From Oscillospiraceae bacterium (GTDB lineage: Bacteria > Bacillota > Clostridia > Oscillospirales > Ruminococcaceae): a DNA stretch of 51,306 bases. The stretch is from the NCBI GenBank assembly GCA_022766785.1, contig JALEOL010000047.1, positions 1 to 51,306 of the forward strand, read 5' to 3'. A program made the translations under genes and the position numbers. The notes under the pieces were generated by a model. That model made no database searches. It was not told the DNA's origin and was given only the letters and a program-made list of their open reading frames with translations. Below are positions 1 to 51,306 of this stretch, piece by piece (position 1 is the first letter of the stretch; each line of letters begins with the position of its first letter).

Positions 1-356
1 TCCAGCTCCCGTCTTGAGTCCATGTGCTGGCTCTTGAACTGACCGGAGATCACCCTGTCCTTGTCAACGATACGCTGCTTTATCACGGTGATGTTCTTCT
101 GGATAAGCTGAAGCTCCTTGTGCTGCTCGTCCAGCGGCATACTCACATAGCTGCCGTGAACCAGGTCAAGCAGCAGCTGCCGCTCCTCGCTCATCTCCAG
201 GGCTATCACGCCCTCCACCTGCTGCTTCAGATCCTCCAGCCTCGCGATAAGCTCGTTTCGCGCGAACAGAGCCTGCTGAAGCACCTCGAGATCCGCGTTA
301 CTCATGGCGTCCGTCTGCTTTTCATATTCCTGCAGCACCTCGTAGATCTGCGTCAT
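1..356 (-). CDS. Partial coiled-coil protein, 3' end beyond window
   Basis: This open frame on the minus strand starts with ATG at 356 and runs off the left edge, giving at least 118 residues. The visible part is almost entirely helical and charged, rich in Leu, Gln, Glu and Lys with heptad-like spacing (for example LQEYEKQTDAM and LIARLEDLKQQVEG). It has no signal peptide or membrane segment. The length and helical-hairpin look resemble small export chaperones such as FlgN, but no diagnostic motif is visible and no flagellar gene is nearby, so I do not assign a function. It starts 26 bp after the stop of the AraC-type gene on the same strand and may be co-transcribed with it. The ribosome site before the ATG is weak; an in-frame ATG at 308 is an alternative start. 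Confidence 0.6.
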   Translation of the reverse strand, partial: MTQIYEVLQEYEKQTDAMSNADLEVLQQALFARNELIARLEDLKQQVEGVIALEMSEERQLLLDLVHGSYVSMPLDEQHKELQLIQKNITVIKQRIVDKDRVISGQFKSQHMDSRREL

Positions 357-382
357 CTGTGATTTTTGATCCCGGGATCGTA

Positions 383-1228
383 TTATTCTGCTTTTACTAC
401 CGGTATCCAGATCTCGCAGTATTGCTTAGCCGGGTCATCGCACATTTCAGTGTACATCTCAATGTTGTAGTTTCCCGCCAGCTTGTAGTCCTTGCAGTTC
501 GGCAGCCACTCGCTCCATATCTTCGTGTTCACGTCCTGGAGCGTTTTGACGCTGCACGGGAATATTGCCCATGTCCCTGCCGGAATGACCCGGGTAACGC
601 AGCCCCCGGGGATCTCCGCGCAGGGGTCGTACACGTCCGCGATGAGGTAGTCGAACTCCATAGCGCTGCCGTTGTCCTTGGAGTCGATGCACACGCCGAA
701 CATCCCCTTGACCTTTTCTCCGCCGCCGTTCCTGAAATGCTCCTCCCAGAACTTCGGTATCTCCTGGTAAGAGGTCTCGGAGTTGAATTTCCTCGATACT
801 CCCATTACTGTGAACTGCGCCTTTTCTACTATTCTGTAATCCATCATACTGCCGCCCTCCAATGTCAGCCTGATCTTCAGCGGTGCGTAGCTTTTCAGCA
901 CCGCGCCCTTTTCCTTTGCAGCAGAGGGGGTGATCCCGTGAAACCGTGTGAAAGCCCTCGCGAAGCTGTCCGGGCTGTCGTAGCCGTACTTCACCGCCGC
1001 GTCTATCACCCGGATATCTCCCCGGGAAAGCTCCTGCGCCGCCAGCGTCAGCCGTCTTGCGCGTATGTACTCGCCGACGGTCATGCCGCACAGCACGCTG
1101 AATATCCGCTGGAAGTGGAACGCTGATACATAAGCCTGCGCCGCGATGTCCGCGATATCCAGTTCGCCGGCGAGATTGTCCTCGATATAGCGTATCGCGC
1201 TGCCTATGCCCTCTGCCCAGTTGTTCAT
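383..1228 (-). CDS. AraC-family regulator with GyrI-like effector domain
   Basis: This is a transcriptional activator or repressor of the Rob/SoxS type. The N-terminal 105 residues form two helix-turn-helix motifs of the AraC family, with the signature stretch ending in GYDSPDSFARAFTRFHG followed by TPSAA. From about residue 125 (MMDYRIVEKAQFTVMGVSRKF) to the end there is a GyrI-like effector-binding domain, which in relatives binds small hydrophobic ligands such as drugs. I chose ATG at 1228 because AAAGGG lies 8 nt upstream; the GTG at 1237 would sit on top of that site. A good promoter precedes it. The downstream coiled-coil gene may be in the same transcript. Its targets cannot be read from the window. 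Family call is firm; ligand unknown. Confidence 0.88.
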   Translation of the reverse strand: MNNWAEGIGSAIRYIEDNLAGELDIADIAAQAYVSAFHFQRIFSVLCGMTVGEYIRARRLTLAAQELSRGDIRVIDAAVKYGYDSPDSFARAFTRFHGITPSAAKEKGAVLKSYAPLKIRLTLEGGSMMDYRIVEKAQFTVMGVSRKFNSETSYQEIPKFWEEHFRNGGGEKVKGMFGVCIDSKDNGSAMEFDYLIADVYDPCAEIPGGCVTRVIPAGTWAIFPCSVKTLQDVNTKIWSEWLPNCKDYKLAGNYNIEMYTEMCDDPAKQYCEIWIPVVKAE

Positions 1229-1255
1229 GTGAGTCACCCTTTCTGCTGTAGGTAT

Positions 1256-1284
1256 ATTATATCACATTTCCGGAAAAATGTCAC
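1256..1284 (-). promoter_or_regulatory. Promoter of the AraC-type gene
   Basis: On the minus strand GTGACA (1279-1284) and TATAAT (1256-1261) are separated by exactly 17 bp, and the -10 is extended by TGA. It lies about 30 bp before the chosen ATG. Confidence 0.7.
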
Positions 1285-1332
1285 GACTTTCTGTGCGGTT
1301 TATTGCAGGGTGTATATTTAGGCTGAAATATG

Positions 1333-1364
1333 AAAAATGCGCCGGCATTTTTGTCGGCGCATTT
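1333..1364 (-). terminator. Intrinsic terminator of the Ig-like protein gene
   Basis: Inverted repeat AAATGCGCCG (1355-1364 and 1335-1344) on the minus strand, with the stem followed by a run of T. It lies 15 bp after the stop at 1379. Confidence 0.75.
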
Positions 1365-1378
1365 GTGTTATCAGTGGC

Positions 1379-2776
1379 TTACTTGATCGTCAGCTTGATG
1401 ATAAAGGTCTTCTTTCCGGAAGTTCCGGTGATGTATACCGTGCCTGCCTTTTTAGCTGTGACCTTGCCCTTGGTGGAGACGGTGGCAATATTCTTGTTGG
1501 AGGTCGTCCACTTTATTGTGCCGGTTAGCTCGCAGAGTGCCGCGGCGTTCAGGGTCTTGCCCTTTTTCAGCGACATGGAGATGTCGGGGTCGATCGCAGG
1601 AGTGGTTTTTATCTCGCCGGCATCATCGAACACGGCTTTGATCTTCATTACTTCCTTGTCGTACGGTGATATATACTTTGGATTTGAGATGTCTGATAAG
1701 TCGTAATTGGGGCAATTTGAAACGTCATAATAATAATAATATTCCCAGTGTGAAGAACGATTTAAAAAATCAAATGAATATACCAGATTTGTTGAGCTTT
1801 GACATAATGAACCGGTATTTTCAACTACAAGATAGTAGAGACCTTTTTTAACACTAAAAGTAATCGTACCATTATAATGTGAGTGACTTCTTAATTTATA
1901 ATAAAAATTATTATAATATATTATATCGCTATTTGTTTCTTTGATATTTTTATCGTAATTAGTTGAATTGCACTGATTTGTAGTGCTAGTATCTGTCCAG
2001 GATTTAACAAAGAGATAGTCATAGCCTACGCCACCGCTTTTAACCTCACCGCCGTAGGTAGACACGCCTGTGATATCCACCTGATCTTCAAAGTTCTTAT
2101 TATACAGCTTAACGCTTGCTTCACTCATTTCAGTGGAGAAATCTAACTTCAGCTCGCCGGATTTTCTCGCATTGAGAACATAAACCTGTTTTTCGCCTAT
2201 ATAGGAGTTCTTGACAGTAATTTCCTCGCCGGAGAAAAGCTGTTTTGCGTCGTCCTTTTCGCTTGCCGTGGTAGGGAATGTCAGCTTAATGCTGATCTTG
2301 CCTGAGCCTGAGGTGCATACATTGTCGTTGCCGTCGCGATGAGCGAATCTGACGTAATAAGTTCCTTTTGTTACGGAACAAACGGCTCTGGTAACTGATT
2401 TTCCTGAATTCTCGTTCCACTTAGCGTAACTATTATTGTTACCATTATATATCTCAAACCAACCGGTTTTGTAAGCACAATCTTTAAGGCTTATTTTTTC
2501 ACCATAGCTGTTTCTTACCTCAACAGCTGTATAATCCGCCTTTGCCGTAAGGTCAATTTTGATCACACCATCATGCTTTACAGAAACCTTATAAGTTGAC
2601 CAGTCGCCGTTCTTTGCCATTGTGGTTGAGTAGGTGGAGCCGCTTTTTACGGTCTTTGCGCTGTTCATCCAACGGTATGTCGCCGCGCCTGCTTTTACAT
2701 TGAAAACAGGGATCAGGGCGATAAGCATTGCCAGTGCCAGCAAAAGTGCTGGCAGTTTCTTCTTTGTTAGTGTCAT
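1379..2776 (-). CDS. Secreted protein with C-terminal bacterial Ig-like (Big_2) domain
   Basis: A 465-residue exported protein. The N terminus is a signal peptide: lysines (MTLTKKK), a hydrophobic core and an AGAA cleavage region near residue 32. The middle has two beta-rich stretches with the motifs GTYYVRF and GLYYLVVEN, which resemble bacterial pre-peptidase C-terminal domains. The last 75 residues (from MSLKKGKTLN, with IKWTTSNKNIATVSTKGKVTA) form a Big_2 Ig-like domain, often used in surface adhesins. No sortase motif or transmembrane anchor is visible, so it is probably released or loosely bound. The ATG at 2776 has GGGAGG 7 nt upstream; a longer frame starting at 2866 lacks a ribosome site. 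The stretch at about 1670-2030 is clearly more AT-rich than its flanks. Function unknown. Confidence 0.85.
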   Translation of the reverse strand: MTLTKKKLPALLLALAMLIALIPVFNVKAGAATYRWMNSAKTVKSGSTYSTTMAKNGDWSTYKVSVKHDGVIKIDLTAKADYTAVEVRNSYGEKISLKDCAYKTGWFEIYNGNNNSYAKWNENSGKSVTRAVCSVTKGTYYVRFAHRDGNDNVCTSGSGKISIKLTFPTTASEKDDAKQLFSGEEITVKNSYIGEKQVYVLNARKSGELKLDFSTEMSEASVKLYNKNFEDQVDITGVSTYGGEVKSGGVGYDYLFVKSWTDTSTTNQCNSTNYDKNIKETNSDIIYYNNFYYKLRSHSHYNGTITFSVKKGLYYLVVENTGSLCQSSTNLVYSFDFLNRSSHWEYYYYYDVSNCPNYDLSDISNPKYISPYDKEVMKIKAVFDDAGEIKTTPAIDPDISMSLKKGKTLNAAALCELTGTIKWTTSNKNIATVSTKGKVTAKKAGTVYITGTSGKKTFIIKLTIK

Positions 2777-2821
2777 ATGTTTTCCTCCCAAACAATATTT
2801 GTAGAGATGATCTACCATTAA

Positions 2822-2830
2822 ATTATAACA
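2822..2830 (-). promoter_or_regulatory. Extended -10 promoter of the Ig-like protein gene
   Basis: TGTTATAAT on the minus strand (hexamer 2822-2827, preceded by TGT), about 45 bp before the start. No good -35 is seen at the right distance. Confidence 0.5.
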
Positions 2831-2856
2831 TAACAAAAAAGATAATTCTATTGGCA

Positions 2857-2881
2857 ATATATACATATATATATATATATA
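2857..2881. repeat. Simple (TA)n dinucleotide run
   Basis: About 25 bp of nearly pure alternating TA with one C interruption, upstream of the predicted promoter of the Ig-like gene. Such tracts are flexible and can change length by slippage. Confidence 0.85.
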
Positions 2882-2952
2882 CGGGTTTGGATAGAATGCA
2901 CAAAATATTAAAATGCAATGGTCTTATTAAAGAGTATATTATAATGTAAATG

Positions 2953-2984
2953 AAAAAACAAGCCAGGTTCATCGCCTGACTTGT
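2953..2984 (-). terminator. Intrinsic terminator of the HtrA gene
   Basis: Stem ACAAGTCAGG / CCTGGCTTGT with one G-T pair and a 7-nt loop, followed on the minus strand by six T residues. It lies 19 bp after the stop at 3003. Confidence 0.85.
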
Positions 2985-3002
2985 TCTGTATTTGATAAGC
3001 TT

Positions 3003-4331
3003 TTATTTTCCGCTGTATTCCGAGAGAACGATGTCAAACTTTACGGTCTTGTCCCTGCCGCGGCTGTCTGTTCTGACAACGGTGACTGTTACCGTATCGC
3101 CGGGCTTCATGTCCTTGATGACCTCGGATACCTCGTCCACCGAGCGAACCTCTGTGCCGTTTATCGCTGTGATAGTATCGCCCACAACAAGCTCACTGTC
3201 TGCGATCGCGAGGGTCTGGTCAATGTCGGTGACAAGAAGTCCGGGGGTCATTCCCTGGATAGCGCCCAGGTAGTCGCTCACCTGAATGCAGGTTATGCCG
3301 AGTATCGGTCTGCCGGAAACATAGCCCTTTGTGATGAGGTCGCTTATCACTGCCTTTGCGTCATTTATCGTAATGGCAAAGCCCAGGTTCTCCGCGTTGT
3401 CGTTTATCAGCTTCATGTTTACAACGCCGACTACCTCGCCGTACATGTTGAACATGCCGCCGCCGGAGTTGCCGCTGTTTATCGCAGTATCGGTCTGTAT
3501 CGCGGATATGCTGTTGTCGTCGTATACCTGGCGGTCAAGTCCGGATACAACGCCCTTTGAAACGGAGGTCTCAAGACCCAGGGGGTTGCCTATTACCACA
3601 ACGTCGTCGCCCAAGCTCAGCTCGTCGGAGTTGCCCAGCTTTGCGGCGGTAAGACCGGTTGCGTCTATCTTCAGCACCGCAAGATCCGTGTCGGTATCCG
3701 AGCCGAGAAGCTCAGCAACGTATTTGTTGGAGACAACGTCGCCGGTCTCCGGGTCGGTGGTGTTTACGTTCACCTCGAGCTTTGACACGGGGTAACTATC
3801 GTTCTCGGCAACATGCGCGTTGGTGATTATATATCCGTCCTGGGAGATCACGATGCCGCTTCCGGCGCCGTAAAGAGTCTCCTGACCGCGGTAGGTCACA
3901 TAGACCTCAATGTATACGATAGAGTCCTTGACCGCCTTGACAAGATCCCTTGTGTAGGCGTAGGTGCCGTCGCTGTTGTATTCGACATTGCCGGAGACGG
4001 TGTGACTGCTCACGCCTGCCTGAATGGAGTCGATGACCTCCTGCGCGTCACTGGAAAGGCTGCTGTTGTCCTCGGTGCTTTCGGAGGCGTTTGAGGTGGC
4101 GGAAGTGGTGGTGCCGCCGCTTATCATTTCCATAGCCTTGTTTGCGGCGAACGCTCCGCCGAAGCCCATGCCGCCGCACAGCACAGCCACCGCCGCGATG
4201 AGAGCAACGACCTTTCCGGTCTTGTGGGTGTTGGGCTTTTTCGGGGGCTGGGGTTCGGTGGGGTAATTCCCCTGGAACTGGGTGTATTGTGTATCCTGAC
4301 GGTTCATGCCGTTATTGTTGTAGTCATACAT
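3003..4331 (-). CDS. htrA: HtrA/DegP-type membrane serine protease with PDZ domain
   Basis: A quality-control protease acting outside the membrane on misfolded proteins. Its 442 residues comprise a polar Gln/Asn/Pro-rich cytoplasmic tail (1-40), one transmembrane segment (about 41-63), a Ser/Thr-rich linker, a trypsin-like domain (about 125-335) and one PDZ domain (about 340-435). The catalytic triad is visible: His173 in TNAHVAE, Asp216 in TDTDLAVL and Ser289 in INSGNSGGG. Length and order match Gram-positive HtrA proteins with one PDZ domain. The ATG has AAAGGA 9 nt upstream. It is transcribed alone: a promoter-like -10 lies upstream and a terminator follows. No two-component system is next to it. 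Confidence 0.95.
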   Translation of the reverse strand: MYDYNNNGMNRQDTQYTQFQGNYPTEPQPPKKPNTHKTGKVVALIAAVAVLCGGMGFGGAFAANKAMEMISGGTTTSATSNASESTEDNSSLSSDAQEVIDSIQAGVSSHTVSGNVEYNSDGTYAYTRDLVKAVKDSIVYIEVYVTYRGQETLYGAGSGIVISQDGYIITNAHVAENDSYPVSKLEVNVNTTDPETGDVVSNKYVAELLGSDTDTDLAVLKIDATGLTAAKLGNSDELSLGDDVVVIGNPLGLETSVSKGVVSGLDRQVYDDNSISAIQTDTAINSGNSGGGMFNMYGEVVGVVNMKLINDNAENLGFAITINDAKAVISDLITKGYVSGRPILGITCIQVSDYLGAIQGMTPGLLVTDIDQTLAIADSELVVGDTITAINGTEVRSVDEVSEVIKDMKPGDTVTVTVVRTDSRGRDKTVKFDIVLSEYSGK

Positions 4332-4392
4332 GATAATTCATCCTTTCACCGGTCAGCGGTTTTACGGTTCAATTTTCCTTTGCTGTGATTAC

Positions 4393-4400
4393 AGTATAAC
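4393..4400 (-). promoter_or_regulatory. Probable extended -10 promoter of htrA
   Basis: Minus-strand TATACT (4393-4398) preceded by TGT, about 60 bp before the htrA ATG. No convincing -35 is present, so it would rely on the extended -10. Confidence 0.45.
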
Positions 4401-4489
4401 AACCCATTGTGTTCATCAGGTGAAACAAATTTGAATAAACAATTAAATAAAGCTGAACAAATTTTAAATCCGCATTTCGAATTAAACTA

Positions 4490-5887
4490 TCACCCCATGC
4501 TTGCCGGAGCTTCGCCCATTGAGGGAGCCTCCTGCCCTTTGACAGCACGGTCGGCGGCGAGGGCTATCGCGCATTCCAGGCGCTTTTTCTGCATTTCGCA
4601 GGCGAGCTTGTAGGGCTTTTTCACGTCGCCCTCGTAGATGAAGCTGTTGGCGTTGCAGCCGCCGGAGCAGAAGAACTTCGCCCAGCAGTTACGGCAGCCC
4701 TCCTTGCTGTAAACGTGGACTTTTGAGAAATAGGTCTTGATGTCGTCGTTAAAGGTACCATCATAGAGGTTGCCCATTTTCCACTGCTCTATACCAACGA
4801 ACTGGTGGCAGGGGTAGATATCGCCGTGGGGTTCTACAGCAACATAGTCGTTGCCGCAGCCGCAGCCGCGCAGCCGCTTGATAGCGCAGGGGCCGGCGTT
4901 CAGATCCACCATGAAGTGGAAGAAGTTGAACTTGTCCTCGGTGCGGTGAGCCATGACGTCGCACAGCCTGTCGTATTCCGAGAACACCCGGGGCAGATCC
5001 TCCTCGTTGATAGCGTAGGGCATGGAGGGGTCTGTCACCACCGGCTCGGCGGAAAGCTGCACAAATCCCATATCGCGCATTGCAAGGATATCCTCGGTGA
5101 AATCAAGATTGTACTTCGTGAAGGTCGCGCGGACATAGTAGTCCTTGTCGCCGCGGCTGTTCACCAGCTTCTGGAACTTCGGCACGATTATGTCAAAGCA
5201 GCTCTTGCCGTTAATCGTCTTGCGGATACGGTCGGTGACTTCCTTTCTTCCGTCAAGGGACAACACGCAGTTGCTCATTTCGCGGTTAATGTACTCGATC
5301 TTCTCGTCGTCAAGCAGAATGCCGTTTGTGGTTATTGTGAAGCGGAAGTGCTTCCCGTGCTGCTTTTCAATGGAGCGCGCGTATTCCACGGTCTGAACCA
5401 CGGTATCCCACGCCATGAGCGGCTCGCCGCCGAAGAAATCCAGCTCCAGCTGCTCGCGGTTGGCGGAGCGCTCGATGAGGAAATCGATAGCCTTTCTGCC
5501 GGTCTCCGGGGTCATGATGCAGCGCTCGCCGCCGAAATCGCCGGTCTGTGCGAAGCAGTATTCGCAGCGCAGGTTGCAGTCGTGGGATACGTTGAGGCAC
5601 ATAGACTTCACCGGGGATTTCACCATTGTGTCGCTGTATTTCTCGTAATCGTCCTCCGCAAACAGCGAGCCGTCCTTGTAAAGCTGATAAAGCTCGGAGT
5701 ACGCCTCTCTGACCTCTGCGGCGGAGTAATTCGTCAGTTTTCCCGGGAGGTCTGCCGGCATTTCCTCGCTCATGGGTGCGCTGATATAGTCCAGCATATC
5801 ATAAGCGCAGTCGTCGGGGAGGTGCACAGCGCCGCTGTTCACGTCAAGAACTATATTGTAGCCAAGCTGTTTGAACTTGTGTATCAT
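4490..5887 (-). CDS. scfB: SCIFF peptide maturase, radical SAM thioether-forming enzyme
   Basis: This enzyme crosslinks cysteine sulfurs of the SCIFF precursor to backbone carbons (sactipeptide-type thioether chemistry) in the cytoplasm. The 465-residue protein has an N-terminal leader-recognition-like region (1-95), the radical SAM cluster motif Cys104-x3-Cys108-x2-Cys111 (DCNLRCEYC), the core barrel (FFGGEPLM is also seen), and a C-terminal SPASM-type region rich in cysteine (RGCGCGNDY, DIYPCHQF, CRNCWAKFFCSGGC) that holds auxiliary iron-sulfur clusters. AAAGG lies 10 nt before the ATG. Directly upstream is scfA; a hairpin terminator separates the two, so the maturase would be made at lower level than the peptide. 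Family assignment is strong because peptide and enzyme occur together. Confidence 0.96.
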   Translation of the reverse strand: MIHKFKQLGYNIVLDVNSGAVHLPDDCAYDMLDYISAPMSEEMPADLPGKLTNYSAAEVREAYSELYQLYKDGSLFAEDDYEKYSDTMVKSPVKSMCLNVSHDCNLRCEYCFAQTGDFGGERCIMTPETGRKAIDFLIERSANREQLELDFFGGEPLMAWDTVVQTVEYARSIEKQHGKHFRFTITTNGILLDDEKIEYINREMSNCVLSLDGRKEVTDRIRKTINGKSCFDIIVPKFQKLVNSRGDKDYYVRATFTKYNLDFTEDILAMRDMGFVQLSAEPVVTDPSMPYAINEEDLPRVFSEYDRLCDVMAHRTEDKFNFFHFMVDLNAGPCAIKRLRGCGCGNDYVAVEPHGDIYPCHQFVGIEQWKMGNLYDGTFNDDIKTYFSKVHVYSKEGCRNCWAKFFCSGGCNANSFIYEGDVKKPYKLACEMQKKRLECAIALAADRAVKGQEAPSMGEAPASMG

Positions 5888-5929
5888 TGGTTTTTCGCCT
5901 TTCTTCTATATATAAATCTATAGTTTCTC

Positions 5930-5956
5930 AAAAAAACAGGGCGGAATACTCCGCCC
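5930..5956 (-). terminator. Terminator/attenuator between scfA and scfB
   Basis: Perfect 7-bp stem GGGCGGA / TCCGCCC with a 4-nt loop, followed one base later by seven T residues on the minus strand. It sits 22 bp after the scfA stop. Partial read-through would supply scfB, because no separate promoter is seen in the 90-bp gap. Confidence 0.85.
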
Positions 5957-5978
5957 GAGTTGTCTGGTGTAATCTGAA

Positions 5979-6122
5979 TTACTTTGCAGACTCGCATTTC
6001 TGGTTTGCAACTGTGCAGGAGGTCTTGCATGCAGACTGGCAGGAGCTCTGGCACTTGCCGCAGCCGCCCTTTACAGCGGAAGCCTTCAGGTTAGCCTTGT
6101 TGATGGTTGTGATGTGCTTCAA
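5979..6122 (-). CDS. scfA: SCIFF ribosomally made peptide precursor (six Cys in 47 residues)
   Basis: A 47-residue precursor of the 'six cysteines in forty-five' family, modified by the neighbouring radical SAM enzyme. It reads MKHITTINKANLK..., then a GG and a Cys-rich core with cysteines at 21, 24, 28, 32, 36 and 43, including SCQSACKTSC, the hallmark of the family. The start must be TTG at 6122: an AGGTG ribosome site lies 6 nt upstream and the KHITTIN leader begins right after it; no ATG is present. An in-frame GTG at 6131 overlaps that ribosome site. Its own consensus-like promoter and terminator frame it, so it is a strongly expressed short transcript. The biological role of mature SCIFF is not settled. 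Confidence 0.95.
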   Translation of the reverse strand: MKHITTINKANLKASAVKGGCGKCQSSCQSACKTSCTVANQKCESAK

Positions 6123-6174
6123 ATCAGACACCTCTTTCGTGAAGTATTACAGGTCATGCCTGCTATCAAATACT

Positions 6175-6203
6175 AGTATACCATATCCCGGCGGATTTTT
6201 CAA
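6175..6203 (-). promoter_or_regulatory. Promoter of scfA
   Basis: TTGAAA (6198-6203) and TATACT (6175-6180) on the minus strand with a 17-bp spacer ending in TGG (extended -10). The leader is about 45 nt. Confidence 0.85.
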
Positions 6204-6232
6204 GTAGCATTGTGAGTTTTTTTCGGGAATTT

Positions 6233-6271
6233 TGTCATATCCTGTCCCGGGACTGTTTCTACGGTGTGACA
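6233..6271. promoter_or_regulatory. Nested palindrome in the scfA/EAL-HDOD divergent spacer
   Basis: TTGTCA (6233-6238) and TGACAA (6266-6271) flank the perfect 10-bp palindrome GTCCCGGGAC (6244-6253). It lies between two divergent promoters and has no coding frame. It could be an operator, but no known site matches it. Confidence 0.3.
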
Positions 6272-6340
6272 AATATACCGGCGAAACATTGTGCAATATT
6301 CCCAAAAAAACGAAAATTTCCGTTTTGCATTTTTCTACTC

Positions 6341-6369
6341 TTGAAAAAGTCCGCGAAATACTGTATAAT
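6341..6369 (+). promoter_or_regulatory. Promoter of the EAL-HDOD operon
   Basis: TTGAAA (6341-6346), a 17-bp spacer and TATAAT (6364-6369). The leader before the ATG at 6426 is about 50 nt. Confidence 0.85.
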
Positions 6370-6425
6370 TATAATCGGATAACAGCGGAGCGCAGCAGCC
6401 TTTGCGCACAGAGAGGGGAATCTGT

Positions 6426-7640
6426 ATGGACGTGTACATGGCGCGTCAGCCTATATTTGACACGGATAATCACGTTTATGGCTACGAGCTGCTTTACCGC
6501 AGCAACGGTAAGCAGAATGTATATAACGGACTTGACGGGGACGCTTCCACCGCCGATGTAGTTACTAATGCCTTTTTCGGGCTGAATATTTCTGACATTA
6601 TCGGAAAAAACAAGGCGTTCATCAATTTCACGTCCAATCTGCTCAAGCGCGGCGTGCCCAAGATGATAGCTCCGGAGCTTGTCGTGGTGGAAGTCCTTGA
6701 AAACCTCATGATGGACGAAGAGCTGCTGGGCGCATGTCAGGAGCTTAAAGAGCGCGGCTACACCATTGCCCTGGACGATTTTGAATACAACAACAGCTAC
6801 AGCGAGCTTTTCGAGCTGGGCGACATTGTAAAGATAGACTTCCGCACACCGCAGAGATCCATTGAGGAGACTGCGTACATCTGCCGCTACTGCAACAAGC
6901 TGCTGCTGGCGGAGAAGATAGAGAGCCAGGAGGAGTTCGAGTGGGCGAAGAAGCTGGGGTGCAGCTTCATGCAGGGGTATTACTTCGCAAAGCCCACGAT
7001 AATGTCCCACAACAGCATAACGCCGCTGCCGGTCAACTTTATGAGGGTGATGCAGCTTGTTTCCCAGCCCGAGCCGGAATTCAGCGACATCGTTGACGTT
7101 ATCTCCTGCGACACCGCCATGTGTCAGCGGCTGCTGCGGCTGATAAACTCCGTCTATTTCGGGGTGCGCAACCGGGTAAGCTCTATCAGCCAGGCGCTGG
7201 TGATACTGGGGCTGGATTACCTGCGGGAGTGGATATACCTCATGGGAATGCAGCGCATCACCCACAGCGACAACGTGGAGCTTATGCGCGTGTCCTGCCT
7301 GCTGGCGAAGTTCTGCAAGCAGCTTGCGCTGATGATACCCGAGGCTGCTGCGGAATCCGACTCGTTCTATCTTATGGGGCTGCTTTCAATGGTGACCTAC
7401 AGCGGCGAGCGCGCTCTGGCGCAGGCGCTGGAGGAATTTCCGCTGACGCCGGAGATAAAGAACGGACTTATGGGCAGGGGCGGAGTATACAGCGATGTGT
7501 TCGACCTCGCCTACAGCTATGAAAAGGCGGACTGGGCGACGGTGGACGGCTATGTTGCGAAATATCATCTGGACAGCTCACGGGTCGCGGAGACCTTTGT
7601 TCAGTGTGTGAAAGAGGCGGAGCAGATACGCATGATGTGA
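6426..7640 (+). CDS. EAL plus HDOD signalling protein (YuxH-like)
   Basis: A 404-residue cytoplasmic protein with an N-terminal EAL-type domain (about 1-200) and a C-terminal HDOD domain (about 205-390). The EAL motif is ELL in GYELLYR, and the metal-site loop reads LDDFEYNNSY instead of the DDFGTG of active c-di-GMP phosphodiesterases. The domain is therefore probably degenerate and may bind rather than cleave the nucleotide. HDOD parts include SCDTAMCQRLLRLINSVYFG. The ATG at 6426 has AGGGGA 6 nt upstream; the frame is open to 6402 but without a ribosome site. Proteins of this layout are usually signalling or stress adaptors. It heads a run of three closely spaced genes (gaps 25 and 9 bp). 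Confidence 0.92.
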   Translation: MDVYMARQPIFDTDNHVYGYELLYRSNGKQNVYNGLDGDASTADVVTNAFFGLNISDIIGKNKAFINFTSNLLKRGVPKMIAPELVVVEVLENLMMDEELLGACQELKERGYTIALDDFEYNNSYSELFELGDIVKIDFRTPQRSIEETAYICRYCNKLLLAEKIESQEEFEWAKKLGCSFMQGYYFAKPTIMSHNSITPLPVNFMRVMQLVSQPEPEFSDIVDVISCDTAMCQRLLRLINSVYFGVRNRVSSISQALVILGLDYLREWIYLMGMQRITHSDNVELMRVSCLLAKFCKQLALMIPEAAAESDSFYLMGLLSMVTYSGERALAQALEEFPLTPEIKNGLMGRGGVYSDVFDLAYSYEKADWATVDGYVAKYHLDSSRVAETFVQCVKEAEQIRMM

Positions 7641-7665
7641 TCTTCGCCGGTAAAGAGGGACAGAT

Positions 7666-8763
7666 ATGGCATTTTTTCTTGATGAAACTGACGACTGCCT
7701 GTGGGACTACCTCAGGCGGACGGATAAAAAGGTAGTGCTGTACGGCATGGGCGACGGCGCCGAGAAGATAAAGGCGGTGCTGGACGATCTCGCCGTGCCC
7801 GTGGCGGATATAATGGCGAGCGACGAGTTCGTGCGCGGTCACAGCTTCCTGGGCTTCCGGGTGAAGAAGCTGTCGGAGATAGAGGAGCTTTACGGCGATG
7901 ATTTCCTGATACTGGTATGCTTCGGCAGCCAGCTTCCGGACGTGATGGAGCATATCCGCAATATCGCAGAAAAGCACGAGCTTTACGCCCCGAATGTCCC
8001 GGTGGTGGGAGAGGGGCTGTTCACGCCGGATTACGCGAGGGAGCACCGCGGCGAGCTTCAGAAGGTGTACGACATGCTTGCGGACGAGCAGTCTAGGCTG
8101 GTGTTCCGCAATGTGATAAAATACAAGCTGAGCGGCAGGCTGGAGTTCCTTACGGAGTGCGAGACCCCGGGGCAGGAGATGTACGACCTGCTGAAAATAG
8201 GCACGGAGGAGACCTATGTGGATCTCGGCGCTTACAACGGCGACACCATTGTGGACTTTCTCAACGAGACCGGAATGCACTTCCGCAAGATATACGCCAT
8301 GGAGCCGGATCACCGCAATTACATCAAGCTCAAGCGCCGGCTTTACATGATAGGCTCCGGGCTGCTGGAGGCGTACAACTGCGGCGCGTGGGACAGCGAG
8401 ACGGTAATGCGGTTCGCGCTGCGTTCCGGCAGAAGCTCCAGGGTGGACGAGACCGACCCGGTGAGGGCGGCAAATCCCGCGAGATACCGCGAGGTGAACA
8501 TGATGAGCGTTGACCATATGCTCCGGGGGGACGCGGCGACGTTCATAAAGTACGATGTCGAGGGCAGCGAGAAGCAGGCGATAGACGGCTCGCGGCAGAC
8601 CATTTCGGCGCACCGCCCGAAGCTGTCGGTGGCGCTCTACCACCGTAACGAGGACATGTTCGCTATCCCCCTGCAGATAGCTGGTATCAACAAAAAATAC
8701 CGCTTCTACCTGAGACATCACCCGTATATCCCGGACTGGGACACGAATTTATACTGTATCTGA
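7666..8763 (+). CDS. FkbM-family SAM-dependent methyltransferase
   Basis: A 365-residue protein. Its N-terminal 150 residues include a nucleotide-binding-like strand and loop (KVVLYGMGDGAEKI), as in many gut FkbM proteins fused to a Rossmann-like sugar-nucleotide segment. Residues from about 180 form the FkbM methyltransferase domain: SAM-binding motif TYVDLGAYNGDT, acidic end of strand 2 in YAMEPDHRNY, and the family motif FIKYDVEGSEKQAI. FkbM enzymes O-methylate sugars or secondary metabolites; the acceptor here is unknown. A ribosome site GAGGG lies just before the ATG. It sits 25 bp after the EAL-HDOD gene and 9 bp before a membrane-anchored unknown, so the three are probably one transcript. 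Confidence 0.88.
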   Translation: MAFFLDETDDCLWDYLRRTDKKVVLYGMGDGAEKIKAVLDDLAVPVADIMASDEFVRGHSFLGFRVKKLSEIEELYGDDFLILVCFGSQLPDVMEHIRNIAEKHELYAPNVPVVGEGLFTPDYAREHRGELQKVYDMLADEQSRLVFRNVIKYKLSGRLEFLTECETPGQEMYDLLKIGTEETYVDLGAYNGDTIVDFLNETGMHFRKIYAMEPDHRNYIKLKRRLYMIGSGLLEAYNCGAWDSETVMRFALRSGRSSRVDETDPVRAANPARYREVNMMSVDHMLRGDAATFIKYDVEGSEKQAIDGSRQTISAHRPKLSVALYHRNEDMFAIPLQIAGINKKYRFYLRHHPYIPDWDTNLYCI

Positions 8764-8772
8764 GGTCGATAT

Positions 8773-9555
8773 ATGAAGATAGTAATTGGAATAGTCCTGA
8801 TAGCGCTGGTCCTGGTGGGACTTGCCGGATACCTGGTGCTGATGATGAACGCCCGGGAGATGATATTCTGCGGCGATGTCCGCAACGACAGCGGCACTTC
8901 CACAGCGGTGACGAGGGTTTATACCACAGATCTTTCCGCGAACGAGACCCTCTCCGAGATAATCGTCAAGATGAACGAGTCGGAGGACGGCTCCGTCAGG
9001 GTCGATGAGCTGACGGAGGTGCTGGCGCAGTACCAGAATATAATCTACGCGCCGGTGTTCACCATGTCGGTGGAGCAGATCGATACCGCGACCTATATCA
9101 TAAACGGCACCGTATACAACGGCGTTGACGAGGACGGAAACGAGGCTCAGCCGGATTTCCACTACCGTGACATGAACCTCAGCGCCGTGGTGACTAACGG
9201 CACTGTGCTTGCCGCGCAGAACGTCTACCCCGACGCACAGGAGGAGCAGACCGAGCCTGTATTCACCGAGCGGCAGAGGGTCATCGACCCGGTGATAAAG
9301 GGAGAAGCGTCCGAGGCGGCGTTCGCGTTGCAGGATTGCAGCAGCTTCCGGCTGATAGTCCACGGGACGAGCGCGAAGACCCTGCCGGAGATAACCTTTG
9401 TGTACGTCTACAATGTCGGCGCGGAAAACCCCTTGGATTTCACTTCGATAAACAACGACTCGCTGGCGGTGTCGATGAAGCTTGCGTTTGATGAAAACGG
9501 CAAACTTGCACCGGAATACGAGCTGGTTAAGACTATACCGGCGGATACCGAATAA
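8773..9555 (+). CDS. Membrane-anchored protein of unknown function
   Basis: A 260-residue protein with one N-terminal hydrophobic segment (about residues 3-25, IVIGIVLIALVLVGLAGYLV) that could be an uncleaved anchor. The rest is polar and beta-rich, with a Glu/Thr-rich stretch (EEQTEPVF), and would lie outside the cell. I recognise no domain. GAGGT lies 6 nt before the ATG and the gene starts 9 bp after the FkbM methyltransferase, so it is the last gene of that operon. A weak hairpin follows about 35 bp after the stop. Confidence 0.8.
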   Translation: MKIVIGIVLIALVLVGLAGYLVLMMNAREMIFCGDVRNDSGTSTAVTRVYTTDLSANETLSEIIVKMNESEDGSVRVDELTEVLAQYQNIIYAPVFTMSVEQIDTATYIINGTVYNGVDEDGNEAQPDFHYRDMNLSAVVTNGTVLAAQNVYPDAQEEQTEPVFTERQRVIDPVIKGEASEAAFALQDCSSFRLIVHGTSAKTLPEITFVYVYNVGAENPLDFTSINNDSLAVSMKLAFDENGKLAPEYELVKTIPADTE

Positions 9556-9589
9556 GGCGCACGGCTATATTATAAGTAACACATATTTC

Positions 9590-9616
9590 TCCGGAGGGCT
9601 GCGGCTCTCCGGAATT
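9590..9616 (+). terminator. Possible weak terminator after the 6.4-9.6 kb operon
   Basis: TCCGGAG (9590-9596) pairs with CTCCGGA (9607-9613), followed by ATTTG. The T-run is short, so termination may be partial. Confidence 0.45.
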
Positions 9617-9717
9617 TGTATGATACATGAAGCTGTCACCACAGCCCGAAAGGAGCGGAATTTTTCCGGAAATACGCCTTTGAGCGGCTATGTGTACAGA
9701 TACTGTGAGGTGATATT

Positions 9718-10602
9718 ATGGAATGCATGCTCTGCCCCAGGAAATGCGGCGCAGACCGGGAAACTTCCCTCGGCTTCTGCGGAATGAAAAGGGGAGTGAG
9801 GATCGCGAGAGCGGCGCTTCATCAGTGGGAGGAGCCGTGCATAAGCGGCAGCGACAGCGCCCGGGGGAGCGGCACCGTGTTCTTTTCCGGGTGCGTCATG
9901 AGGTGCATTTTCTGCCAGAACCACGACATCAGCGCCGGGGGCTTCGGAAAGGACATCAGCACCCGGCGGCTGTCGGAGATATTCCTGGAATTGCAGGACA
10001 AGGGCGCGTGGAACATCAACCTCGTAAGCCCCACGCCGTTCGTCCCGGAGATAATCGGGGCGCTGGACATGGTAAAGGGCAGGCTCAATATCCCGGTGGT
10101 GTACAACTGCGGCGGCTTTGAGAGGGTGGAAACGCTGAGGGCGCTGGAGGGCTATGTGGATATCTACCTGCCGGATATAAAGTACTATTCGGACGAACTG
10201 GCGCAGGAGCTTTCCTCGGCTCCACACTACTTTGACACTGCGATGAGGGCGGCGGAGGAAATGCTCCGCCAGACGGGAAAACCCAGGTTCGACCAGAACG
10301 GAATGCTGCTGGGCGGCGTGATGATCCGCCACCTTGTGATACCGGGGCATTACCATGACTCGCAGGAGGTGATACGCCGCGTGGGGGAGCGCTTCGGGCA
10401 GGACGTGCTGTTCAGCCTGATGAGCCAGTACACGCCGTTCTGGAAAGCAAAGGAGATAAAGTCGCTGAACCGCCGTATAACCACATTCGAGTACCGCAAG
10501 GCGCTGGACGCGGTATATGAAGCCGGTCTTGAGGGATTTATGCAGGAGAGAAGCTCCGCAAAAGAGGAATACACCCCGGATTTCGACCTTTCGGGGACTT
10601 GA
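9718..10602 (+). CDS. Radical SAM protein, PflX-like (COG1313)
   Basis: A 294-residue radical SAM enzyme related to pyruvate formate-lyase activases. The N terminus carries a family cysteine motif (CMLCPRKCGADR, then GFCG) and the SAM cluster motif CVMRCIFCQN (Cys-x3-Cys-x2-Cys). Downstream are VYNCGGFE and DIYLPDIKYY, typical of PflX-type proteins. These are thought to act on an unknown substrate, perhaps activating an enzyme; no glycyl-radical enzyme is in the window, so the target cannot be named. GAGGTG lies 5 nt before the ATG. It appears to be a single gene between a weak terminator and the 10.6-kb promoter. Confidence 0.9.
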   Translation: MECMLCPRKCGADRETSLGFCGMKRGVRIARAALHQWEEPCISGSDSARGSGTVFFSGCVMRCIFCQNHDISAGGFGKDISTRRLSEIFLELQDKGAWNINLVSPTPFVPEIIGALDMVKGRLNIPVVYNCGGFERVETLRALEGYVDIYLPDIKYYSDELAQELSSAPHYFDTAMRAAEEMLRQTGKPRFDQNGMLLGGVMIRHLVIPGHYHDSQEVIRRVGERFGQDVLFSLMSQYTPFWKAKEIKSLNRRITTFEYRKALDAVYEAGLEGFMQERSSAKEEYTPDFDLSGT

Positions 10603-10623
10603 CAGAATTACCAAATTTCCCCC

Positions 10624-10652
10624 TTTACAAATCAGCGGTTATGTGGTAGAAT
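10624..10652 (+). promoter_or_regulatory. Promoter of SGNH hydrolase operon (cassette copy 1)
   Basis: TTTACA (10624-10629), 17-bp spacer ending TGG, TAGAAT (10647-10652). Its position relative to the following hairpin element is the same, to the base, as the promoter at 31924-31952. Confidence 0.75.
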
Positions 10653-10670
10653 ATAGTAAGATAAGAGACC

Positions 10671-10846
10671 GTCGAAAAAGTCCCGTTGGGACTTTTCCGC
10701 CGAACATCCGCACTACGCGCACTCATTGTCGGCGCTGCCGACAATTCGCACACTTGTGCGGATAGCAGTGTTTTTTGCCCAGGGAAACCCTGGGCAAAAA
10801 AAGGATCACAAAAGCCCACTTCTTGGGCAAAACTGACTTTTTCGAC
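10671..10846 (+). repeat. Structured leader repeat, copy 1 (12-bp terminal inverted repeats)
   Basis: The element is bounded by GTCGAAAAAGTC (10671-10682) and its exact reverse complement (10835-10846). Inside are four hairpins: AAGTCCC/GGGACTT, ATTGTCGGC/GCCGACAAT, a 14-bp stem TTTTTTGCCCAGGG with its complement, and GCCCA/TGGGC. The first inner hairpin overlaps the left end of the outer stem, so the two exclude each other. It lies downstream of a promoter and upstream of an SGNH gene, so it is transcribed as a 5' leader. A second copy is at 31971-32097. It contains no gene. Confidence 0.85.
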
Positions 10847-10880
10847 AGCCTGTAAAATAATTTTATCAGGAGAATTTTTT

Positions 10881-11645
10881 ATGAAAAGCTTTGAAAATAT
10901 CAATTTTGGCGTAGACGGAGACAGCATCACCGCCGGTGAGCAGTGGAGCTGGCATGTGTACAAAAACCTGGGGCTTAGATCCCACAGCAATGTCGCGGTG
11001 GGAAGCGCCGTGTGGTACAAGCGCACCTTTGAGGTAGCCGGGCAGACCGTCACCACCCAGGATTATTCCGCCCCTGATTTCGCCGGAATAAGCGACGGCT
11101 GGGAGCCTACCGACGACCCGGCAGAAATGCAGAAGCGCGCCAACAACTGCGCCGTGGTACATATCCAGAGATTTATCGCCGAGGTAAAGTCGGGGAATTT
11201 CCCGGAGCCGGACATTTTCGCTTTTGCCATGGGCACCAACGACCTTGAGGAATTCATCGGCGACCCCGAAAAGGCGCTGTCCGGAAAGGCGCTTGCCGGC
11301 AACGACAGCATCGACCTGTTCACCGAGGCAGGCGCTGCGCGGTGGTGCATACAGACTATCCTCGAGAGCTTTCCGGAGTGCAGGGTGTTCGTTCTGACGC
11401 CCCTCCAGACCGCCACCCCGGAGCACAACAGGAAAGTGGAAAAGACCATAGAGTGCCTGCGCAGGATATGCCGCGGACTTTCGGTGCAGGTCATCGACGC
11501 ATACAGCGGCAGCGGTATCTGCGAGAAGTTCGAGGTCATCGGCGGCAGGGGTAAGTATCTCAAGGACGGGCTTCACCCAGATGTCGAGGGTCAGGCGCTG
11601 GAGGGGGCTTTCGCTTCCAAGGAGATACGCAATAATTATTTCTGA
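10881..11645 (+). CDS. SGNH/GDSL-type hydrolase, cytoplasmic
   Basis: A 254-residue serine esterase-like protein. Block I is DGDSITAG with the nucleophile Ser, block III is MGTNDLEEF, and block V is DGLHPDVEG with the catalytic Asp/His pair. There is no signal peptide, so the substrate is inside the cell; it could remove acyl groups from a lipid or sugar, but nothing here fixes it. The ATG at 10881 has AGGAGA about 8 nt upstream. The frame stays open further upstream, but that part translates the hairpin leader repeat and is not coding. The gene is followed after 10 bp by an Rsm22-like methyltransferase and is probably co-transcribed with it. Confidence 0.88.
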   Translation: MKSFENINFGVDGDSITAGEQWSWHVYKNLGLRSHSNVAVGSAVWYKRTFEVAGQTVTTQDYSAPDFAGISDGWEPTDDPAEMQKRANNCAVVHIQRFIAEVKSGNFPEPDIFAFAMGTNDLEEFIGDPEKALSGKALAGNDSIDLFTEAGAARWCIQTILESFPECRVFVLTPLQTATPEHNRKVEKTIECLRRICRGLSVQVIDAYSGSGICEKFEVIGGRGKYLKDGLHPDVEGQALEGAFASKEIRNNYF

Positions 11646-11655
11646 GAGGTAAGCA

Positions 11656-12606
11656 ATGGAATTTCCGGCGGAACTTCGCGGTGAAATAGAGCGTATGCTG
11701 TCAGACGAGAGCACAAAGGCGCTGGCGGCGGCTGCGGAGGGTCTATCCAAGCGCTACCGCGGCAACGACGGCAGCGGAAAGCGGCTGGCGGTCTCCCGGC
11801 GCGATATCCTGGCGTATGCGGCGGTGAGAATGCCGGCGACCTTCGGGGCGGTGGGCAGAGCGCTGGAGCTTTCGCTGGAATGCCTGCCGGAGGAGCGGCG
11901 CGCGTTCCGGTCTGTGCTCGATATCGGCGCCGGCACCGGGGCGGCTTCACATGCGGCGGCAGCGGCGGCGGAGTGCGGAGAGTTCACCTGCATAGAGCGC
12001 GAGCCGGAGATGATAAGCCTCGGCAGCCACCTGACGGAATTCTGCGGCGTGCCTGCGGTATGGAAGCAGGGGGATATCACCGGGGGATTTGACGGGAAAG
12101 CGGAGCTTGTACTGTGCTCCTATTGCCTGAACGAGCTAGCGGCAGGCGACCGCAGAGCACTGGTGAAGCGCCTGTGGGAGAGCACGGAGCGGCTGCTGGT
12201 CATTGTGGAGCCGGGCACTCCCGAGGGGTATTCCCGTATAATTTCGGCACGGGAGCAGCTGACGGAGCTTGGCGCGCACATAGCCGCCCCCTGTCCGGGG
12301 AATACGGCATGTCCTATCGCAGAGAACGACTGGTGTCATTTCACGGTGAGAGTTCCGCGCAGCAGGCTGCACAAGCAGTTAAAAGGCGGCGACGTCCCGT
12401 ATGAGGATGAGAAATTCTGCTTTATCGCAGTCTCCGGGGAGCAGACCAGCCCCTGCGAGGCAAGAATACTCCGCCACCCCCGGGTGGACAGCGGACGTAT
12501 CACGCTGGAGCTGTGCACTCAAAGCGGCAGGGAGCAGCTTATGGTCACGAAGAAAGATACGCGGTTCAAGGCGGCGAGAAAGTCCGGTGCCGGGGACGCA
12601 TTCTGA
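11656..12606 (+). CDS. Rsm22-like ribosome-associated methyltransferase
   Basis: A 316-residue SAM-dependent methyltransferase of the Rsm22 (mitochondrial small-subunit assembly) family. The SAM site is VLDIGAGTGAASHAA near residue 90, the acidic loop is FTCIEREPEM, and motif IV-like residues are ELVLCSYCLNEL. The C-terminal part has the Rsm22 cysteine signature (APCPGNTACPI, then NDWCHFTVRVPRS), where relatives bind an iron-sulfur cluster or zinc. Relatives help assemble the small ribosomal subunit; a direct methylation target is not shown. GAGAGG lies before the ATG. It is the second gene of the transcript that starts at the structured leader near 10.65 kb. Confidence 0.85.
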   Translation: MEFPAELRGEIERMLSDESTKALAAAAEGLSKRYRGNDGSGKRLAVSRRDILAYAAVRMPATFGAVGRALELSLECLPEERRAFRSVLDIGAGTGAASHAAAAAAECGEFTCIEREPEMISLGSHLTEFCGVPAVWKQGDITGGFDGKAELVLCSYCLNELAAGDRRALVKRLWESTERLLVIVEPGTPEGYSRIISAREQLTELGAHIAAPCPGNTACPIAENDWCHFTVRVPRSRLHKQLKGGDVPYEDEKFCFIAVSGEQTSPCEARILRHPRVDSGRITLELCTQSGREQLMVTKKDTRFKAARKSGAGDAF

Positions 12607-12671
12607 TGTTATCACGGCATTATGCCTGGTATATGGTACAACAACGGTTATATTCTAAGGAGGAAAACAGC

Positions 12672-13718
12672 ATGTTCAAGAAGGCTGCGGCATTATTGTT
12701 GAGCGCGGTGATCATGGTGGGAGCGTCCACCGTGTCATTTGCGGAGAGCGCGACCCAGACAGTCGCTGTGGAGCAGGAATACGGAGCTTCTGCGACAAAG
12801 ACCTGGGACGGCAAGTCAGAGATGAAGGCAGGACAGAAGTATGTCCTCAAAAAGAGCGTTACTATCAGCACAAAGGTAACTCTCCCCAAGGGCGCGACCC
12901 TTACGCTTAACAAGGGCGTAAAGCTCGGTATTTCCGCAAAGGGCACGTTCAATGTAAAGGGCAAGCTGGCAATAAAGAGCGGCGCAACGCTGACGGTAAC
13001 GGGAAAGCTGGTTACATACAGCGGCAGCACGGTGTCTGACTCCGGCACTATCAAGCTCACCAGCAAAAAAGCGAGCGTCACCATCGGCGGTACATTCACA
13101 ATAAACAAGGGCGGAAAGCTCACCGGCGCACCCAAGAGCCTGAAGCTGGGCACCAAAGCGAAAGTTACCGTAAACGGCACCAACTCCTGCAAGAAGCTCC
13201 AGGAGCTGCTCGCCACCGAAACCGAGGACGTACCTGTTTCCGACGATACCAAGGACTCCGACGCAGACAAGGCTGAGATCGAGAAGCTGATAAACACCTA
13301 TATGAAGCAAGCGCTCATCGGTGATATTTACGGAGCAATATGCGCGATCTATCCCAAGAGCTACGTTGACAAGATGGATAAGGAGATCCAGGACGCATTC
13401 GGCACTACTCTTGAGGAATTCTACAACGGTTTCTTTATGGAGCTGATGAAAGCTAACGGCATCAGCGAGGACGACCTCAAGAAGATAGCTGACAGCGTGA
13501 ACATGAAGGTGACAAAGCTCACCGACTGCACCGGCGATCTTTCAGACAATCAGAAGGAAGTTCTTGACGGCTGCGGCAAGATCACCAAGGCATATAAAGT
13601 CATGGTATCTACTGACGTTGACGACTCCGTTCTCGATATGTCCGGAATTACCGTTGATGACAGCACGGAGTTTACCGCGGTATACGCAGGCGGTAACTGG
13701 TACATCATCGGTATCTGA
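12672..13718 (+). CDS. Secreted beta-repeat protein of unknown function
   Basis: A 348-residue exported protein: signal peptide (MFKKAAALLLSAVIM... to VSFA, about 25 residues), then about 130 residues of short Lys/Gly/Thr beta repeats (KGATLTLNKGVKL, KSGATLTVTGKLV) that suggest a beta-solenoid, a Thr/Asp linker, and a mixed C-terminal domain of about 150 residues ending WYIIGI. I do not recognise the C-terminal domain; its shape (helical first half, YAGGNWYI at the end) resembles small extracellular domains of lipoproteins. AAGGAGG lies 8 nt before the ATG. The frame is open upstream into the Rsm22-like gene but there is no ribosome site there. Its stop overlaps the ATG of the next gene by one base. 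Confidence 0.85.
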   Translation: MFKKAAALLLSAVIMVGASTVSFAESATQTVAVEQEYGASATKTWDGKSEMKAGQKYVLKKSVTISTKVTLPKGATLTLNKGVKLGISAKGTFNVKGKLAIKSGATLTVTGKLVTYSGSTVSDSGTIKLTSKKASVTIGGTFTINKGGKLTGAPKSLKLGTKAKVTVNGTNSCKKLQELLATETEDVPVSDDTKDSDADKAEIEKLINTYMKQALIGDIYGAICAIYPKSYVDKMDKEIQDAFGTTLEEFYNGFFMELMKANGISEDDLKKIADSVNMKVTKLTDCTGDLSDNQKEVLDGCGKITKAYKVMVSTDVDDSVLDMSGITVDDSTEFTAVYAGGNWYIIGI

Positions 13719-14335
13719 TGGACGTTGTGATAGTCACTGCCGGGGACGTTGATTACGCACGGGCGGAGCGGTTCCTGCCAATGGTATCGGAGCTGCGCCG
13801 CCGCAGGATCGAAAGAAAGCGCCGGGACGAGGATAAGCTCCAGGCGCTTGCCGCAGGGCTGCTGGTATCAGCGGAGCTCAGCCGCCGCAGCGGTATTCCA
13901 CGGGAGAAGCTGCGGTATTCCCACGGCGCATTCGGGAAGCCCTATCTTATCGGCAGCGATGTGCAGTTTTCGCTTTCCCACACCCGGGGGGCGGTCTGCG
14001 CGGCGTTTTCGGAGGAGGGGGAGGTCGGCGCTGACATCGAGCGAAAGGATCGCCGGATAAGCGAGCGGCTTTACACCCGTGTGCTCAGCGAAAAAGAGCG
14101 GCAGCTTGTCGCTTCCGGCGAGGATCTTATCAGGCTGTGGGTGCAGAAAGAGGCGTTCCTGAAACGCCTTGGCACCGGTATCGTGGACGACCTGCGCGGC
14201 GCGGACACCACGCTTATCCAGGATACGGCGGCGCTGGACTGCGGAGAGTACCTGGTTGGGATATCGGGCTATGGCGCTTGCAGCGCGGAGGTTCGATGTA
14301 TGACCTTTGATGAACTGACCCGGCAGTTTGACTGA
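13718..14335 (+). CDS. 4'-phosphopantetheinyl transferase, Sfp type
   Basis: This enzyme moves the phosphopantetheine arm of CoA onto a serine of carrier proteins. The 205-residue protein has the Sfp-family motifs: FGKPYL with the QFSLSHTRG substrate loop, the magnesium-site motif GADIERKD, and the catalytic stretch LWVQKEAFLKRLGTG (WxxKEAxxK). No carrier protein or synthase is in the window, so it may serve a fatty acid or secondary pathway elsewhere. The ATG overlaps the stop of the secreted protein gene (TGATG), so translation is coupled although the functions look unrelated. A terminator follows. Confidence 0.92.
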   Translation: MDVVIVTAGDVDYARAERFLPMVSELRRRRIERKRRDEDKLQALAAGLLVSAELSRRSGIPREKLRYSHGAFGKPYLIGSDVQFSLSHTRGAVCAAFSEEGEVGADIERKDRRISERLYTRVLSEKERQLVASGEDLIRLWVQKEAFLKRLGTGIVDDLRGADTTLIQDTAALDCGEYLVGISGYGACSAEVRCMTFDELTRQFD

Positions 14336-14370
14336 CCGAAAGCCGGTAGATAATGTTTGTGACTGCATAA

Positions 14371-14404
14371 AAAATTGGGGGAACTTTTGGTTTCCCCAAT
14401 TTTT
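14371..14404 (+). terminator. Terminator after the phosphopantetheinyl transferase gene
   Basis: AAAATTGGGG(G)AA pairs with TT(T)CCCCAATTTT, leading into TTTTTATT, 36 bp after the stop. Confidence 0.85.
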
Positions 14405-14489
14405 ATTGTTCAAAAGTCGTGGGGGCGTTCCTCCCGGAAAATTGGAATTTATCTGTATATCGAAAACCATTATGGGCGATGAAATTAAT

Positions 14490-14689
14490 AATTCGGAATT
14501 CGGAATGCGGAATTCGGAATTGAATGTGTCCCCTTCGGGGACTTATTTTAAATTTAGAAAGCCTAATTTGTGGTATTGTGATAGGTCATATAACGGTAAT
14601 ACCATTGCACCTTTCAGTTTACAACCATTTAAATCCGTCCGCGAAGCGGACACCATAATTCCGAATTCCGAATTCCGCATTCCGAATTC
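14490..14689. repeat. Palindromic spacer element, ATTCCGAATTC family, copy 1
   Basis: Terminal inverted repeats of 32-33 bp (14490-14521 and 14657-14689) made of reiterated AATTCGGAAT units. Internal hairpins have three-base loops: GTCCCCttcGGGGAC (14528-14542) and GTCCGCgaaGCGGAC (14637-14651). No real coding frame; short frames over it encode repetitive IPNSEF-type peptides. A 50-bp block right of it (14696-14746) recurs inverted beside the second copy at 35.5 kb. The rest of the 14405-14800 gap holds nothing else I recognise. Confidence 0.88.
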
Positions 14690-14800
14690 TCAATGAAGTG
14701 CGCATTGCCGTTGGTAGATTTCCATTTGTCCTGATTGCAGCGCTAAATTCCAATTTCCCCTTTTATATTGAAAAGCCCCCCTGCATTGCTTATTATCCCC

Positions 14801-16174
14801 TCACCCAGTCCTCTGCGTGCCAAAGCGGATAAAGTTGTACTCCTTTGACACCGCGTCCCAGGTCGGGGCGCCGACTACCCCCGTGACCGGAAGCCCGAAA
14901 AGCTCCTGGAATATTCTTACCGCCTCCTCTGTCTGGGTGCCGTAATAGCCGGTCGCCGGAACTTCCGGGATATTGCGGTATGTCCTGCCGATGAGGTTCA
15001 GGTAGGTCTGGAACGCCAGCACATCGTTGTTTTTAAGCCCCGGGGTCAGGACATAGCCCGGGTACAGCGCGGCGGTGTTCCCGGCGTATCCCTCGGGCAA
15101 GCCTCTGAGTATATCGTTATAGATATTCTGTATCGCTGTCCAGGTGGCGAAATCCACCACGGAGTCCGGGTTCAGACCGTAGAAGCGCTCGAACGCCAGC
15201 ACCTGCTGCTCCGTTTCGCTGCCGAATACCCCGTTCGCAGGGCCTGAGGGCACCTCCGGGTTGAAGTAGGCTATCACGTTGAGAAAGTATTGCAGATAGC
15301 TTACGAATATGCCGTAATCCCCCGGGCGGAGTTCGTCGGGGAAATCCTCCTGCACCTCGGACGGGCTGAGACCCTCGGAGGTAAGCTCCGCGAGATTTTT
15401 CACCGCCACATAGATGTATTTTATCTGGTACCACGTTTCCTTGTTGACTACCCCTGTCTGCGGTATCCCGAACACCCCCTGGAACACCCTGACGGCTTCG
15501 GCGGTGTTCTCCCGGTAAAAGCCGTTCGCCGGGGATATCTTTGGTATCGCAGGGTAGTTGTCGGCGATGCGGTTCAGCTCCACCTGAATGGTGCGTACCT
15601 CGTTGCCGGAGCTGCCTATGCCGAACGGCGTGCCGGGGTAGCTTCCGATATACGGCGCGACCGGGGCGTTGCGCACGATGTCGATATCGCTGCCGAAATA
15701 GTATTGCAGCATCTCATACGGGGTATAGCCGCGGTTCGCAAGATCCACCGTCCCCCACTGGGACAGCCCCTGGCAGGTAACAGACGTGCCGTTGCAGAAC
15801 TGCGTGAACAGCGGCTCGACTGTGCCGCGTCTTACGACATAGTTGTTGAATATCTCGTCAACGATGTTGCTGATATTGCCGAAAACGTCCCTGCCGAACA
15901 CGAACGCCTGGTCGTACTGCGTGGAGCTGGTGATGTCAAAGGGAAATCCGCGGCTGCGGTACCATTCAGTATATACCCGGTTGAGCGCGAATGTCACCTG
16001 GGCGTAGATGTTCGCGCGGATCGCCGCTTCCGGCCAGGTGGGATATATCTCGCTGCTCGCCACGTTTTTTATGTAGTCCGGAAAGGACAGCGTGACGTTA
16101 TCCGCCGGGGAATTCGGCGGCCCCAGGTGCACGGTTATCGTTTCCGGGACTGTTGGAGTTCTGATTTCAGGCAT
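14801..16174 (-). CDS. SpoIID-like protein with three peptidoglycan-binding repeats (SleC-like)
   Basis: A 457-residue protein with no signal peptide. Residues about 45-175 resemble a SpoIID/LytB domain: AAIRANIYAQVTFALNRVY matches its helix, and GLSQWGTVDLANRGYTPYE matches the conserved SQxG-A-G-Y motif followed by LQYYFG. After it come three PG_binding_1 repeats (about 190-260, 285-355 and 375-450), each with the motif xNGxxxxxTExAVxxFQ and an ending like TGVVxxxTW. This order recalls clostridial cortex-lytic SleC-type proteins, so a role on spore or cell-wall glycan is possible. GGAGGT precedes the ATG. It overlaps the upstream gene by 8 bp and is surely co-translated with it. Confidence 0.8.
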   Translation of the reverse strand: MPEIRTPTVPETITVHLGPPNSPADNVTLSFPDYIKNVASSEIYPTWPEAAIRANIYAQVTFALNRVYTEWYRSRGFPFDITSSTQYDQAFVFGRDVFGNISNIVDEIFNNYVVRRGTVEPLFTQFCNGTSVTCQGLSQWGTVDLANRGYTPYEMLQYYFGSDIDIVRNAPVAPYIGSYPGTPFGIGSSGNEVRTIQVELNRIADNYPAIPKISPANGFYRENTAEAVRVFQGVFGIPQTGVVNKETWYQIKYIYVAVKNLAELTSEGLSPSEVQEDFPDELRPGDYGIFVSYLQYFLNVIAYFNPEVPSGPANGVFGSETEQQVLAFERFYGLNPDSVVDFATWTAIQNIYNDILRGLPEGYAGNTAALYPGYVLTPGLKNNDVLAFQTYLNLIGRTYRNIPEVPATGYYGTQTEEAVRIFQELFGLPVTGVVGAPTWDAVSKEYNFIRFGTQRTG

Positions 16175-17219
16175 CGCGCACCTCCGTCAGGTCGGGCTCG
16201 GACTCGGTGATGGTTTCCCTCTCGTTCGTTCCGGCGGAGGGAACAAGCGCCACGCGCTGCATCGAAAGTATGCCCTCGAACACCGGCAGCGAGCGTATCG
16301 ACACCGGGATATATCCCTTTGCGGTTATCTCCGCGTCATACAGCGAATAGGGCTGCACCGATACCCGGGGCTTCTGCGAAAGCTCCGCGGAGGGCGCAGG
16401 CATCTCCAGCACCGGGGTCTGACCGCTGTTGTCCGTGATGATGTCGTAGAATGTGTGGCGGCTGTTGCCGATCATCTTTGAGACGATTATCCTCGCCCCT
16501 TCGACCGGGAGTGCGTTCCTTGCGGTGTAGGTGCGGAAGCGCAGGCTGCCGGTTCGTGGATTGACTTTCAGGAATTCGTCAAGGTCGGCGTATTCCGGCT
16601 CCAGCGGAGGTTCGGGGTAGTTGTCGTTCGTTTCCTGAACCAGCGGCTGAATGTCCTCCGGATCATTCACAGCGCCCGCCTGGCTCTCAAAGCTGCGCCG
16701 TCCCAGCTGTTCGTCGGGGGATCGTCCGCTTTCGGGGATAGTCCCCAGACTTTCGGTCTGCTCCGGGTCTGAGGCGGTGTTCTCTCCCTCCCGGCGGAAC
16801 TGCGGTTCCGGCTCCGGTTCCACGGCGTCGGTCATGGTGTTGCTCTCCGGGGATACGTTTTCGTTGGTGAAGTCGTTCTGCGGCGATTCTTCGGTGAACT
16901 GCGGCGGCAGGGTGGTGAAGTCGTCGGCGTCCTCTGAAACATCTGACGGCATTTCTGCAAAGTATTTCCCCAGCTTATCCGCGGCGGTCTGGTCGGTAGA
17001 CCAGGATATCACCGTGGGTGCTTTTGCCGGGACTTCCCCGGAGGGAACCTCGTCTGTCATCAGGTCGGGAAAAGGTGAGCTTTCCACCAGTGCCGGGGTC
17101 TCCACGGGGGCTTCGGCTGTGCTGCGCCGTGCGGTTTCCCGTGTGACCGGCGGCTTTCCTGCGGCGGCAAGCAGTTCCTGCTTGTATTTTTCTATGAGCT
17201 TCCTGGTGTTGTCGTCCAT
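16167..17219 (-). CDS. Acidic disordered protein with C-terminal beta-sandwich domain
   Basis: A 350-residue protein with no signal peptide or membrane segment. Residues 1-20 form a charged helix (KLIEKYKQELLAAA). Residues 25-215 are low complexity, rich in Glu, Pro, Ser and Thr, and look disordered. Residues about 220-325 have a beta-sandwich look (GSLRFRTYTARNALPVEGARI, then AEITAKGYIPVSI) like carboxypeptidase-regulatory or SpaA-type domains. AGGAGGT lies 5 nt before the ATG. The overlap with the SpoIID-like gene suggests that the two products work together, perhaps as cell-wall or spore-coat partners. I do not recognise the full family. Confidence 0.75.
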   Translation of the reverse strand: MDDNTRKLIEKYKQELLAAAGKPPVTRETARRSTAEAPVETPALVESSPFPDLMTDEVPSGEVPAKAPTVISWSTDQTAADKLGKYFAEMPSDVSEDADDFTTLPPQFTEESPQNDFTNENVSPESNTMTDAVEPEPEPQFRREGENTASDPEQTESLGTIPESGRSPDEQLGRRSFESQAGAVNDPEDIQPLVQETNDNYPEPPLEPEYADLDEFLKVNPRTGSLRFRTYTARNALPVEGARIIVSKMIGNSRHTFYDIITDNSGQTPVLEMPAPSAELSQKPRVSVQPYSLYDAEITAKGYIPVSIRSLPVFEGILSMQRVALVPSAGTNERETITESEPDLTEVRDA

Positions 17220-17392
17220 GGCGTACCTCCTGTTTATAGTTCTGGTGGATTATATGCTGTACTGTCACGGATAATGCCCGGATATTCCGTGGGGAGAAAA
17301 AATACATTTCTATCCCACCGGAGCAATTCATTCGGCGTTGCCTTTAGTCAAGACCACGGATAATGCGGAGAGGATTTTTCTTTGATAAAAGG

Positions 17393-17421
17393 TTGACAAT
17401 TCCGCCTGAATGGTATATAAT
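17393..17421 (+). promoter_or_regulatory. Promoter of the cobalamin-riboswitch operon
   Basis: TTGACA (17393-17398), 17-bp spacer, TATAAT (17416-17421): full consensus, just upstream of the aptamer. Confidence 0.9.
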
Positions 17422-17427
17422 ATATGA

Positions 17428-17632
17428 GGCTTGCAGCATGCGGCAATGGCGGTATACCGCCGGAATCCGGTGAAAAACCGGAGCAGTCCCCGCTGCCGTA
17501 AGGGAGCTGCGCGTTCGTCGAATGCCGCTTAGGACAAGGGCGGATGTCACTGGGGAGCGATCCCGGGGAAGGCAGGCGGCGCGTGGGAGAGCATTATCGC
17601 TTTCCGGATCCCGAGCCGGAAGACCTGCCCAC
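17428..17632 (+). ncRNA. Adenosylcobalamin riboswitch
   Basis: The hallmark segments are present in order: GGTGAAAAACCGG followed by AGCAGTCCCCGCTGCCGTAA (the first about 17469), ATGTCACTGGG, CCGGGGAAGGC, and the B12 box AGCCGGAAGACCTGCC (17614-17629). The RNA would bind cobalamin and lower expression of the two genes behind it. The segment 17634-17681 can form a GCGCA/TGCGC stem followed by ATTTTATC near the ribosome site, a possible expression platform. The 485-bp gap before the ATG is filled by this promoter and leader. Confidence 0.95.
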
Positions 17633-17705
17633 AGCGCAAGCTAATTTTGCGGCTATACGGCATTCCGCCGGGCGGCTGCGCAGATTTTATCGGAGGAATA
17701 AAAGA

Positions 17706-18578
17706 ATGAGAACAAGAAACATCGTGTCTGCCATTGCGGCAGCAGCCGTCGCTTTCAGCGCGGTATCGTTCAGCGCTTTCGCTGAGGATCAGCCGGAGGG
17801 CTACATCTATTTCATGGCTGATAAGACAACTATCGGTCAGGGATTTACCGTAACTCCCCGGAAAGTAGCTTTCTATGAGGGTGAAACAGGGCTTGATGTA
17901 GTAAAGAGAGCCGCTGACGTGCTCACCGAGGATTCCGGCTACGGCGCATACATCACCGCTTTCGCAGACGAGGATCTCGAGACAGAGATTCCCGACGAGA
18001 TAAAGGCAGTTGTACCCGAGATGACCGGCAGAAATACCGAGGGCTATCTCAGCGCCATGGACTACACCGCAGAGAGTGGCTGGTCGTACTTCGTGAATGA
18101 CGAATATGCACAGGTGGGCATTGGAGACTATATCCCGGCTGACGGAGACGTTGTATGCTTCTCCTTTACCGTATACGGCTACGGCGCCGATCTTGGCATA
18201 GACAATTCCTCCTGGGGCGGCGCTGCGGCGCTGGTGCCCGGCGTGAAAAAGGCTGAGCTTATAAAGCTCTGCGCCGAGGCTGACGGGACGGACGTTGATG
18301 AGAATATTTTCACCTGGGGAATGGAGATGCTGGCTGAATACGGCGTTACCCAGGAGGAGATCGACAACGCTGTGAACGGTCTTTCAGGCGCTATGGAAAG
18401 CACTGCGGAGTCTGTTTCCACCGCCGATACTGCTGAAGCTCCGGCAGAGGACACCGCTGACGCAGCTGTTGACGAGACAGAGAAAGGCTCTCCTTCCACC
18501 GGCGTGGAGGGCGCTGCCGTTGCTTTTGCGGTGGTGCTTCTGGCAGGTGCAGGCATCGCGCTGAGCAAGAAGAAGTAA
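17706..18578 (+). CDS. Secreted transcobalamin-C-like (DUF4430) protein with possible sortase tail
   Basis: A 290-residue exported protein. The signal peptide is about residues 1-26 (ends SAFA). Residues about 28-160 form a DUF4430/transcobalamin-like C-terminal domain: a strand-rich fold with GLDVVKRAADVL, GYGAYITAF and the signature SGWSYFVNDEYAQVGIGDY followed by DGDVVCFSFTVYG. A helical linker and an Ala/Glu/Thr-rich stretch follow. The tail GSPSTG at about 261-266, a hydrophobic segment and KKK at the very end look like a variant LPxTG wall anchor. Control by a B12 riboswitch and the domain type both point to corrinoid capture at the cell surface. GGAGG lies 9 nt before the ATG. The binding role is inferred, not shown. 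Confidence 0.88.
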   Translation: MRTRNIVSAIAAAAVAFSAVSFSAFAEDQPEGYIYFMADKTTIGQGFTVTPRKVAFYEGETGLDVVKRAADVLTEDSGYGAYITAFADEDLETEIPDEIKAVVPEMTGRNTEGYLSAMDYTAESGWSYFVNDEYAQVGIGDYIPADGDVVCFSFTVYGYGADLGIDNSSWGGAAALVPGVKKAELIKLCAEADGTDVDENIFTWGMEMLAEYGVTQEEIDNAVNGLSGAMESTAESVSTADTAEAPAEDTADAAVDETEKGSPSTGVEGAAVAFAVVLLAGAGIALSKKK

Positions 18579-18581
18579 TAT

Positions 18582-20267
18582 ATGAAGCGAATATCAGGGT
18601 TATTACTGGCGGTCTGCACTGCTCTGTTCATGGCGGTGCAGACCGCTTTTTCCGCACCGGTCCGGACAGACTGGGAAAGCCTTGCGGAGGAATGCTTCGG
18701 CTATTTCACGCAGCAGCGCGGCGCTGAGGAGTTCTGGGACGGGCTGGAGCCGGGGGCTGCGGACTGGGCGGCGTACTGCCGGGCAAGGCTCTATGGCGGC
18801 AGCGGAGCGGAGGATTATGCCGATTTGCTTGAGCGCCATGTGGAGGAGCTTGCCGCCGGTGGGGGCTTTGTAAGACCCACGGAATACCAGAGGGCTGCGA
18901 TATGCATAAGCGCGGCAGGGGGCGACCCGTCTATGGCGGCGGAGCTTGGCGCATACGGCTGTGAGACGCTGGACAGGCAGGGGTTTAACGCCTATATCTG
19001 GGCGCTTATCGCGGTGAATGTTACGGGAGCGCAGCCGCCGCAGCACCCGGTCAATACTGCGGAGTCGCTGGCGGAGCATATAATATCGCTGCAGCACGCG
19101 GACGGCAGCTTCTCACTCATGGGGGAGGGCGGCGATGTGGATATAACATCTGCGGCGGTCTACGCCCTGTCCGGTACTGATATCCCCACAGCTGTTGAAG
19201 CGGCTCAGCGCGGCGCGGACTGGCTGTGCGGACTTGAGAGCTATTCCTCCATGGGAGTGCGAAACTGCGAGAGCACGGCGCAGGCGGTCATTGCGCTTTG
19301 CGCCGCCGGACGTAACGACAAGGCTCAGCAGGCGGCGGTTCAGCTGGAGGAATATCACCGCCGGGGTGGCTACGCTCATCTCCCGGACGGCGGCATAAAT
19401 CAGCTTGCAACGACCCAGGCTCTGGAGGCGTTCACCGCCCTGGCACTCGCACAGCGCGGCGAGAGTCTGTTTGCGGCACCCGGGGAAGCGGCCGGGAGTA
19501 CGCAGGAAATCAGCGGAGATACTCAAAATTCGCAGGAAAGCGGTGGAGATAGCACCGATGTTATGACAGAAAACGCCGCTGAAACAGAACAGTCCGCCGG
19601 AATAATCCACCCTGAAAGCGCCGCGGCAAACGGCGGAAAGCTGACCGGAACGCATATCAAAATAATACTCTCGGCGATCATGGGCGTGGCTGCGGCGGTG
19701 TGCCTTGTGCTGTTTTTTGTGCGGAGGAAAAAGGCGCTGCTCCCGGCTGCCATACTTCTGGCGGCGGTCTGCGGCGGCGTGTGGCTGCTGGATATCCGCA
19801 CCCCGGAGGAATACTACAGCCAGTCGAACGGGGGAACGCTTCATGTCACGGTTTCGGCGGACTGCTCTGCGGCGCTCTCACACATGGACAGCATTGCGGA
19901 GGACGTAAATCCCACGGAGGTGATACCGCAGGACGGAGTGGTTATTGCGGCGTGCGAAGTATCGCTGCCGGAGGGGGCTTCGGCATTTGACGCGCTCAAC
20001 GCCGCCGCCCGGGAGCAGAGGGTCAGGGTGGACTACTCGGGAAGCGCTTACGGAGCGTATATCCGCAGTATCGGCTATATCTGCGAATTCGGCTTCGGCG
20101 AGACCAGCGGCTGGATGTACAGGGTCAACGGGGAATTCCCGGAGGTGTCCGCTTCGGGATACCGTCTCAGCGAGGGCGATGTCGTGGAATTCGTCTATAC
20201 CTGCGACCTTGGAAGGGACGTCGGCGATGTTTTTTATTCACGGAACACCACTGATACTGCCCGGTGA
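18582..20267 (+). CDS. Membrane-tethered intrinsic-factor-like protein: toroid plus transcobalamin-C domain
   Basis: A 561-residue exported protein. Signal peptide 1-25. Residues about 30-293 form a helical repeat domain of the alpha6/alpha6 toroid kind, with the terpenoid-cyclase-like motif LQHADGSF followed by DITSAAVYALSG, and later NCESTAQAVIALCAAG and LATTQALEAFTALALA. Animal transcobalamin and intrinsic factor use the same fold as their alpha domain. After a Ser/Thr/Glu linker come two transmembrane segments (about 359-380 and 385-404) with RRKK between them. Residues about 415-545 are a DUF4430/transcobalamin-C domain (SGWMYRVNGEFPEVSASGY, then GDVVEFVYT). Both soluble domains should face outside. 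The gene starts 3 bp after the previous stop under the same riboswitch. Cobalamin binding is inferred. Confidence 0.85.
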   Translation: MKRISGLLLAVCTALFMAVQTAFSAPVRTDWESLAEECFGYFTQQRGAEEFWDGLEPGAADWAAYCRARLYGGSGAEDYADLLERHVEELAAGGGFVRPTEYQRAAICISAAGGDPSMAAELGAYGCETLDRQGFNAYIWALIAVNVTGAQPPQHPVNTAESLAEHIISLQHADGSFSLMGEGGDVDITSAAVYALSGTDIPTAVEAAQRGADWLCGLESYSSMGVRNCESTAQAVIALCAAGRNDKAQQAAVQLEEYHRRGGYAHLPDGGINQLATTQALEAFTALALAQRGESLFAAPGEAAGSTQEISGDTQNSQESGGDSTDVMTENAAETEQSAGIIHPESAAANGGKLTGTHIKIILSAIMGVAAAVCLVLFFVRRKKALLPAAILLAAVCGGVWLLDIRTPEEYYSQSNGGTLHVTVSADCSAALSHMDSIAEDVNPTEVIPQDGVVIAACEVSLPEGASAFDALNAAAREQRVRVDYSGSAYGAYIRSIGYICEFGFGETSGWMYRVNGEFPEVSASGYRLSEGDVVEFVYTCDLGRDVGDVFYSRNTTDTAR

Positions 20268-20357
20268 CAGAACCGGTTAGTAATAAAATCTGTGTTTTGC
20301 ACAAATATTTTGCACAAAATTTGTGGAAAGCGCATGCCTGTTTTTGTGGACTGCTGC

Positions 20358-20386
20358 TTGCAAATCCGGCTTGGATATGGTATAAT
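20358..20386 (+). promoter_or_regulatory. Promoter of the polytopic membrane protein gene
   Basis: TTGCAA (20358-20363), 17-bp spacer ending TGG, TATAAT (20381-20386). Confidence 0.85.
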
Positions 20387-20462
20387 TTAAATGGACTATA
20401 CAGCATGGGGCAGTGCGCCGGGGAATTTGCGGCTGATCCGTGCAGCAGGGAGGAATCACTTA

Positions 20463-22004
20463 ATGATATTAGACGCACTACACACCTACAGGGCGCAGAA
20501 TACCAGCCGTATGAACAAGTCCCTCGGCATTGGTATGGCTGCCTTTGCTGTGATAGAAGCGGTAGTTACCTTTTTCCTGGTAATGAAGCCGCTGTTTATC
20601 AATCCTGTTTACAGACAGGCGGCGGAGTATAACGCAGCCGGAAAGCCCTGCATCGTAAAGCTTTTCGGCAAGACCTTCGCTTCACAGGCAGAGATCGCAG
20701 ACAACCAGATAATCCTCACACTGTGGGATACGATAGTTAATATCGCGCTTATCTACATAGTTATCACGGGCATTCTTCTGGTGCTTTCGTTCTGCTATTT
20801 CAAGGGCTTTGCGTTTGCAAAATCCTACCTTATCGCGATATTCGGCGCAAAGGCTGTTATCGGTCTTGTTCCGCTGCTTATCCCGTTTGCGAACCTCGCG
20901 GGCAGAAACTCTATCAAGGTATTCGGCGTTATTGACGCGGTGCTCTGCCTTGTGGCGTGCGTTTACTTCGTATATGAGAGCAGCGACGAGTACGCCGATG
21001 ATATGCTGCTTAACGAGGACGAGCGTTCCTCGATGCTGAAGCGCGCTATTACAGGCGGCATCTCGTTCCTCGGCATGGCAGCCACAGTTGTCTTCACGAA
21101 CTTTGCGCTTTCCGCTTACGGCAGCATCACGCTCCAGGGCGGCAACTGGTCGATCATCACCGGCTGGGTAGGCGGCAACAACAACACCGGCATTGCACAG
21201 GGTATCGTTCTGGTGCTCCTGATTGCGGTGGCTCTTGTGGGCAGTATCCTCTATGTGCGCGAGGGCGAGTGGGCAATGATCTACTACTTCGCATTCGGCG
21301 CTGCTACTGCTGTAACTGACCTCGTGGCTATCGTGCTGAGATTTGTATGGGTGCTCAAGACCTACAAGCCCACAAAGGCGCTTGCACTTGCCGGCGACGA
21401 GAACGCGATCGCATGGCTCTCCGGAAACGGCATGACCTCCAGGTGGTGGATGGCTACGGTGTTCCTGATACTTGCCTGCGTATTCGCGGCTGCTGTTGCG
21501 CTGTTTGCTTTCACAAAGATCAAGAGCAAGCTTTCCATTAAGATGAACACCGGCGACAAGAAGCCGTTCATCGCGCTTTCTATCGGCGCAGGCTCGATCC
21601 TGCTGAGCTTTGTTGTCACCATGGTGGCTGTGCTGATGTATGACAAGCTGATCTTCGTTAATCTGCAGTTCGGCGCTATGGACTATCTGTACATCATCGT
21701 GTACGGCGGTCTCACGCTCATGCTGGCTGTTGCGATGTGGTGCGGCTACAGCTTCTCCAAGATGGGTGCTGTTGCGCTGTTCGTTCTGGTGGCTTCCAAC
21801 AACTTCTCCTCTATCTTCACGGTGTTCGGCATGAGGGCTTCCAAGGTGGCAGAGATGAAGAACCAGGGCGTAAGCTTCATGGGCTACAACTACATCATTT
21901 CCGCTGTAATGTACATACTCTCCATTGTGATCTGCCTTGGCATAATTGCTGTGTTCGTTGTCAAGGAAGTCAAGGATTACATGTACCAGAAGCGCTTCTC
22001 GTGA
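20463..22004 (+). CDS. Polytopic membrane protein of unknown function
   Basis: A 513-residue integral membrane protein with about ten to twelve hydrophobic segments spread along the chain, and a short polar loop near residue 180 (SSDEYADDMLLNEDERSS). I recognise no transporter or enzyme family. GGGAGG lies 8 nt before the ATG at 20463; the frame is open further upstream but without a ribosome site. It has its own promoter and a strong terminator, so it is a single-gene transcript and need not belong to the cobalamin locus in front of it, although physical closeness leaves that open. Confidence 0.85.
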   Translation: MILDALHTYRAQNTSRMNKSLGIGMAAFAVIEAVVTFFLVMKPLFINPVYRQAAEYNAAGKPCIVKLFGKTFASQAEIADNQIILTLWDTIVNIALIYIVITGILLVLSFCYFKGFAFAKSYLIAIFGAKAVIGLVPLLIPFANLAGRNSIKVFGVIDAVLCLVACVYFVYESSDEYADDMLLNEDERSSMLKRAITGGISFLGMAATVVFTNFALSAYGSITLQGGNWSIITGWVGGNNNTGIAQGIVLVLLIAVALVGSILYVREGEWAMIYYFAFGAATAVTDLVAIVLRFVWVLKTYKPTKALALAGDENAIAWLSGNGMTSRWWMATVFLILACVFAAAVALFAFTKIKSKLSIKMNTGDKKPFIALSIGAGSILLSFVVTMVAVLMYDKLIFVNLQFGAMDYLYIIVYGGLTLMLAVAMWCGYSFSKMGAVALFVLVASNNFSSIFTVFGMRASKVAEMKNQGVSFMGYNYIISAVMYILSIVICLGIIAVFVVKEVKDYMYQKRFS

Positions 22005-22029
22005 TCCGTCAGAGCACTATCTGAATAAA

Positions 22030-22062
22030 CTCTCCCCCGATCCTGCGACCGGGGGAGTTTTG
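22030..22062 (+). terminator. Terminator of the polytopic membrane protein gene
   Basis: Perfect stem CTCCCCCG (22032-22039) / CGGGGGAG (22050-22057) followed by TTTTGTTG, 27 bp after the stop. Confidence 0.9.
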
Positions 22063-22086
22063 TTGTATATGTTTGTTTGAAGCCGT

Positions 22087-22100
22087 AAATCAGTGCTTCC
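22087..22100. repeat. Solo end of the GGAAGCACTGATT element
   Basis: AAATCAGTGCTTCC matches the inner part of the 18-bp terminal repeat of the element at 50059-50229 (one base differs). No second end lies nearby, so it looks like a relic. Confidence 0.4.
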
Positions 22101-22111
22101 TTAGTATACAC

Positions 22112-22142
22112 AACTCCCCGAAAGCGTTGCTCTCAGGGAGTT
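22112..22142 (-). terminator. Hairpin downstream of the GH5 operon
   Basis: AACTCCCTGA / TTCGGGGAGTT-type 10-bp stem with one G-T pair (22112-22121 and 22133-22142), 27 bp after the GH5 stop. There is no clear T-run on either strand, so it may stabilise mRNA rather than terminate. Confidence 0.4.
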
Positions 22143-22168
22143 TAGTCTTATTGTTGGTGCGTTGTATG

Positions 22169-23314
22169 TTATTTGTGTACGCTCTTTGCGGTGCTTATCA
22201 GCTTCTTTACATATTTGGGATATTCCCAGGTGAGGGTGTTTCTGTGAAGCAGTCCGAAGGTCTCATTGCCGTAGCCGAAAGCGTTGTTATCCCATACGAA
22301 CACCGGGATACCTTTCTCGCCGAACACCTTGGGGAAATACCCAGCCCAGTTCAGGCGGTCGGAAAGGTTGTTCTTGTTGACGGTGCCGCACTCGCCGATG
22401 ATCGCGCCGACGCCCTTGCTTATGAACCTGTCGTACAGCGTTTCGGCGAGCCATTTAAGCTCGTTGGTGCTGCCGGAGCTGTTCGGGTCGAATTTTGTTG
22501 TGCCCTTTTCGTTCATCGCAAAATCGTAGGGCGAATACGCGTGTATCGACACGATAAGGCTCTTGTCCTCCGGCAGGGTAAATCCGTCAAGCGCTGAGGC
22601 ACTTGCGGCGTAGGTGGGTATCATCAGCGCACGGTAGCGGTTGTTTCCGCCGGTGGCGCGCACTGCTTTTACAAAGCTCTCGTTGAGCTGGTTTACTGTC
22701 TGCCTGCCCTCGGAGCTGCCGCCGTTCCACTCCATGTTGGTGCCCCTCCAGCGCGGCTCGTTCATGCCCTCAAATATCAGGCGCTCGCCGTACTTCTCAA
22801 AGCGGTTTGCGATCTGCGTCCAGAGGTTCTTCATCTTGCGCTTTGCGGCGGTGAGATTGCTCTTGTAGGGATCGTACCAGTCCTCGTGGTGGGCGTTCAG
22901 GATAACGTACATTCCCTCGTCGTAGGCGTAATCCACCACCTCCTGCACACGGTCGAACCACTCCTTGTCCACATTAAGATCGCTGTCCGCGTGGTTGTAC
23001 CATGTTGTCGGTATCCTCACTGCGTTGAAGCCGGTCTCCTTGACTTTGAGGATAAGCTCCTTTGTGGTCTTGGGATTGCCCCAGCCGGTCTCGGTGCTGA
23101 GCCCGGAGCCGTATGTGGCGTCCAGGGAGTTTCCGAGGTTCCACCCGATGACGATCTCGCTGCATAATTCCACGGGATCCACCGGCGTGAACAGCTCCTC
23201 GACCTCCTTGTCCAGTACATACTTGTCAAATGCTTTGTCGGCAATGGACGTATCGGCGCCTGCGATCATGGTCGTTGCTGTGATAAATGCGGTTATTTTC
23301 CCTAATAATCCCAT
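22169..23314 (-). CDS. GH5 family glycoside hydrolase (endoglucanase type), second of tandem pair
   Basis: A 381-residue family 5 enzyme cutting beta-1,4-glucan or a related polysaccharide. The (beta/alpha)8 barrel spans about residues 45-370. Seen motifs: GWNLGNSLDA near strand 1, TGFNAVRIPTTW, the acid/base glutamate in IFEGMNEPRWRG, IHAYSPYDF and the nucleophile glutamate in AIIGECGT. The layout is like GH5 subfamily 4. The N terminus (GLLGKITAFITATTMIAGAD) is hydrophobic but has few basic residues; it may be a weak signal or anchor. No carbohydrate-binding module or dockerin is present. AAGGAG precedes the ATG. It lies 9 bp after its paralog and shares its transcript. Confidence 0.93.
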   Translation of the reverse strand: MGLLGKITAFITATTMIAGADTSIADKAFDKYVLDKEVEELFTPVDPVELCSEIVIGWNLGNSLDATYGSGLSTETGWGNPKTTKELILKVKETGFNAVRIPTTWYNHADSDLNVDKEWFDRVQEVVDYAYDEGMYVILNAHHEDWYDPYKSNLTAAKRKMKNLWTQIANRFEKYGERLIFEGMNEPRWRGTNMEWNGGSSEGRQTVNQLNESFVKAVRATGGNNRYRALMIPTYAASASALDGFTLPEDKSLIVSIHAYSPYDFAMNEKGTTKFDPNSSGSTNELKWLAETLYDRFISKGVGAIIGECGTVNKNNLSDRLNWAGYFPKVFGEKGIPVFVWDNNAFGYGNETFGLLHRNTLTWEYPKYVKKLISTAKSVHK

Positions 23315-23323
23315 AGCCTCTCC

Positions 23324-24544
23324 TTATGCAGCGTCAGACTCCGCGGTGCCTGTGGAATAATCCACGCCGGTGATACCGTCAGCGCCGTTCATCATCGCCT
23401 TTATGAGAACCTCGTATCTGGGAACATTATTGTACCTGTCGAAAAGCCCGAAGGTCTCTCCGCTCATGAAAGCGCCGTTATCCCACCAGAAGCAGGGCAC
23501 GCCGATCTTCTTGAACGTGCTGAAATAGTACTCCGCCCATGCTGCGCGGTATTCCTCATTATCGCGGTTCATTGCTCCGCACTCGCCGATAATTACAGCC
23601 TGACCCTTGCTGATGAACAGCCGGTCAAGCACCTCGGCAAGGGTGTCGATCTCGTTGGTGCAGTTGGGCTTTGAAGCCACCCACTTGTCGCTGCCCGGGT
23701 TCTGCAGGGCGAAGCTGTAGGGGATATACGCATGTACCGATACTATCAGACGGTCGTCGTCGGGGATCTCAAGTGCCGCAAGCGCGTCTTCGCCGGAGTT
23801 GGCAGCGTAGGGGCATACCATAAGGAAGCGGTACTGATTGTTGCCGCCGGTGGCTCTTACTGCGTCTACGAACACCTTGTTGAGGTGGTTCACGACCTGT
23901 CTGCCTTCGTCGTTGCCGCCGTTCCATTCGAATTGGGTGTTCTTCCAGCGCGGCTCGTTCATGCCCTCGAAAATGAGGTGCTGGTCATAGCCCTTGAACT
24001 CCTCCGCTATCTGCGTCCAGCAGGTGGTGAGCTTCGCGGAGATCTCCTCTTGCTTGTCGGCATAGGGCTGGTGCCATTCCTCGTGGTGCATATTGAGGAT
24101 AACGTACATATCAAGATCATAGGCATAATCCACTATCTCCTTGACCCTCGCCATCCACTCGGCGTTTATCACGTTGTTTTCGTCCATCTGCTTTTCCCAT
24201 GTGGTGGGAATGCGCACCGCGTTAAAGCCTGCGTCCTTTACCCCCTGGATAAGCTCCCGGGTGGTTTTGGGATTGCCCCAGCTGGTTTCCTGGGTAACGC
24301 CGCTGCCGCCGGTGGCGTCCAGGGTATTGCCGAGGTTCCAGCCTATCCTGATATCCGCGGTCAGCTCCAGTGCGGTCAGCGAGGTGTCGAACTCGTCTGT
24401 GGGCACTTCCGGTGCGGTGGCTTCAGCCGTTGCTGTTTCGGCAGCAGTGCTTTCAGATGATACGTCATTGTTTTCCGAGCACCCTGCGACTGTCACGCAG
24501 GATATCGCGGCAAGCGCCGCAGCGATAAATTTCCTGAATTTCAT
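23324..24544 (-). CDS. GH5 family glycoside hydrolase lipoprotein
   Basis: A 406-residue surface lipoprotein. The signal peptide ends in a lipobox VAGC, so Cys near residue 21 would be lipidated. A Ser/Thr/Ala/Glu linker of about 35 residues follows, then a GH5 barrel with GWNLGNTLDA, AGFNAVRIPTTW, the acid/base in IFEGMNEPRWKN, VHAYIPYSFA and the nucleophile in AVIIGECGA. It is clearly a paralog of the next gene and of GH5 subfamily 4 type, probably an endo-beta-glucanase. ATG at 24544 has AAGGAG 6 nt upstream; the longer frame from 24574 has none. A consensus-like promoter precedes it. It has no binding module, so anchoring by lipid replaces one. Confidence 0.95.
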   Translation of the reverse strand: MKFRKFIAAALAAISCVTVAGCSENNDVSSESTAAETATAEATAPEVPTDEFDTSLTALELTADIRIGWNLGNTLDATGGSGVTQETSWGNPKTTRELIQGVKDAGFNAVRIPTTWEKQMDENNVINAEWMARVKEIVDYAYDLDMYVILNMHHEEWHQPYADKQEEISAKLTTCWTQIAEEFKGYDQHLIFEGMNEPRWKNTQFEWNGGNDEGRQVVNHLNKVFVDAVRATGGNNQYRFLMVCPYAANSGEDALAALEIPDDDRLIVSVHAYIPYSFALQNPGSDKWVASKPNCTNEIDTLAEVLDRLFISKGQAVIIGECGAMNRDNEEYRAAWAEYYFSTFKKIGVPCFWWDNGAFMSGETFGLFDRYNNVPRYEVLIKAMMNGADGITGVDYSTGTAESDAA

Positions 24545-24593
24545 AGAATACTCCTTGCCGGGGTCTACCCCCAAAAATGCTTATTACTATATT

Positions 24594-24622
24594 ATTATAT
24601 ATTATCCGGGAGCTAACGTCAA
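24594..24622 (-). promoter_or_regulatory. Promoter of the GH5 operon
   Basis: Minus-strand TTGACG (24617-24622), 17-bp spacer, TATAAT (24594-24599), about 45 bp before the lipoprotein start. Confidence 0.8.
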
Positions 24623-24679
24623 GTGGGAAGCGAGGATTTATGGAAGAATTTCTGTCAGGGCTGATTTTTGTGATTTTGC

Positions 24680-24708
24680 TTGACTTATCGTAATTTTTGC
24701 GCTATACT
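24680..24708 (+). promoter_or_regulatory. Promoter of glyS
   Basis: TTGACT (24680-24685), 17-bp spacer, TATACT (24703-24708). It diverges from the GH5 promoter 58 bp away. The leader is only about 50 nt, so there is no T-box here. Confidence 0.8.
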
Positions 24709-24765
24709 ATATAGGTAACTATTTTACTGTCCCTGCAAGCCATGCAGGGCTGAAAGGAATTTGAC

Positions 24766-26142
24766 ATGAACAACACAGAAAAGACCCTCGAAAAGATCGT
24801 TGCTCTCTGCAAGGGCAGAGGCTTCGTGTATCCCGGAAGCGAGATCTACGGCGGACTCGCGAACACATGGGACTACGGTCCACTGGGCGTGGAGCTCAAG
24901 ACCAACATCAAGAACGCATGGCGCAAGAAGTTCATTCAGGAGAACAAGTATAATGTAGGACTTGACTCCGCGATACTCATGAACCCCCAGACCTGGGTGG
25001 CTTCCGGACATGTGGGCGGCTTCTCCGACCCGCTTATGGACTGCAAGGACTGCAAGACCCGTCACCGCGCCGACAAGCTCATCGAGGACTTCGGCGAGAC
25101 CGACGCCAACGGCTGGACTAACGAGCAGATGATGAGCTACATCAGGGAAAAGGGTATCAAGTGCCCGAACTGCGGCTCCACCAACTTTACCGATATCCGC
25201 CAGTTCAACCTGATGTTCAAGACCTTCCAGGGCGTTACCGAGGACAGCAAGAACGAAATATATCTCCGCCCGGAGACCGCTCAGGGTATTTTCGTGAACT
25301 TTGCCAATATCCAGCGCACCAGCCGCAAAAAGGTGCCGTTCGGCGTTGCGCAGGTGGGCAAGTCCTTCCGTAACGAGATAACCCCCGGTCAGTTCATATT
25401 CCGTGTGCGCGAGTTCGAGCAGATGGAGCTTGAGTTCTTCTGCAAGCCCGGCACCGATCTGGAGTGGTTCCAGTACTGGCGCAGCTACTGCAAGAACTTC
25501 CTGCTCTCCCTCGGCTTAAAGGAGGAGAATATCCGCCTGCGCGACCACAGCCCGGAGGAGCTTTGCTTCTACTCCAAGGCGACTACCGACTTCGAGTTCC
25601 TGTTCCCGTTCGGCTGGGGCGAGCTGTGGGGCGTTGCGGACCGCACCGACTACGACCTCACCCAGCACATGAAGACCTCCGGCAAGAGCCTTGAGTACTT
25701 CGACCCCGAGACCAACGAGAAGTATATCCCCTACGTTATCGAGCCGTCCCTGGGCGTTGAGAGACTGTTCCTTGCGGTCGTATGTGACGCCTATGACGAG
25801 GAGCAGCTTGAGGACGGCACCAGCCGTACGGTAATGCACCTGCACCCGGCTCTGGCTCCGGTAAAGGCGGCGATACTTCCTCTGTCCAAGAAGCTGAGCG
25901 AAAAGGCCGGGGAGCTTCACGACGAGCTTTCCAAGTACTTTATCGTGGACTTCGACGACGCAGGCGCTATCGGCAAGCGCTACCGCAGACAGGACGAGAT
26001 TGGCACTCCGTTCTGCATTACCTACGATTTCGACACCGAGACCGACGGCTGCGTTACAGTCCGCGAGCGTGATTCCATGCAGCAGGTTCGCATTCCGCTT
26101 TCCGAGGTAAAGGCTTATATCGAAGAGAGAATATATTTCTGA
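24766..26142 (+). CDS. glyS: Glycyl-tRNA synthetase, single-chain (alpha2) type
   Basis: This class II enzyme charges tRNA-Gly with glycine in the cytoplasm. The 458-residue length fits the bacterial homodimeric form (GlyQS). Seen motifs: an N-terminal core starting [21 protein letters not shown] (split here), the cysteines MDCKDC and KCPNCG typical of the inserted zinc-like region, motif 2 around [21 protein letters not shown], and motif 3 around [14 protein letters not shown]. The C-terminal anticodon-binding domain holds [21 protein letters not shown] lies 7 nt before the ATG. It is a single-gene transcript framed by its own promoter and terminator. Confidence 0.97.
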
Positions 26143-26162
26143 TATTTCAGTGGAATAATGTT

Positions 26163-26187
26163 GGGGGGACTTGTTCCCCCCTTTTTT
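26163..26187 (+). terminator. Terminator of glyS
   Basis: GGGGGG (26163-26168) and CCCCCC (26176-26181) with a 7-nt loop, then TTTTTT (26182-26187). Confidence 0.92.
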
Positions 26188-26214
26188 CAGTTCTGATGGC
26201 TAATTTATAAGCAA

Positions 26215-26444
26215 AGGGCGAAGAAAAATCTCCGCCCTTTCAGCTTGTCGAAAAAATGTTTTGAATAATGAAAATTGAATAATGAATAAAAATGGTATCG
26301 GCTTACGCCGATGATTTTATTCCACGCCCGAAGGGCGCACCATAATTATTCACTTTTCGTTATTCGCTATTCATTATTCACTAATTTAATTATTCTATCA
26401 GTGTTTATCGACAGACTATAAGGGCGAAGAAAAATCTCCGCCCT
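26215..26444. repeat. Spacer element flanked by 24-bp perfect direct repeats
   Basis: The 24-bp hairpin-forming repeat AGGGCG...CGCCCT stands at 26215-26238 and 26421-26444. Between them is an element (about 26261-26391) with terminal inverted repeats of reiterated TGAATAATGAA units and inner hairpins ATCGGCttacGCCGAT and GCCCgaaGGGC. It is wrapped by AGCTTGTCGAAAAA-like ends (26243 and 26407) that resemble those of the leader repeats at 10.8 and 32.1 kb. There is no gene in this 325-bp gap. The copy next to metK may serve as its terminator, though its T-run is poor. Confidence 0.75.
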
Positions 26445-26467
26445 CGGTTTATTTATACTAATTTGTT

Positions 26468-27637
26468 TCAGATAGCCGCTTTGAGCTCCTCGACCTTGTC
26501 TGTGCGCTCCCATGCCACGCCGAGATCCTCTCTGCCCATGTGACCGTAAGCCGCAAGCTGTCTGTACTGTGGCTTGCGAAGCTCCAGGGTCTCGATTATC
26601 GCAGCCGGGCGGAAGTCGAACACCTTTGCAACCGCTGCGGAAATAACGTCGTCAGCGACCTTTCCGGTGCCGAATGTATCCACGAAAATGGATACCGGGC
26701 GCGCAACGCCGATAGCATACGCCACCTGTATCTCAGCCTTTTCAGCAAGACCGGCAGCAACTACGTTCTTTGCCGCATAGCGTGCCATGTATGCCGCGGA
26801 ACGGTCAACCTTTGTGGGATCCTTTCCGGAGAACGCGCCGCCGCCGTGACGGGAATAGCCGCCGTAGGTGTCAACGATGATCTTTCTGCCGGTGAGTCCG
26901 CTGTCACCCATAGGACCGCCCACAACGAAACGTCCGGTGGGATTGATGTAGTACTTTGTGTCGTTGTCGAGAAGCTCAGCCGGGATAGTGGGCTTGATGA
27001 CCTTTTCGATTATGTCGGCGCGGATCTGCTCCAGCGCCGCGGAAGCCATGTGCTGAGAGGATACCACAACGGTGTCCACCCTGGAGGGCTTTCCGTCAAC
27101 GTATTCAACGGTTACCTGGGTCTTTCCGTCGGGGAGAAGATAGGGGATAGTGCCGTCCTTGCGTACTGCGGTGAGCTTCTTCGCCAGCTTGTGCGCAAGG
27201 CTTATCGGCATCGGCATAAGCTCCGGAGTTTCGGTGCAGGCATAACCGAACATCATGCCCTGGTCGCCGGCGCCGGTGTCCCCGGCGTTCTGCTCACGTC
27301 CCTCGAGAGCGTTGTTCACGCCCATTGCGATATCCGGGGACTGCTTGTCGATAGTGGTGAACACAGCACAGCTGTTTGCGTCAAAGCCGAATTCCGAGCT
27401 GGTGTAGCCTATTTCCCGGACGGTATTGCGCACAATAGACGGGATATCGATCTGCGCTGTGGTGGAGATCTCGCCCATTACCGTTACCATACCGGTGGTG
27501 GTGAGGGTCTCGCAGGCAACTCTGCCCATGGGATCCTGTTCAAGAATAGCGTCCAGAACCGCGTCGGAGATATTGTCGCATATCTTGTCGGGGTGCCCCT
27601 CGGTAACGCTTTCGGAGGTAAAAAGATATTTGCTCAT
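26468..27637 (-). CDS. metK: S-adenosylmethionine synthetase
   Basis: This enzyme makes S-adenosylmethionine from ATP and methionine in the cytoplasm. The 389-residue protein has full family length and motifs: [20 protein letters not shown] at the N terminus, ATP-site loop [12 protein letters not shown], and the phosphate loop [19 protein letters not shown]. Acidic and lysine residues of the active site (His14 of GHPDK, Asp16) are intact. AAAGGA lies before the ATG. A SAM-I riboswitch and terminator precede it, so the product represses its own synthesis. It also supplies the cofactor for the four radical SAM or methyltransferase proteins seen elsewhere in the window. Confidence 0.98.
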
Positions 27638-27679
27638 TGGTTTTCCTTTCTCTTATGTGACCTCATGTGATCTTTTAAT

Positions 27680-27708
27680 AAAACAAAAAACTCACTCCTG
27701 GGAGTGAG
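27680..27708 (-). terminator. Riboswitch-controlled terminator before metK
   Basis: Perfect 8-bp stem CTCACTCC / GGAGTGAG (27701-27708 and 27691-27698) followed on the minus strand by TTTTTTGTTTT. Confidence 0.92.
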
Positions 27709-27726
27709 CCGAAATTCGTATCACTC

Positions 27727-27865
27727 CTCATCTTTCGGCAGTATCACCGCCGCAGGAAGTAGCACCTTTTCCCTCCGCCGTGTATCCACGGGCATCGACA
27801 GGAGAGGTTGCCGGGCTTCATAGGGACCAGTCCCCCGCATTACGCCAGAAGCCGCTCTTGATAAG
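27727..27865 (-). ncRNA. SAM-I (S-box) riboswitch of metK
   Basis: The minus strand reads CTTATCAAGAGCGG, then GAAGCCCGGCAACCT, GGTGCTACTTCCTGC and AAGATGAG: the conserved S-box segments in order. P1 pairs CTTATC with GATGAG. High SAM would favour the terminator at 27680-27708. The third segment has ACTT where AATT is common. Confidence 0.95.
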
Positions 27866-27882
27866 GTTTTTTGTCGATATTC

Positions 27883-27911
27883 AGTATATCATATAATATC
27901 TGTTTTGTCAA
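27883..27911 (-). promoter_or_regulatory. Promoter of metK
   Basis: Minus-strand TTGACA (27906-27911), 17-bp spacer ending TGA, TATACT (27883-27888). Confidence 0.9.
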
Positions 27912-27938
27912 TAGGAAATATTGTTTGCTGCAAAAATA

Positions 27939-28265
27939 TCAGCCCGTCAGCCGGAAGCTGTTCAGCGTCATGCGGCGCAGCTCCTCGTCCGGCAGGTCGG
28001 AGCCAAGCAGCACGGTGTTCCAGTGGCGCTTGTTCATGTGGTAGCCCGGGGTAACGCCCTTGAACAGCTTTCGCAGAAGCTCCGCTTCCTGTGGCTCGCA
28101 CTTCAGGTTCACGATGTACTTTCCGTCCCGGAGCATCAGCAGTGCGAACCATTTGCGGCTGTCTGCGTGGCGGCACACCACGCTGTCGAAGTCCCCGGGG
28201 AACGGCTTGTCAAGCACCGCTCCGGGGAGCTTGCGGCACATATCCAGAAACTGTTCCGCTGTCAT
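27939..28265 (-). CDS. MmcQ/YjbR-family DNA-binding-like protein
   Basis: A 108-residue small protein of the MmcQ/YjbR family. Seen features: MTAEQFLDMCRKLPGAV at the N terminus, the core segment KWFALLMLRDGKYIVNLKC, and the ending GYHMNKRHWNTVLLG followed by a helix with LRRMTLNSFRL. The fold resembles a CyaY-like DNA-binding domain; the cellular role is unknown. Its start overlaps the folA stop by 4 bp (ATGA), so it is translated by coupling; the AAGGA before the ATG is very close. It is the last gene of a three-gene minus-strand operon. No clear terminator is seen after it. Confidence 0.9.
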   Translation of the reverse strand: MTAEQFLDMCRKLPGAVLDKPFPGDFDSVVCRHADSRKWFALLMLRDGKYIVNLKCEPQEAELLRKLFKGVTPGYHMNKRHWNTVLLGSDLPDEELRRMTLNSFRLTG

Positions 28266-28741
28266 TTCCTTATGTAGCGGAAGAAGCGTATCCTGCGGCA
28301 GCCGGACTCGATTGCCGATGATGCTTCGGCGAACTCCCAGTCCTTGTCCCGGGTGATGTCCTCGAAAAACACGTCGCCGCCGAAGTTCTCATAGATACGG
28401 GTGATGAAAGCCTCGTCGCAGTAGGGGAGAAGCTGCTTGTAGATCTCTCCGCCGCCGATGACGAACACCTTTCCCTCAGCCTTTGCGGTGAATTTCAGCA
28501 GCTCGTCGATGTTTGAGAACACCTGTGCGCCCTCTGTCTGACCTGCGGAGCGTGAGAGAACACAGTTCACCCTGCCCGGGAGCGGCTTCTTTGAAAGGCT
28601 GTCCCAGGTCTTTCTGCCCATGACCACGGTGGAGCCTTTTGTTGTCTCCCGGAAGAACTTCATGTCCTCGGGTATATCCGCGAGAAGTCCGCCGTCCTTT
28701 CCTATTGCCCAGTCGTTATCCGCTGCAAGTATAATTGTCAT
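28262..28741 (-). CDS. folA: Dihydrofolate reductase
   Basis: This enzyme reduces dihydrofolate to tetrahydrofolate with NADPH. The 159-residue length is usual. Seen motifs: AADNDWAIGKDGGLLADIPEDMKFF at the active site (split here; the substrate-binding acid is Asp in IPEDM), VVMGRKTWDSL for NADPH, LPGRVNCVLSR, and VFVIGGGEIYKQLLPYCDE. GGAGG lies 7 nt before the ATG. It stands between an aminotransferase and a YjbR-like gene; no thymidylate synthase is next to it, which is less usual. It is read from the promoter at 29986-30014. Confidence 0.96.
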   Translation of the reverse strand: MTIILAADNDWAIGKDGGLLADIPEDMKFFRETTKGSTVVMGRKTWDSLSKKPLPGRVNCVLSRSAGQTEGAQVFSNIDELLKFTAKAEGKVFVIGGGEIYKQLLPYCDEAFITRIYENFGGDVFFEDITRDKDWEFAEASSAIESGCRRIRFFRYIRK

Positions 28742-28755
28742 AAACCGTCCTCCGT

Positions 28756-29949
28756 TTACAGTTCTTTAAGCAGCTCCTTTGCTGCATTTCCGAGTATCAC
28801 TACGCCCTTTTCTATCTGCTCGTCCGTGGGGGTGGAGAAGTTCAGCCGGAACGAGTGGGAAACTTCGTTTTCGTCCGCGGAAAATGCGTTTCCGGGAACT
28901 ACAGCCACTTTTCGCTGAACAGCGCCCCTGCAGAATGCATTCATGTCGTATTTATCCGGCAGGGTAGCCCAGATGAACAGACCGCCCTCGGGGTGGGTGA
29001 ATTCGATGAAGTCCGGCAGCTCTGCGGAAAGCCCCTCCAGCATAAGACCGCACTTGTGGCGGTAGATAGCGCGGAGCTTTTTCAGGTGCTCGTCGAAATC
29101 CACGGTGGTAAGGAAGCGCCAGGTTAGCATCTGCGCCCAGATATTGGTGTGCACGGTGCTGGTCTGTAAGCCCACGACAGCCTTTGAAACGATTTCGGAA
29201 GGACCAACGAGATAACCTACACGCAGTCCCGGCGCAAGCGTCTTTGAGAACGTTCCGCAGTACAGCACGTTCCCCTTTGTGTCCAGCTTCTTTATGGACG
29301 GAACGTCCTCGCCGGCGAAGCGAAGCGCTCCGTAGGGATTGTCCTCCAGGATATACACGCCGTACTTCTCCGCAAGCGCCAGTATCTCCCGGCGGCGTGC
29401 AAGAGTGGTGGTTTTGCCGGTGGGGTTCTGGAAGTTGGGTATTGTGTAGATGAACTTTGCGGTGGGATTTGCCCTGAGCGTTTCCTCAAGTATTTCGGGG
29501 ATCATTCCGTCGCTGTCCATGGGCACTCCGGCGAGCTTTACGCCGTAGCTCCTGAACGCGTTGAGCGAGCCGACGAACGCCGGATCCTCGCAGATTATCA
29601 CATCGCCCTCGTTGCAGAGTATCTTCGCAGTGGTCTCTATCGCCTGCTGAGCGCCGCTGGTGATGATCACCTGTTCTCCCTCGCGGAACAGCCCCTTCTT
29701 TGTGAGGTCGTCTTTCAGCCATTCCCGGAGCCTGGGATAGCCCTCGGTGATCGAGTATTGCAGCGCGTTTACAGGCTCCTCACGGAATATATCCGCTGAG
29801 AGCTTCGCGATCTGCTCCACCGGGAACGCCTCCGGAGCAGGGTTGCCGGCGGCGAAGCTGATCACCTCGGGGTCGGCGGTGAATTTGAGTATCTCACGGA
29901 TAGCAGAGGGCTGCACTCCGGATACACGGTCGGAAAACGGTTTAAGCAT
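28756..29949 (-). CDS. PLP-dependent aminotransferase, fold type I (2-aminoadipate/aromatic type)
   Basis: A 397-residue aminotransferase like LysN or the MocR-type catalytic domain but without a DNA-binding part. Seen motifs: ISFAAGNPAPEAFP at the N terminus, YSITEGYPRLREWL, the PLP-ring motif TSGAQQAIETTAK, NFQNPTGKTT, EDNPYGALRF, and the Schiff-base lysine in GTFSKTLAPGLRVGY. Such enzymes act on 2-aminoadipate, branched or aromatic amino acids; the substrate is not fixed here. The ATG at 29949 has AAAGGA 9 nt upstream; the frame runs to 30132, but that part lies over the promoter. It heads the folA-yjbR operon. Confidence 0.92.
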   Translation of the reverse strand: MLKPFSDRVSGVQPSAIREILKFTADPEVISFAAGNPAPEAFPVEQIAKLSADIFREEPVNALQYSITEGYPRLREWLKDDLTKKGLFREGEQVIITSGAQQAIETTAKILCNEGDVIICEDPAFVGSLNAFRSYGVKLAGVPMDSDGMIPEILEETLRANPTAKFIYTIPNFQNPTGKTTTLARRREILALAEKYGVYILEDNPYGALRFAGEDVPSIKKLDTKGNVLYCGTFSKTLAPGLRVGYLVGPSEIVSKAVVGLQTSTVHTNIWAQMLTWRFLTTVDFDEHLKKLRAIYRHKCGLMLEGLSAELPDFIEFTHPEGGLFIWATLPDKYDMNAFCRGAVQRKVAVVPGNAFSADENEVSHSFRLNFSTPTDEQIEKGVVILGNAAKELLKEL

Positions 29950-29985
29950 GAATGTCCGTCCTTTCTTTGATATATCATCAATATG

Positions 29986-30014
29986 ATTATACCACAATGC
30001 CGGCGGCTTGTAAA
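29986..30014 (-). promoter_or_regulatory. Promoter of the aminotransferase-folA-yjbR operon
   Basis: Minus-strand TTTACA (30009-30014), 17-bp spacer ending TGG, TATAAT (29986-29991). It is back-to-back with the trpS promoter, 23 bp away. Confidence 0.85.
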
Positions 30015-30037
30015 GCACTTTTCCCGGCGTTCCCCCC

Positions 30038-30066
30038 TTGACAAAAGCGGAGCGTTGTGGTAAAAT
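30038..30066 (+). promoter_or_regulatory. Promoter of the trpS T-box leader
   Basis: TTGACA (30038-30043), 17-bp spacer ending TGG, TAAAAT (30061-30066). Confidence 0.9.
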
Positions 30067-30077
30067 AGTCATATACA

Positions 30078-30364
30078 AGTGAATAAGCCCTTGAAACCAG
30101 TGATATGGAGATAAAAATACCCGTGCACTCACAGAGAGCGGCGCACAGCTGAAAACGCCGCAGAACGCAGAGTATACAAATGGACCATTGAGGGCGCGGT
30201 CAAAGGTTTTCCGAGTATTCCGCGACGTGAGGCGAGCGTTAATTGCCGGGATATTTTTCAGATATCCAACGAGAGCACGGCTCAGCCGTGAATTAAGGTG
30301 GCACCACGGATCTTACTCCGTCCTTATGGCAGGATCTCTGTCGCGAGGGCGGATTTTTGTTTTC
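30078..30364 (+). ncRNA. Tryptophan T-box leader with terminator
   Basis: The 14-nt T-box motif AAGGTGGCACCACGG is at 30295-30309. The specifier codon TGG (Trp) stands at 30181-30183 in ACAAATGGACC. The terminator stem CCGTCCT (30318-30324) / AGGGCGG (30346-30352) is followed by ATTTTTGTTTT. Uncharged tRNA-Trp would pair with both sites and allow read-through into trpS. This fills the 384-bp gap before the gene. Confidence 0.96.
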
Positions 30365-30397
30365 CCATATTATTATGGAGAAGAAAGGAAGAACATC

Positions 30398-31396
30398 ATG
30401 GAAGAACAGAAAAAGAATATGCTGAGCCTTATTCAGCCGACAAATACCCCTCATCTGGGAAATTACCTCGGCGCTATGCAGAACTGGGTGAAGCTCCAGA
30501 ATGATTACAACTGCTATTTCGGCATCGCAGACCTGCATTCTATCACAGTAAGGCAGGATCCTGTGAAGCTGCGCAACCAGATAAAGGAGAGCTACGCGCT
30601 GCTTATCGCGGCAGGGCTTGATCCGGAGAAGTCCACGCTGTTCGTGCAGGGGCACAACCCGAACCACGCCGAGCTCAGCTGGATACTGTCCTGCTACACG
30701 CAGTTCGGCGAGCTGTCCAGAATGACCCAGTTCAAGGACAAGTCCGCGAAGCACCCCGACAACATCAACGCCGGGCTTTTCACCTATCCGGTGCTTATGG
30801 CGGCGGATATCCTGCTGTATCAGGCTGACCTTGTTCCGGTGGGTATCGACCAGAAGCAGCACCTGGAGCTTGCACGGAATATCGCGCAGCGCTTCAACGG
30901 CGTATACGGCGATGTATTCACCATGCCCGACGGCTACATCACCAAGACCACCGCTAAGGTGATGTCGCTTCAGGATCCGACAAAGAAGATGTCAAAGTCC
31001 GATGAGAACCCCAACGCAAGCGTGTGGATACTTGACGACAAGGACACGATAATCCGCAAGTTCAAGCGCGCAGTTACCGACAGCGACACTGTTGTCTGCG
31101 CGAAGGAGGGCAAGGACGGCATAATCAACCTGATGTCGATCTACTCCGCCGTGACCGGAAAGAGCTTCGAGGAGATAGAGCGCGAGTTCGAGGGCAGGGG
31201 CTACGGTGATTTCAAGGCAGCAGTCGGCGAGGCGACCGCAGATATGCTGGCACCCATGCAGGCGGAGTTCAAGCGCATTTTCTCGGACAAGGGCTATCTT
31301 GAGGACTGCATGAAGAAGGGCGCAGAAAAGGCGTTCAGGACTTCCAGAAAAACGCTCCAGAAGGTGCAGAAGAAGGTAGGTTTCGTGGTATTTTAA
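30398..31396 (+). CDS. trpS: Tryptophanyl-tRNA synthetase
   Basis: This class I enzyme charges tRNA-Trp with tryptophan. The 332-residue length is usual. The HIGH-type motif is TNTPHLGNYLGA and the KMSKS motif is present as KKMSKSDENP; the tryptophan pocket segments (YPVLMAADILLYQADLVPVG) are intact. AAGGA lies 8 nt before the ATG at 30398. The reading frame continues upstream, but that stretch is the T-box leader and not protein. Expression is governed by that leader, which reads the level of uncharged tRNA-Trp. No trp biosynthesis genes are in the window. Confidence 0.98.
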   Translation: MEEQKKNMLSLIQPTNTPHLGNYLGAMQNWVKLQNDYNCYFGIADLHSITVRQDPVKLRNQIKESYALLIAAGLDPEKSTLFVQGHNPNHAELSWILSCYTQFGELSRMTQFKDKSAKHPDNINAGLFTYPVLMAADILLYQADLVPVGIDQKQHLELARNIAQRFNGVYGDVFTMPDGYITKTTAKVMSLQDPTKKMSKSDENPNASVWILDDKDTIIRKFKRAVTDSDTVVCAKEGKDGIINLMSIYSAVTGKSFEEIEREFEGRGYGDFKAAVGEATADMLAPMQAEFKRIFSDKGYLEDCMKKGAEKAFRTSRKTLQKVQKKVGFVVF

Positions 31397-31530
31397 GCCG
31401 GGAAATACTTCGGGTATAATGACCCCGGGGTGATATACCACAAGTTTAGTCATAATGCCGAATTTAAAGTTGTATATGCGTGGATTTGTTGTGATATTCT
31501 CCAAAGTTTCCGCGATTATTTAAGAAACAC

Positions 31531-31559
31531 TTGCATTTCCGCGCTGTTTCTGATAAAAT
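31531..31559 (+). promoter_or_regulatory. Promoter of rpmB
   Basis: TTGCAT (31531-31536), 17-bp spacer ending TGA, TAAAAT (31554-31559). Confidence 0.75.
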
Positions 31560-31604
31560 ATTATACGTTACTGAAAAAATCACTCAGAGAGGTAGGTGCT
31601 TCAA

Positions 31605-31793
31605 ATGGCAAAATGCGAAATCTGCGGCAAGAGCGTGACCTTCGGCATCAAGGTTTCTCACTCTCACAGACGCAGCAACAGAACCTATAAGCCCAATGTC
31701 AAGAAGGTAAAGGCTATCGTTAACGGCACTCCCTGCAGAGTAAATGCCTGCACACGCTGCCTGCGCTCCGGTCTCGTACAGAGAGCAGTATAA
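31605..31793 (+). CDS. rpmB: Ribosomal protein bL28
   Basis: A 62-residue large-subunit protein. It starts MAKCEICGKSVTFG and continues with SHSHRRSNRTYKPN; it has four cysteines in two pairs (CEIC and CTRC), so this is the zinc-binding form. AGGTAGGTG lies 6 nt before the ATG at 31605; an upstream in-frame GTG (31596) would overlap the ribosome site. It is a single-gene transcript with its own promoter and terminator, the usual arrangement in Firmicutes. Confidence 0.97.
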   Translation: MAKCEICGKSVTFGIKVSHSHRRSNRTYKPNVKKVKAIVNGTPCRVNACTRCLRSGLVQRAV

Positions 31794-31827
31794 CTGATTT
31801 GACATAAGTTATTGGTTACAGAAATCT

Positions 31828-31860
31828 TCCCTCATCGCTTTGCGGTGGGGGATTTTCTGT
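31828..31860 (+). terminator. Terminator of rpmB
   Basis: TCCCTCATCGC (31828-31838) pairs with GCGGTGGGGGA (31842-31852) through G-T pairs, followed by TTTTCTGTTT. Confidence 0.85.
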
Positions 31861-31923
31861 TTCAGCGGCTGCGGTCTTGTTACGGGGAAGCTGACCGGGG
31901 CGCGGTTTTCACACATTTTTCTT

Positions 31924-31952
31924 TTGACAAATACGCGCTTATGTGATACAAT
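31924..31952 (+). promoter_or_regulatory. Promoter of the pyruvyl-transferase operon (cassette copy 2)
   Basis: TTGACA (31924-31929), 17-bp spacer ending TGA, TACAAT (31947-31952). It matches the promoter at 10624-10652 at most positions, including spacer bases. Confidence 0.85.
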
Positions 31953-31970
31953 ATAAATGTATTGGCGACC

Positions 31971-32097
31971 GTCGAAATAGTCCCGTTGGGACTTTTCCGC
32001 CGAAACATCCGCACAAGTGTTTTTTGCCCCGGCAGAGCTGGGGCAAAAAAACGGATTTCAAAAGCCCACTTCGTGGGCGAAATCTACTTTTTTGACA
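31971..32097 (+). repeat. Structured leader repeat, copy 2
   Basis: It has the same outer ends (GTCGAAATAGTC, and ACTTTTTTGAC near 32086-32096) and the same hairpins as copy 1, except that a segment of about 55 bp holding one hairpin is missing. The T6GCCCC stem keeps pairing by changing both strands relative to copy 1. It lies between promoter and ATG, so it is a transcribed leader. Nothing else is seen in the 31861-32155 gap. Confidence 0.85.
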
Positions 32098-32155
32098 AGC
32101 TGTACAATATAATTGTATTGTTATGCTCTGATAAATTAGCAAAGGAAGCGCAGAT

Positions 32156-34501
32156 ATGAGACCGATAAACATAGCTATAACCGCCGCATGTTTCAGCGGA
32201 AACAAGGGCGCCGCCGCCATGCTGCAAAGCTCCATAAAGCAGCTGAAGGAGCGCTACGGCGAGAAGCTGAACATATTCCTCATGTCCACCTATCCCAGGG
32301 CGGACAGAAAGCTCATTGCGGAAATGCCCGAGAAATACGATTTTATAAAGGTAGTCAACGCAAAGCCGGAGCGCCTGCTGTTCTTAGCCTTTCCGCTGGC
32401 GATATTATACAGCTTTCTGAGGTTCATTCCGCCGTTTCGGAAGCTGCTGCAGAAAGACAAGATAATCAAGGCGTATTCCCAGTGCGATATCGTCATCGAC
32501 GAGGCAGGTATCTCGTTTGTGGACAGCCGCGGCTTTGTGATGAACACCTACGCGTTCGTCTGCGCCGCAGTTCCCATGCTGTGCGGAGTGCCGGTGGTGA
32601 AGTATTCCCAGGCGCTGGGCACGTTCAAAAGCGGCTGGAACAAGTTCCTGGCGAAGTGGATACTGCCGAAGATAAAGCTGATATGCGCCCGGGGAGAGAT
32701 CACAAAGGAAAATCTCGCCGGCATAGGCGTGACCGAAAACGTGAAGCTGTGCGCCGACGGTGCCTTTTCCATGCCGGACAGTGAATATTATGCCGAAAAG
32801 GTGCAGAAGCTGTGCAGTGAAAGCCCGTTCTTCCGCAAGCGCGTGGTGGCGCTGTCGATAAGCAGCGTGGTGCAGGGAAAATGCGAGAAGCTGGGCAAGG
32901 ACTACCGCGGCTGCATGGTGCAGTTCATAAACTGGCTCAACGAGCAGGATCTGAACGTTCTGCTCATCGCAAACGCCGCAAGAGAGGGCAGCGAAAAGCC
33001 GCGCAACAACGACCTTTTGATCTGCACCGAGGTATATAACGCCGTCCGTGACAAGACCAAGGTCATGTGGGAGCCGCGCGAAATGGCGCCCGAGGAGATA
33101 CGCGAGCTTCTGGCGCGCTGCGAGGTGCTGGTGGCGTCGCGCTTCCATGCGATGATTGGCGCGCTGGAAAAGTGCACCCCGGTGCTGCTGATAGGCTGGA
33201 GCCACAAGTACAAGGAAGTTCTGGATATGTTCGGGCTTGGGGAGTACGCAGTGGATTTCTCCGCGCTGGAGCTTGACCAGCTCAAGATAAAGTTCATGGG
33301 CTTCATGCAGGACAGCCGCAATATCCGTGAAAAGATAGCGCAAAACCTCCCCAAGGTGCTGGAGAGCAGCCGCGACAATATCCGCTTCATTTCCGAGGAG
33401 ATAGACAAGGTTTACGCCAAGCCTAAAAAGGTGAAGCTGCTTGACTTCAACCGTCCGGAGCACTACATGGGCGAGCACATCGCCTGCCGCATGGGTTATG
33501 CCGCTGACGAAAATATCCGTGCGAATGCCGCTTCCGGCGGAATGGTGACAGCGCTGCTGTGCCACATGCTTGAAAAGGGCGAGATAGACGGCGCGTGGGT
33601 GACACGCAGCGAGATAAAGGACGGCAAACTCGGCTACAAGACCTTTATCGCCACGACAAAGCAGGAGCTTATGGAAAGCTCGTCGTCGGTTTATATGCAC
33701 ATGCCGCTTTTGAAGCACGTTGATATGCTCCGGGAATTTGACGGAAAGCTGGCGGTGGTGCTGGTTCCCTGCCAGATGAGGGCGTTCACCGCAATGCTTG
33801 AAAAAGACCCGGCGCTGAAAGAAAAGGTCGTGCTGAAACTCGGTCTTTATTGCAGCGGCAGCCATAACGAGAACGCAACGTTAGTTCCGCTGAAAAAGAA
33901 GAAGATCTCCCTTTCGGGCGCAAAGCGGCTGTATTACCGCAGAGGTCACTGGAGAGGGCTTTCCACCGTGCAGTACGAGGACGGCAGCGAAAAGACCCTA
34001 AGCTATCCCAAGACGATATGCGCGTACAAGAACGCGTACTTTTTCAGCCGGGAAAGCTGCATGGTGTGTCAGGACCACTACTGTAATTCTGCGGACATCA
34101 GCTTTGGCGATATCTGGCTGAAGGAAATGAAGAAGAACCCGATAAAGCACACAAGCTGCGTTATCCGCAATGAAAGAGCGATGGAAGCGTTCCGGGCGGC
34201 TGTTGAGGACGGCGCAATAGTGGCTTCCAGGATAGACGACAGCAAGATGCTCCGCAGCCAGAAACGCGCGCTGGTGTTCAAGTTCAACTGTGCAAAGGCG
34301 AAGCAGGAGATGTTCGAAAAAATGGGCAAAAAGCTCAACGTGGACGTCACCGGCAGGTGCAAGTGGAACCACAGGCTGGCGTTCAGGCTGGGCTGGCGCA
34401 ATATGAAGTTCAGCCAGGAGAAGCTCGCACGGCTGGAGAAGATGCCGACGTGGTTCATCTATTATTACATGTGCTTCATCAGAGTTCTGCTGAGCTTCTG
34501 A
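32156..34501 (+). CDS. Polysaccharide pyruvyl transferase fused to FrhB/FdhB-like domain
   Basis: A 781-residue two-domain protein. Residues about 1-385 are a polysaccharide pyruvyl transferase domain (start NIAITAACFSGNKGAAAML; later LVASRFHAMIGALEKCTPVLLIGWSHKYKEV, split here), of the type that adds ketal pyruvate to glycans or joins exopolysaccharide synthesis. Residues about 435-660 are a coenzyme F420 hydrogenase/dehydrogenase beta-subunit-like domain (RANAASGGMVTALL, VVLVPCQMRAF, LYCSGSH, SCMVCQDHYCNSADISFGDIW) with cysteines able to hold an iron-sulfur cluster. These two domains are often separate neighbouring genes in glycan loci; here they are one chain. A flippase-like membrane protein follows after 13 bp. 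AAAGGA precedes the ATG. The acceptor is unknown. Confidence 0.9.
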   Translation: MRPINIAITAACFSGNKGAAAMLQSSIKQLKERYGEKLNIFLMSTYPRADRKLIAEMPEKYDFIKVVNAKPERLLFLAFPLAILYSFLRFIPPFRKLLQKDKIIKAYSQCDIVIDEAGISFVDSRGFVMNTYAFVCAAVPMLCGVPVVKYSQALGTFKSGWNKFLAKWILPKIKLICARGEITKENLAGIGVTENVKLCADGAFSMPDSEYYAEKVQKLCSESPFFRKRVVALSISSVVQGKCEKLGKDYRGCMVQFINWLNEQDLNVLLIANAAREGSEKPRNNDLLICTEVYNAVRDKTKVMWEPREMAPEEIRELLARCEVLVASRFHAMIGALEKCTPVLLIGWSHKYKEVLDMFGLGEYAVDFSALELDQLKIKFMGFMQDSRNIREKIAQNLPKVLESSRDNIRFISEEIDKVYAKPKKVKLLDFNRPEHYMGEHIACRMGYAADENIRANAASGGMVTALLCHMLEKGEIDGAWVTRSEIKDGKLGYKTFIATTKQELMESSSSVYMHMPLLKHVDMLREFDGKLAVVLVPCQMRAFTAMLEKDPALKEKVVLKLGLYCSGSHNENATLVPLKKKKISLSGAKRLYYRRGHWRGLSTVQYEDGSEKTLSYPKTICAYKNAYFFSRESCMVCQDHYCNSADISFGDIWLKEMKKNPIKHTSCVIRNERAMEAFRAAVEDGAIVASRIDDSKMLRSQKRALVFKFNCAKAKQEMFEKMGKKLNVDVTGRCKWNHRLAFRLGWRNMKFSQEKLARLEKMPTWFIYYYMCFIRVLLSF

Positions 34502-34514
34502 CCGGGGGAATAGT

Positions 34515-35471
34515 ATGAAAAAGCCTGACAAGAAAACAATACTGAAAGCGCTGAAAATACTGTTCGGCGTGCTGGTGGTGGTGTTCCTGGCGTGGTACTT
34601 CTGGAAGAACTGGGACGAGTTTTCCGAGAAGATAATGAACGTGAACATGGGCGTGTTCGTGTTCTCCATGCTGTTCTATTTCGTGTACAAGATAACTCTG
34701 GCGTCGCTGTGGCACTACATCACTAAGCTCAACGGCTGCGCTATCGGCTATGAGAAGGCGGTCACAAGCTACCTGTATTCTATCCTGGGCAAATATATCC
34801 CGGGAAAGGTGTTCATGCTCGCCGCGCGTCTTACCTACTACAAGGAGGAGGACGCGCCGCTGTCAAAGGTCACTGTGTGCTTCTTTATCGAGAATGTCTG
34901 CACGCTGCTGGGCGCGGCTATGCTGTTTATTGTGTCGCTGCTGTTCTTCCCGAACGATCTGCTGGAGAACTACAAATGGCTCACCATTGCGCTTATCGTG
35001 GTATTTTTCGTGTGCATTCACCCGAAGATAATCAACTTCTTCCTGGGGCTTATCGGAAAGATATTCAGGAAAGACCTCAAGATCCCCATGAAGTATTCCC
35101 AGATGCTGAAAGTTGTTCTGCTGTTCATCGGCAACTGGCTTATCGTCGGCGTTGGCTTCTTTATCCTGACGAAATCGATATATCCGGCGGTGGAAATGTC
35201 AGAGCTGCTGTTCTGCGCCGGTATCTGGGGCGTTTCCGCTATTATGGGAATTCTGGCGATATTCGCTCCCTCCGGGCTTGGCGTTCGCGAGGGGATAATC
35301 GTTGCCGGACTGCTGCTGATCATGCCTAAGGAGGACGCGCTGGTAGTATCCGTGGTGTCGAGGCTCTGGCAGACTATCCCGGAATTAGTGCTGGTGGTGC
35401 TGGCGTTTATCTGGTCGAGAATACGGAAAATGTCGAAGATAAGGCTGAAAAAGAACGATGATAAATCGTGA
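34515..35471 (+). CDS. Flippase-like membrane protein (lysylphosphatidylglycerol synthase TM/UPF0104 family)
   Basis: A 318-residue polytopic membrane protein with about seven to eight hydrophobic segments. It resembles the transmembrane domain of lysylphosphatidylglycerol synthase (YbhN/UPF0104), with the family motifs SILGKYIPGKVFML near residue 90 and FAPSGLGVREGIIV near residue 255, and a basic C-terminal tail (RIRKMSKIRLKKN). Such proteins are thought to move lipids or lipid-linked glycans. GGGGGA precedes the ATG, and the gene starts 13 bp after the pyruvyl-transferase fusion, so the pair may act on one surface glycan. No synthase catalytic domain is attached. Confidence 0.88.
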   Translation: MKKPDKKTILKALKILFGVLVVVFLAWYFWKNWDEFSEKIMNVNMGVFVFSMLFYFVYKITLASLWHYITKLNGCAIGYEKAVTSYLYSILGKYIPGKVFMLAARLTYYKEEDAPLSKVTVCFFIENVCTLLGAAMLFIVSLLFFPNDLLENYKWLTIALIVVFFVCIHPKIINFFLGLIGKIFRKDLKIPMKYSQMLKVVLLFIGNWLIVGVGFFILTKSIYPAVEMSELLFCAGIWGVSAIMGILAIFAPSGLGVREGIIVAGLLLIMPKEDALVVSVVSRLWQTIPELVLVVLAFIWSRIRKMSKIRLKKNDDKS

Positions 35472-35530
35472 CTTAGCGCAGCAATTAGGATAAATTGAAA
35501 TCTCCCAACGGCAATGCGAACTTGATTGAA

Positions 35531-35714
35531 AATTCGGAATTCGGAATTATTGTTACCGCTTCGCGGTAGATATGATTGTATGCGAAGTCAAATTCTGCCC
35601 AGTAATTGATTTCAACTTTGCAAATATGCAGTTTCTTATTATCCTGCATACAATCCTGAGCCGTCCCCGAAGGGGACACCGAAATTCCGAATTCCGCATT
35701 CCGCATTCCGAATT
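35531..35714. repeat. Palindromic spacer element, ATTCCGAATTC family, copy 2
   Basis: Inverted ends made of AATTCGGAAT units (35531-35548 and 35683-35714), inner hairpins TACCGCttcGCGGTA (35555-35569) and GTCCCCgaaGGGGAC (35663-35677), and a further inverted pair GATTGTATGC/GCATACAATC. It is inverted relative to the copy at 14.5 kb: the shared 50-bp flank block lies on its left (about 35474-35525). It fills the gap before cca. Confidence 0.88.
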
Positions 35715-35758
35715 AATATAAATCCCACTTTCCCTTTTGCGCCGAAACGGAGCTCACC

Positions 35759-37126
35759 ATGCAGATACCAGAACAAGTAAATAATTTGTTGGATATGCTT
35801 GAATCTGCCGGCTATGAAGCCTATGTCGTCGGCGGCTGCGTCCGGGACAGCATTATGGGCGTCACGCCGCATGACTACGACATCACCACCTCTGCGCTGC
35901 CGGAGGAGACGGAGCGTGTTTTCTCCGGAATGAAGCTGATAGAGACCGGGCTGAAGCACGGCACGGTCACGGTGCTTTCCGAGGGCTGCCCCGTTGAAAT
36001 AACCACCTACCGCGTTGACGGCGAATACCTCGACAGCCGCCGCCCGGAATCCGTCAGCTTCACCCGAAGCCTGAAAGAGGATATCGCGCGCCGGGACTTC
36101 ACGATAAACGGAATTGCGTACAGCCCCCGGCATGGACTGGTCGATGAATTCGGCGGCGCTGAGGATATCCGGCGCGGCGTTATCCGCTGCATAGGCTGCC
36201 CGGAGAAGCGCTTTCGGGAGGACGCACTGCGTATACTCCGTGGACTGAGGTTCGCGGTCTCGCTGGGGTTTGATATCGAGGAAAACACCGCGCATGCGAT
36301 GCTGGATAACCGGGAGCTGCTGAGGAATATCTCGGTCGAGCGTGTTTTCTCGGAGCTTTCCGGGCTGCTGACCGGGAGGAATTCAGACCGGAATATCCGG
36401 CGGATAATGAGCAGGTTCAGGGATATTTTTGCGGTCATTATCCCGGAATTGCGCGAATGCTTTGATTTTGAGCAGCACTCAAAATACCACTTTCTCGATG
36501 TGTATGAGCACAGCCTTATGGCGGCGGAGAACGCGGCGCGGATCTCAAAGGGCTGCGAAAATCGGCTCGCCCTGACCCTTGCAATGCTGCTTCACGATAT
36601 AGGAAAGCCGCAGTGCTTCTCGCGCGGAGAGGACGGAGAGGGGCACTTTTACGGGCATGCTAAGATAAGCGCGGATATCGCGGATACAGTGCTCCGCCGG
36701 CTGAAATGCAGCAATGCTCTGAGGGAACGCGTGTATGCTATCGTGAAATACCACGATATCCAGATGACGAACAGCGACAGTCTTATCCGTAAGCACCTGT
36801 CAAAATTCGGGGAGCAGGTCTATTGCGATATAGCCCTGGCGCACGCTGCGGACGACCTTGCGAAGAATTCCCCCTATCGCGGCAGGAGCGACGGCTATTT
36901 CCATATCGTGGAGCAGGCGCACCGGCTGGCGGCGGAAAGCTGCTTTACGCTAAAGTCGCTTGCGGTGGACGGAAAGGCGCTTTGCGGACTTGTGCCGCCC
37001 TCTCCCCTTATGGGAGAAACGCTGAAATATCTGCTTTCCGGGGTGATAGACGGAGCTTTCCCCAATGAACGTGAATTTCTTTTGCAGGAAGCGGCAAAAT
37101 ATATTGCAAAAAGGAACAAACTGTGA
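35759..37126 (+). CDS. cca: CCA tRNA nucleotidyltransferase with HD domain
   Basis: This enzyme adds or repairs the 3' CCA end of tRNAs. The 455-residue protein has the nucleotidyltransferase motif GGCVRDSIMG followed by PHDYDITTSA, the RRDFTINGIAY motif, and the nucleotide-selecting segment RFREDALRILRGLRFA. The C-terminal half holds an HD domain (LLHDIGKPQCF and HDIQMTNSD), as in many class II bacterial enzymes. ACGGAG lies 6 nt before the ATG. The spacer repeat lies just upstream, and no promoter is evident in it; read-through from the flippase gene is possible. The -35 of the mreB promoter lies inside its 3' end. Confidence 0.96.
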   Translation: MQIPEQVNNLLDMLESAGYEAYVVGGCVRDSIMGVTPHDYDITTSALPEETERVFSGMKLIETGLKHGTVTVLSEGCPVEITTYRVDGEYLDSRRPESVSFTRSLKEDIARRDFTINGIAYSPRHGLVDEFGGAEDIRRGVIRCIGCPEKRFREDALRILRGLRFAVSLGFDIEENTAHAMLDNRELLRNISVERVFSELSGLLTGRNSDRNIRRIMSRFRDIFAVIIPELRECFDFEQHSKYHFLDVYEHSLMAAENAARISKGCENRLALTLAMLLHDIGKPQCFSRGEDGEGHFYGHAKISADIADTVLRRLKCSNALRERVYAIVKYHDIQMTNSDSLIRKHLSKFGEQVYCDIALAHAADDLAKNSPYRGRSDGYFHIVEQAHRLAAESCFTLKSLAVDGKALCGLVPPSPLMGETLKYLLSGVIDGAFPNEREFLLQEAAKYIAKRNKL

Positions 37127-37132
37127 TATACT
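37104..37132 (+). promoter_or_regulatory. Promoter of mreB
   Basis: TTGCAA (37104-37109), 17-bp spacer ending TGA, TATACT (37127-37132). The -35 overlaps the last codons of cca and the spacer ends with its stop codon. Confidence 0.8.
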
Positions 37133-37191
37133 AGTTTCTGGGTAATAGACCTTGAAAGACATACACTATGTGAAGAACGGAGAAACAGAAC

Positions 37192-38208
37192 ATGTCACTT
37201 GATATTGGAATAGATCTCGGCACGGCGAATATAATCATCACCATTGCCGGCAAAGGTATCGTTCTCAACGAGCCGTCGGTGGTGGCTTACGACAAGAAGA
37301 AAAAAGCGGTGGTCGCAGTCGGCGCAGAGGCTTACAAGATGATCGGCAGGACGCCGGAGTATATCGTTGCGGTGCGCCCCTTAAAGGACGGCGTTATCTC
37401 CGACAACGACATGACGGAAGCAATGATTCGGGAATTTATCCACATGGTGAACGGCGGCACCCTGATGAAGCCCAGGATCGTGCTGTGCGTTCCCTCGTCC
37501 GTCACCGACGTGGAGCGCCGCGCGGTGGTGGAAGCCGCAATGTCCGCCGGCGCACGCAAAGTGTTCCTTATTGAGGAGCCTATCGCCGCGCTTATCGGCG
37601 CAGGGGTGGACATCTCCAAGCCGAACGGCACTATGGTCGTTGATATCGGCGGCGGTACTGCGGACGTTGCGATAGTTTCCTTTAACGGCATTGTGCAGAG
37701 CCGTTCTATCAAAATGGCAGGAAACAAGTTCGACCAGGCGATAATCCGTCACATCACGCAGAAATACAAGATACTCATCGGCGAAAAGACCGCTGAAAAG
37801 GCAAAAATGGAGATCGCCAACGTATTCGACCCCACAGGCGAAAAAACCATGACTATCCGCGGCAGGAACCTGCTCAAGGGTCTGCCGGAGAGTATCGAGA
37901 TATCCGACAAGGACATCTATGACGCTATCCACGAGAACGCAATGGAGATCGTGGAGCAGGTAAAGCTGGTGCTGGAGTCCACTCCGCCGGAGCTTGTGGG
38001 CGATATCCTCTCCAACGGTATCCTGCTCACCGGCGGCGGCGCGCTGCTGGGCGGTCTGCCGGAGCTTATCAGCGACCATGTCGGCGCGCCCTGCTTTGTC
38101 GCGGAAAACCCTATCGAGTGCGTCGCACGGGGAGTTGACGCGGCATTCAAGATGTCCGGAGAGCTGCTGGACGGCTTTGAACAGGTGCAGTTGTACAATT
38201 TCAAGTAA
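37192..38208 (+). CDS. mreB: Rod-shape protein of the MreB/Mbl family
   Basis: A bacterial actin that positions cell-wall synthesis along the membrane. The 338-residue protein has the actin-fold signatures: phosphate 1 DIGIDLGTANIII, connect segment around RPLKDGVISD, phosphate 2 TMVVDIGGGTADVAIVSF, and adenosine motif GILLTGGGALLGGLPELI. Length and motifs fit MreB or its paralog Mbl; the sequence alone does not separate them. There are no mreC or mreD genes after it, so it is a stand-alone copy, as is common for Mbl. A terminator follows about 20 bp after the stop. ACGGAG precedes the ATG. Confidence 0.95.
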   Translation: MSLDIGIDLGTANIIITIAGKGIVLNEPSVVAYDKKKKAVVAVGAEAYKMIGRTPEYIVAVRPLKDGVISDNDMTEAMIREFIHMVNGGTLMKPRIVLCVPSSVTDVERRAVVEAAMSAGARKVFLIEEPIAALIGAGVDISKPNGTMVVDIGGGTADVAIVSFNGIVQSRSIKMAGNKFDQAIIRHITQKYKILIGEKTAEKAKMEIANVFDPTGEKTMTIRGRNLLKGLPESIEISDKDIYDAIHENAMEIVEQVKLVLESTPPELVGDILSNGILLTGGGALLGGLPELISDHVGAPCFVAENPIECVARGVDAAFKMSGELLDGFEQVQLYNFK

Positions 38209-38229
38209 ATTCCAGAAATGGTTGTTTGT

Positions 38230-38259
38230 AGCCCTCTGAAATTTTCGGGGGGCTTTTTT
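38230..38259 (+). terminator. Terminator of mreB
   Basis: AGCCCTC (38230-38236) pairs with GGGGGCT (38248-38254, one G-T), then TTTTTT. Confidence 0.88.
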
Positions 38260-38288
38260 GTATGTTCCTACAAAATATTCTGTGGTTC

Positions 38289-38317
38289 TTGACGAATGCA
38301 CACTGAAATGGTAGAAT
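38289..38317 (+). promoter_or_regulatory. Promoter of the HPt-flotillin operon
   Basis: TTGACG (38289-38294), 17-bp spacer ending TGG, TAGAAT (38312-38317). Confidence 0.82.
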
Positions 38318-38336
38318 ATAATTAAGGGGTGATAGT

Positions 38337-38702
38337 ATGATCTCAAAGGAATTCTGCGATGAAATGCTCACGGTGGGGCTGAATGTCCCGGAGATGATAG
38401 AGCATTTCATGGACAGGGAGGATATGTTCCTGAAATATCTGCAAAAATTCTTCGAAGCTGCTGACAGCGTTGTGCTGGAGCTTACCACGGCGGCGGAGAA
38501 CGAGGATTATCAGAACATGCTGTTTGCGGCGCATTCCCTAAAGGGGATTGCCGGAAACATCGGTCTTAACGGCGTGTTCCTGCCTGCGAAGAAGATAGTG
38601 GACGACATCAGGGCGAATGTATATACAGACTGCGGCGACGACTTCAGAAAGCTGCAGGACGCATACTACCACGCCCAGGATATAGCCAGAAGATACCTGT
38701 GA
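38337..38702 (+). CDS. Stand-alone histidine phosphotransfer (HPt) protein
   Basis: A 121-residue all-helical protein. The HPt motif is FAAHSLKGIAGNIGL, with the phosphate-accepting His at about residue 66, in the second of four predicted helices. HPt proteins carry phosphoryl groups between receiver domains of hybrid kinases and response regulators. No kinase or receiver is in the window, so its partners are elsewhere. AGGGGTG lies 5 nt before the ATG. It has its own promoter and is followed after 16 bp by the flotillin gene, so the two are probably one transcript; a functional link between them is only suggested by that. Confidence 0.92.
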   Translation: MISKEFCDEMLTVGLNVPEMIEHFMDREDMFLKYLQKFFEAADSVVLELTTAAENEDYQNMLFAAHSLKGIAGNIGLNGVFLPAKKIVDDIRANVYTDCGDDFRKLQDAYYHAQDIARRYL

Positions 38703-38718
38703 CCAAAAGGAGGTACAT

Positions 38719-40269
38719 ATGCCAGATATAGGTATGCTTATTCCAATTTTCGTTGTTGTGGTGATATTGATCGTGATCTTTGCCTCGGGATACCGCAAAG
38801 CGCCCCCGGACAAGGCGTTTATCATCAGCGGTCTGCGCCGCAGGGCAAAGGTGGTTATCGGAAAGGCGACAGTAAAGCTGCCGTTCTTCGAGCGCTGCGA
38901 TATTCTGGAGCTTGCGCTGATGTCCGTTGACGTGAAGACCGCGCAGGCAGTTCCCACGGCGGACTATATCAATATCTCCGTGGACGCGGTGGTAAACGTC
39001 AAGATCTCTCCGGATCCCGACATAATCCAGAAGGCTCAGCAGAACTTCCTCAACCGCAACGTGCAGTACATCACCGGCGTTGCACGGGAGGTGCTGGAGG
39101 GCAACATGCGTGAGATCGTCGGTCAGATGCGGCTGGAGGAGATGGTGTCCAACCGCCAGGCGTTCGCGGACAAGGTAAAGCAGAACGCCGATCCCGACCT
39201 GCGCGCGATGGGACTTGAGATAGTATCCTTCAACGTGCAGAATTTCGTTGACGACAACGGCATCATCAACGACATGGGTATCGACAATACCATGCAGATC
39301 AAGAAGAAAGCGGCTATTTCAAAGGCTGAGGCGGAGCGCGACATCAAGATCGCCCAGGCGGAAGCAAACCGCAAGGCGAACGACGCCCGGGTAGACTCCG
39401 AAACTGCGATCGCCGAGCGCGAGAACGAGCTTGCGATAAAGCAGGCGGAGCTGAAACGCGTCGCTGACATCAAGCGCGCGGAAGCTGACGCGGCGTACAC
39501 CATTCAGCAGGAGGAGCAGCGCAAGACCATTGAGATCACCTCTGCGAACGCAAATCTCGCGAAGCAGGAAAAGGAGGTCGAGATCAAGGCAAAGGAAGCT
39601 GAGATCAAGGAACGCGCACTCGAAGCGGAGGTAAAAAAGACCGCGGAAGCTCAGAAATACGCGGCTCAGCAGCAGGCGGACGCAGAGCTTTACACCATAC
39701 AGCGTAATGCAGAAGCGAAGAAGTACGAGGATATCCAGAACTCTGAAGCCGAGCTGCAGATCAAGAAGAACGAAGCCGCAGCTATCCTTGTGACTGCGGA
39801 GAACGAAGCAGCAGCGGCAAAGGCACGGGCGGAAGCTGCCCGTTATGCCGCCGAGCAGGAAGCAGAGGGTATCCGCGCAAAGGGCGTTGCAGAGGCGGAA
39901 GCAGTCCGCGCGAAGGCTCTTGCGGAGGCAGAGGGTCTCGACAAGAAAGCGGAAGCGATGCGCAAGATGGAAGAAGCCGCAGTGCTCCAGATGTACTTCG
40001 AGAAGATGCCCGAGGTCGCACAGGCTATCGCAAAGCCTCTTGAGAACGTGGATAAGATCACGATGTACGGCGACGGCAACGCAGCAAAGCTGGTAAAGGA
40101 CATCACAGAAGCCACAACGCAGGCTTCATCAGGTCTGCTTGAGGGTCTAGGTGTTGATCTGAAATCCCTTGTGGGCAGCTTTGTCACCGGAAAGGCGGTC
40201 GCCGCAGGGATAAACTCCGAAACCGCACACGCGCCGGCTGAAAGCACAGAAAATCTTGTCCAGCAGTAA
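38719..40269 (+). CDS. floT: Flotillin-like SPFH membrane scaffold protein
   Basis: A 516-residue protein of the flotillin family, which organises membrane microdomains. It has an N-terminal membrane segment (about 5-24, GMLIPIFVVVVILIVIF), an SPFH domain (about 30-200; starts APPDKAFIISG and includes GNMREIVGQMRLEEMV), and a long Ala/Glu/Lys coiled coil (about 200-420) with EAEA-type repeats, followed by a polar tail ending ENLVQQ. Length and shape fit FloT/YuaG rather than the shorter FloA. AAAGGAGGT lies 4 nt before the ATG. It follows the HPt gene by 16 bp. No NfeD-type partner is nearby. Confidence 0.95.
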   Translation: MPDIGMLIPIFVVVVILIVIFASGYRKAPPDKAFIISGLRRRAKVVIGKATVKLPFFERCDILELALMSVDVKTAQAVPTADYINISVDAVVNVKISPDPDIIQKAQQNFLNRNVQYITGVAREVLEGNMREIVGQMRLEEMVSNRQAFADKVKQNADPDLRAMGLEIVSFNVQNFVDDNGIINDMGIDNTMQIKKKAAISKAEAERDIKIAQAEANRKANDARVDSETAIAERENELAIKQAELKRVADIKRAEADAAYTIQQEEQRKTIEITSANANLAKQEKEVEIKAKEAEIKERALEAEVKKTAEAQKYAAQQQADAELYTIQRNAEAKKYEDIQNSEAELQIKKNEAAAILVTAENEAAAAKARAEAARYAAEQEAEGIRAKGVAEAEAVRAKALAEAEGLDKKAEAMRKMEEAAVLQMYFEKMPEVAQAIAKPLENVDKITMYGDGNAAKLVKDITEATTQASSGLLEGLGVDLKSLVGSFVTGKAVAAGINSETAHAPAESTENLVQQ

Positions 40270-40288
40270 AATTACAAAGCGCATCAAT

Positions 40289-40321
40289 GCGCCTCCCTGA
40301 AATAAGGGGGGCGCTTTTTTT
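40289..40321 (+). terminator. Terminator of the HPt-flotillin operon
   Basis: GCGCCTCCCT (40289-40298) pairs with AGGGGGGCGC (40305-40314, one G-T), then seven T residues. Confidence 0.92.
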
Positions 40322-40323
40322 AC

Positions 40324-40355
40324 AAAAAAACACCCCACAGAGTTCCTGCGGGGTG
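40324..40355 (-). terminator. Terminator of the ABC transporter operon
   Basis: Minus-strand stem CACCCCGC / GTGGGGTG (one G-T pair) followed by seven T residues, 16 bp after the ATPase stop. It abuts the terminator of the converging flotillin operon. Confidence 0.9.
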
Positions 40356-40370
40356 ATCATATCGGAAGTA

Positions 40371-41177
40371 TTACTTGTTTTTGCCGGAGAGCAGCATACG
40401 GTCGTTGTTAAGGGCGGAGCCGCTGGCTTCCTCGAACTTCTGGAGCAGGTCGTCAACGGTGAGGTGCTTCTTTTCCTCGCCCTTTACGTCGTAGATTATC
40501 CTGCCGTCGTTCATCATGATAAGGCGGTTGCCGTACTGAATAGCGTTCGCCATGTTGTGAGTTACCATCATCGCCGTTAGGTTGTTCGCCGCGATTATCT
40601 CGTCGGAGAGCTGCAGCACCTTTGCCGCGGTCTTGGGGTCGAGGGCGGCGGTGTGCTCGTCAAGCAGCAGTATCTTCGGCTTTTTCAGCGTTGCCATCAG
40701 CAGCGTGAGCGCCTGGCGCTGACCGCCGGAGAGCAGCCCGACCTTTGACGTCATGCGGTTCTCAAGTCCGAGATCCAGCGTTTTCAGCAGCTCGTGGTAC
40801 ATCTCTCGCTCCTTGCGTGTGATGCCCCACCTGAGCAGTCTGGGCTTTCCGCGGCGCGCGGCTATGGCGAGATTTTCCTGTATCTCCATGTCCGCCGCTG
40901 TTCCGGTCATAGGATCCTGGAACACCCGTCCGATGTACTTTGCACGCTGGTGCTCGGACAGTCCGGTTATGTTATTGCCGTCGATGAGTATTGCGCCCTC
41001 GTCCACCGGCCATACGCCTGCAATGGCGTTCAGGGTGGTGGATTTGCCGGCTCCGTTGCCGCCGATTATGGTTACGAAGTCGCCCTCCTCCAACTTTATT
41101 GATACTCCGTTGAGGGCCTTTTTCTCGTTGATCGTGCCCGGGTTGAAGGCTTTTTTGATATTTACAAGCTCCAGCAT
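40371..41177 (-). CDS. ABC importer ATP-binding protein
   Basis: A 268-residue ATPase that powers the importer encoded by the next two upstream genes. Walker A is GGNGAGKST, the Q-loop region includes GRVFQDPMTG, the signature is LLSGGQRQAL, and Walker B is KILLLDEHTAAL followed by the switch His in MMVTHNM. It is of the type paired with branched-chain/TrpXYZ-like permeases. GGAGGG lies before the ATG, and the permease stop lies one base upstream of this region's start, so it is translated by coupling. It is the last gene of the operon. Confidence 0.95.
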   Translation of the reverse strand: MLELVNIKKAFNPGTINEKKALNGVSIKLEEGDFVTIIGGNGAGKSTTLNAIAGVWPVDEGAILIDGNNITGLSEHQRAKYIGRVFQDPMTGTAADMEIQENLAIAARRGKPRLLRWGITRKEREMYHELLKTLDLGLENRMTSKVGLLSGGQRQALTLLMATLKKPKILLLDEHTAALDPKTAAKVLQLSDEIIAANNLTAMMVTHNMANAIQYGNRLIMMNDGRIIYDVKGEEKKHLTVDDLLQKFEEASGSALNNDRMLLSGKNK

Positions 41178-41178
41178 A

Positions 41179-42234
41179 TCACTTGCCCTCCTTATTGTTG
41201 TGGTCGGGACTGGATATCGAATTTTTAAGCGCTGACTGCAACCCGGCGCCCTCCGAAGCTACGGCGTTCGACAGCGCGCCTGCGGAACGCTTTCCTGCCC
41301 TCTTGAAAGAAGTCTTTGCGGTTTTCTGGATATAGGGTACAGCGAGGAACAGGGCAACTATTACTGCGGAGAACAGCTTTGTGTTATCGGTGGAAAGACC
41401 TATCAGCATAACTATTCTCAGTACAACGAAGTAAACAATGGCGCCGATAGCGGTGAATGCCAGCTTACCTACAAAGTTGAAGTGCTTTCTCAGAATGACA
41501 TCTCCCAGCACCATGCCGATAATTACCGCCGCGAGACCAATAACTATCGCACCTCTGCCCATGTTTACGTCAGCGAAGCCCTGGTACTGCGCCAGAAGCG
41601 CTCCGGAAAGTCCCACGAACCCGTTTGAGAGAACCAGCGCAACGATCGTGGTGCGCTTGGTGTTGATACCCTCTGCCTTGGACATTGCGGAGTTGCAGCC
41701 GGTGGCGCGGATAGACATGCCGTATTCCGTTCCGAAGAACCAGTAAAGCGCAGCGATGATAACCGCCACGAAAAGCAGTGCAGTGCCCACGGTGCGTATG
41801 ATATCGATCGCCTGATTGCCCGCAGTGACATATCTTGATGAGATCACCAGCGGATACTTGTCAACGCTGACAGGCGCATTTGCCTTTCCGTTTATGTCCA
41901 GGTAAACCGAATACAGCGCCAGCTGAGTGAGTATTCCGGCGAGAATGCCCGGGATACCCAGCATGGTGTTGAGCAGCGCCGTGACAAGTCCGGCAGCACA
42001 CCCGGCAAGGAATGCGATAAGCATTGCGACCGGAACGGGCACGCCGTTTGTTATCAGCACGACAGCAGTGACGCCTCCCAGTCCGAGGGAGCCGTCAACG
42101 GTCAGGTCGGCGAAATCCAGGATTTTATAGGTTATGAAAACGCCGATCGCCATTATTCCCCATATCAGCCCCTGCGTGATATCGCCGGGCAGACTGTTAC
42201 CAAATGTAGATAGCTTTGATAAAAATAGATCCAT
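41179..42234 (-). CDS. ABC importer permease (LivH/TrpY-like)
   Basis: A 351-residue inner-membrane permease with about nine hydrophobic segments and the motifs of the branched-chain amino acid permease family (LTVDGSLGLGGVTAVVL, GIPGILAGILTQLALYSVYL, SNGFVGLSGALLAQYQGFADVNMG split here). The partner binding protein belongs to the ABC_sub_bind group (PF04392), some members of which take up tryptophan; the real substrate is not readable from sequence. A basic, Ser-rich tail of about 45 residues extends past the last segment (FKRAGKRSAGALSN). It lies between the binding protein and the ATPase. Confidence 0.93.
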   Translation of the reverse strand: MDLFLSKLSTFGNSLPGDITQGLIWGIMAIGVFITYKILDFADLTVDGSLGLGGVTAVVLITNGVPVPVAMLIAFLAGCAAGLVTALLNTMLGIPGILAGILTQLALYSVYLDINGKANAPVSVDKYPLVISSRYVTAGNQAIDIIRTVGTALLFVAVIIAALYWFFGTEYGMSIRATGCNSAMSKAEGINTKRTTIVALVLSNGFVGLSGALLAQYQGFADVNMGRGAIVIGLAAVIIGMVLGDVILRKHFNFVGKLAFTAIGAIVYFVVLRIVMLIGLSTDNTKLFSAVIVALFLAVPYIQKTAKTSFKRAGKRSAGALSNAVASEGAGLQSALKNSISSPDHNNKEGK

Positions 42235-42300
42235 ATTACTCTCCGATACGATTTTTTGTGCAGCAGTTTTGCCGGAAAAGTGTCTTAATTTACACAGAAG

Positions 42301-42327
42301 CGGGGAACGGACATAGCCCGCACCCCG
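42301..42327 (-). other. Intercistronic hairpin between binding protein and permease genes
   Basis: CGGGG...CCCCG with an inner CGG...CCG pair, without a T-run. In such operons a hairpin here often protects the mRNA of the binding protein, which is needed in excess. Confidence 0.45.
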
Positions 42328-42362
42328 TTTTGCATTAAGTTCGTTATGTATTTTGCTGAAAA

Positions 42363-43409
42363 TTACTCAGCAGCGATAGCCTCGTAGCCCTCGGGAGGCG
42401 TGATACCCAGTTCCTCGCAGATAGCCGGGTTGTACTTCTTGGTTACTGCGGAAGCGTACTTGATCTCCATTGTGCTGATATCAGCGCCGTTTACCAGTAT
42501 CTCGTAAGCCATCTCGCCGGTAGCTCTGCCCAGATCCTCATAGCTTATGGACAGGGTAGCAACGCCGCAGCCCTTGCAGATGCCCTCTTCGCCTGCGATA
42601 ACGGGCTTGCCTGCAGGAACAACTATGTTCTTGATGGTCTCGGTGGAGGAAGCCATGGTGTTATCGGTGGGGATATAGATCACATCGCACTCAGCAGCTG
42701 CTGTTGTGGTAACTGCACTGATCTCGTTGGTATCAGCTGCGCTGTATTCCTTGGCGGTAACGCCTGTGCCTTCCAGAGCCTCGATGAACTTGGTAGCCTG
42801 GTACTTGGAGTTAGCCTCAGAGGAGCAGTAAAGCACGCCTACGGTCTTTGCGTCGGGGAACATCTCGATGAGCATCTTTGCCTGCTCGTCAATGGGAGCC
42901 AGGTCGGAAGTACCGGAGATGTTTCTGCCGGTGGTGCCGTTCCAGTCGTCAATGTCAAGCGCGGTAGCGTAGTCGGTCACGGAAGTGCCCAGGATCGGGA
43001 TAGTGGAGGTAGCTGCGCCTGCTGCCTGGAGTGCGCCTGTAGCGTTCGCCAGGATAAGGTCAACGTTTGCAGCAGCGAAGCCTGTGCAGATAGTGGTGCA
43101 GTTTGTGGACTCGCCGTTTGCGTTCTGCTCGTCAAACTTTACGTTGTCCGCACCCAGCTTCTCGGTGAGCACGTCCTTGAAGCCCTTTGTTGCAGCGTCC
43201 AGAGCCTCGTGCTGAACCAGCTGGCAGATACCGATGCTGTATACCTTGTCAGCAGAGGTATCTGCCGCGGAAGAATCTACCGCAGAGGTGTCAGCTGCGG
43301 AAGAATCCGCCGCAGAGCTTCCGTTGGAATCGGTAGAGCTTGAACAAGCTGCTACAGAGAGTGCCATTGCAGCTGCGGCAATAGCAGCTAAAATCTTCTT
43401 GATCTTCAT
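42363..43409 (-). CDS. ABC importer substrate-binding lipoprotein (PF04392 type)
   Basis: A 348-residue extracellular lipoprotein. The signal peptide (MKIKKILAAIAAAAMALSV) ends in a lipobox AAC, with Cys near residue 22, followed by a Ser/Ala/Asp-rich spacer. The mature part has the two-lobe binding-protein pattern of the ABC_sub_bind family: YSIGICQLVQHEALDAATKGF at the start (split here), FAAANVDLILANATGALQAA, and VGVLYCSSEANSKYQATKF. Relatives include tryptophan-binding TrpX; the ligand here is unknown. AAGGAG lies 8 nt before the ATG. It heads the operon from a consensus-like promoter with a leader of about 85 nt. Confidence 0.93.
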   Translation of the reverse strand: MKIKKILAAIAAAAMALSVAACSSSTDSNGSSAADSSAADTSAVDSSAADTSADKVYSIGICQLVQHEALDAATKGFKDVLTEKLGADNVKFDEQNANGESTNCTTICTGFAAANVDLILANATGALQAAGAATSTIPILGTSVTDYATALDIDDWNGTTGRNISGTSDLAPIDEQAKMLIEMFPDAKTVGVLYCSSEANSKYQATKFIEALEGTGVTAKEYSAADTNEISAVTTTAAAECDVIYIPTDNTMASSTETIKNIVVPAGKPVIAGEEGICKGCGVATLSISYEDLGRATGEMAYEILVNGADISTMEIKYASAVTKKYNPAICEELGITPPEGYEAIAAE

Positions 43410-43501
43410 TGTTGTTTCTCCTTATTGTTTCTGTACTTTATGATTATAATGCTTTGGTGCTTTGCGGCTTTTACTCGCTAAAGCCGTACTCACATACAAT
43501 A

Positions 43502-43530
43502 ATTATATCACATACACCGACAAAGTGCAA
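43502..43530 (-). promoter_or_regulatory. Promoter of the ABC importer operon
   Basis: Minus-strand TTGCAC (43525-43530), 17-bp spacer ending TGA, TATAAT (43502-43507). Confidence 0.85.
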
Positions 43531-43582
43531 CTTATATGCGCCGATTATTTCTGATTTTACGATATTTTTGTGAAATATCTAC

Positions 43583-43602
43583 AAATCACGCCGGCGTGAT
43601 TT
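43583..43602 (-). terminator. Perfect 20-bp palindrome after the CE2 gene
   Basis: AAATCACGCC followed by its exact reverse complement. As RNA it can fold into ATCACG/CGTGAT with a CCGG loop, followed on the minus strand by TTTGTAGATATTT. It lies 35 bp after the esterase stop. It could instead be an operator for the ABC operon, whose promoter lies 53 bp away. Confidence 0.5.
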
Positions 43603-43637
43603 CAACAAAACACACGGATATAATGCCGCACTCCCGG

Positions 43638-44696
43638 TCAGAAGCCCAGAGTGCTCTTGAAATAACCGTACAGCTCGCCTGCCATTTCCTCCTGCTCGGT
43701 GGCGCGGGGGTGTCCGTTCGTGCCCTTTCCGGTGCGGCGGAACCTGAAATGCGATACACGGTCGGAGTTCACTTCGTCCACTATCTCGTCAAGCGCATCG
43801 TCCCATGTGGGGTCGTGACCAAGTATCGTCAGGATCAGCACGAATTTCGCATCGGGGTACTTTTCCATAAGCGTGTGCAGCAGCTTTATGTACTCGTTTT
43901 TCCACATGCGGCGGTATTCCGGGGACTTTATGCGCTCCGGCTCGGGATTGGCGTCGTTCTGCCCGATCGCTATTATCACCGCGTCTGCTGTCCAGCGGCT
44001 GAGATCCCACTGCTTTCTTTCGGCGTAGGGGGAATACTCCAGCTTGTCAAAGCAGCTCACCATTCCTGTAAGCTGGTCGGAGCAGAAGTAACCCGTGCCG
44101 TCCAGCAGCGCGATACCGCCCTGGGCGATGTCGTGAACCTCGGCGTTCAGCTTTCTCGCAAGGCTCAGCGCGTAGGAGAAATGCGAGTTGTCCAGCGTGT
44201 TGCGGTGGTTTTCCGGGTCGCACTGCCCCTCGTAATAGAGGGCTTCGGTGACTTCTCCGGCGGAAACGCTGTCGCCGTACACCTCCAGCTTCATGTCGTA
44301 CTTGTGGCAGGGATTGGAGACCTCGGCGCTTTCGTCCACGGCTATACCCACGAACTCAAGGTAGTTGTGGGCGGCGAGGGTCTTTAGAATCCGCAGTGTG
44401 TGGGGCTTGTCCTCAAGTCCCTCGGCGGCGATGTAAAGCTCGTCCTGGCGCGTTGTGGGGAGCATTATCTTCTTCATCACGCCGTCAACTATCACAGCGA
44501 AATGCGTGACGTCCTGGAAGTTGATGTTTTTCAGAATGACCGCCGCGCTGGTGCCGGTGAAATTCACATCAATATAGCTTCCGGGCCATATCATCACCGG
44601 GCGTTTTGGGTCGTCGAAGTCAATTCTGCCGACATACTGAAAGCAGCCGCTGTCGGCAGGTATCAGCTTTTTTCCTTTTTCTATCGTGTATGCCAT
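43638..44696 (-). CDS. CE2-like acetyl esterase (beta-sandwich plus SGNH domain), no signal peptide
   Basis: A 352-residue protein with the two-domain plan of carbohydrate esterase family 2: an N-terminal jelly-roll-like domain (about 1-125; GRIDFDDPKRPVMIWPGSYIDV, split here) and a C-terminal SGNH domain with block I VYGDSVSAGE (nucleophile Ser143), IAIGQNDANP and the end motif NGHPRATEQEEMA with the catalytic His. Such enzymes remove acetyl groups from xylan or mannan and their oligosaccharides. There is no signal peptide, so it should work on imported sugars in the cytoplasm. AAGGAGAG precedes the ATG. It is the last gene behind lepA, hemW and the FMN protein. Confidence 0.88.
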   Translation of the reverse strand: MAYTIEKGKKLIPADSGCFQYVGRIDFDDPKRPVMIWPGSYIDVNFTGTSAAVILKNINFQDVTHFAVIVDGVMKKIMLPTTRQDELYIAAEGLEDKPHTLRILKTLAAHNYLEFVGIAVDESAEVSNPCHKYDMKLEVYGDSVSAGEVTEALYYEGQCDPENHRNTLDNSHFSYALSLARKLNAEVHDIAQGGIALLDGTGYFCSDQLTGMVSCFDKLEYSPYAERKQWDLSRWTADAVIIAIGQNDANPEPERIKSPEYRRMWKNEYIKLLHTLMEKYPDAKFVLILTILGHDPTWDDALDEIVDEVNSDRVSHFRFRRTGKGTNGHPRATEQEEMAGELYGYFKSTLGF

Positions 44697-44706
44697 ATTT
44701 CTCTCC

Positions 44707-45177
44707 TTATAAATGTACTTTGCAGGATATTTTTTCTATTTCCAGCCGGAAAATGCAGACCGAAGCCAGCTCCTCCGGCGTGAATTCGCAGCTTTCCATG
44801 CCTGCCGCCTGCTTCATCAGGGAGCGCAGTCCGGCGGCTTTTTCCTCCGGGTCGGTGATTATTACGGCGTGACCTGTGCCGATAACGCTGCTGAACGCCG
44901 CCGAATAACCGCAGGGGCTGTCCGCAATGTGCAGCTCGTAGCCGCAGTCCAGCTCAAAGCCAACGTCGCAGCCGCCAAGCATGAGGTCGTATTTCCTGCC
45001 GGCGTTTGCGCCGTGGAAGTAGAAGTACCGCCTGCCGCCATTCTTCACAAAGCCGAAGTTCAGCGGAACGATATACACCTCGCCGTTGTCGTTAAAGCCA
45101 AGCCGGCAACAGTGACAGCGGCGTATTATCCCGTCTATCTGCAGATCATCGGTTATCTCGCGGTCTTTTCTTCTCAT
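44707..45177 (-). CDS. NimA-like FMN-binding protein (pyridoxamine 5'-phosphate oxidase fold)
   Basis: A 156-residue flavin-binding split-barrel protein of the NimA type. Seen features: [11 protein letters not shown] at the start, the metal/haem-like CHCCRLGFNDNGEVYIVPLNFGF (split here), the strand RYFYFHGANAGRKYDLM, and the central SAAFSSVIGTGHAVIITDPEEKAAGL with the loop that usually contacts FMN. Relatives reduce nitro groups or serve as general flavoproteins; the name NimA does not prove drug resistance. GGAGG lies 7 nt before the ATG, and it overlaps the hemW stop by 4 bp. Confidence 0.85.
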   Translation of the reverse strand: MRRKDREITDDLQIDGIIRRCHCCRLGFNDNGEVYIVPLNFGFVKNGGRRYFYFHGANAGRKYDLMLGGCDVGFELDCGYELHIADSPCGYSAAFSSVIGTGHAVIITDPEEKAAGLRSLMKQAAGMESCEFTPEELASVCIFRLEIEKISCKVHL

Positions 45178-46247
45178 AGTCCGTCCTCCTTGTGCGCCAG
45201 CAGCAGCGACACGATATAGTTGTACACCGGGAAGCCCTTTCCGGTGAGTGACAGCCTGCCGTTTTTCAGGCGGTAGTATTCCCCCGGGAGCAGCCGCAGC
45301 GCCTTTTCAAGCGGCTTGTACAGTTCCTCCGGGATACCCTCGGAGAGCCGCAGTCCCATCATCACACGCTCGTCGTAGTCTCCGGGGCTGTCGTCGGTGA
45401 TCTCCACAGGCTGGCGTGGTTCTGCGATGAACCGCCGCAAGTCTTTCGGCACAGCGAAGCGCTTTCCACCATAGAACGAGTGCGCCGCCGCGCCTATGCC
45501 GAGATATTCCTCGTCACGCCAGTATTTGAGATTGTGGCGGCACTGATACCCCTCTCTGGCAAAGTTGGATATCTCATACTGAACGAACCCGTGCTTTTCG
45601 CAAAGCTGCCGGCAGAGAGCGTACAGATCAGCCATTTGTTCATCGTCCGCCATGTCCTTTGGGGGGGATTTGCCGAACGGGGTCGCCGGCTCTAACGTCA
45701 GCATATACGCGGAGATGTGCTGCACGGGAAGCTCCGCGAGCCGCTCTATTGTGTCCGAAAGGGACTGCGCCGTCTGTCCGGGAACTCCCAGCATAACGTC
45801 CGCGGAAATGTTGTCAAACCCGGCTTTCTGCGCCGATATTATAAGCTGCTCTGCCTGAGCGGAATCATGCAGCCTGCCCAGCTGTTTCAGTTCGTTGTCC
45901 TGCATGGACTGCACACCGACAGAAATGCGGTTTACCCCGGCTTTTCTCATTGCCGTAAGAGTATCCGGGTCTGCGCTTGCCGGGTTACATTCGGCAGTGA
46001 TTTCAGCGCCCGGTGCGATATCCGCTGCGGAAAGTATCTCACCCATGTGCTCCGCGATAAGGTTCGGCGTTCCTCCGCCAAAATACACGGTGTCGAACCT
46101 TTCGTGGTAATGCCGCAGATTTCTCGCCACCGCCGCAGCGTAATCCGCACGCAGACTTTCCGCACCGGCAACGGAGTAGAAGTCGCAGTAGGGGCATTTT
46201 CGCACGCAGAACGGGACGTGTATATACAGTCCCCGGTAATTACTCAT
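45174..46247 (-). CDS. hemW: HemW-like radical SAM heme chaperone
   Basis: A 357-residue protein of the HemW group, long annotated as oxygen-independent coproporphyrinogen oxidase but now thought to hand heme to membrane proteins. The radical SAM motif is [12 protein letters not shown] (Cys-x3-Cys-x2-Cys), followed by [21 protein letters not shown], and the C-terminal motif [12 protein letters not shown]. The fourth Cys of the coproporphyrinogen oxidase motif (CxC after the third) is absent, which fits HemW. It overlaps the lepA stop by 8 bp. The start ATG lies in the end of lepA, so translation is coupled. Confidence 0.94.
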
Positions 46248-48057
46248 CGTCCAGCTTCAGCACAGCCATGAATGCCTCCTGCGGCACCTCGACAGTACCG
46301 AACGCCCTCATGCGCTTCTTGCCCTCTTTCTGCTTTTCGAGGAGCTTCTTCTTGCGGGTGATATCGCCGCCGTAGCACTTGGCGAGAACGTCCTTGCGCA
46401 GTGCCTTGATAGTTTCCCTTGCGATTATCTTGCCGCCCACAGCCGCCTGTATCGGTATCTCGAACAGCTGACGGGGGATATGCTCTTTCAGCTTCTCCGC
46501 CATTTTGCGTGCACGCTCGTATGCCTTGTCGGTGTGCACGATGAACGAAAGTGCGTCGATAACGTCGCCGTTCAAGAGTATATCCAGCTTGACGAGCTTT
46601 GACGGAACAAAGCCCATCATCTCGTAATCATAGCTTGCGTAGCCCCGGGTGCGTGACTTCAGCGCGTCGAAGAAGTCGTATACTATCTCGTTGAGTGGAA
46701 GCTCGTAGTGCAGGTCAACTCTTGTTTCATCGATGTATTTCATGTCACGGAAGACGCCGCGGCGGTTCTGGCAAAGCTCCATGATATTGCCGACATACTC
46801 GGAGGGCGCGTAAACATGGGCGTTCACCATAGGCTCGTAAGCCTGGGCTATTTCGGAGGGGTCGGGGTAGTTCGTGGGGTTGTCTATCATCTTCACGCTG
46901 CCGTCGGTAAGCTCTATCTTGTACACAACGGAGGGAGCAGTGGTGATGATATCTAGGTTGTATTCGCGCTCGATACGCTCCTGGATTATCTCCATGTGCA
47001 GCAGTCCCAGGAAGCCGCACCTGAAGCCGAATCCCAGCGCCACGGAGGTCTCCGGCTCAAAGCTGAGGGACGCGTCGTTCAGCTGGAGCTTTTCCAGTGC
47101 TTCGCGCAGGTCAACGTACTTTGCGCCGTCCGCAGGGTAGATACCGCTGAACACCATGGGATTTACCTCACGGTAGCCTGCGAGCGGCTCTGCGGCAGGG
47201 TCATCGGCGGAGGTCACGGTGTCGCCGACCTTTGTTTCGCCGATAGACTTAATGGAAGCCGCGATGTAGCCGACCTCTCCGGCTTTCAGTCCGGAGCAGG
47301 GCACTAACTCAGTCGCGCCCATTACGCCGGTCTCGACAACGGTGAACTCCGCGCCGGTAGCCATCATGCGTATACGGTCGCCGGGCTTCACGCTGCCCTC
47401 TTTCACACGGATATAGGTTATTACGCCCTTGTAGCTGTCGTAGTAGCTGTCGAATATCAGCGCCTTGAGCGGAGCGTCGGGGTCGCCCTTGGGGGCGGGA
47501 ATGGAATTTACCACTGCTTCCATTACGGCGTGGATATTTATGCCCATTTTTGCGGATATCTCCGGGGCGTCCATTGCCGGGATACCGATGACGTTCTCGA
47601 CCTCCTCCTTGACCTGCTCGGGGTGGGCGGAGGGGAGGTCTATCTTGTTGATGACCGGAACTACCTCCAGGTCGTTTTCCACCGCAAGATAGGTGTTGGC
47701 AAGGGTCTGAGCCTCTATTCCCTGGGAAGCGTCCACGATGAGCAGAGCGCCCTCGCACGCCACCAGGGAGCGCGATACCTCGTAGTTGAAGTCCACATGA
47801 CCGGGGGTGTCGATGAGGTTGAAGATGTAGTCCTCGCCGTTGTCGGCATGGTATTTCAGCCGGACTGCGCGCGCCTTTATCGTGATGCCGCGCTCGCGCT
47901 CGATGTCCATGTTATCGAGCAGCTGCTCCTCCATGTCGCGCAGGGCTACGGTCTGGGTCTGCTCCAGTATCCTGTCCGCGAGGGTGGATTTGCCGTGGTC
48001 TATGTGTGCGATTATGCAGAAGTTTCGTATTCTGTCGAGATAGCTGGTATCAGCCAT
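46240..48057 (-). CDS. lepA: Elongation factor 4 (LepA), ribosome-associated GTPase
   Basis: A 605-residue GTPase that binds the ribosome and affects elongation and subunit assembly. The G1 motif is [10 protein letters not shown]3 is DTPGHVDF, and G4 is NKID; the C-terminal LepA-specific domain ends with the basic [16 protein letters not shown] and [14 protein letters not shown]. Length is the family norm. AAAGGA lies 10 nt before the ATG. It heads an operon with hemW, a NimA-like gene and a CE2 esterase, all within 10 bp of each other. I could not place a promoter with confidence; the spacer holds a CCGCAG/CTGCGG hairpin. Confidence 0.98.
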
Positions 48058-48119
48058 TGATTTCAGTTCCTTTCATGAGGTTTGGTATTTTCCGCAGCGG
48101 CTGCGGATATATGGCTTTA

Positions 48120-48222
48120 AGGCGAAATTTGTGCGGCTTGGCAGCGAAGCGTATTCCGGTAGGAAAACCGCTGCAAGTGAGCGGACGGAAAACGCGTCAG
48201 CCGTTAATTGTGCGGTGTTTCC
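48120..48222. repeat. Diverged copy of the 50-51 kb spacer element
   Basis: GCGAAATTTGTGC at its left and AGCCGTTAATTGTGCGGTGTT at its right match the two ends of the right-edge copy near 51.2 kb. The middle has drifted. It overlaps the 3' end of the acyltransferase gene. Confidence 0.6.
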
Positions 48223-49208
48223 TTTTGCTTCGGATATAGCCCGATACACCACGGCAGCAGCTTTTCCAGCAGCTTATAGATACCGCAGCATATCGCGATA
48301 GTTACCGCCGTTACCGCCAGTGATATCAGCAGGTCTGTCCGCAGCGTATCGGTGGGGGAACCTGCCGCCATTGAAACGAGCTTCAGCAGCACCCGGTATA
48401 TGGGACCGTGAATGCAGAGTATCACAAGGGTCATTCTGCCGACAGCCGGGAGCACCGGGGCTTTTTCCAGTGCCATTGACAGCGCGGCGAACCCCAATGT
48501 GCCGACCACAGCGCATACCGCCCACATCAGCCCGGAGGTGAGGTGCAGCAGGTACAGTGTGACGCTTATTCCCAGAAAAACGGCGGCGCAGGACAGCTTT
48601 ACGGGTATATTGAACCTTTCCGCCCGGTGAAGAACACCTGTCCCTGCGGCAAGCTCTCCCAGCGCGAACAGCCCGAGAAATCCCAGCGCACGGTCGGCTC
48701 CCCAGGGAAGCGACGGCAGAGGGAACATCATATACGCGATACAGCACGCCGCGCAGACTATACGGCAGGGGATCGGCTTTATCAGCCGGTAAAGTATGTT
48801 ATACACCACCGCAGTGAGGAAGTAGCAGGGCAGGAACCACAGGTGCGAGTGGAACTCCAGGTGCTGCATATCTCCTATCACAAGCCCTGCCAGGCAGTCC
48901 GTCAGGCTCATGGAGATATCGCGCCAGCGGTTTTCTATAAGGCAGAAATACAGCACCGTCAACAACCCGAAAAAGGCGTAGGGCACCAGTATCCGGAACG
49001 CCCGGCGCTTTATGTCGGCGAGAATGTCCCTGGGTCGGAAAACTATACCGCCCACGATGAAAAACAGAGGCACATGGAACGTATACAGCCACCCCAGCAC
49101 GTTTTCCTGCTGGTAGATATGCCCGAATGCAACGGCGGCTATTCCGAAGAATTTCAGTATATCCACCCAGCGCAGCCTGTCGTTCGTCGAATTATACAAC
49201 ATTGGCAT
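48204..49208 (-). CDS. Membrane acyltransferase, family 3 (OafA/fucose-O-acetylase type)
   Basis: A 334-residue integral membrane protein with about ten hydrophobic segments, of the acyltransferase-3 family that O-acetylates glycans or lipids. Seen motifs: RLRWVDILKFFGIAAVAFGH at the N terminus with the conserved His, FHVPLFFIVGGIVF, and the loop HLEFHSHLWFLPCYF. The last residues KETPHN and the stop codon come from the right part of a spacer repeat, so the tail may have been reshaped by insertion. The ATG at 49208 lies inside the upstream gene (17-bp overlap) with GAGG about 7 nt before it. Substrate unknown. Confidence 0.9.
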   Translation of the reverse strand: MPMLYNSTNDRLRWVDILKFFGIAAVAFGHIYQQENVLGWLYTFHVPLFFIVGGIVFRPRDILADIKRRAFRILVPYAFFGLLTVLYFCLIENRWRDISMSLTDCLAGLVIGDMQHLEFHSHLWFLPCYFLTAVVYNILYRLIKPIPCRIVCAACCIAYMMFPLPSLPWGADRALGFLGLFALGELAAGTGVLHRAERFNIPVKLSCAAVFLGISVTLYLLHLTSGLMWAVCAVVGTLGFAALSMALEKAPVLPAVGRMTLVILCIHGPIYRVLLKLVSMAAGSPTDTLRTDLLISLAVTAVTIAICCGIYKLLEKLLPWCIGLYPKQKETPHN

Positions 49209-49905
49209 CGTCCGCCTCTATCTTGTCCACCAGGTCGTCAAGTATCCTCTCGAAGCTCTCGTCCTTGCGGTAGGGCATTTCGAAGTCCTTCCATGCCTCG
49301 TTCTTGAGTATCTGCCTGATGACCAGCTTGTCCTTATCCTTGTTCTTGGTGATTATCGCCTCGGAGTACTCACGCAGCGGCGCGAATGAGCCGTACTCTC
49401 CCTCCAGCCGGTAGATTATGAACTCGCCGAACTGGTACGCCGTCACGCCGTTTCCCTCGGTCAGAAGCTTCACAGCAGCGTTTTCTACGTCCACGCTTCC
49501 GCTGGGGAGGGTTATTCCTGCCAGTGGGATATGCGCGGTGTGAGCCTTTTCGTGCTCGCCTGCAACGTTTTTGTAATCCTCCTCGTTGTACACGAATGTG
49601 CTGTCGTAGAGATAGTACTCGTTTTTCTGTCCGGTAGTGCACTGCACCACTACATATTTCTCCGTTCCGCTTTCCTTGGTGAACACCTCGTCGTGCGGCG
49701 CGTAGAATATGCCGATAACGAATTTTATCCCCCACATGAAAAGCCCGGTGCACACAAGCACGATCAGCATTGGCAGTATCTTCAGGAATGCCGCTTTTCC
49801 CTTTGACATTCCGGTGTATTCGCCGTCTGCTGCTTCGGCGGTCTGCTCCGTTTCAGCCGGAGTTTCCGTGGTCTTTTCGTTTTTTGTTTCTTTCAGCTCG
49901 TCCAT
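49192..49905 (-). CDS. Single-pass membrane protein of unknown function
   Basis: A 237-residue protein. The first 35 residues are Glu/Thr-rich and cytoplasmic (MDELKETKNEKTTETP), then one transmembrane segment (about 42-65, ILPMLIVLVCTGLFMWGI), then an extracellular region that looks structured (YVVVQCTTGQKNEYYLYD, FGEFIIYRLEGEYGSF) with an acidic tail. I recognise no family. AAAGGA lies 5 nt before the ATG at 49905; the longer frame from 50031 runs through the promoter. It is co-transcribed with the acyltransferase it overlaps. Confidence 0.82.
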   Translation of the reverse strand: MDELKETKNEKTTETPAETEQTAEAADGEYTGMSKGKAAFLKILPMLIVLVCTGLFMWGIKFVIGIFYAPHDEVFTKESGTEKYVVVQCTTGQKNEYYLYDSTFVYNEEDYKNVAGEHEKAHTAHIPLAGITLPSGSVDVENAAVKLLTEGNGVTAYQFGEFIIYRLEGEYGSFAPLREYSEAIITKNKDKDKLVIRQILKNEAWKDFEMPYRKDESFERILDDLVDKIEADDANVV

Positions 49906-49945
49906 GATCGTCCTTTCAGAGTTCCTGTTTGCAGTATACAAATTC

Positions 49946-49974
49946 ATTATAGCATATTCCTGCGGAAATGTTAA
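49946..49974 (-). promoter_or_regulatory. Promoter of the acyltransferase operon
   Basis: Minus-strand TTAACA (49969-49974), 17-bp spacer ending TGC, TATAAT (49946-49951). Confidence 0.78.
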
Positions 49975-50058
49975 GGGGTTATCGCAAAAAACTCTCATAT
50001 TATTGATTTCTGGAAAGTTTTTCTGTTTCAACGTAATTTATCTATAGGTCATATCTAA

Positions 50059-50229
50059 GGAAGCACTGATTAAATCACGCCTGACGGCTTGGCACGCATC
50101 TTGCTTGCATATTTTCCGTCATCTTGCACAAATTTCGCTTGACGGACGGCAGCCCGCCTGCGCTCAATTTGTACAATCTGACGAAAAATCTGCTGCGCAA
50201 TCTGCGCACCAGATTTAATCAGTGCTTCC
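50059..50229. repeat. MITE-like element with 18-bp terminal inverted repeats
   Basis: Ends GGAAGCACTGATTAAATC (50059-50076) and its exact reverse complement (50212-50229). The tetranucleotide CTAA flanks both sides (50055-50058 and 50230-50233), a likely target duplication. The inner part (50092-50192) matches the right-edge element at about 51168-51264 in inverted orientation. No gene. Confidence 0.88.
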
Positions 50230-50231
50230 CT

Positions 50232-50291
50232 AAAACAATATGCGTCAAAAATGATACAGATAAAACAAAATGCTTCGAAAACGATACAGAT
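50232..50291. repeat. 30-bp tandem duplication after pnuC
   Basis: Two adjacent 30-bp units (50232-50261 and 50262-50291) differ at four positions and both end in GATACAGAT. The second ends next to the pnuC stop codon. Confidence 0.75.
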
Positions 50292-50987
50292 TTAGTTTCC
50301 GGCGCAGGCGTTGCGCTGGCGCTTCTCCATTCGTCTCCAGTTGACGAAGCCGTAAAGATCGTTCGCCAGGAACGCCGCAAAGCACACCAGCACCGAAATG
50401 TAATGTATATCCTCCATCGAAGCCAGCGTCCACAGTACCAGCAGCACGATATCGTTCATGGCGTATGCCGCGGCGTACATCGGGCTTCTCCTGAACACCA
50501 GATAAACCGCCGCGAAGCTGGTGGCAACGGAGATCGTGCTGGGGATAAGGTTTGCGGTGTTGAAGTGCCGCAGCACGAAATAAAACACCACCGTGACGAC
50601 CACCGTCAGCAGCGCCATGAACACATATTCCCCCGGGCGCAGGCGGTTTACCCGAACCTCGTTCCTGTTCTCCGACGGGTTTCTGAGCCAGGATACCAGC
50701 GAGAACGCCGCCATGGGCATTGTCATGCACATGTAGGTTATCATCTCCCCGTAATACGCGAACTGCCACGATATAACGCCGTACATCACCGCGAACACGA
50801 TCGCCAGCGCCTGTGCCACAGGGTGCCCTTTTGCCGCGAATATCAGTGAGGTGACTCCCACGAGGGAAGCCGCCAGCGTAAGCCAGCTCTCCCGGTCGAA
50901 CAGCACAAAGGATATGATCACCGCAGCGGTGGAACAGCCCCACAGCAGCCATTCGCCCCTGCTGAAATAATTCAGTATTTTCTTCAT
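50292..50987 (-). CDS. pnuC: PnuC-family nicotinamide riboside transporter
   Basis: A 231-residue membrane protein with seven hydrophobic segments, the PnuC plan. Seen features: GEWLLWGCSTAAVIISF at the N terminus, the central aromatic helix VMYGVISWQFAYYGEMITY, SLVSWLRNPSENRNEV, and the C-terminal FLANDLYGFVNWRRMEKRQ, where Asn/Asp/Tyr/Trp residues near the end match the family pattern. Most members import nicotinamide riboside; some take thiamine or riboflavin. ATG at 50987 has GAGGTAAG just upstream; the frame is open to 51059, but that stretch is the leader terminator. Expression is probably attenuated by the structured leader. Confidence 0.92.
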   Translation of the reverse strand: MKKILNYFSRGEWLLWGCSTAAVIISFVLFDRESWLTLAASLVGVTSLIFAAKGHPVAQALAIVFAVMYGVISWQFAYYGEMITYMCMTMPMAAFSLVSWLRNPSENRNEVRVNRLRPGEYVFMALLTVVVTVVFYFVLRHFNTANLIPSTISVATSFAAVYLVFRRSPMYAAAYAMNDIVLLVLWTLASMEDIHYISVLVCFAAFLANDLYGFVNWRRMEKRQRNACAGN

Positions 50988-51001
50988 CAAACTTACCTCA
51001 C

Positions 51002-51052
51002 AAAAAAAGCACCCGTGCGCATCTTCTGAGACCTGATGATGCGCACGAATGC
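51002..51052 (-). terminator. Leader terminator before pnuC
   Basis: A 15-bp stem (51038-51052 with 51009-51023), GCATTCGTGCGCATC with GATGCGCACGGGTGC (two G-T pairs), followed at once by seven T residues. It ends 14 bp before the start codon, so it must be overcome for pnuC expression. Confidence 0.9.
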
Positions 51053-51140
51053 CAAGCATTCTTCTACCCGGTGGCAGTATATTTACGGCGGCAGCTCATA
51101 AATATTGAAGTGCCGCCTCGCTTTTCATAGGCAATACCGC
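51050..51140 (-). ncRNA. Candidate pseudoknotted riboswitch leader of pnuC
   Basis: On the minus strand GGCGGCA/TGCCGCC (51111-51117 with 51087-51093) makes a 7-bp stem with a 17-nt loop. Loop bases ATATTTA (51099-51105) can pair with TAAATAT (51079-51085) just after the stem, an H-type pseudoknot. Downstream TGCCA/TGGCA (51072-51076 with 51050-51054) overlaps the 5' arm of the terminator, an anti-terminator candidate. The ligand is unknown; the NAD+-II (pnuC motif) class is a reasonable guess. Confidence 0.55.
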
Positions 51141-51146
51141 ATGATT

Positions 51147-51155
51147 ATTGTAGCA
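51147..51155 (-). promoter_or_regulatory. Extended -10 promoter of pnuC
   Basis: Minus-strand TACAAT (51147-51152) preceded by TGC. The spacer element begins about 15 bp upstream and would supply the -35 area, which is poor. Confidence 0.5.
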
Positions 51156-51165
51156 CACTTGCGCC

Positions 51166-51306
51166 GTCAGATTTTTCGTCAGATTGTACAAATTGAGCGC
51201 AGGCGGGCTGACGCCCGTCAAGCGAAATTTGTGCAATATGGCGGAAAATATGCAAGCAAGCGTGCTGCAAAGGCTTTAGCCGTTAATTGTGCGGTGTTGC
51301 CATAGT
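51166..51306. repeat. Spacer element at right edge, inverted relative to 50.1 kb
   Basis: About 100 bp (51168-51264) match the inside of the 50059-50229 element in reverse orientation, including CAATTTGTACAATCTGACG. Its right end AGCCGTTAATTGTGCGGTGTT also occurs at 48.2 kb. It runs to or past the window edge. No gene is seen in 50988-51306 apart from the leader and this element. Confidence 0.8.

Follow-up and report, generated by a model that had tools for sequence, protein, structure and literature searches.

Two exported proteins under a cobalamin riboswitch in an Oscillospiraceae bacterium, predicted to be built like the animal B12 carriers

Introduction

To our knowledge, the capture of vitamin B12 outside the cell by Gram-positive gut bacteria is poorly known. 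In other gut bacteria, surface lipoproteins of Bacteroides are said to capture B12 (PMC6143338). The closest described proteins are those of Burroughs et al. 2007 (PMC1796856), who proposed, in the available part of the paper, that bacterial proteins combining a toroid with a transcobalamin domain are B12 scavengers working with CbiO/CbiQ transporters, and that the ancestors of transcobalamin are found in bacteria, with transfer to animals. On the side of the transporters, ECF-CbrT of Lactobacillus delbrueckii (PDB 6FNP) has been described in a paper whose available part mentions no extracellular capture protein, unlike the loci analysed here (PMC5997447). Among open-licence PMC papers, preprints excluded, no experimental study of such proteins and no experimental follow-up of the 2007 proposal was found.

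Here, we analysed a locus for two exported proteins, P1 and P2, in a window of 51,306 nucleotides from an Oscillospiraceae bacterium (GCA_022766785.1, contig JALEOL010000047.1, positions 1 to 51,306). As far as the available text of the 2007 paper goes, its SLBB proteins resemble P1 and P2 in the fusion of a toroid to the transcobalamin C-terminal domain, in the paralogous extracellular pairs per operon and in the Gram-positive anchors, theirs lying in CbiO/CbiQ operons with a predicted role in B12 scavenging; the core idea, in its general form, is therefore not new (PMC1796856). The present locus differs by its riboswitch, a word absent from that main text, by the structure predicted for its product, by the membrane hairpin that separates the two domains, by a link to a CbrT-type S-component and by belonging to a clade detached from the ECF genes (PMC1796856). 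The Bacteroides proteins share with P1 and P2 the capture at the surface but are lipoproteins, a likeness drawn by description only (PMC6143338).

Results

Layout of the locus and the wall-anchored protein P1

The features of the upstream region, P1 and the downstream neighbour, all on the + strand, were as follows.

17393..17421, +, sigma-70-like promoter, TTGACA, 17-base spacer and TATAAT (read by eye)
17462..17624, +, cobalamin riboswitch aptamer RF00174 (covariance model, 57.8 bits, E 7.9e-12)
17706..18578, +, P1, exported DUF4430 (transcobalamin beta-domain-like) protein with NPXTG-type wall anchor, 290 aa (profiles, AlphaFold, Foldseek)
17799..18170, +, P1 beta-grasp domain, residues 32-155 (model secondary structure, Foldseek)
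18489..18575, +, P1 SPSTG sorting signal and C-terminal helix, residues 262-290 (NF033846)
20391..22004, +, 537-aa membrane protein, no family found, possibly linked (co-occurrence with the pair)

The adenosylcobalamin riboswitch claimed in the preliminary description was recovered with RF00174 at 57.8 bits against a gathering threshold of 31.5 bits, the alignment spanning model positions 47-167 of 189 and leaving the ends 1-46 and 168-189 unmatched. It precedes both genes, lies downstream of promoter boxes seen by eye at 17393-17398 (TTGACA) and 17416-17421 (TATAAT), and was the sole cobalamin riboswitch found in the genome, which is 85.75% complete. When the leader RNA was folded, an expression platform could not be clearly made out (z -1.48; 10 of 100 shuffles equally good). 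The automatic start of P1, 17544, lies inside the riboswitch; 17706 was preferred because it is preceded by a GGAGG at 17692 and gives a hydrophobic N-terminus, and P2 starts 3 bases past the end of P1. The signal peptides of both proteins were judged by hydropathy alone.

The DUF4430 domain (Pfam PF14478), which we take to be the family that InterPro names 'transcobalamin-like, C-terminal', was found in both proteins, as had been described: P1 scored 42.1 bits, a partial match covering profile positions 34-71 of 72, and P2 60.4 bits, against a cut-off of 23.8. The suspected SPSTG wall anchor of P1 was likewise supported by NCBIfam NF033846 (Rumino_NPXTG, 28 bits, cut-off 23.5), and its C-terminus follows the sortase-anchor pattern with the motif match, a hydrophobic helix and a KKK tail. 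In the AlphaFold model of P1 (mean pLDDT 68.4), a helix at 62-69 is followed by strands at 72-76 and 81-87. A single-sequence PDB search with P1 did not reach transcobalamin. Foldseek placed the transcobalamin beta domain 5no0 at rank 1 and 5np4 at rank 4 (TMt 0.73-0.74), and all six fold matches in the PDB at E≤0.001 were transcobalamin, the first being the isolated beta domain.

All 15 genomes that carry the P1-P2 pair also contained the gene of the 537-aa neighbour, as did 1 of the other 46, and this gene adjoined the pair in 8 of the 15; it may be a clade marker only. This protein was also considered as a possible transporter.

Linkage to riboswitches and ECF genes in relatives

Across 61 genomes, 27 of 46 cobalamin riboswitches had a DUF4430 gene within 12 kb downstream, where the rough chance expectation is below 1%, these and all other genome and locus counts being uncorrected for kinship. 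The preliminary description had set the B12 reading against homologs occurring mainly without B12 riboswitches, and on this the relatives were divided: a cobalamin-class riboswitch, from three Rfam families, lay upstream in 31 of the 64 distant loci scanned, and none was detected there in 33, of which 10 have less than 1 kb of upstream DNA. The three closest relatives (G004, G012 and G015) kept the pair with no detectable riboswitch, and alignment of their leaders with that of the window revealed none in any of the three. Co-occurrence with cobalamin ECF genes, also raised in the preliminary description, was found: EcfT follows the P2-like gene in 61 of 72 distant loci, and a T or S component does so in 67 of 72. 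The B12 link of the DUF4430 genes is thus strong, and the clade of the window has lost the adjacency of the pair to the ECF genes, probably by a single loss of linkage.

The own-genome matches to EcfT and to a CbrT-like S-component lie on other contigs and are absent from the window, and a FecCD (BtuC-type) permease was not found in the 85.75% complete genome; this agrees with the earlier statement that no BtuFCD or ECF importer is adjacent, and BtuFCD was rejected as the importer for want of the permease. When searched against the PDB, the S-component of a P2-like operon (G057) had 6FNP_A, of ECF-CbrT, as its sole match at E≤1, and so did that of a small-DUF4430 operon (G031) (PMC5997447). 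The own S-component, on contig C47, is 48% identical to the CbrT-matching one of G057, with which it was compared rather than with 6FNP directly, and one CbiQ-family T component adjoins an ABC ATPase on contig C53. Together they form a plausible candidate for the distant transporter that had been postulated. The genome also has one PF02310 B12-binding match.

Matches to the CbrT-like S-component at E≤0.001 were present in 24 of the 28 genomes with P2-like matches vs 7 of the 33 without (p=5e-7), and at 1e-30, a cut chosen after seeing the list, in 0 of those 33. CobS showed the opposite distribution (1 of 28 vs 12 of 33, p=0.0018). One pair genome, G012, carries CobS and may make B12 itself. 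The CbrT-like S-component was kept in 13 of the 15 pair genomes, with no S-component match in the other two (G020 and G026). This retention, together with the fact that most related loci are ECF operons with EcfT next in line, speaks against the idea that P1 and P2 retain corrinoids at the cell surface, as a store or to keep them from competitors, without delivery to an importer; the lost ECF adjacency of the clade and the wall anchoring of P1 would suit that idea, which we nevertheless regard as unlikely.

The toroid, membrane hairpin and beta domain of P2

18582..20267, +, P2, exported protein with toroid, membrane hairpin and DUF4430, 561 aa (profiles, hydropathy, AlphaFold model, fold search)
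18672..19454, +, P2 alpha/alpha toroid, residues 31-291 (model pLDDT mostly >90; profile match 1.4e-21)
19647..19781, +, P2 two-helix membrane hairpin with short positive loop, residues 356-400 (hydropathy, model, homologs)
19824..20204, +, P2 DUF4430 / beta-grasp domain, residues 415-541 (Pfam, model)

Hydropathy analysis of P2 showed a hydrophobic N-terminus and two hydrophobic helices, spanning roughly residues 359-381 and 384-405. A hairpin of two helices with a positive loop was seen by hydropathy in all 38 aligned single-chain homologs, so that the toroid and the beta domain should both face outwards, the topology that the preliminary description had proposed. In the model, the beta domain contains a helix at 468-478 followed by strands at 483-488 and 491-497. 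The toroid family match was not significant for the P2 sequence alone in the domain profile search; PF00432 was matched by 28 of 38 homologs at E≤0.1, and in the PDB the P2 family profile matched a chain of the squalene cyclase type (7.5e-19).

The predicted toroid was present in the AlphaFold model, for which the fold search retrieved transcobalamin, intrinsic factor and haptocorrin first: these made up all 15 PDB matches at E≤0.001, transcobalamin and its kin having E values of 2.7e-7 to 5.4e-5 and cyclases about 1e-3. The beta domain matched 5no0 (TMt 0.71) and 3u7z (TMt 0.74-0.75). The arrangement of the two domains in the model differs from that of closed transcobalamin (rmsd 13-19 Å over the top 15, with low TM). 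At the level of sequence, profiles including one of the beta domain did not reach transcobalamin, and a single-sequence PDB search with P2 gave no transcobalamin match. The profile PF01122, which we take to represent the eukaryotic transcobalamin/intrinsic factor/haptocorrin family, was absent for P2 at E≤1 and among the 25 of 31 families listed for the 38 homologs. Like the three animal carriers, P2 has a toroid followed by a beta-grasp domain, in the same order and with a matching fold; unlike them, it carries a membrane hairpin in the linker, is not soluble, gave no sequence-level match to them and is a putative binder. Both P1 and P2 are thus predicted to be built like the animal proteins that grip B12.

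This two-domain order, shared with transcobalamin, and the exclusive PDB match of both linked S-components searched to the B12 S-component CbrT argue for a corrinoid over a different ligand, for example cobalt or some other cofactor, whose need tracks B12 status. Such a ligand seems improbable to us, although 3u7z, a fold match of both P1 and P2, is titled 'putative metal binding protein' and a referee of the 2007 paper cautioned about wider ligands (PMC1796856).

Six polar residues, D185, D187, T189, S231, Q234 and H266, were invariant in the alignment of P2 homologs and, in the model, are found where every second toroid helix begins or in the loop leading into a helix, a position where a ligand could sit. 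These residues speak against a chiefly structural or regulatory role for P2 as an ECF subunit that itself binds no substrate, a reading that might be supposed from its own membrane hairpin and from the P2-like genes directly preceding EcfT but that we regard as very unlikely. That the toroid is a terpene-cyclase-like enzyme, by which the locus would make or alter a terpenoid, was suggested by the squalene and drimenyl cyclases matched by sequence profiles, but this reading was rejected and is nearly refuted, since DxDD, the catalytic motif of class II terpene cyclases, was missing in 38 of 38 homologs (the fourth residue being I, V or M) and the fold search put transcobalamin and its kin above the cyclases.

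Discussion

The riboswitch, the domains, the predicted folds, the hairpin, the linkage in relatives and the presence of an S-component and an ECF module were all computed. In our reading, P1 and P2 probably capture corrinoids at the surface of a bacterium that scavenges B12, P2 passing the corrinoid to a CbrT-like ECF importer encoded elsewhere. A low intracellular level of adenosylcobalamin would, through the riboswitch, permit the synthesis of P1 and P2, the direction of this regulation being one that we infer. Fixed to the wall by sortase, P1 would act as the outer binder with its lone transcobalamin-type beta domain. P2 would be held in the membrane by its hairpin, with the positive loop inside and the toroid and beta domain outside, and these two domains may close over a corrinoid, the presumed ligand, as in transcobalamin. 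P2 would then hand the corrinoid to the CbrT-like S-component encoded on another contig, which a shared ECF module would drive, and the imported corrinoid would be used by a MetH-like methionine synthase.

Beyond the 2007 proposal, the present analysis adds the riboswitch evidence, the fold match, the hairpin, the CbrT link and the detached variant (PMC1796856). In this locus, compact proteins of predicted fold are combined with a riboswitch, a candidate transporter and an apparent single loss of linkage, which opens binding, handover and the question of how the animal carriers arose to direct tests.

The staphylococcal Isd system is a haem relay of the Gram-positive envelope. We put forward tentatively, as possible rather than probable, that the P1-P2 pair is its counterpart for B12, a relay from P1 to P2 to the CbrT-like S-component, and that it also shows the bacterial source form of the animal carriers. 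If this is true, the proteins of this line, which resemble a toroid with a terminal helix fused to a DUF4430 protein with an initial one, would represent the form in bacteria that animals acquired as transcobalamin and intrinsic factor.

Organization of the P1-P2 locus

The genes of P1 and P2 were separated by 3 bases, and both lay downstream of an RF00174 cobalamin riboswitch. The preliminary description of a riboswitch followed by two exported DUF4430 proteins was borne out, with a hydrophobic N-terminus in each protein, and the wall anchor suspected on P1 was matched as an NPXTG-type sorting signal.

Features of the locus and its neighbors
Start of the 17.4-20.3 kb stretch, before the riboswitch: sigma-70-like promoter, recognized by eye
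Between promoter and P1: cobalamin riboswitch RF00174, 57.8 bits (Rfam)
17706-18578, + strand: P1, from N to C a hydrophobic N-terminus, DUF4430 domain, helical spacer (from the model) and NPXTG-type sorting signal
18582-20267, + strand: P2, from N to C a hydrophobic N-terminus, toroid (model helices 31-291), two-helix hairpin (356-400) and DUF4430 domain (beta-grasp, 420-540)
14801-16174, - strand: protein with three peptidoglycan-binding repeats and a sub-threshold SpoIID match
20391-22004, + strand: 537-aa membrane protein
27725-27867, - strand: SAM riboswitch, upstream of a likely metK at 26468-27637 (named by eye)

In the own genome (2.48 Mb assembly, 85.75% complete), P1 and P2 were the only DUF4430 matches, and the riboswitch ahead of them was the only cobalamin riboswitch found. 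The 537-aa protein had no match at E<=1 in Pfam or NCBIfam. It was encoded by every one of the 15 genomes that carry P1 and P2, in 8 of them beside the pair, and by 1 of the remaining 46. Proteins sharing a start or end with the 14801-16174 product were seen by eye near the locus in the relatives G004 (L049) and G015 (L050).

Predicted folds and membrane topology

The AlphaFold model of P2, built from 38 aligned sequences, had a mean pLDDT of 85.7 and a pTM of 0.69. A toroid and a beta domain in one chain, as had been proposed, were predicted. A Foldseek search of the PDB found 15 structures at E<=0.001 over 546-578 alignment columns, every one a transcobalamin, intrinsic factor or haptocorrin, followed by prenyltransferases and squalene cyclases at about 1e-3. 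Superposition of both domains on these 15 structures was poor (rmsd 13-19 Å, TM normalized by query length 0.26-0.36); the model therefore gives two halves and not a closed clamp. The P1 model (mean pLDDT 68.4) had six matches at E<=0.001, all transcobalamin, with the isolated beta domain on top (apo 5no0 at rank 1, cyanocobalamin-bound 5np4 at rank 4; TMt 0.73-0.74). Sequence profiles by themselves did not reach transcobalamin.

Two hydrophobic helices were located between the toroid and the beta domain in 38/38 single-chain sequences, joined in every case by a short loop carrying +3 to +6 net charge. By the positive-inside rule, this loop would place both domains outside, in agreement with the outward-facing hairpin first suggested. 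Among nine hand-picked pairs in which toroid and DUF4430 domain are split, all nine DUF4430 partners began with a hydrophobic segment, either an anchor or a signal peptide. Six toroid partners (L070, L077, L078, L081, L094, L129) ended in a hydrophobic stretch, which was absent from L088, L091 and L126. With such ends, the single chain resembles two tethered proteins fused end to end.

Linkage to cobalamin riboswitches

Across 61 genomes (60 relatives and the own genome), with riboswitches scored under stricter filters, a DUF4430 match lay downstream of 27 of 46 cobalamin riboswitches, on the same strand and no more than 12 kb away. Of the 79 DUF4430 matches (two of them under the family cut-off), 41 were so placed; the chance expectation was roughly estimated at under 1%. 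The riboswitch preceded the pair in 10 of the 15 pair genomes. In G028 and G035 the pair begins close to the end of its contig, with the riboswitch close to the end of a different one, so the two may still be linked. As evidence against the B12 link, the three closest relatives (G004, G012, G015) had no riboswitch ahead of the pair even under permissive filters. Since G012 contains CobS, a possible sign of B12 synthesis, and two riboswitches elsewhere, the pair there may serve a producer.

The Rfam scan of distant loci drew on 80 of the 91 relatives identified in named genomes and covered 64 of them (L063-L126), leaving out L055-L062, which belong to the window's own clade and were counted among the pair genomes, and L127-L134. 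A cobalamin-class riboswitch was found upstream in 31 of the 64 (28 RF00174; one AdoCbl, L069; two AdoCbl-II, L066 and L125) and was missed in 33, ten of which had less than 1 kb of upstream DNA. One of the 33, L070, carried a cobalamin riboswitch (12058-12200) downstream of its P2-like ECF operon. The P2-like operon of G057 was preceded by AdoCbl-II (38.7 bits, cut-off 36.5), and in G039 nothing beyond an AdoCbl match under the threshold (29 of 50 bits) was seen. The occurrence of different riboswitch families ahead of the same genes argues for function, not descent alone.

Linkage to ECF transporters

In 72 distant loci (L063-L134), where neighboring genes were identified by BLAST with a small set of seeds, EcfT lay behind the P2-like gene in 61 cases, an S-component in 51 cases, and at least one of the two in 67. 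Of the remaining five, L086, L087 and L126 lie at contig ends, and in L072 and L091 there was still room on the contig. Pfam assigned the seed EcfT to CbiQ and the G057 S-component to an ECF component. The S-component of the P2-like operon in G057 and that of G031, where it comes after a riboswitch and a small DUF4430 protein, each had 6FNP_A, ECF-CbrT, as the sole PDB match at E<=1.

Other layouts were also observed. In L034, L035, L036, L038, L039, L040, L041 and L042, a riboswitch was followed by a DUF4430 protein of about 130-200 aa and a CbrT-like S-component. In L046 and L047 (G007 and G033, same genus), a cobalamin riboswitch preceded giant 1,000-1,400-aa proteins with P2-like matches, a split DUF4430 protein, EcfT and EcfA. 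A DUF4430 protein at 7672-9345 of L053, inside an ECF operon, contained a dockerin domain, a hint that a cellulosome-like scaffold may hold some of these binders.

Detached form in the clade of the window

In the midpoint-rooted tree, the nine P1-P2 chains without adjoining ECF genes (the window and L055-L062; L059 and L060 on short contigs) formed one clade (support 0.957), whose sister (support 1.0) was L064, a Ruminiclostridium MAG in which riboswitch, P1, P2, EcfT and EcfA follow one another. A single separation from the ECF genes would thus be the simplest reading.

The expectation that no importer adjoins the pair and that capture feeds a distant transporter found candidates in the own genome: contig 47 encodes an S-component that shares 48% identity with that of G057, and contig 53 carries one EcfT together with an ABC ATPase. 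The protein encoded directly behind the CbrT-like S gene, at 4418-5308 of L138 (contig 47), has three near-identical ComEA-like helix-hairpin repeats, recognized by eye. The genome's one PF02310 match was in a 789-aa protein read by eye as MetH.

An S-component was matched at E<1e-30 in 13 of the 15 pair genomes (12 at >=62% identity, G021 at 40%), always on a contig other than that of the pair, and G020 and G026 had no match. With kinship ignored, S-component matches at E<=0.001 occurred in 24 of 28 genomes with P2-like matches (partial matches of P2 included) versus 7 of 33 without; at 1e-30, a cut set afterwards, none of these 33 had one. CobS was present in 1 of the 28 versus 12 of the 33, kinship again ignored.

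Relation to previous work

Fusions of a toroid to an SLBB domain in bacteria, extracellular pairs of paralogs, Gram-positive anchors and operons with CbiO/CbiQ had already been described by Burroughs et al. 2007 (PMC1796856). B12 scavenging and a transfer to animals were put forward there too, which makes the locus studied here a variant of a kind already proposed. The word "riboswitch" is absent from the main text of that paper. Beyond it, the analysis adds cross-genome counts of riboswitch control, the match of the predicted folds, the hairpin between the domains, the connection to CbrT and the form detached from ECF genes. P1 and P2 probably capture corrinoids and feed a CbrT-type ECF importer, and an outer-to-inner relay from P1 to P2 would be the boldest reading left.
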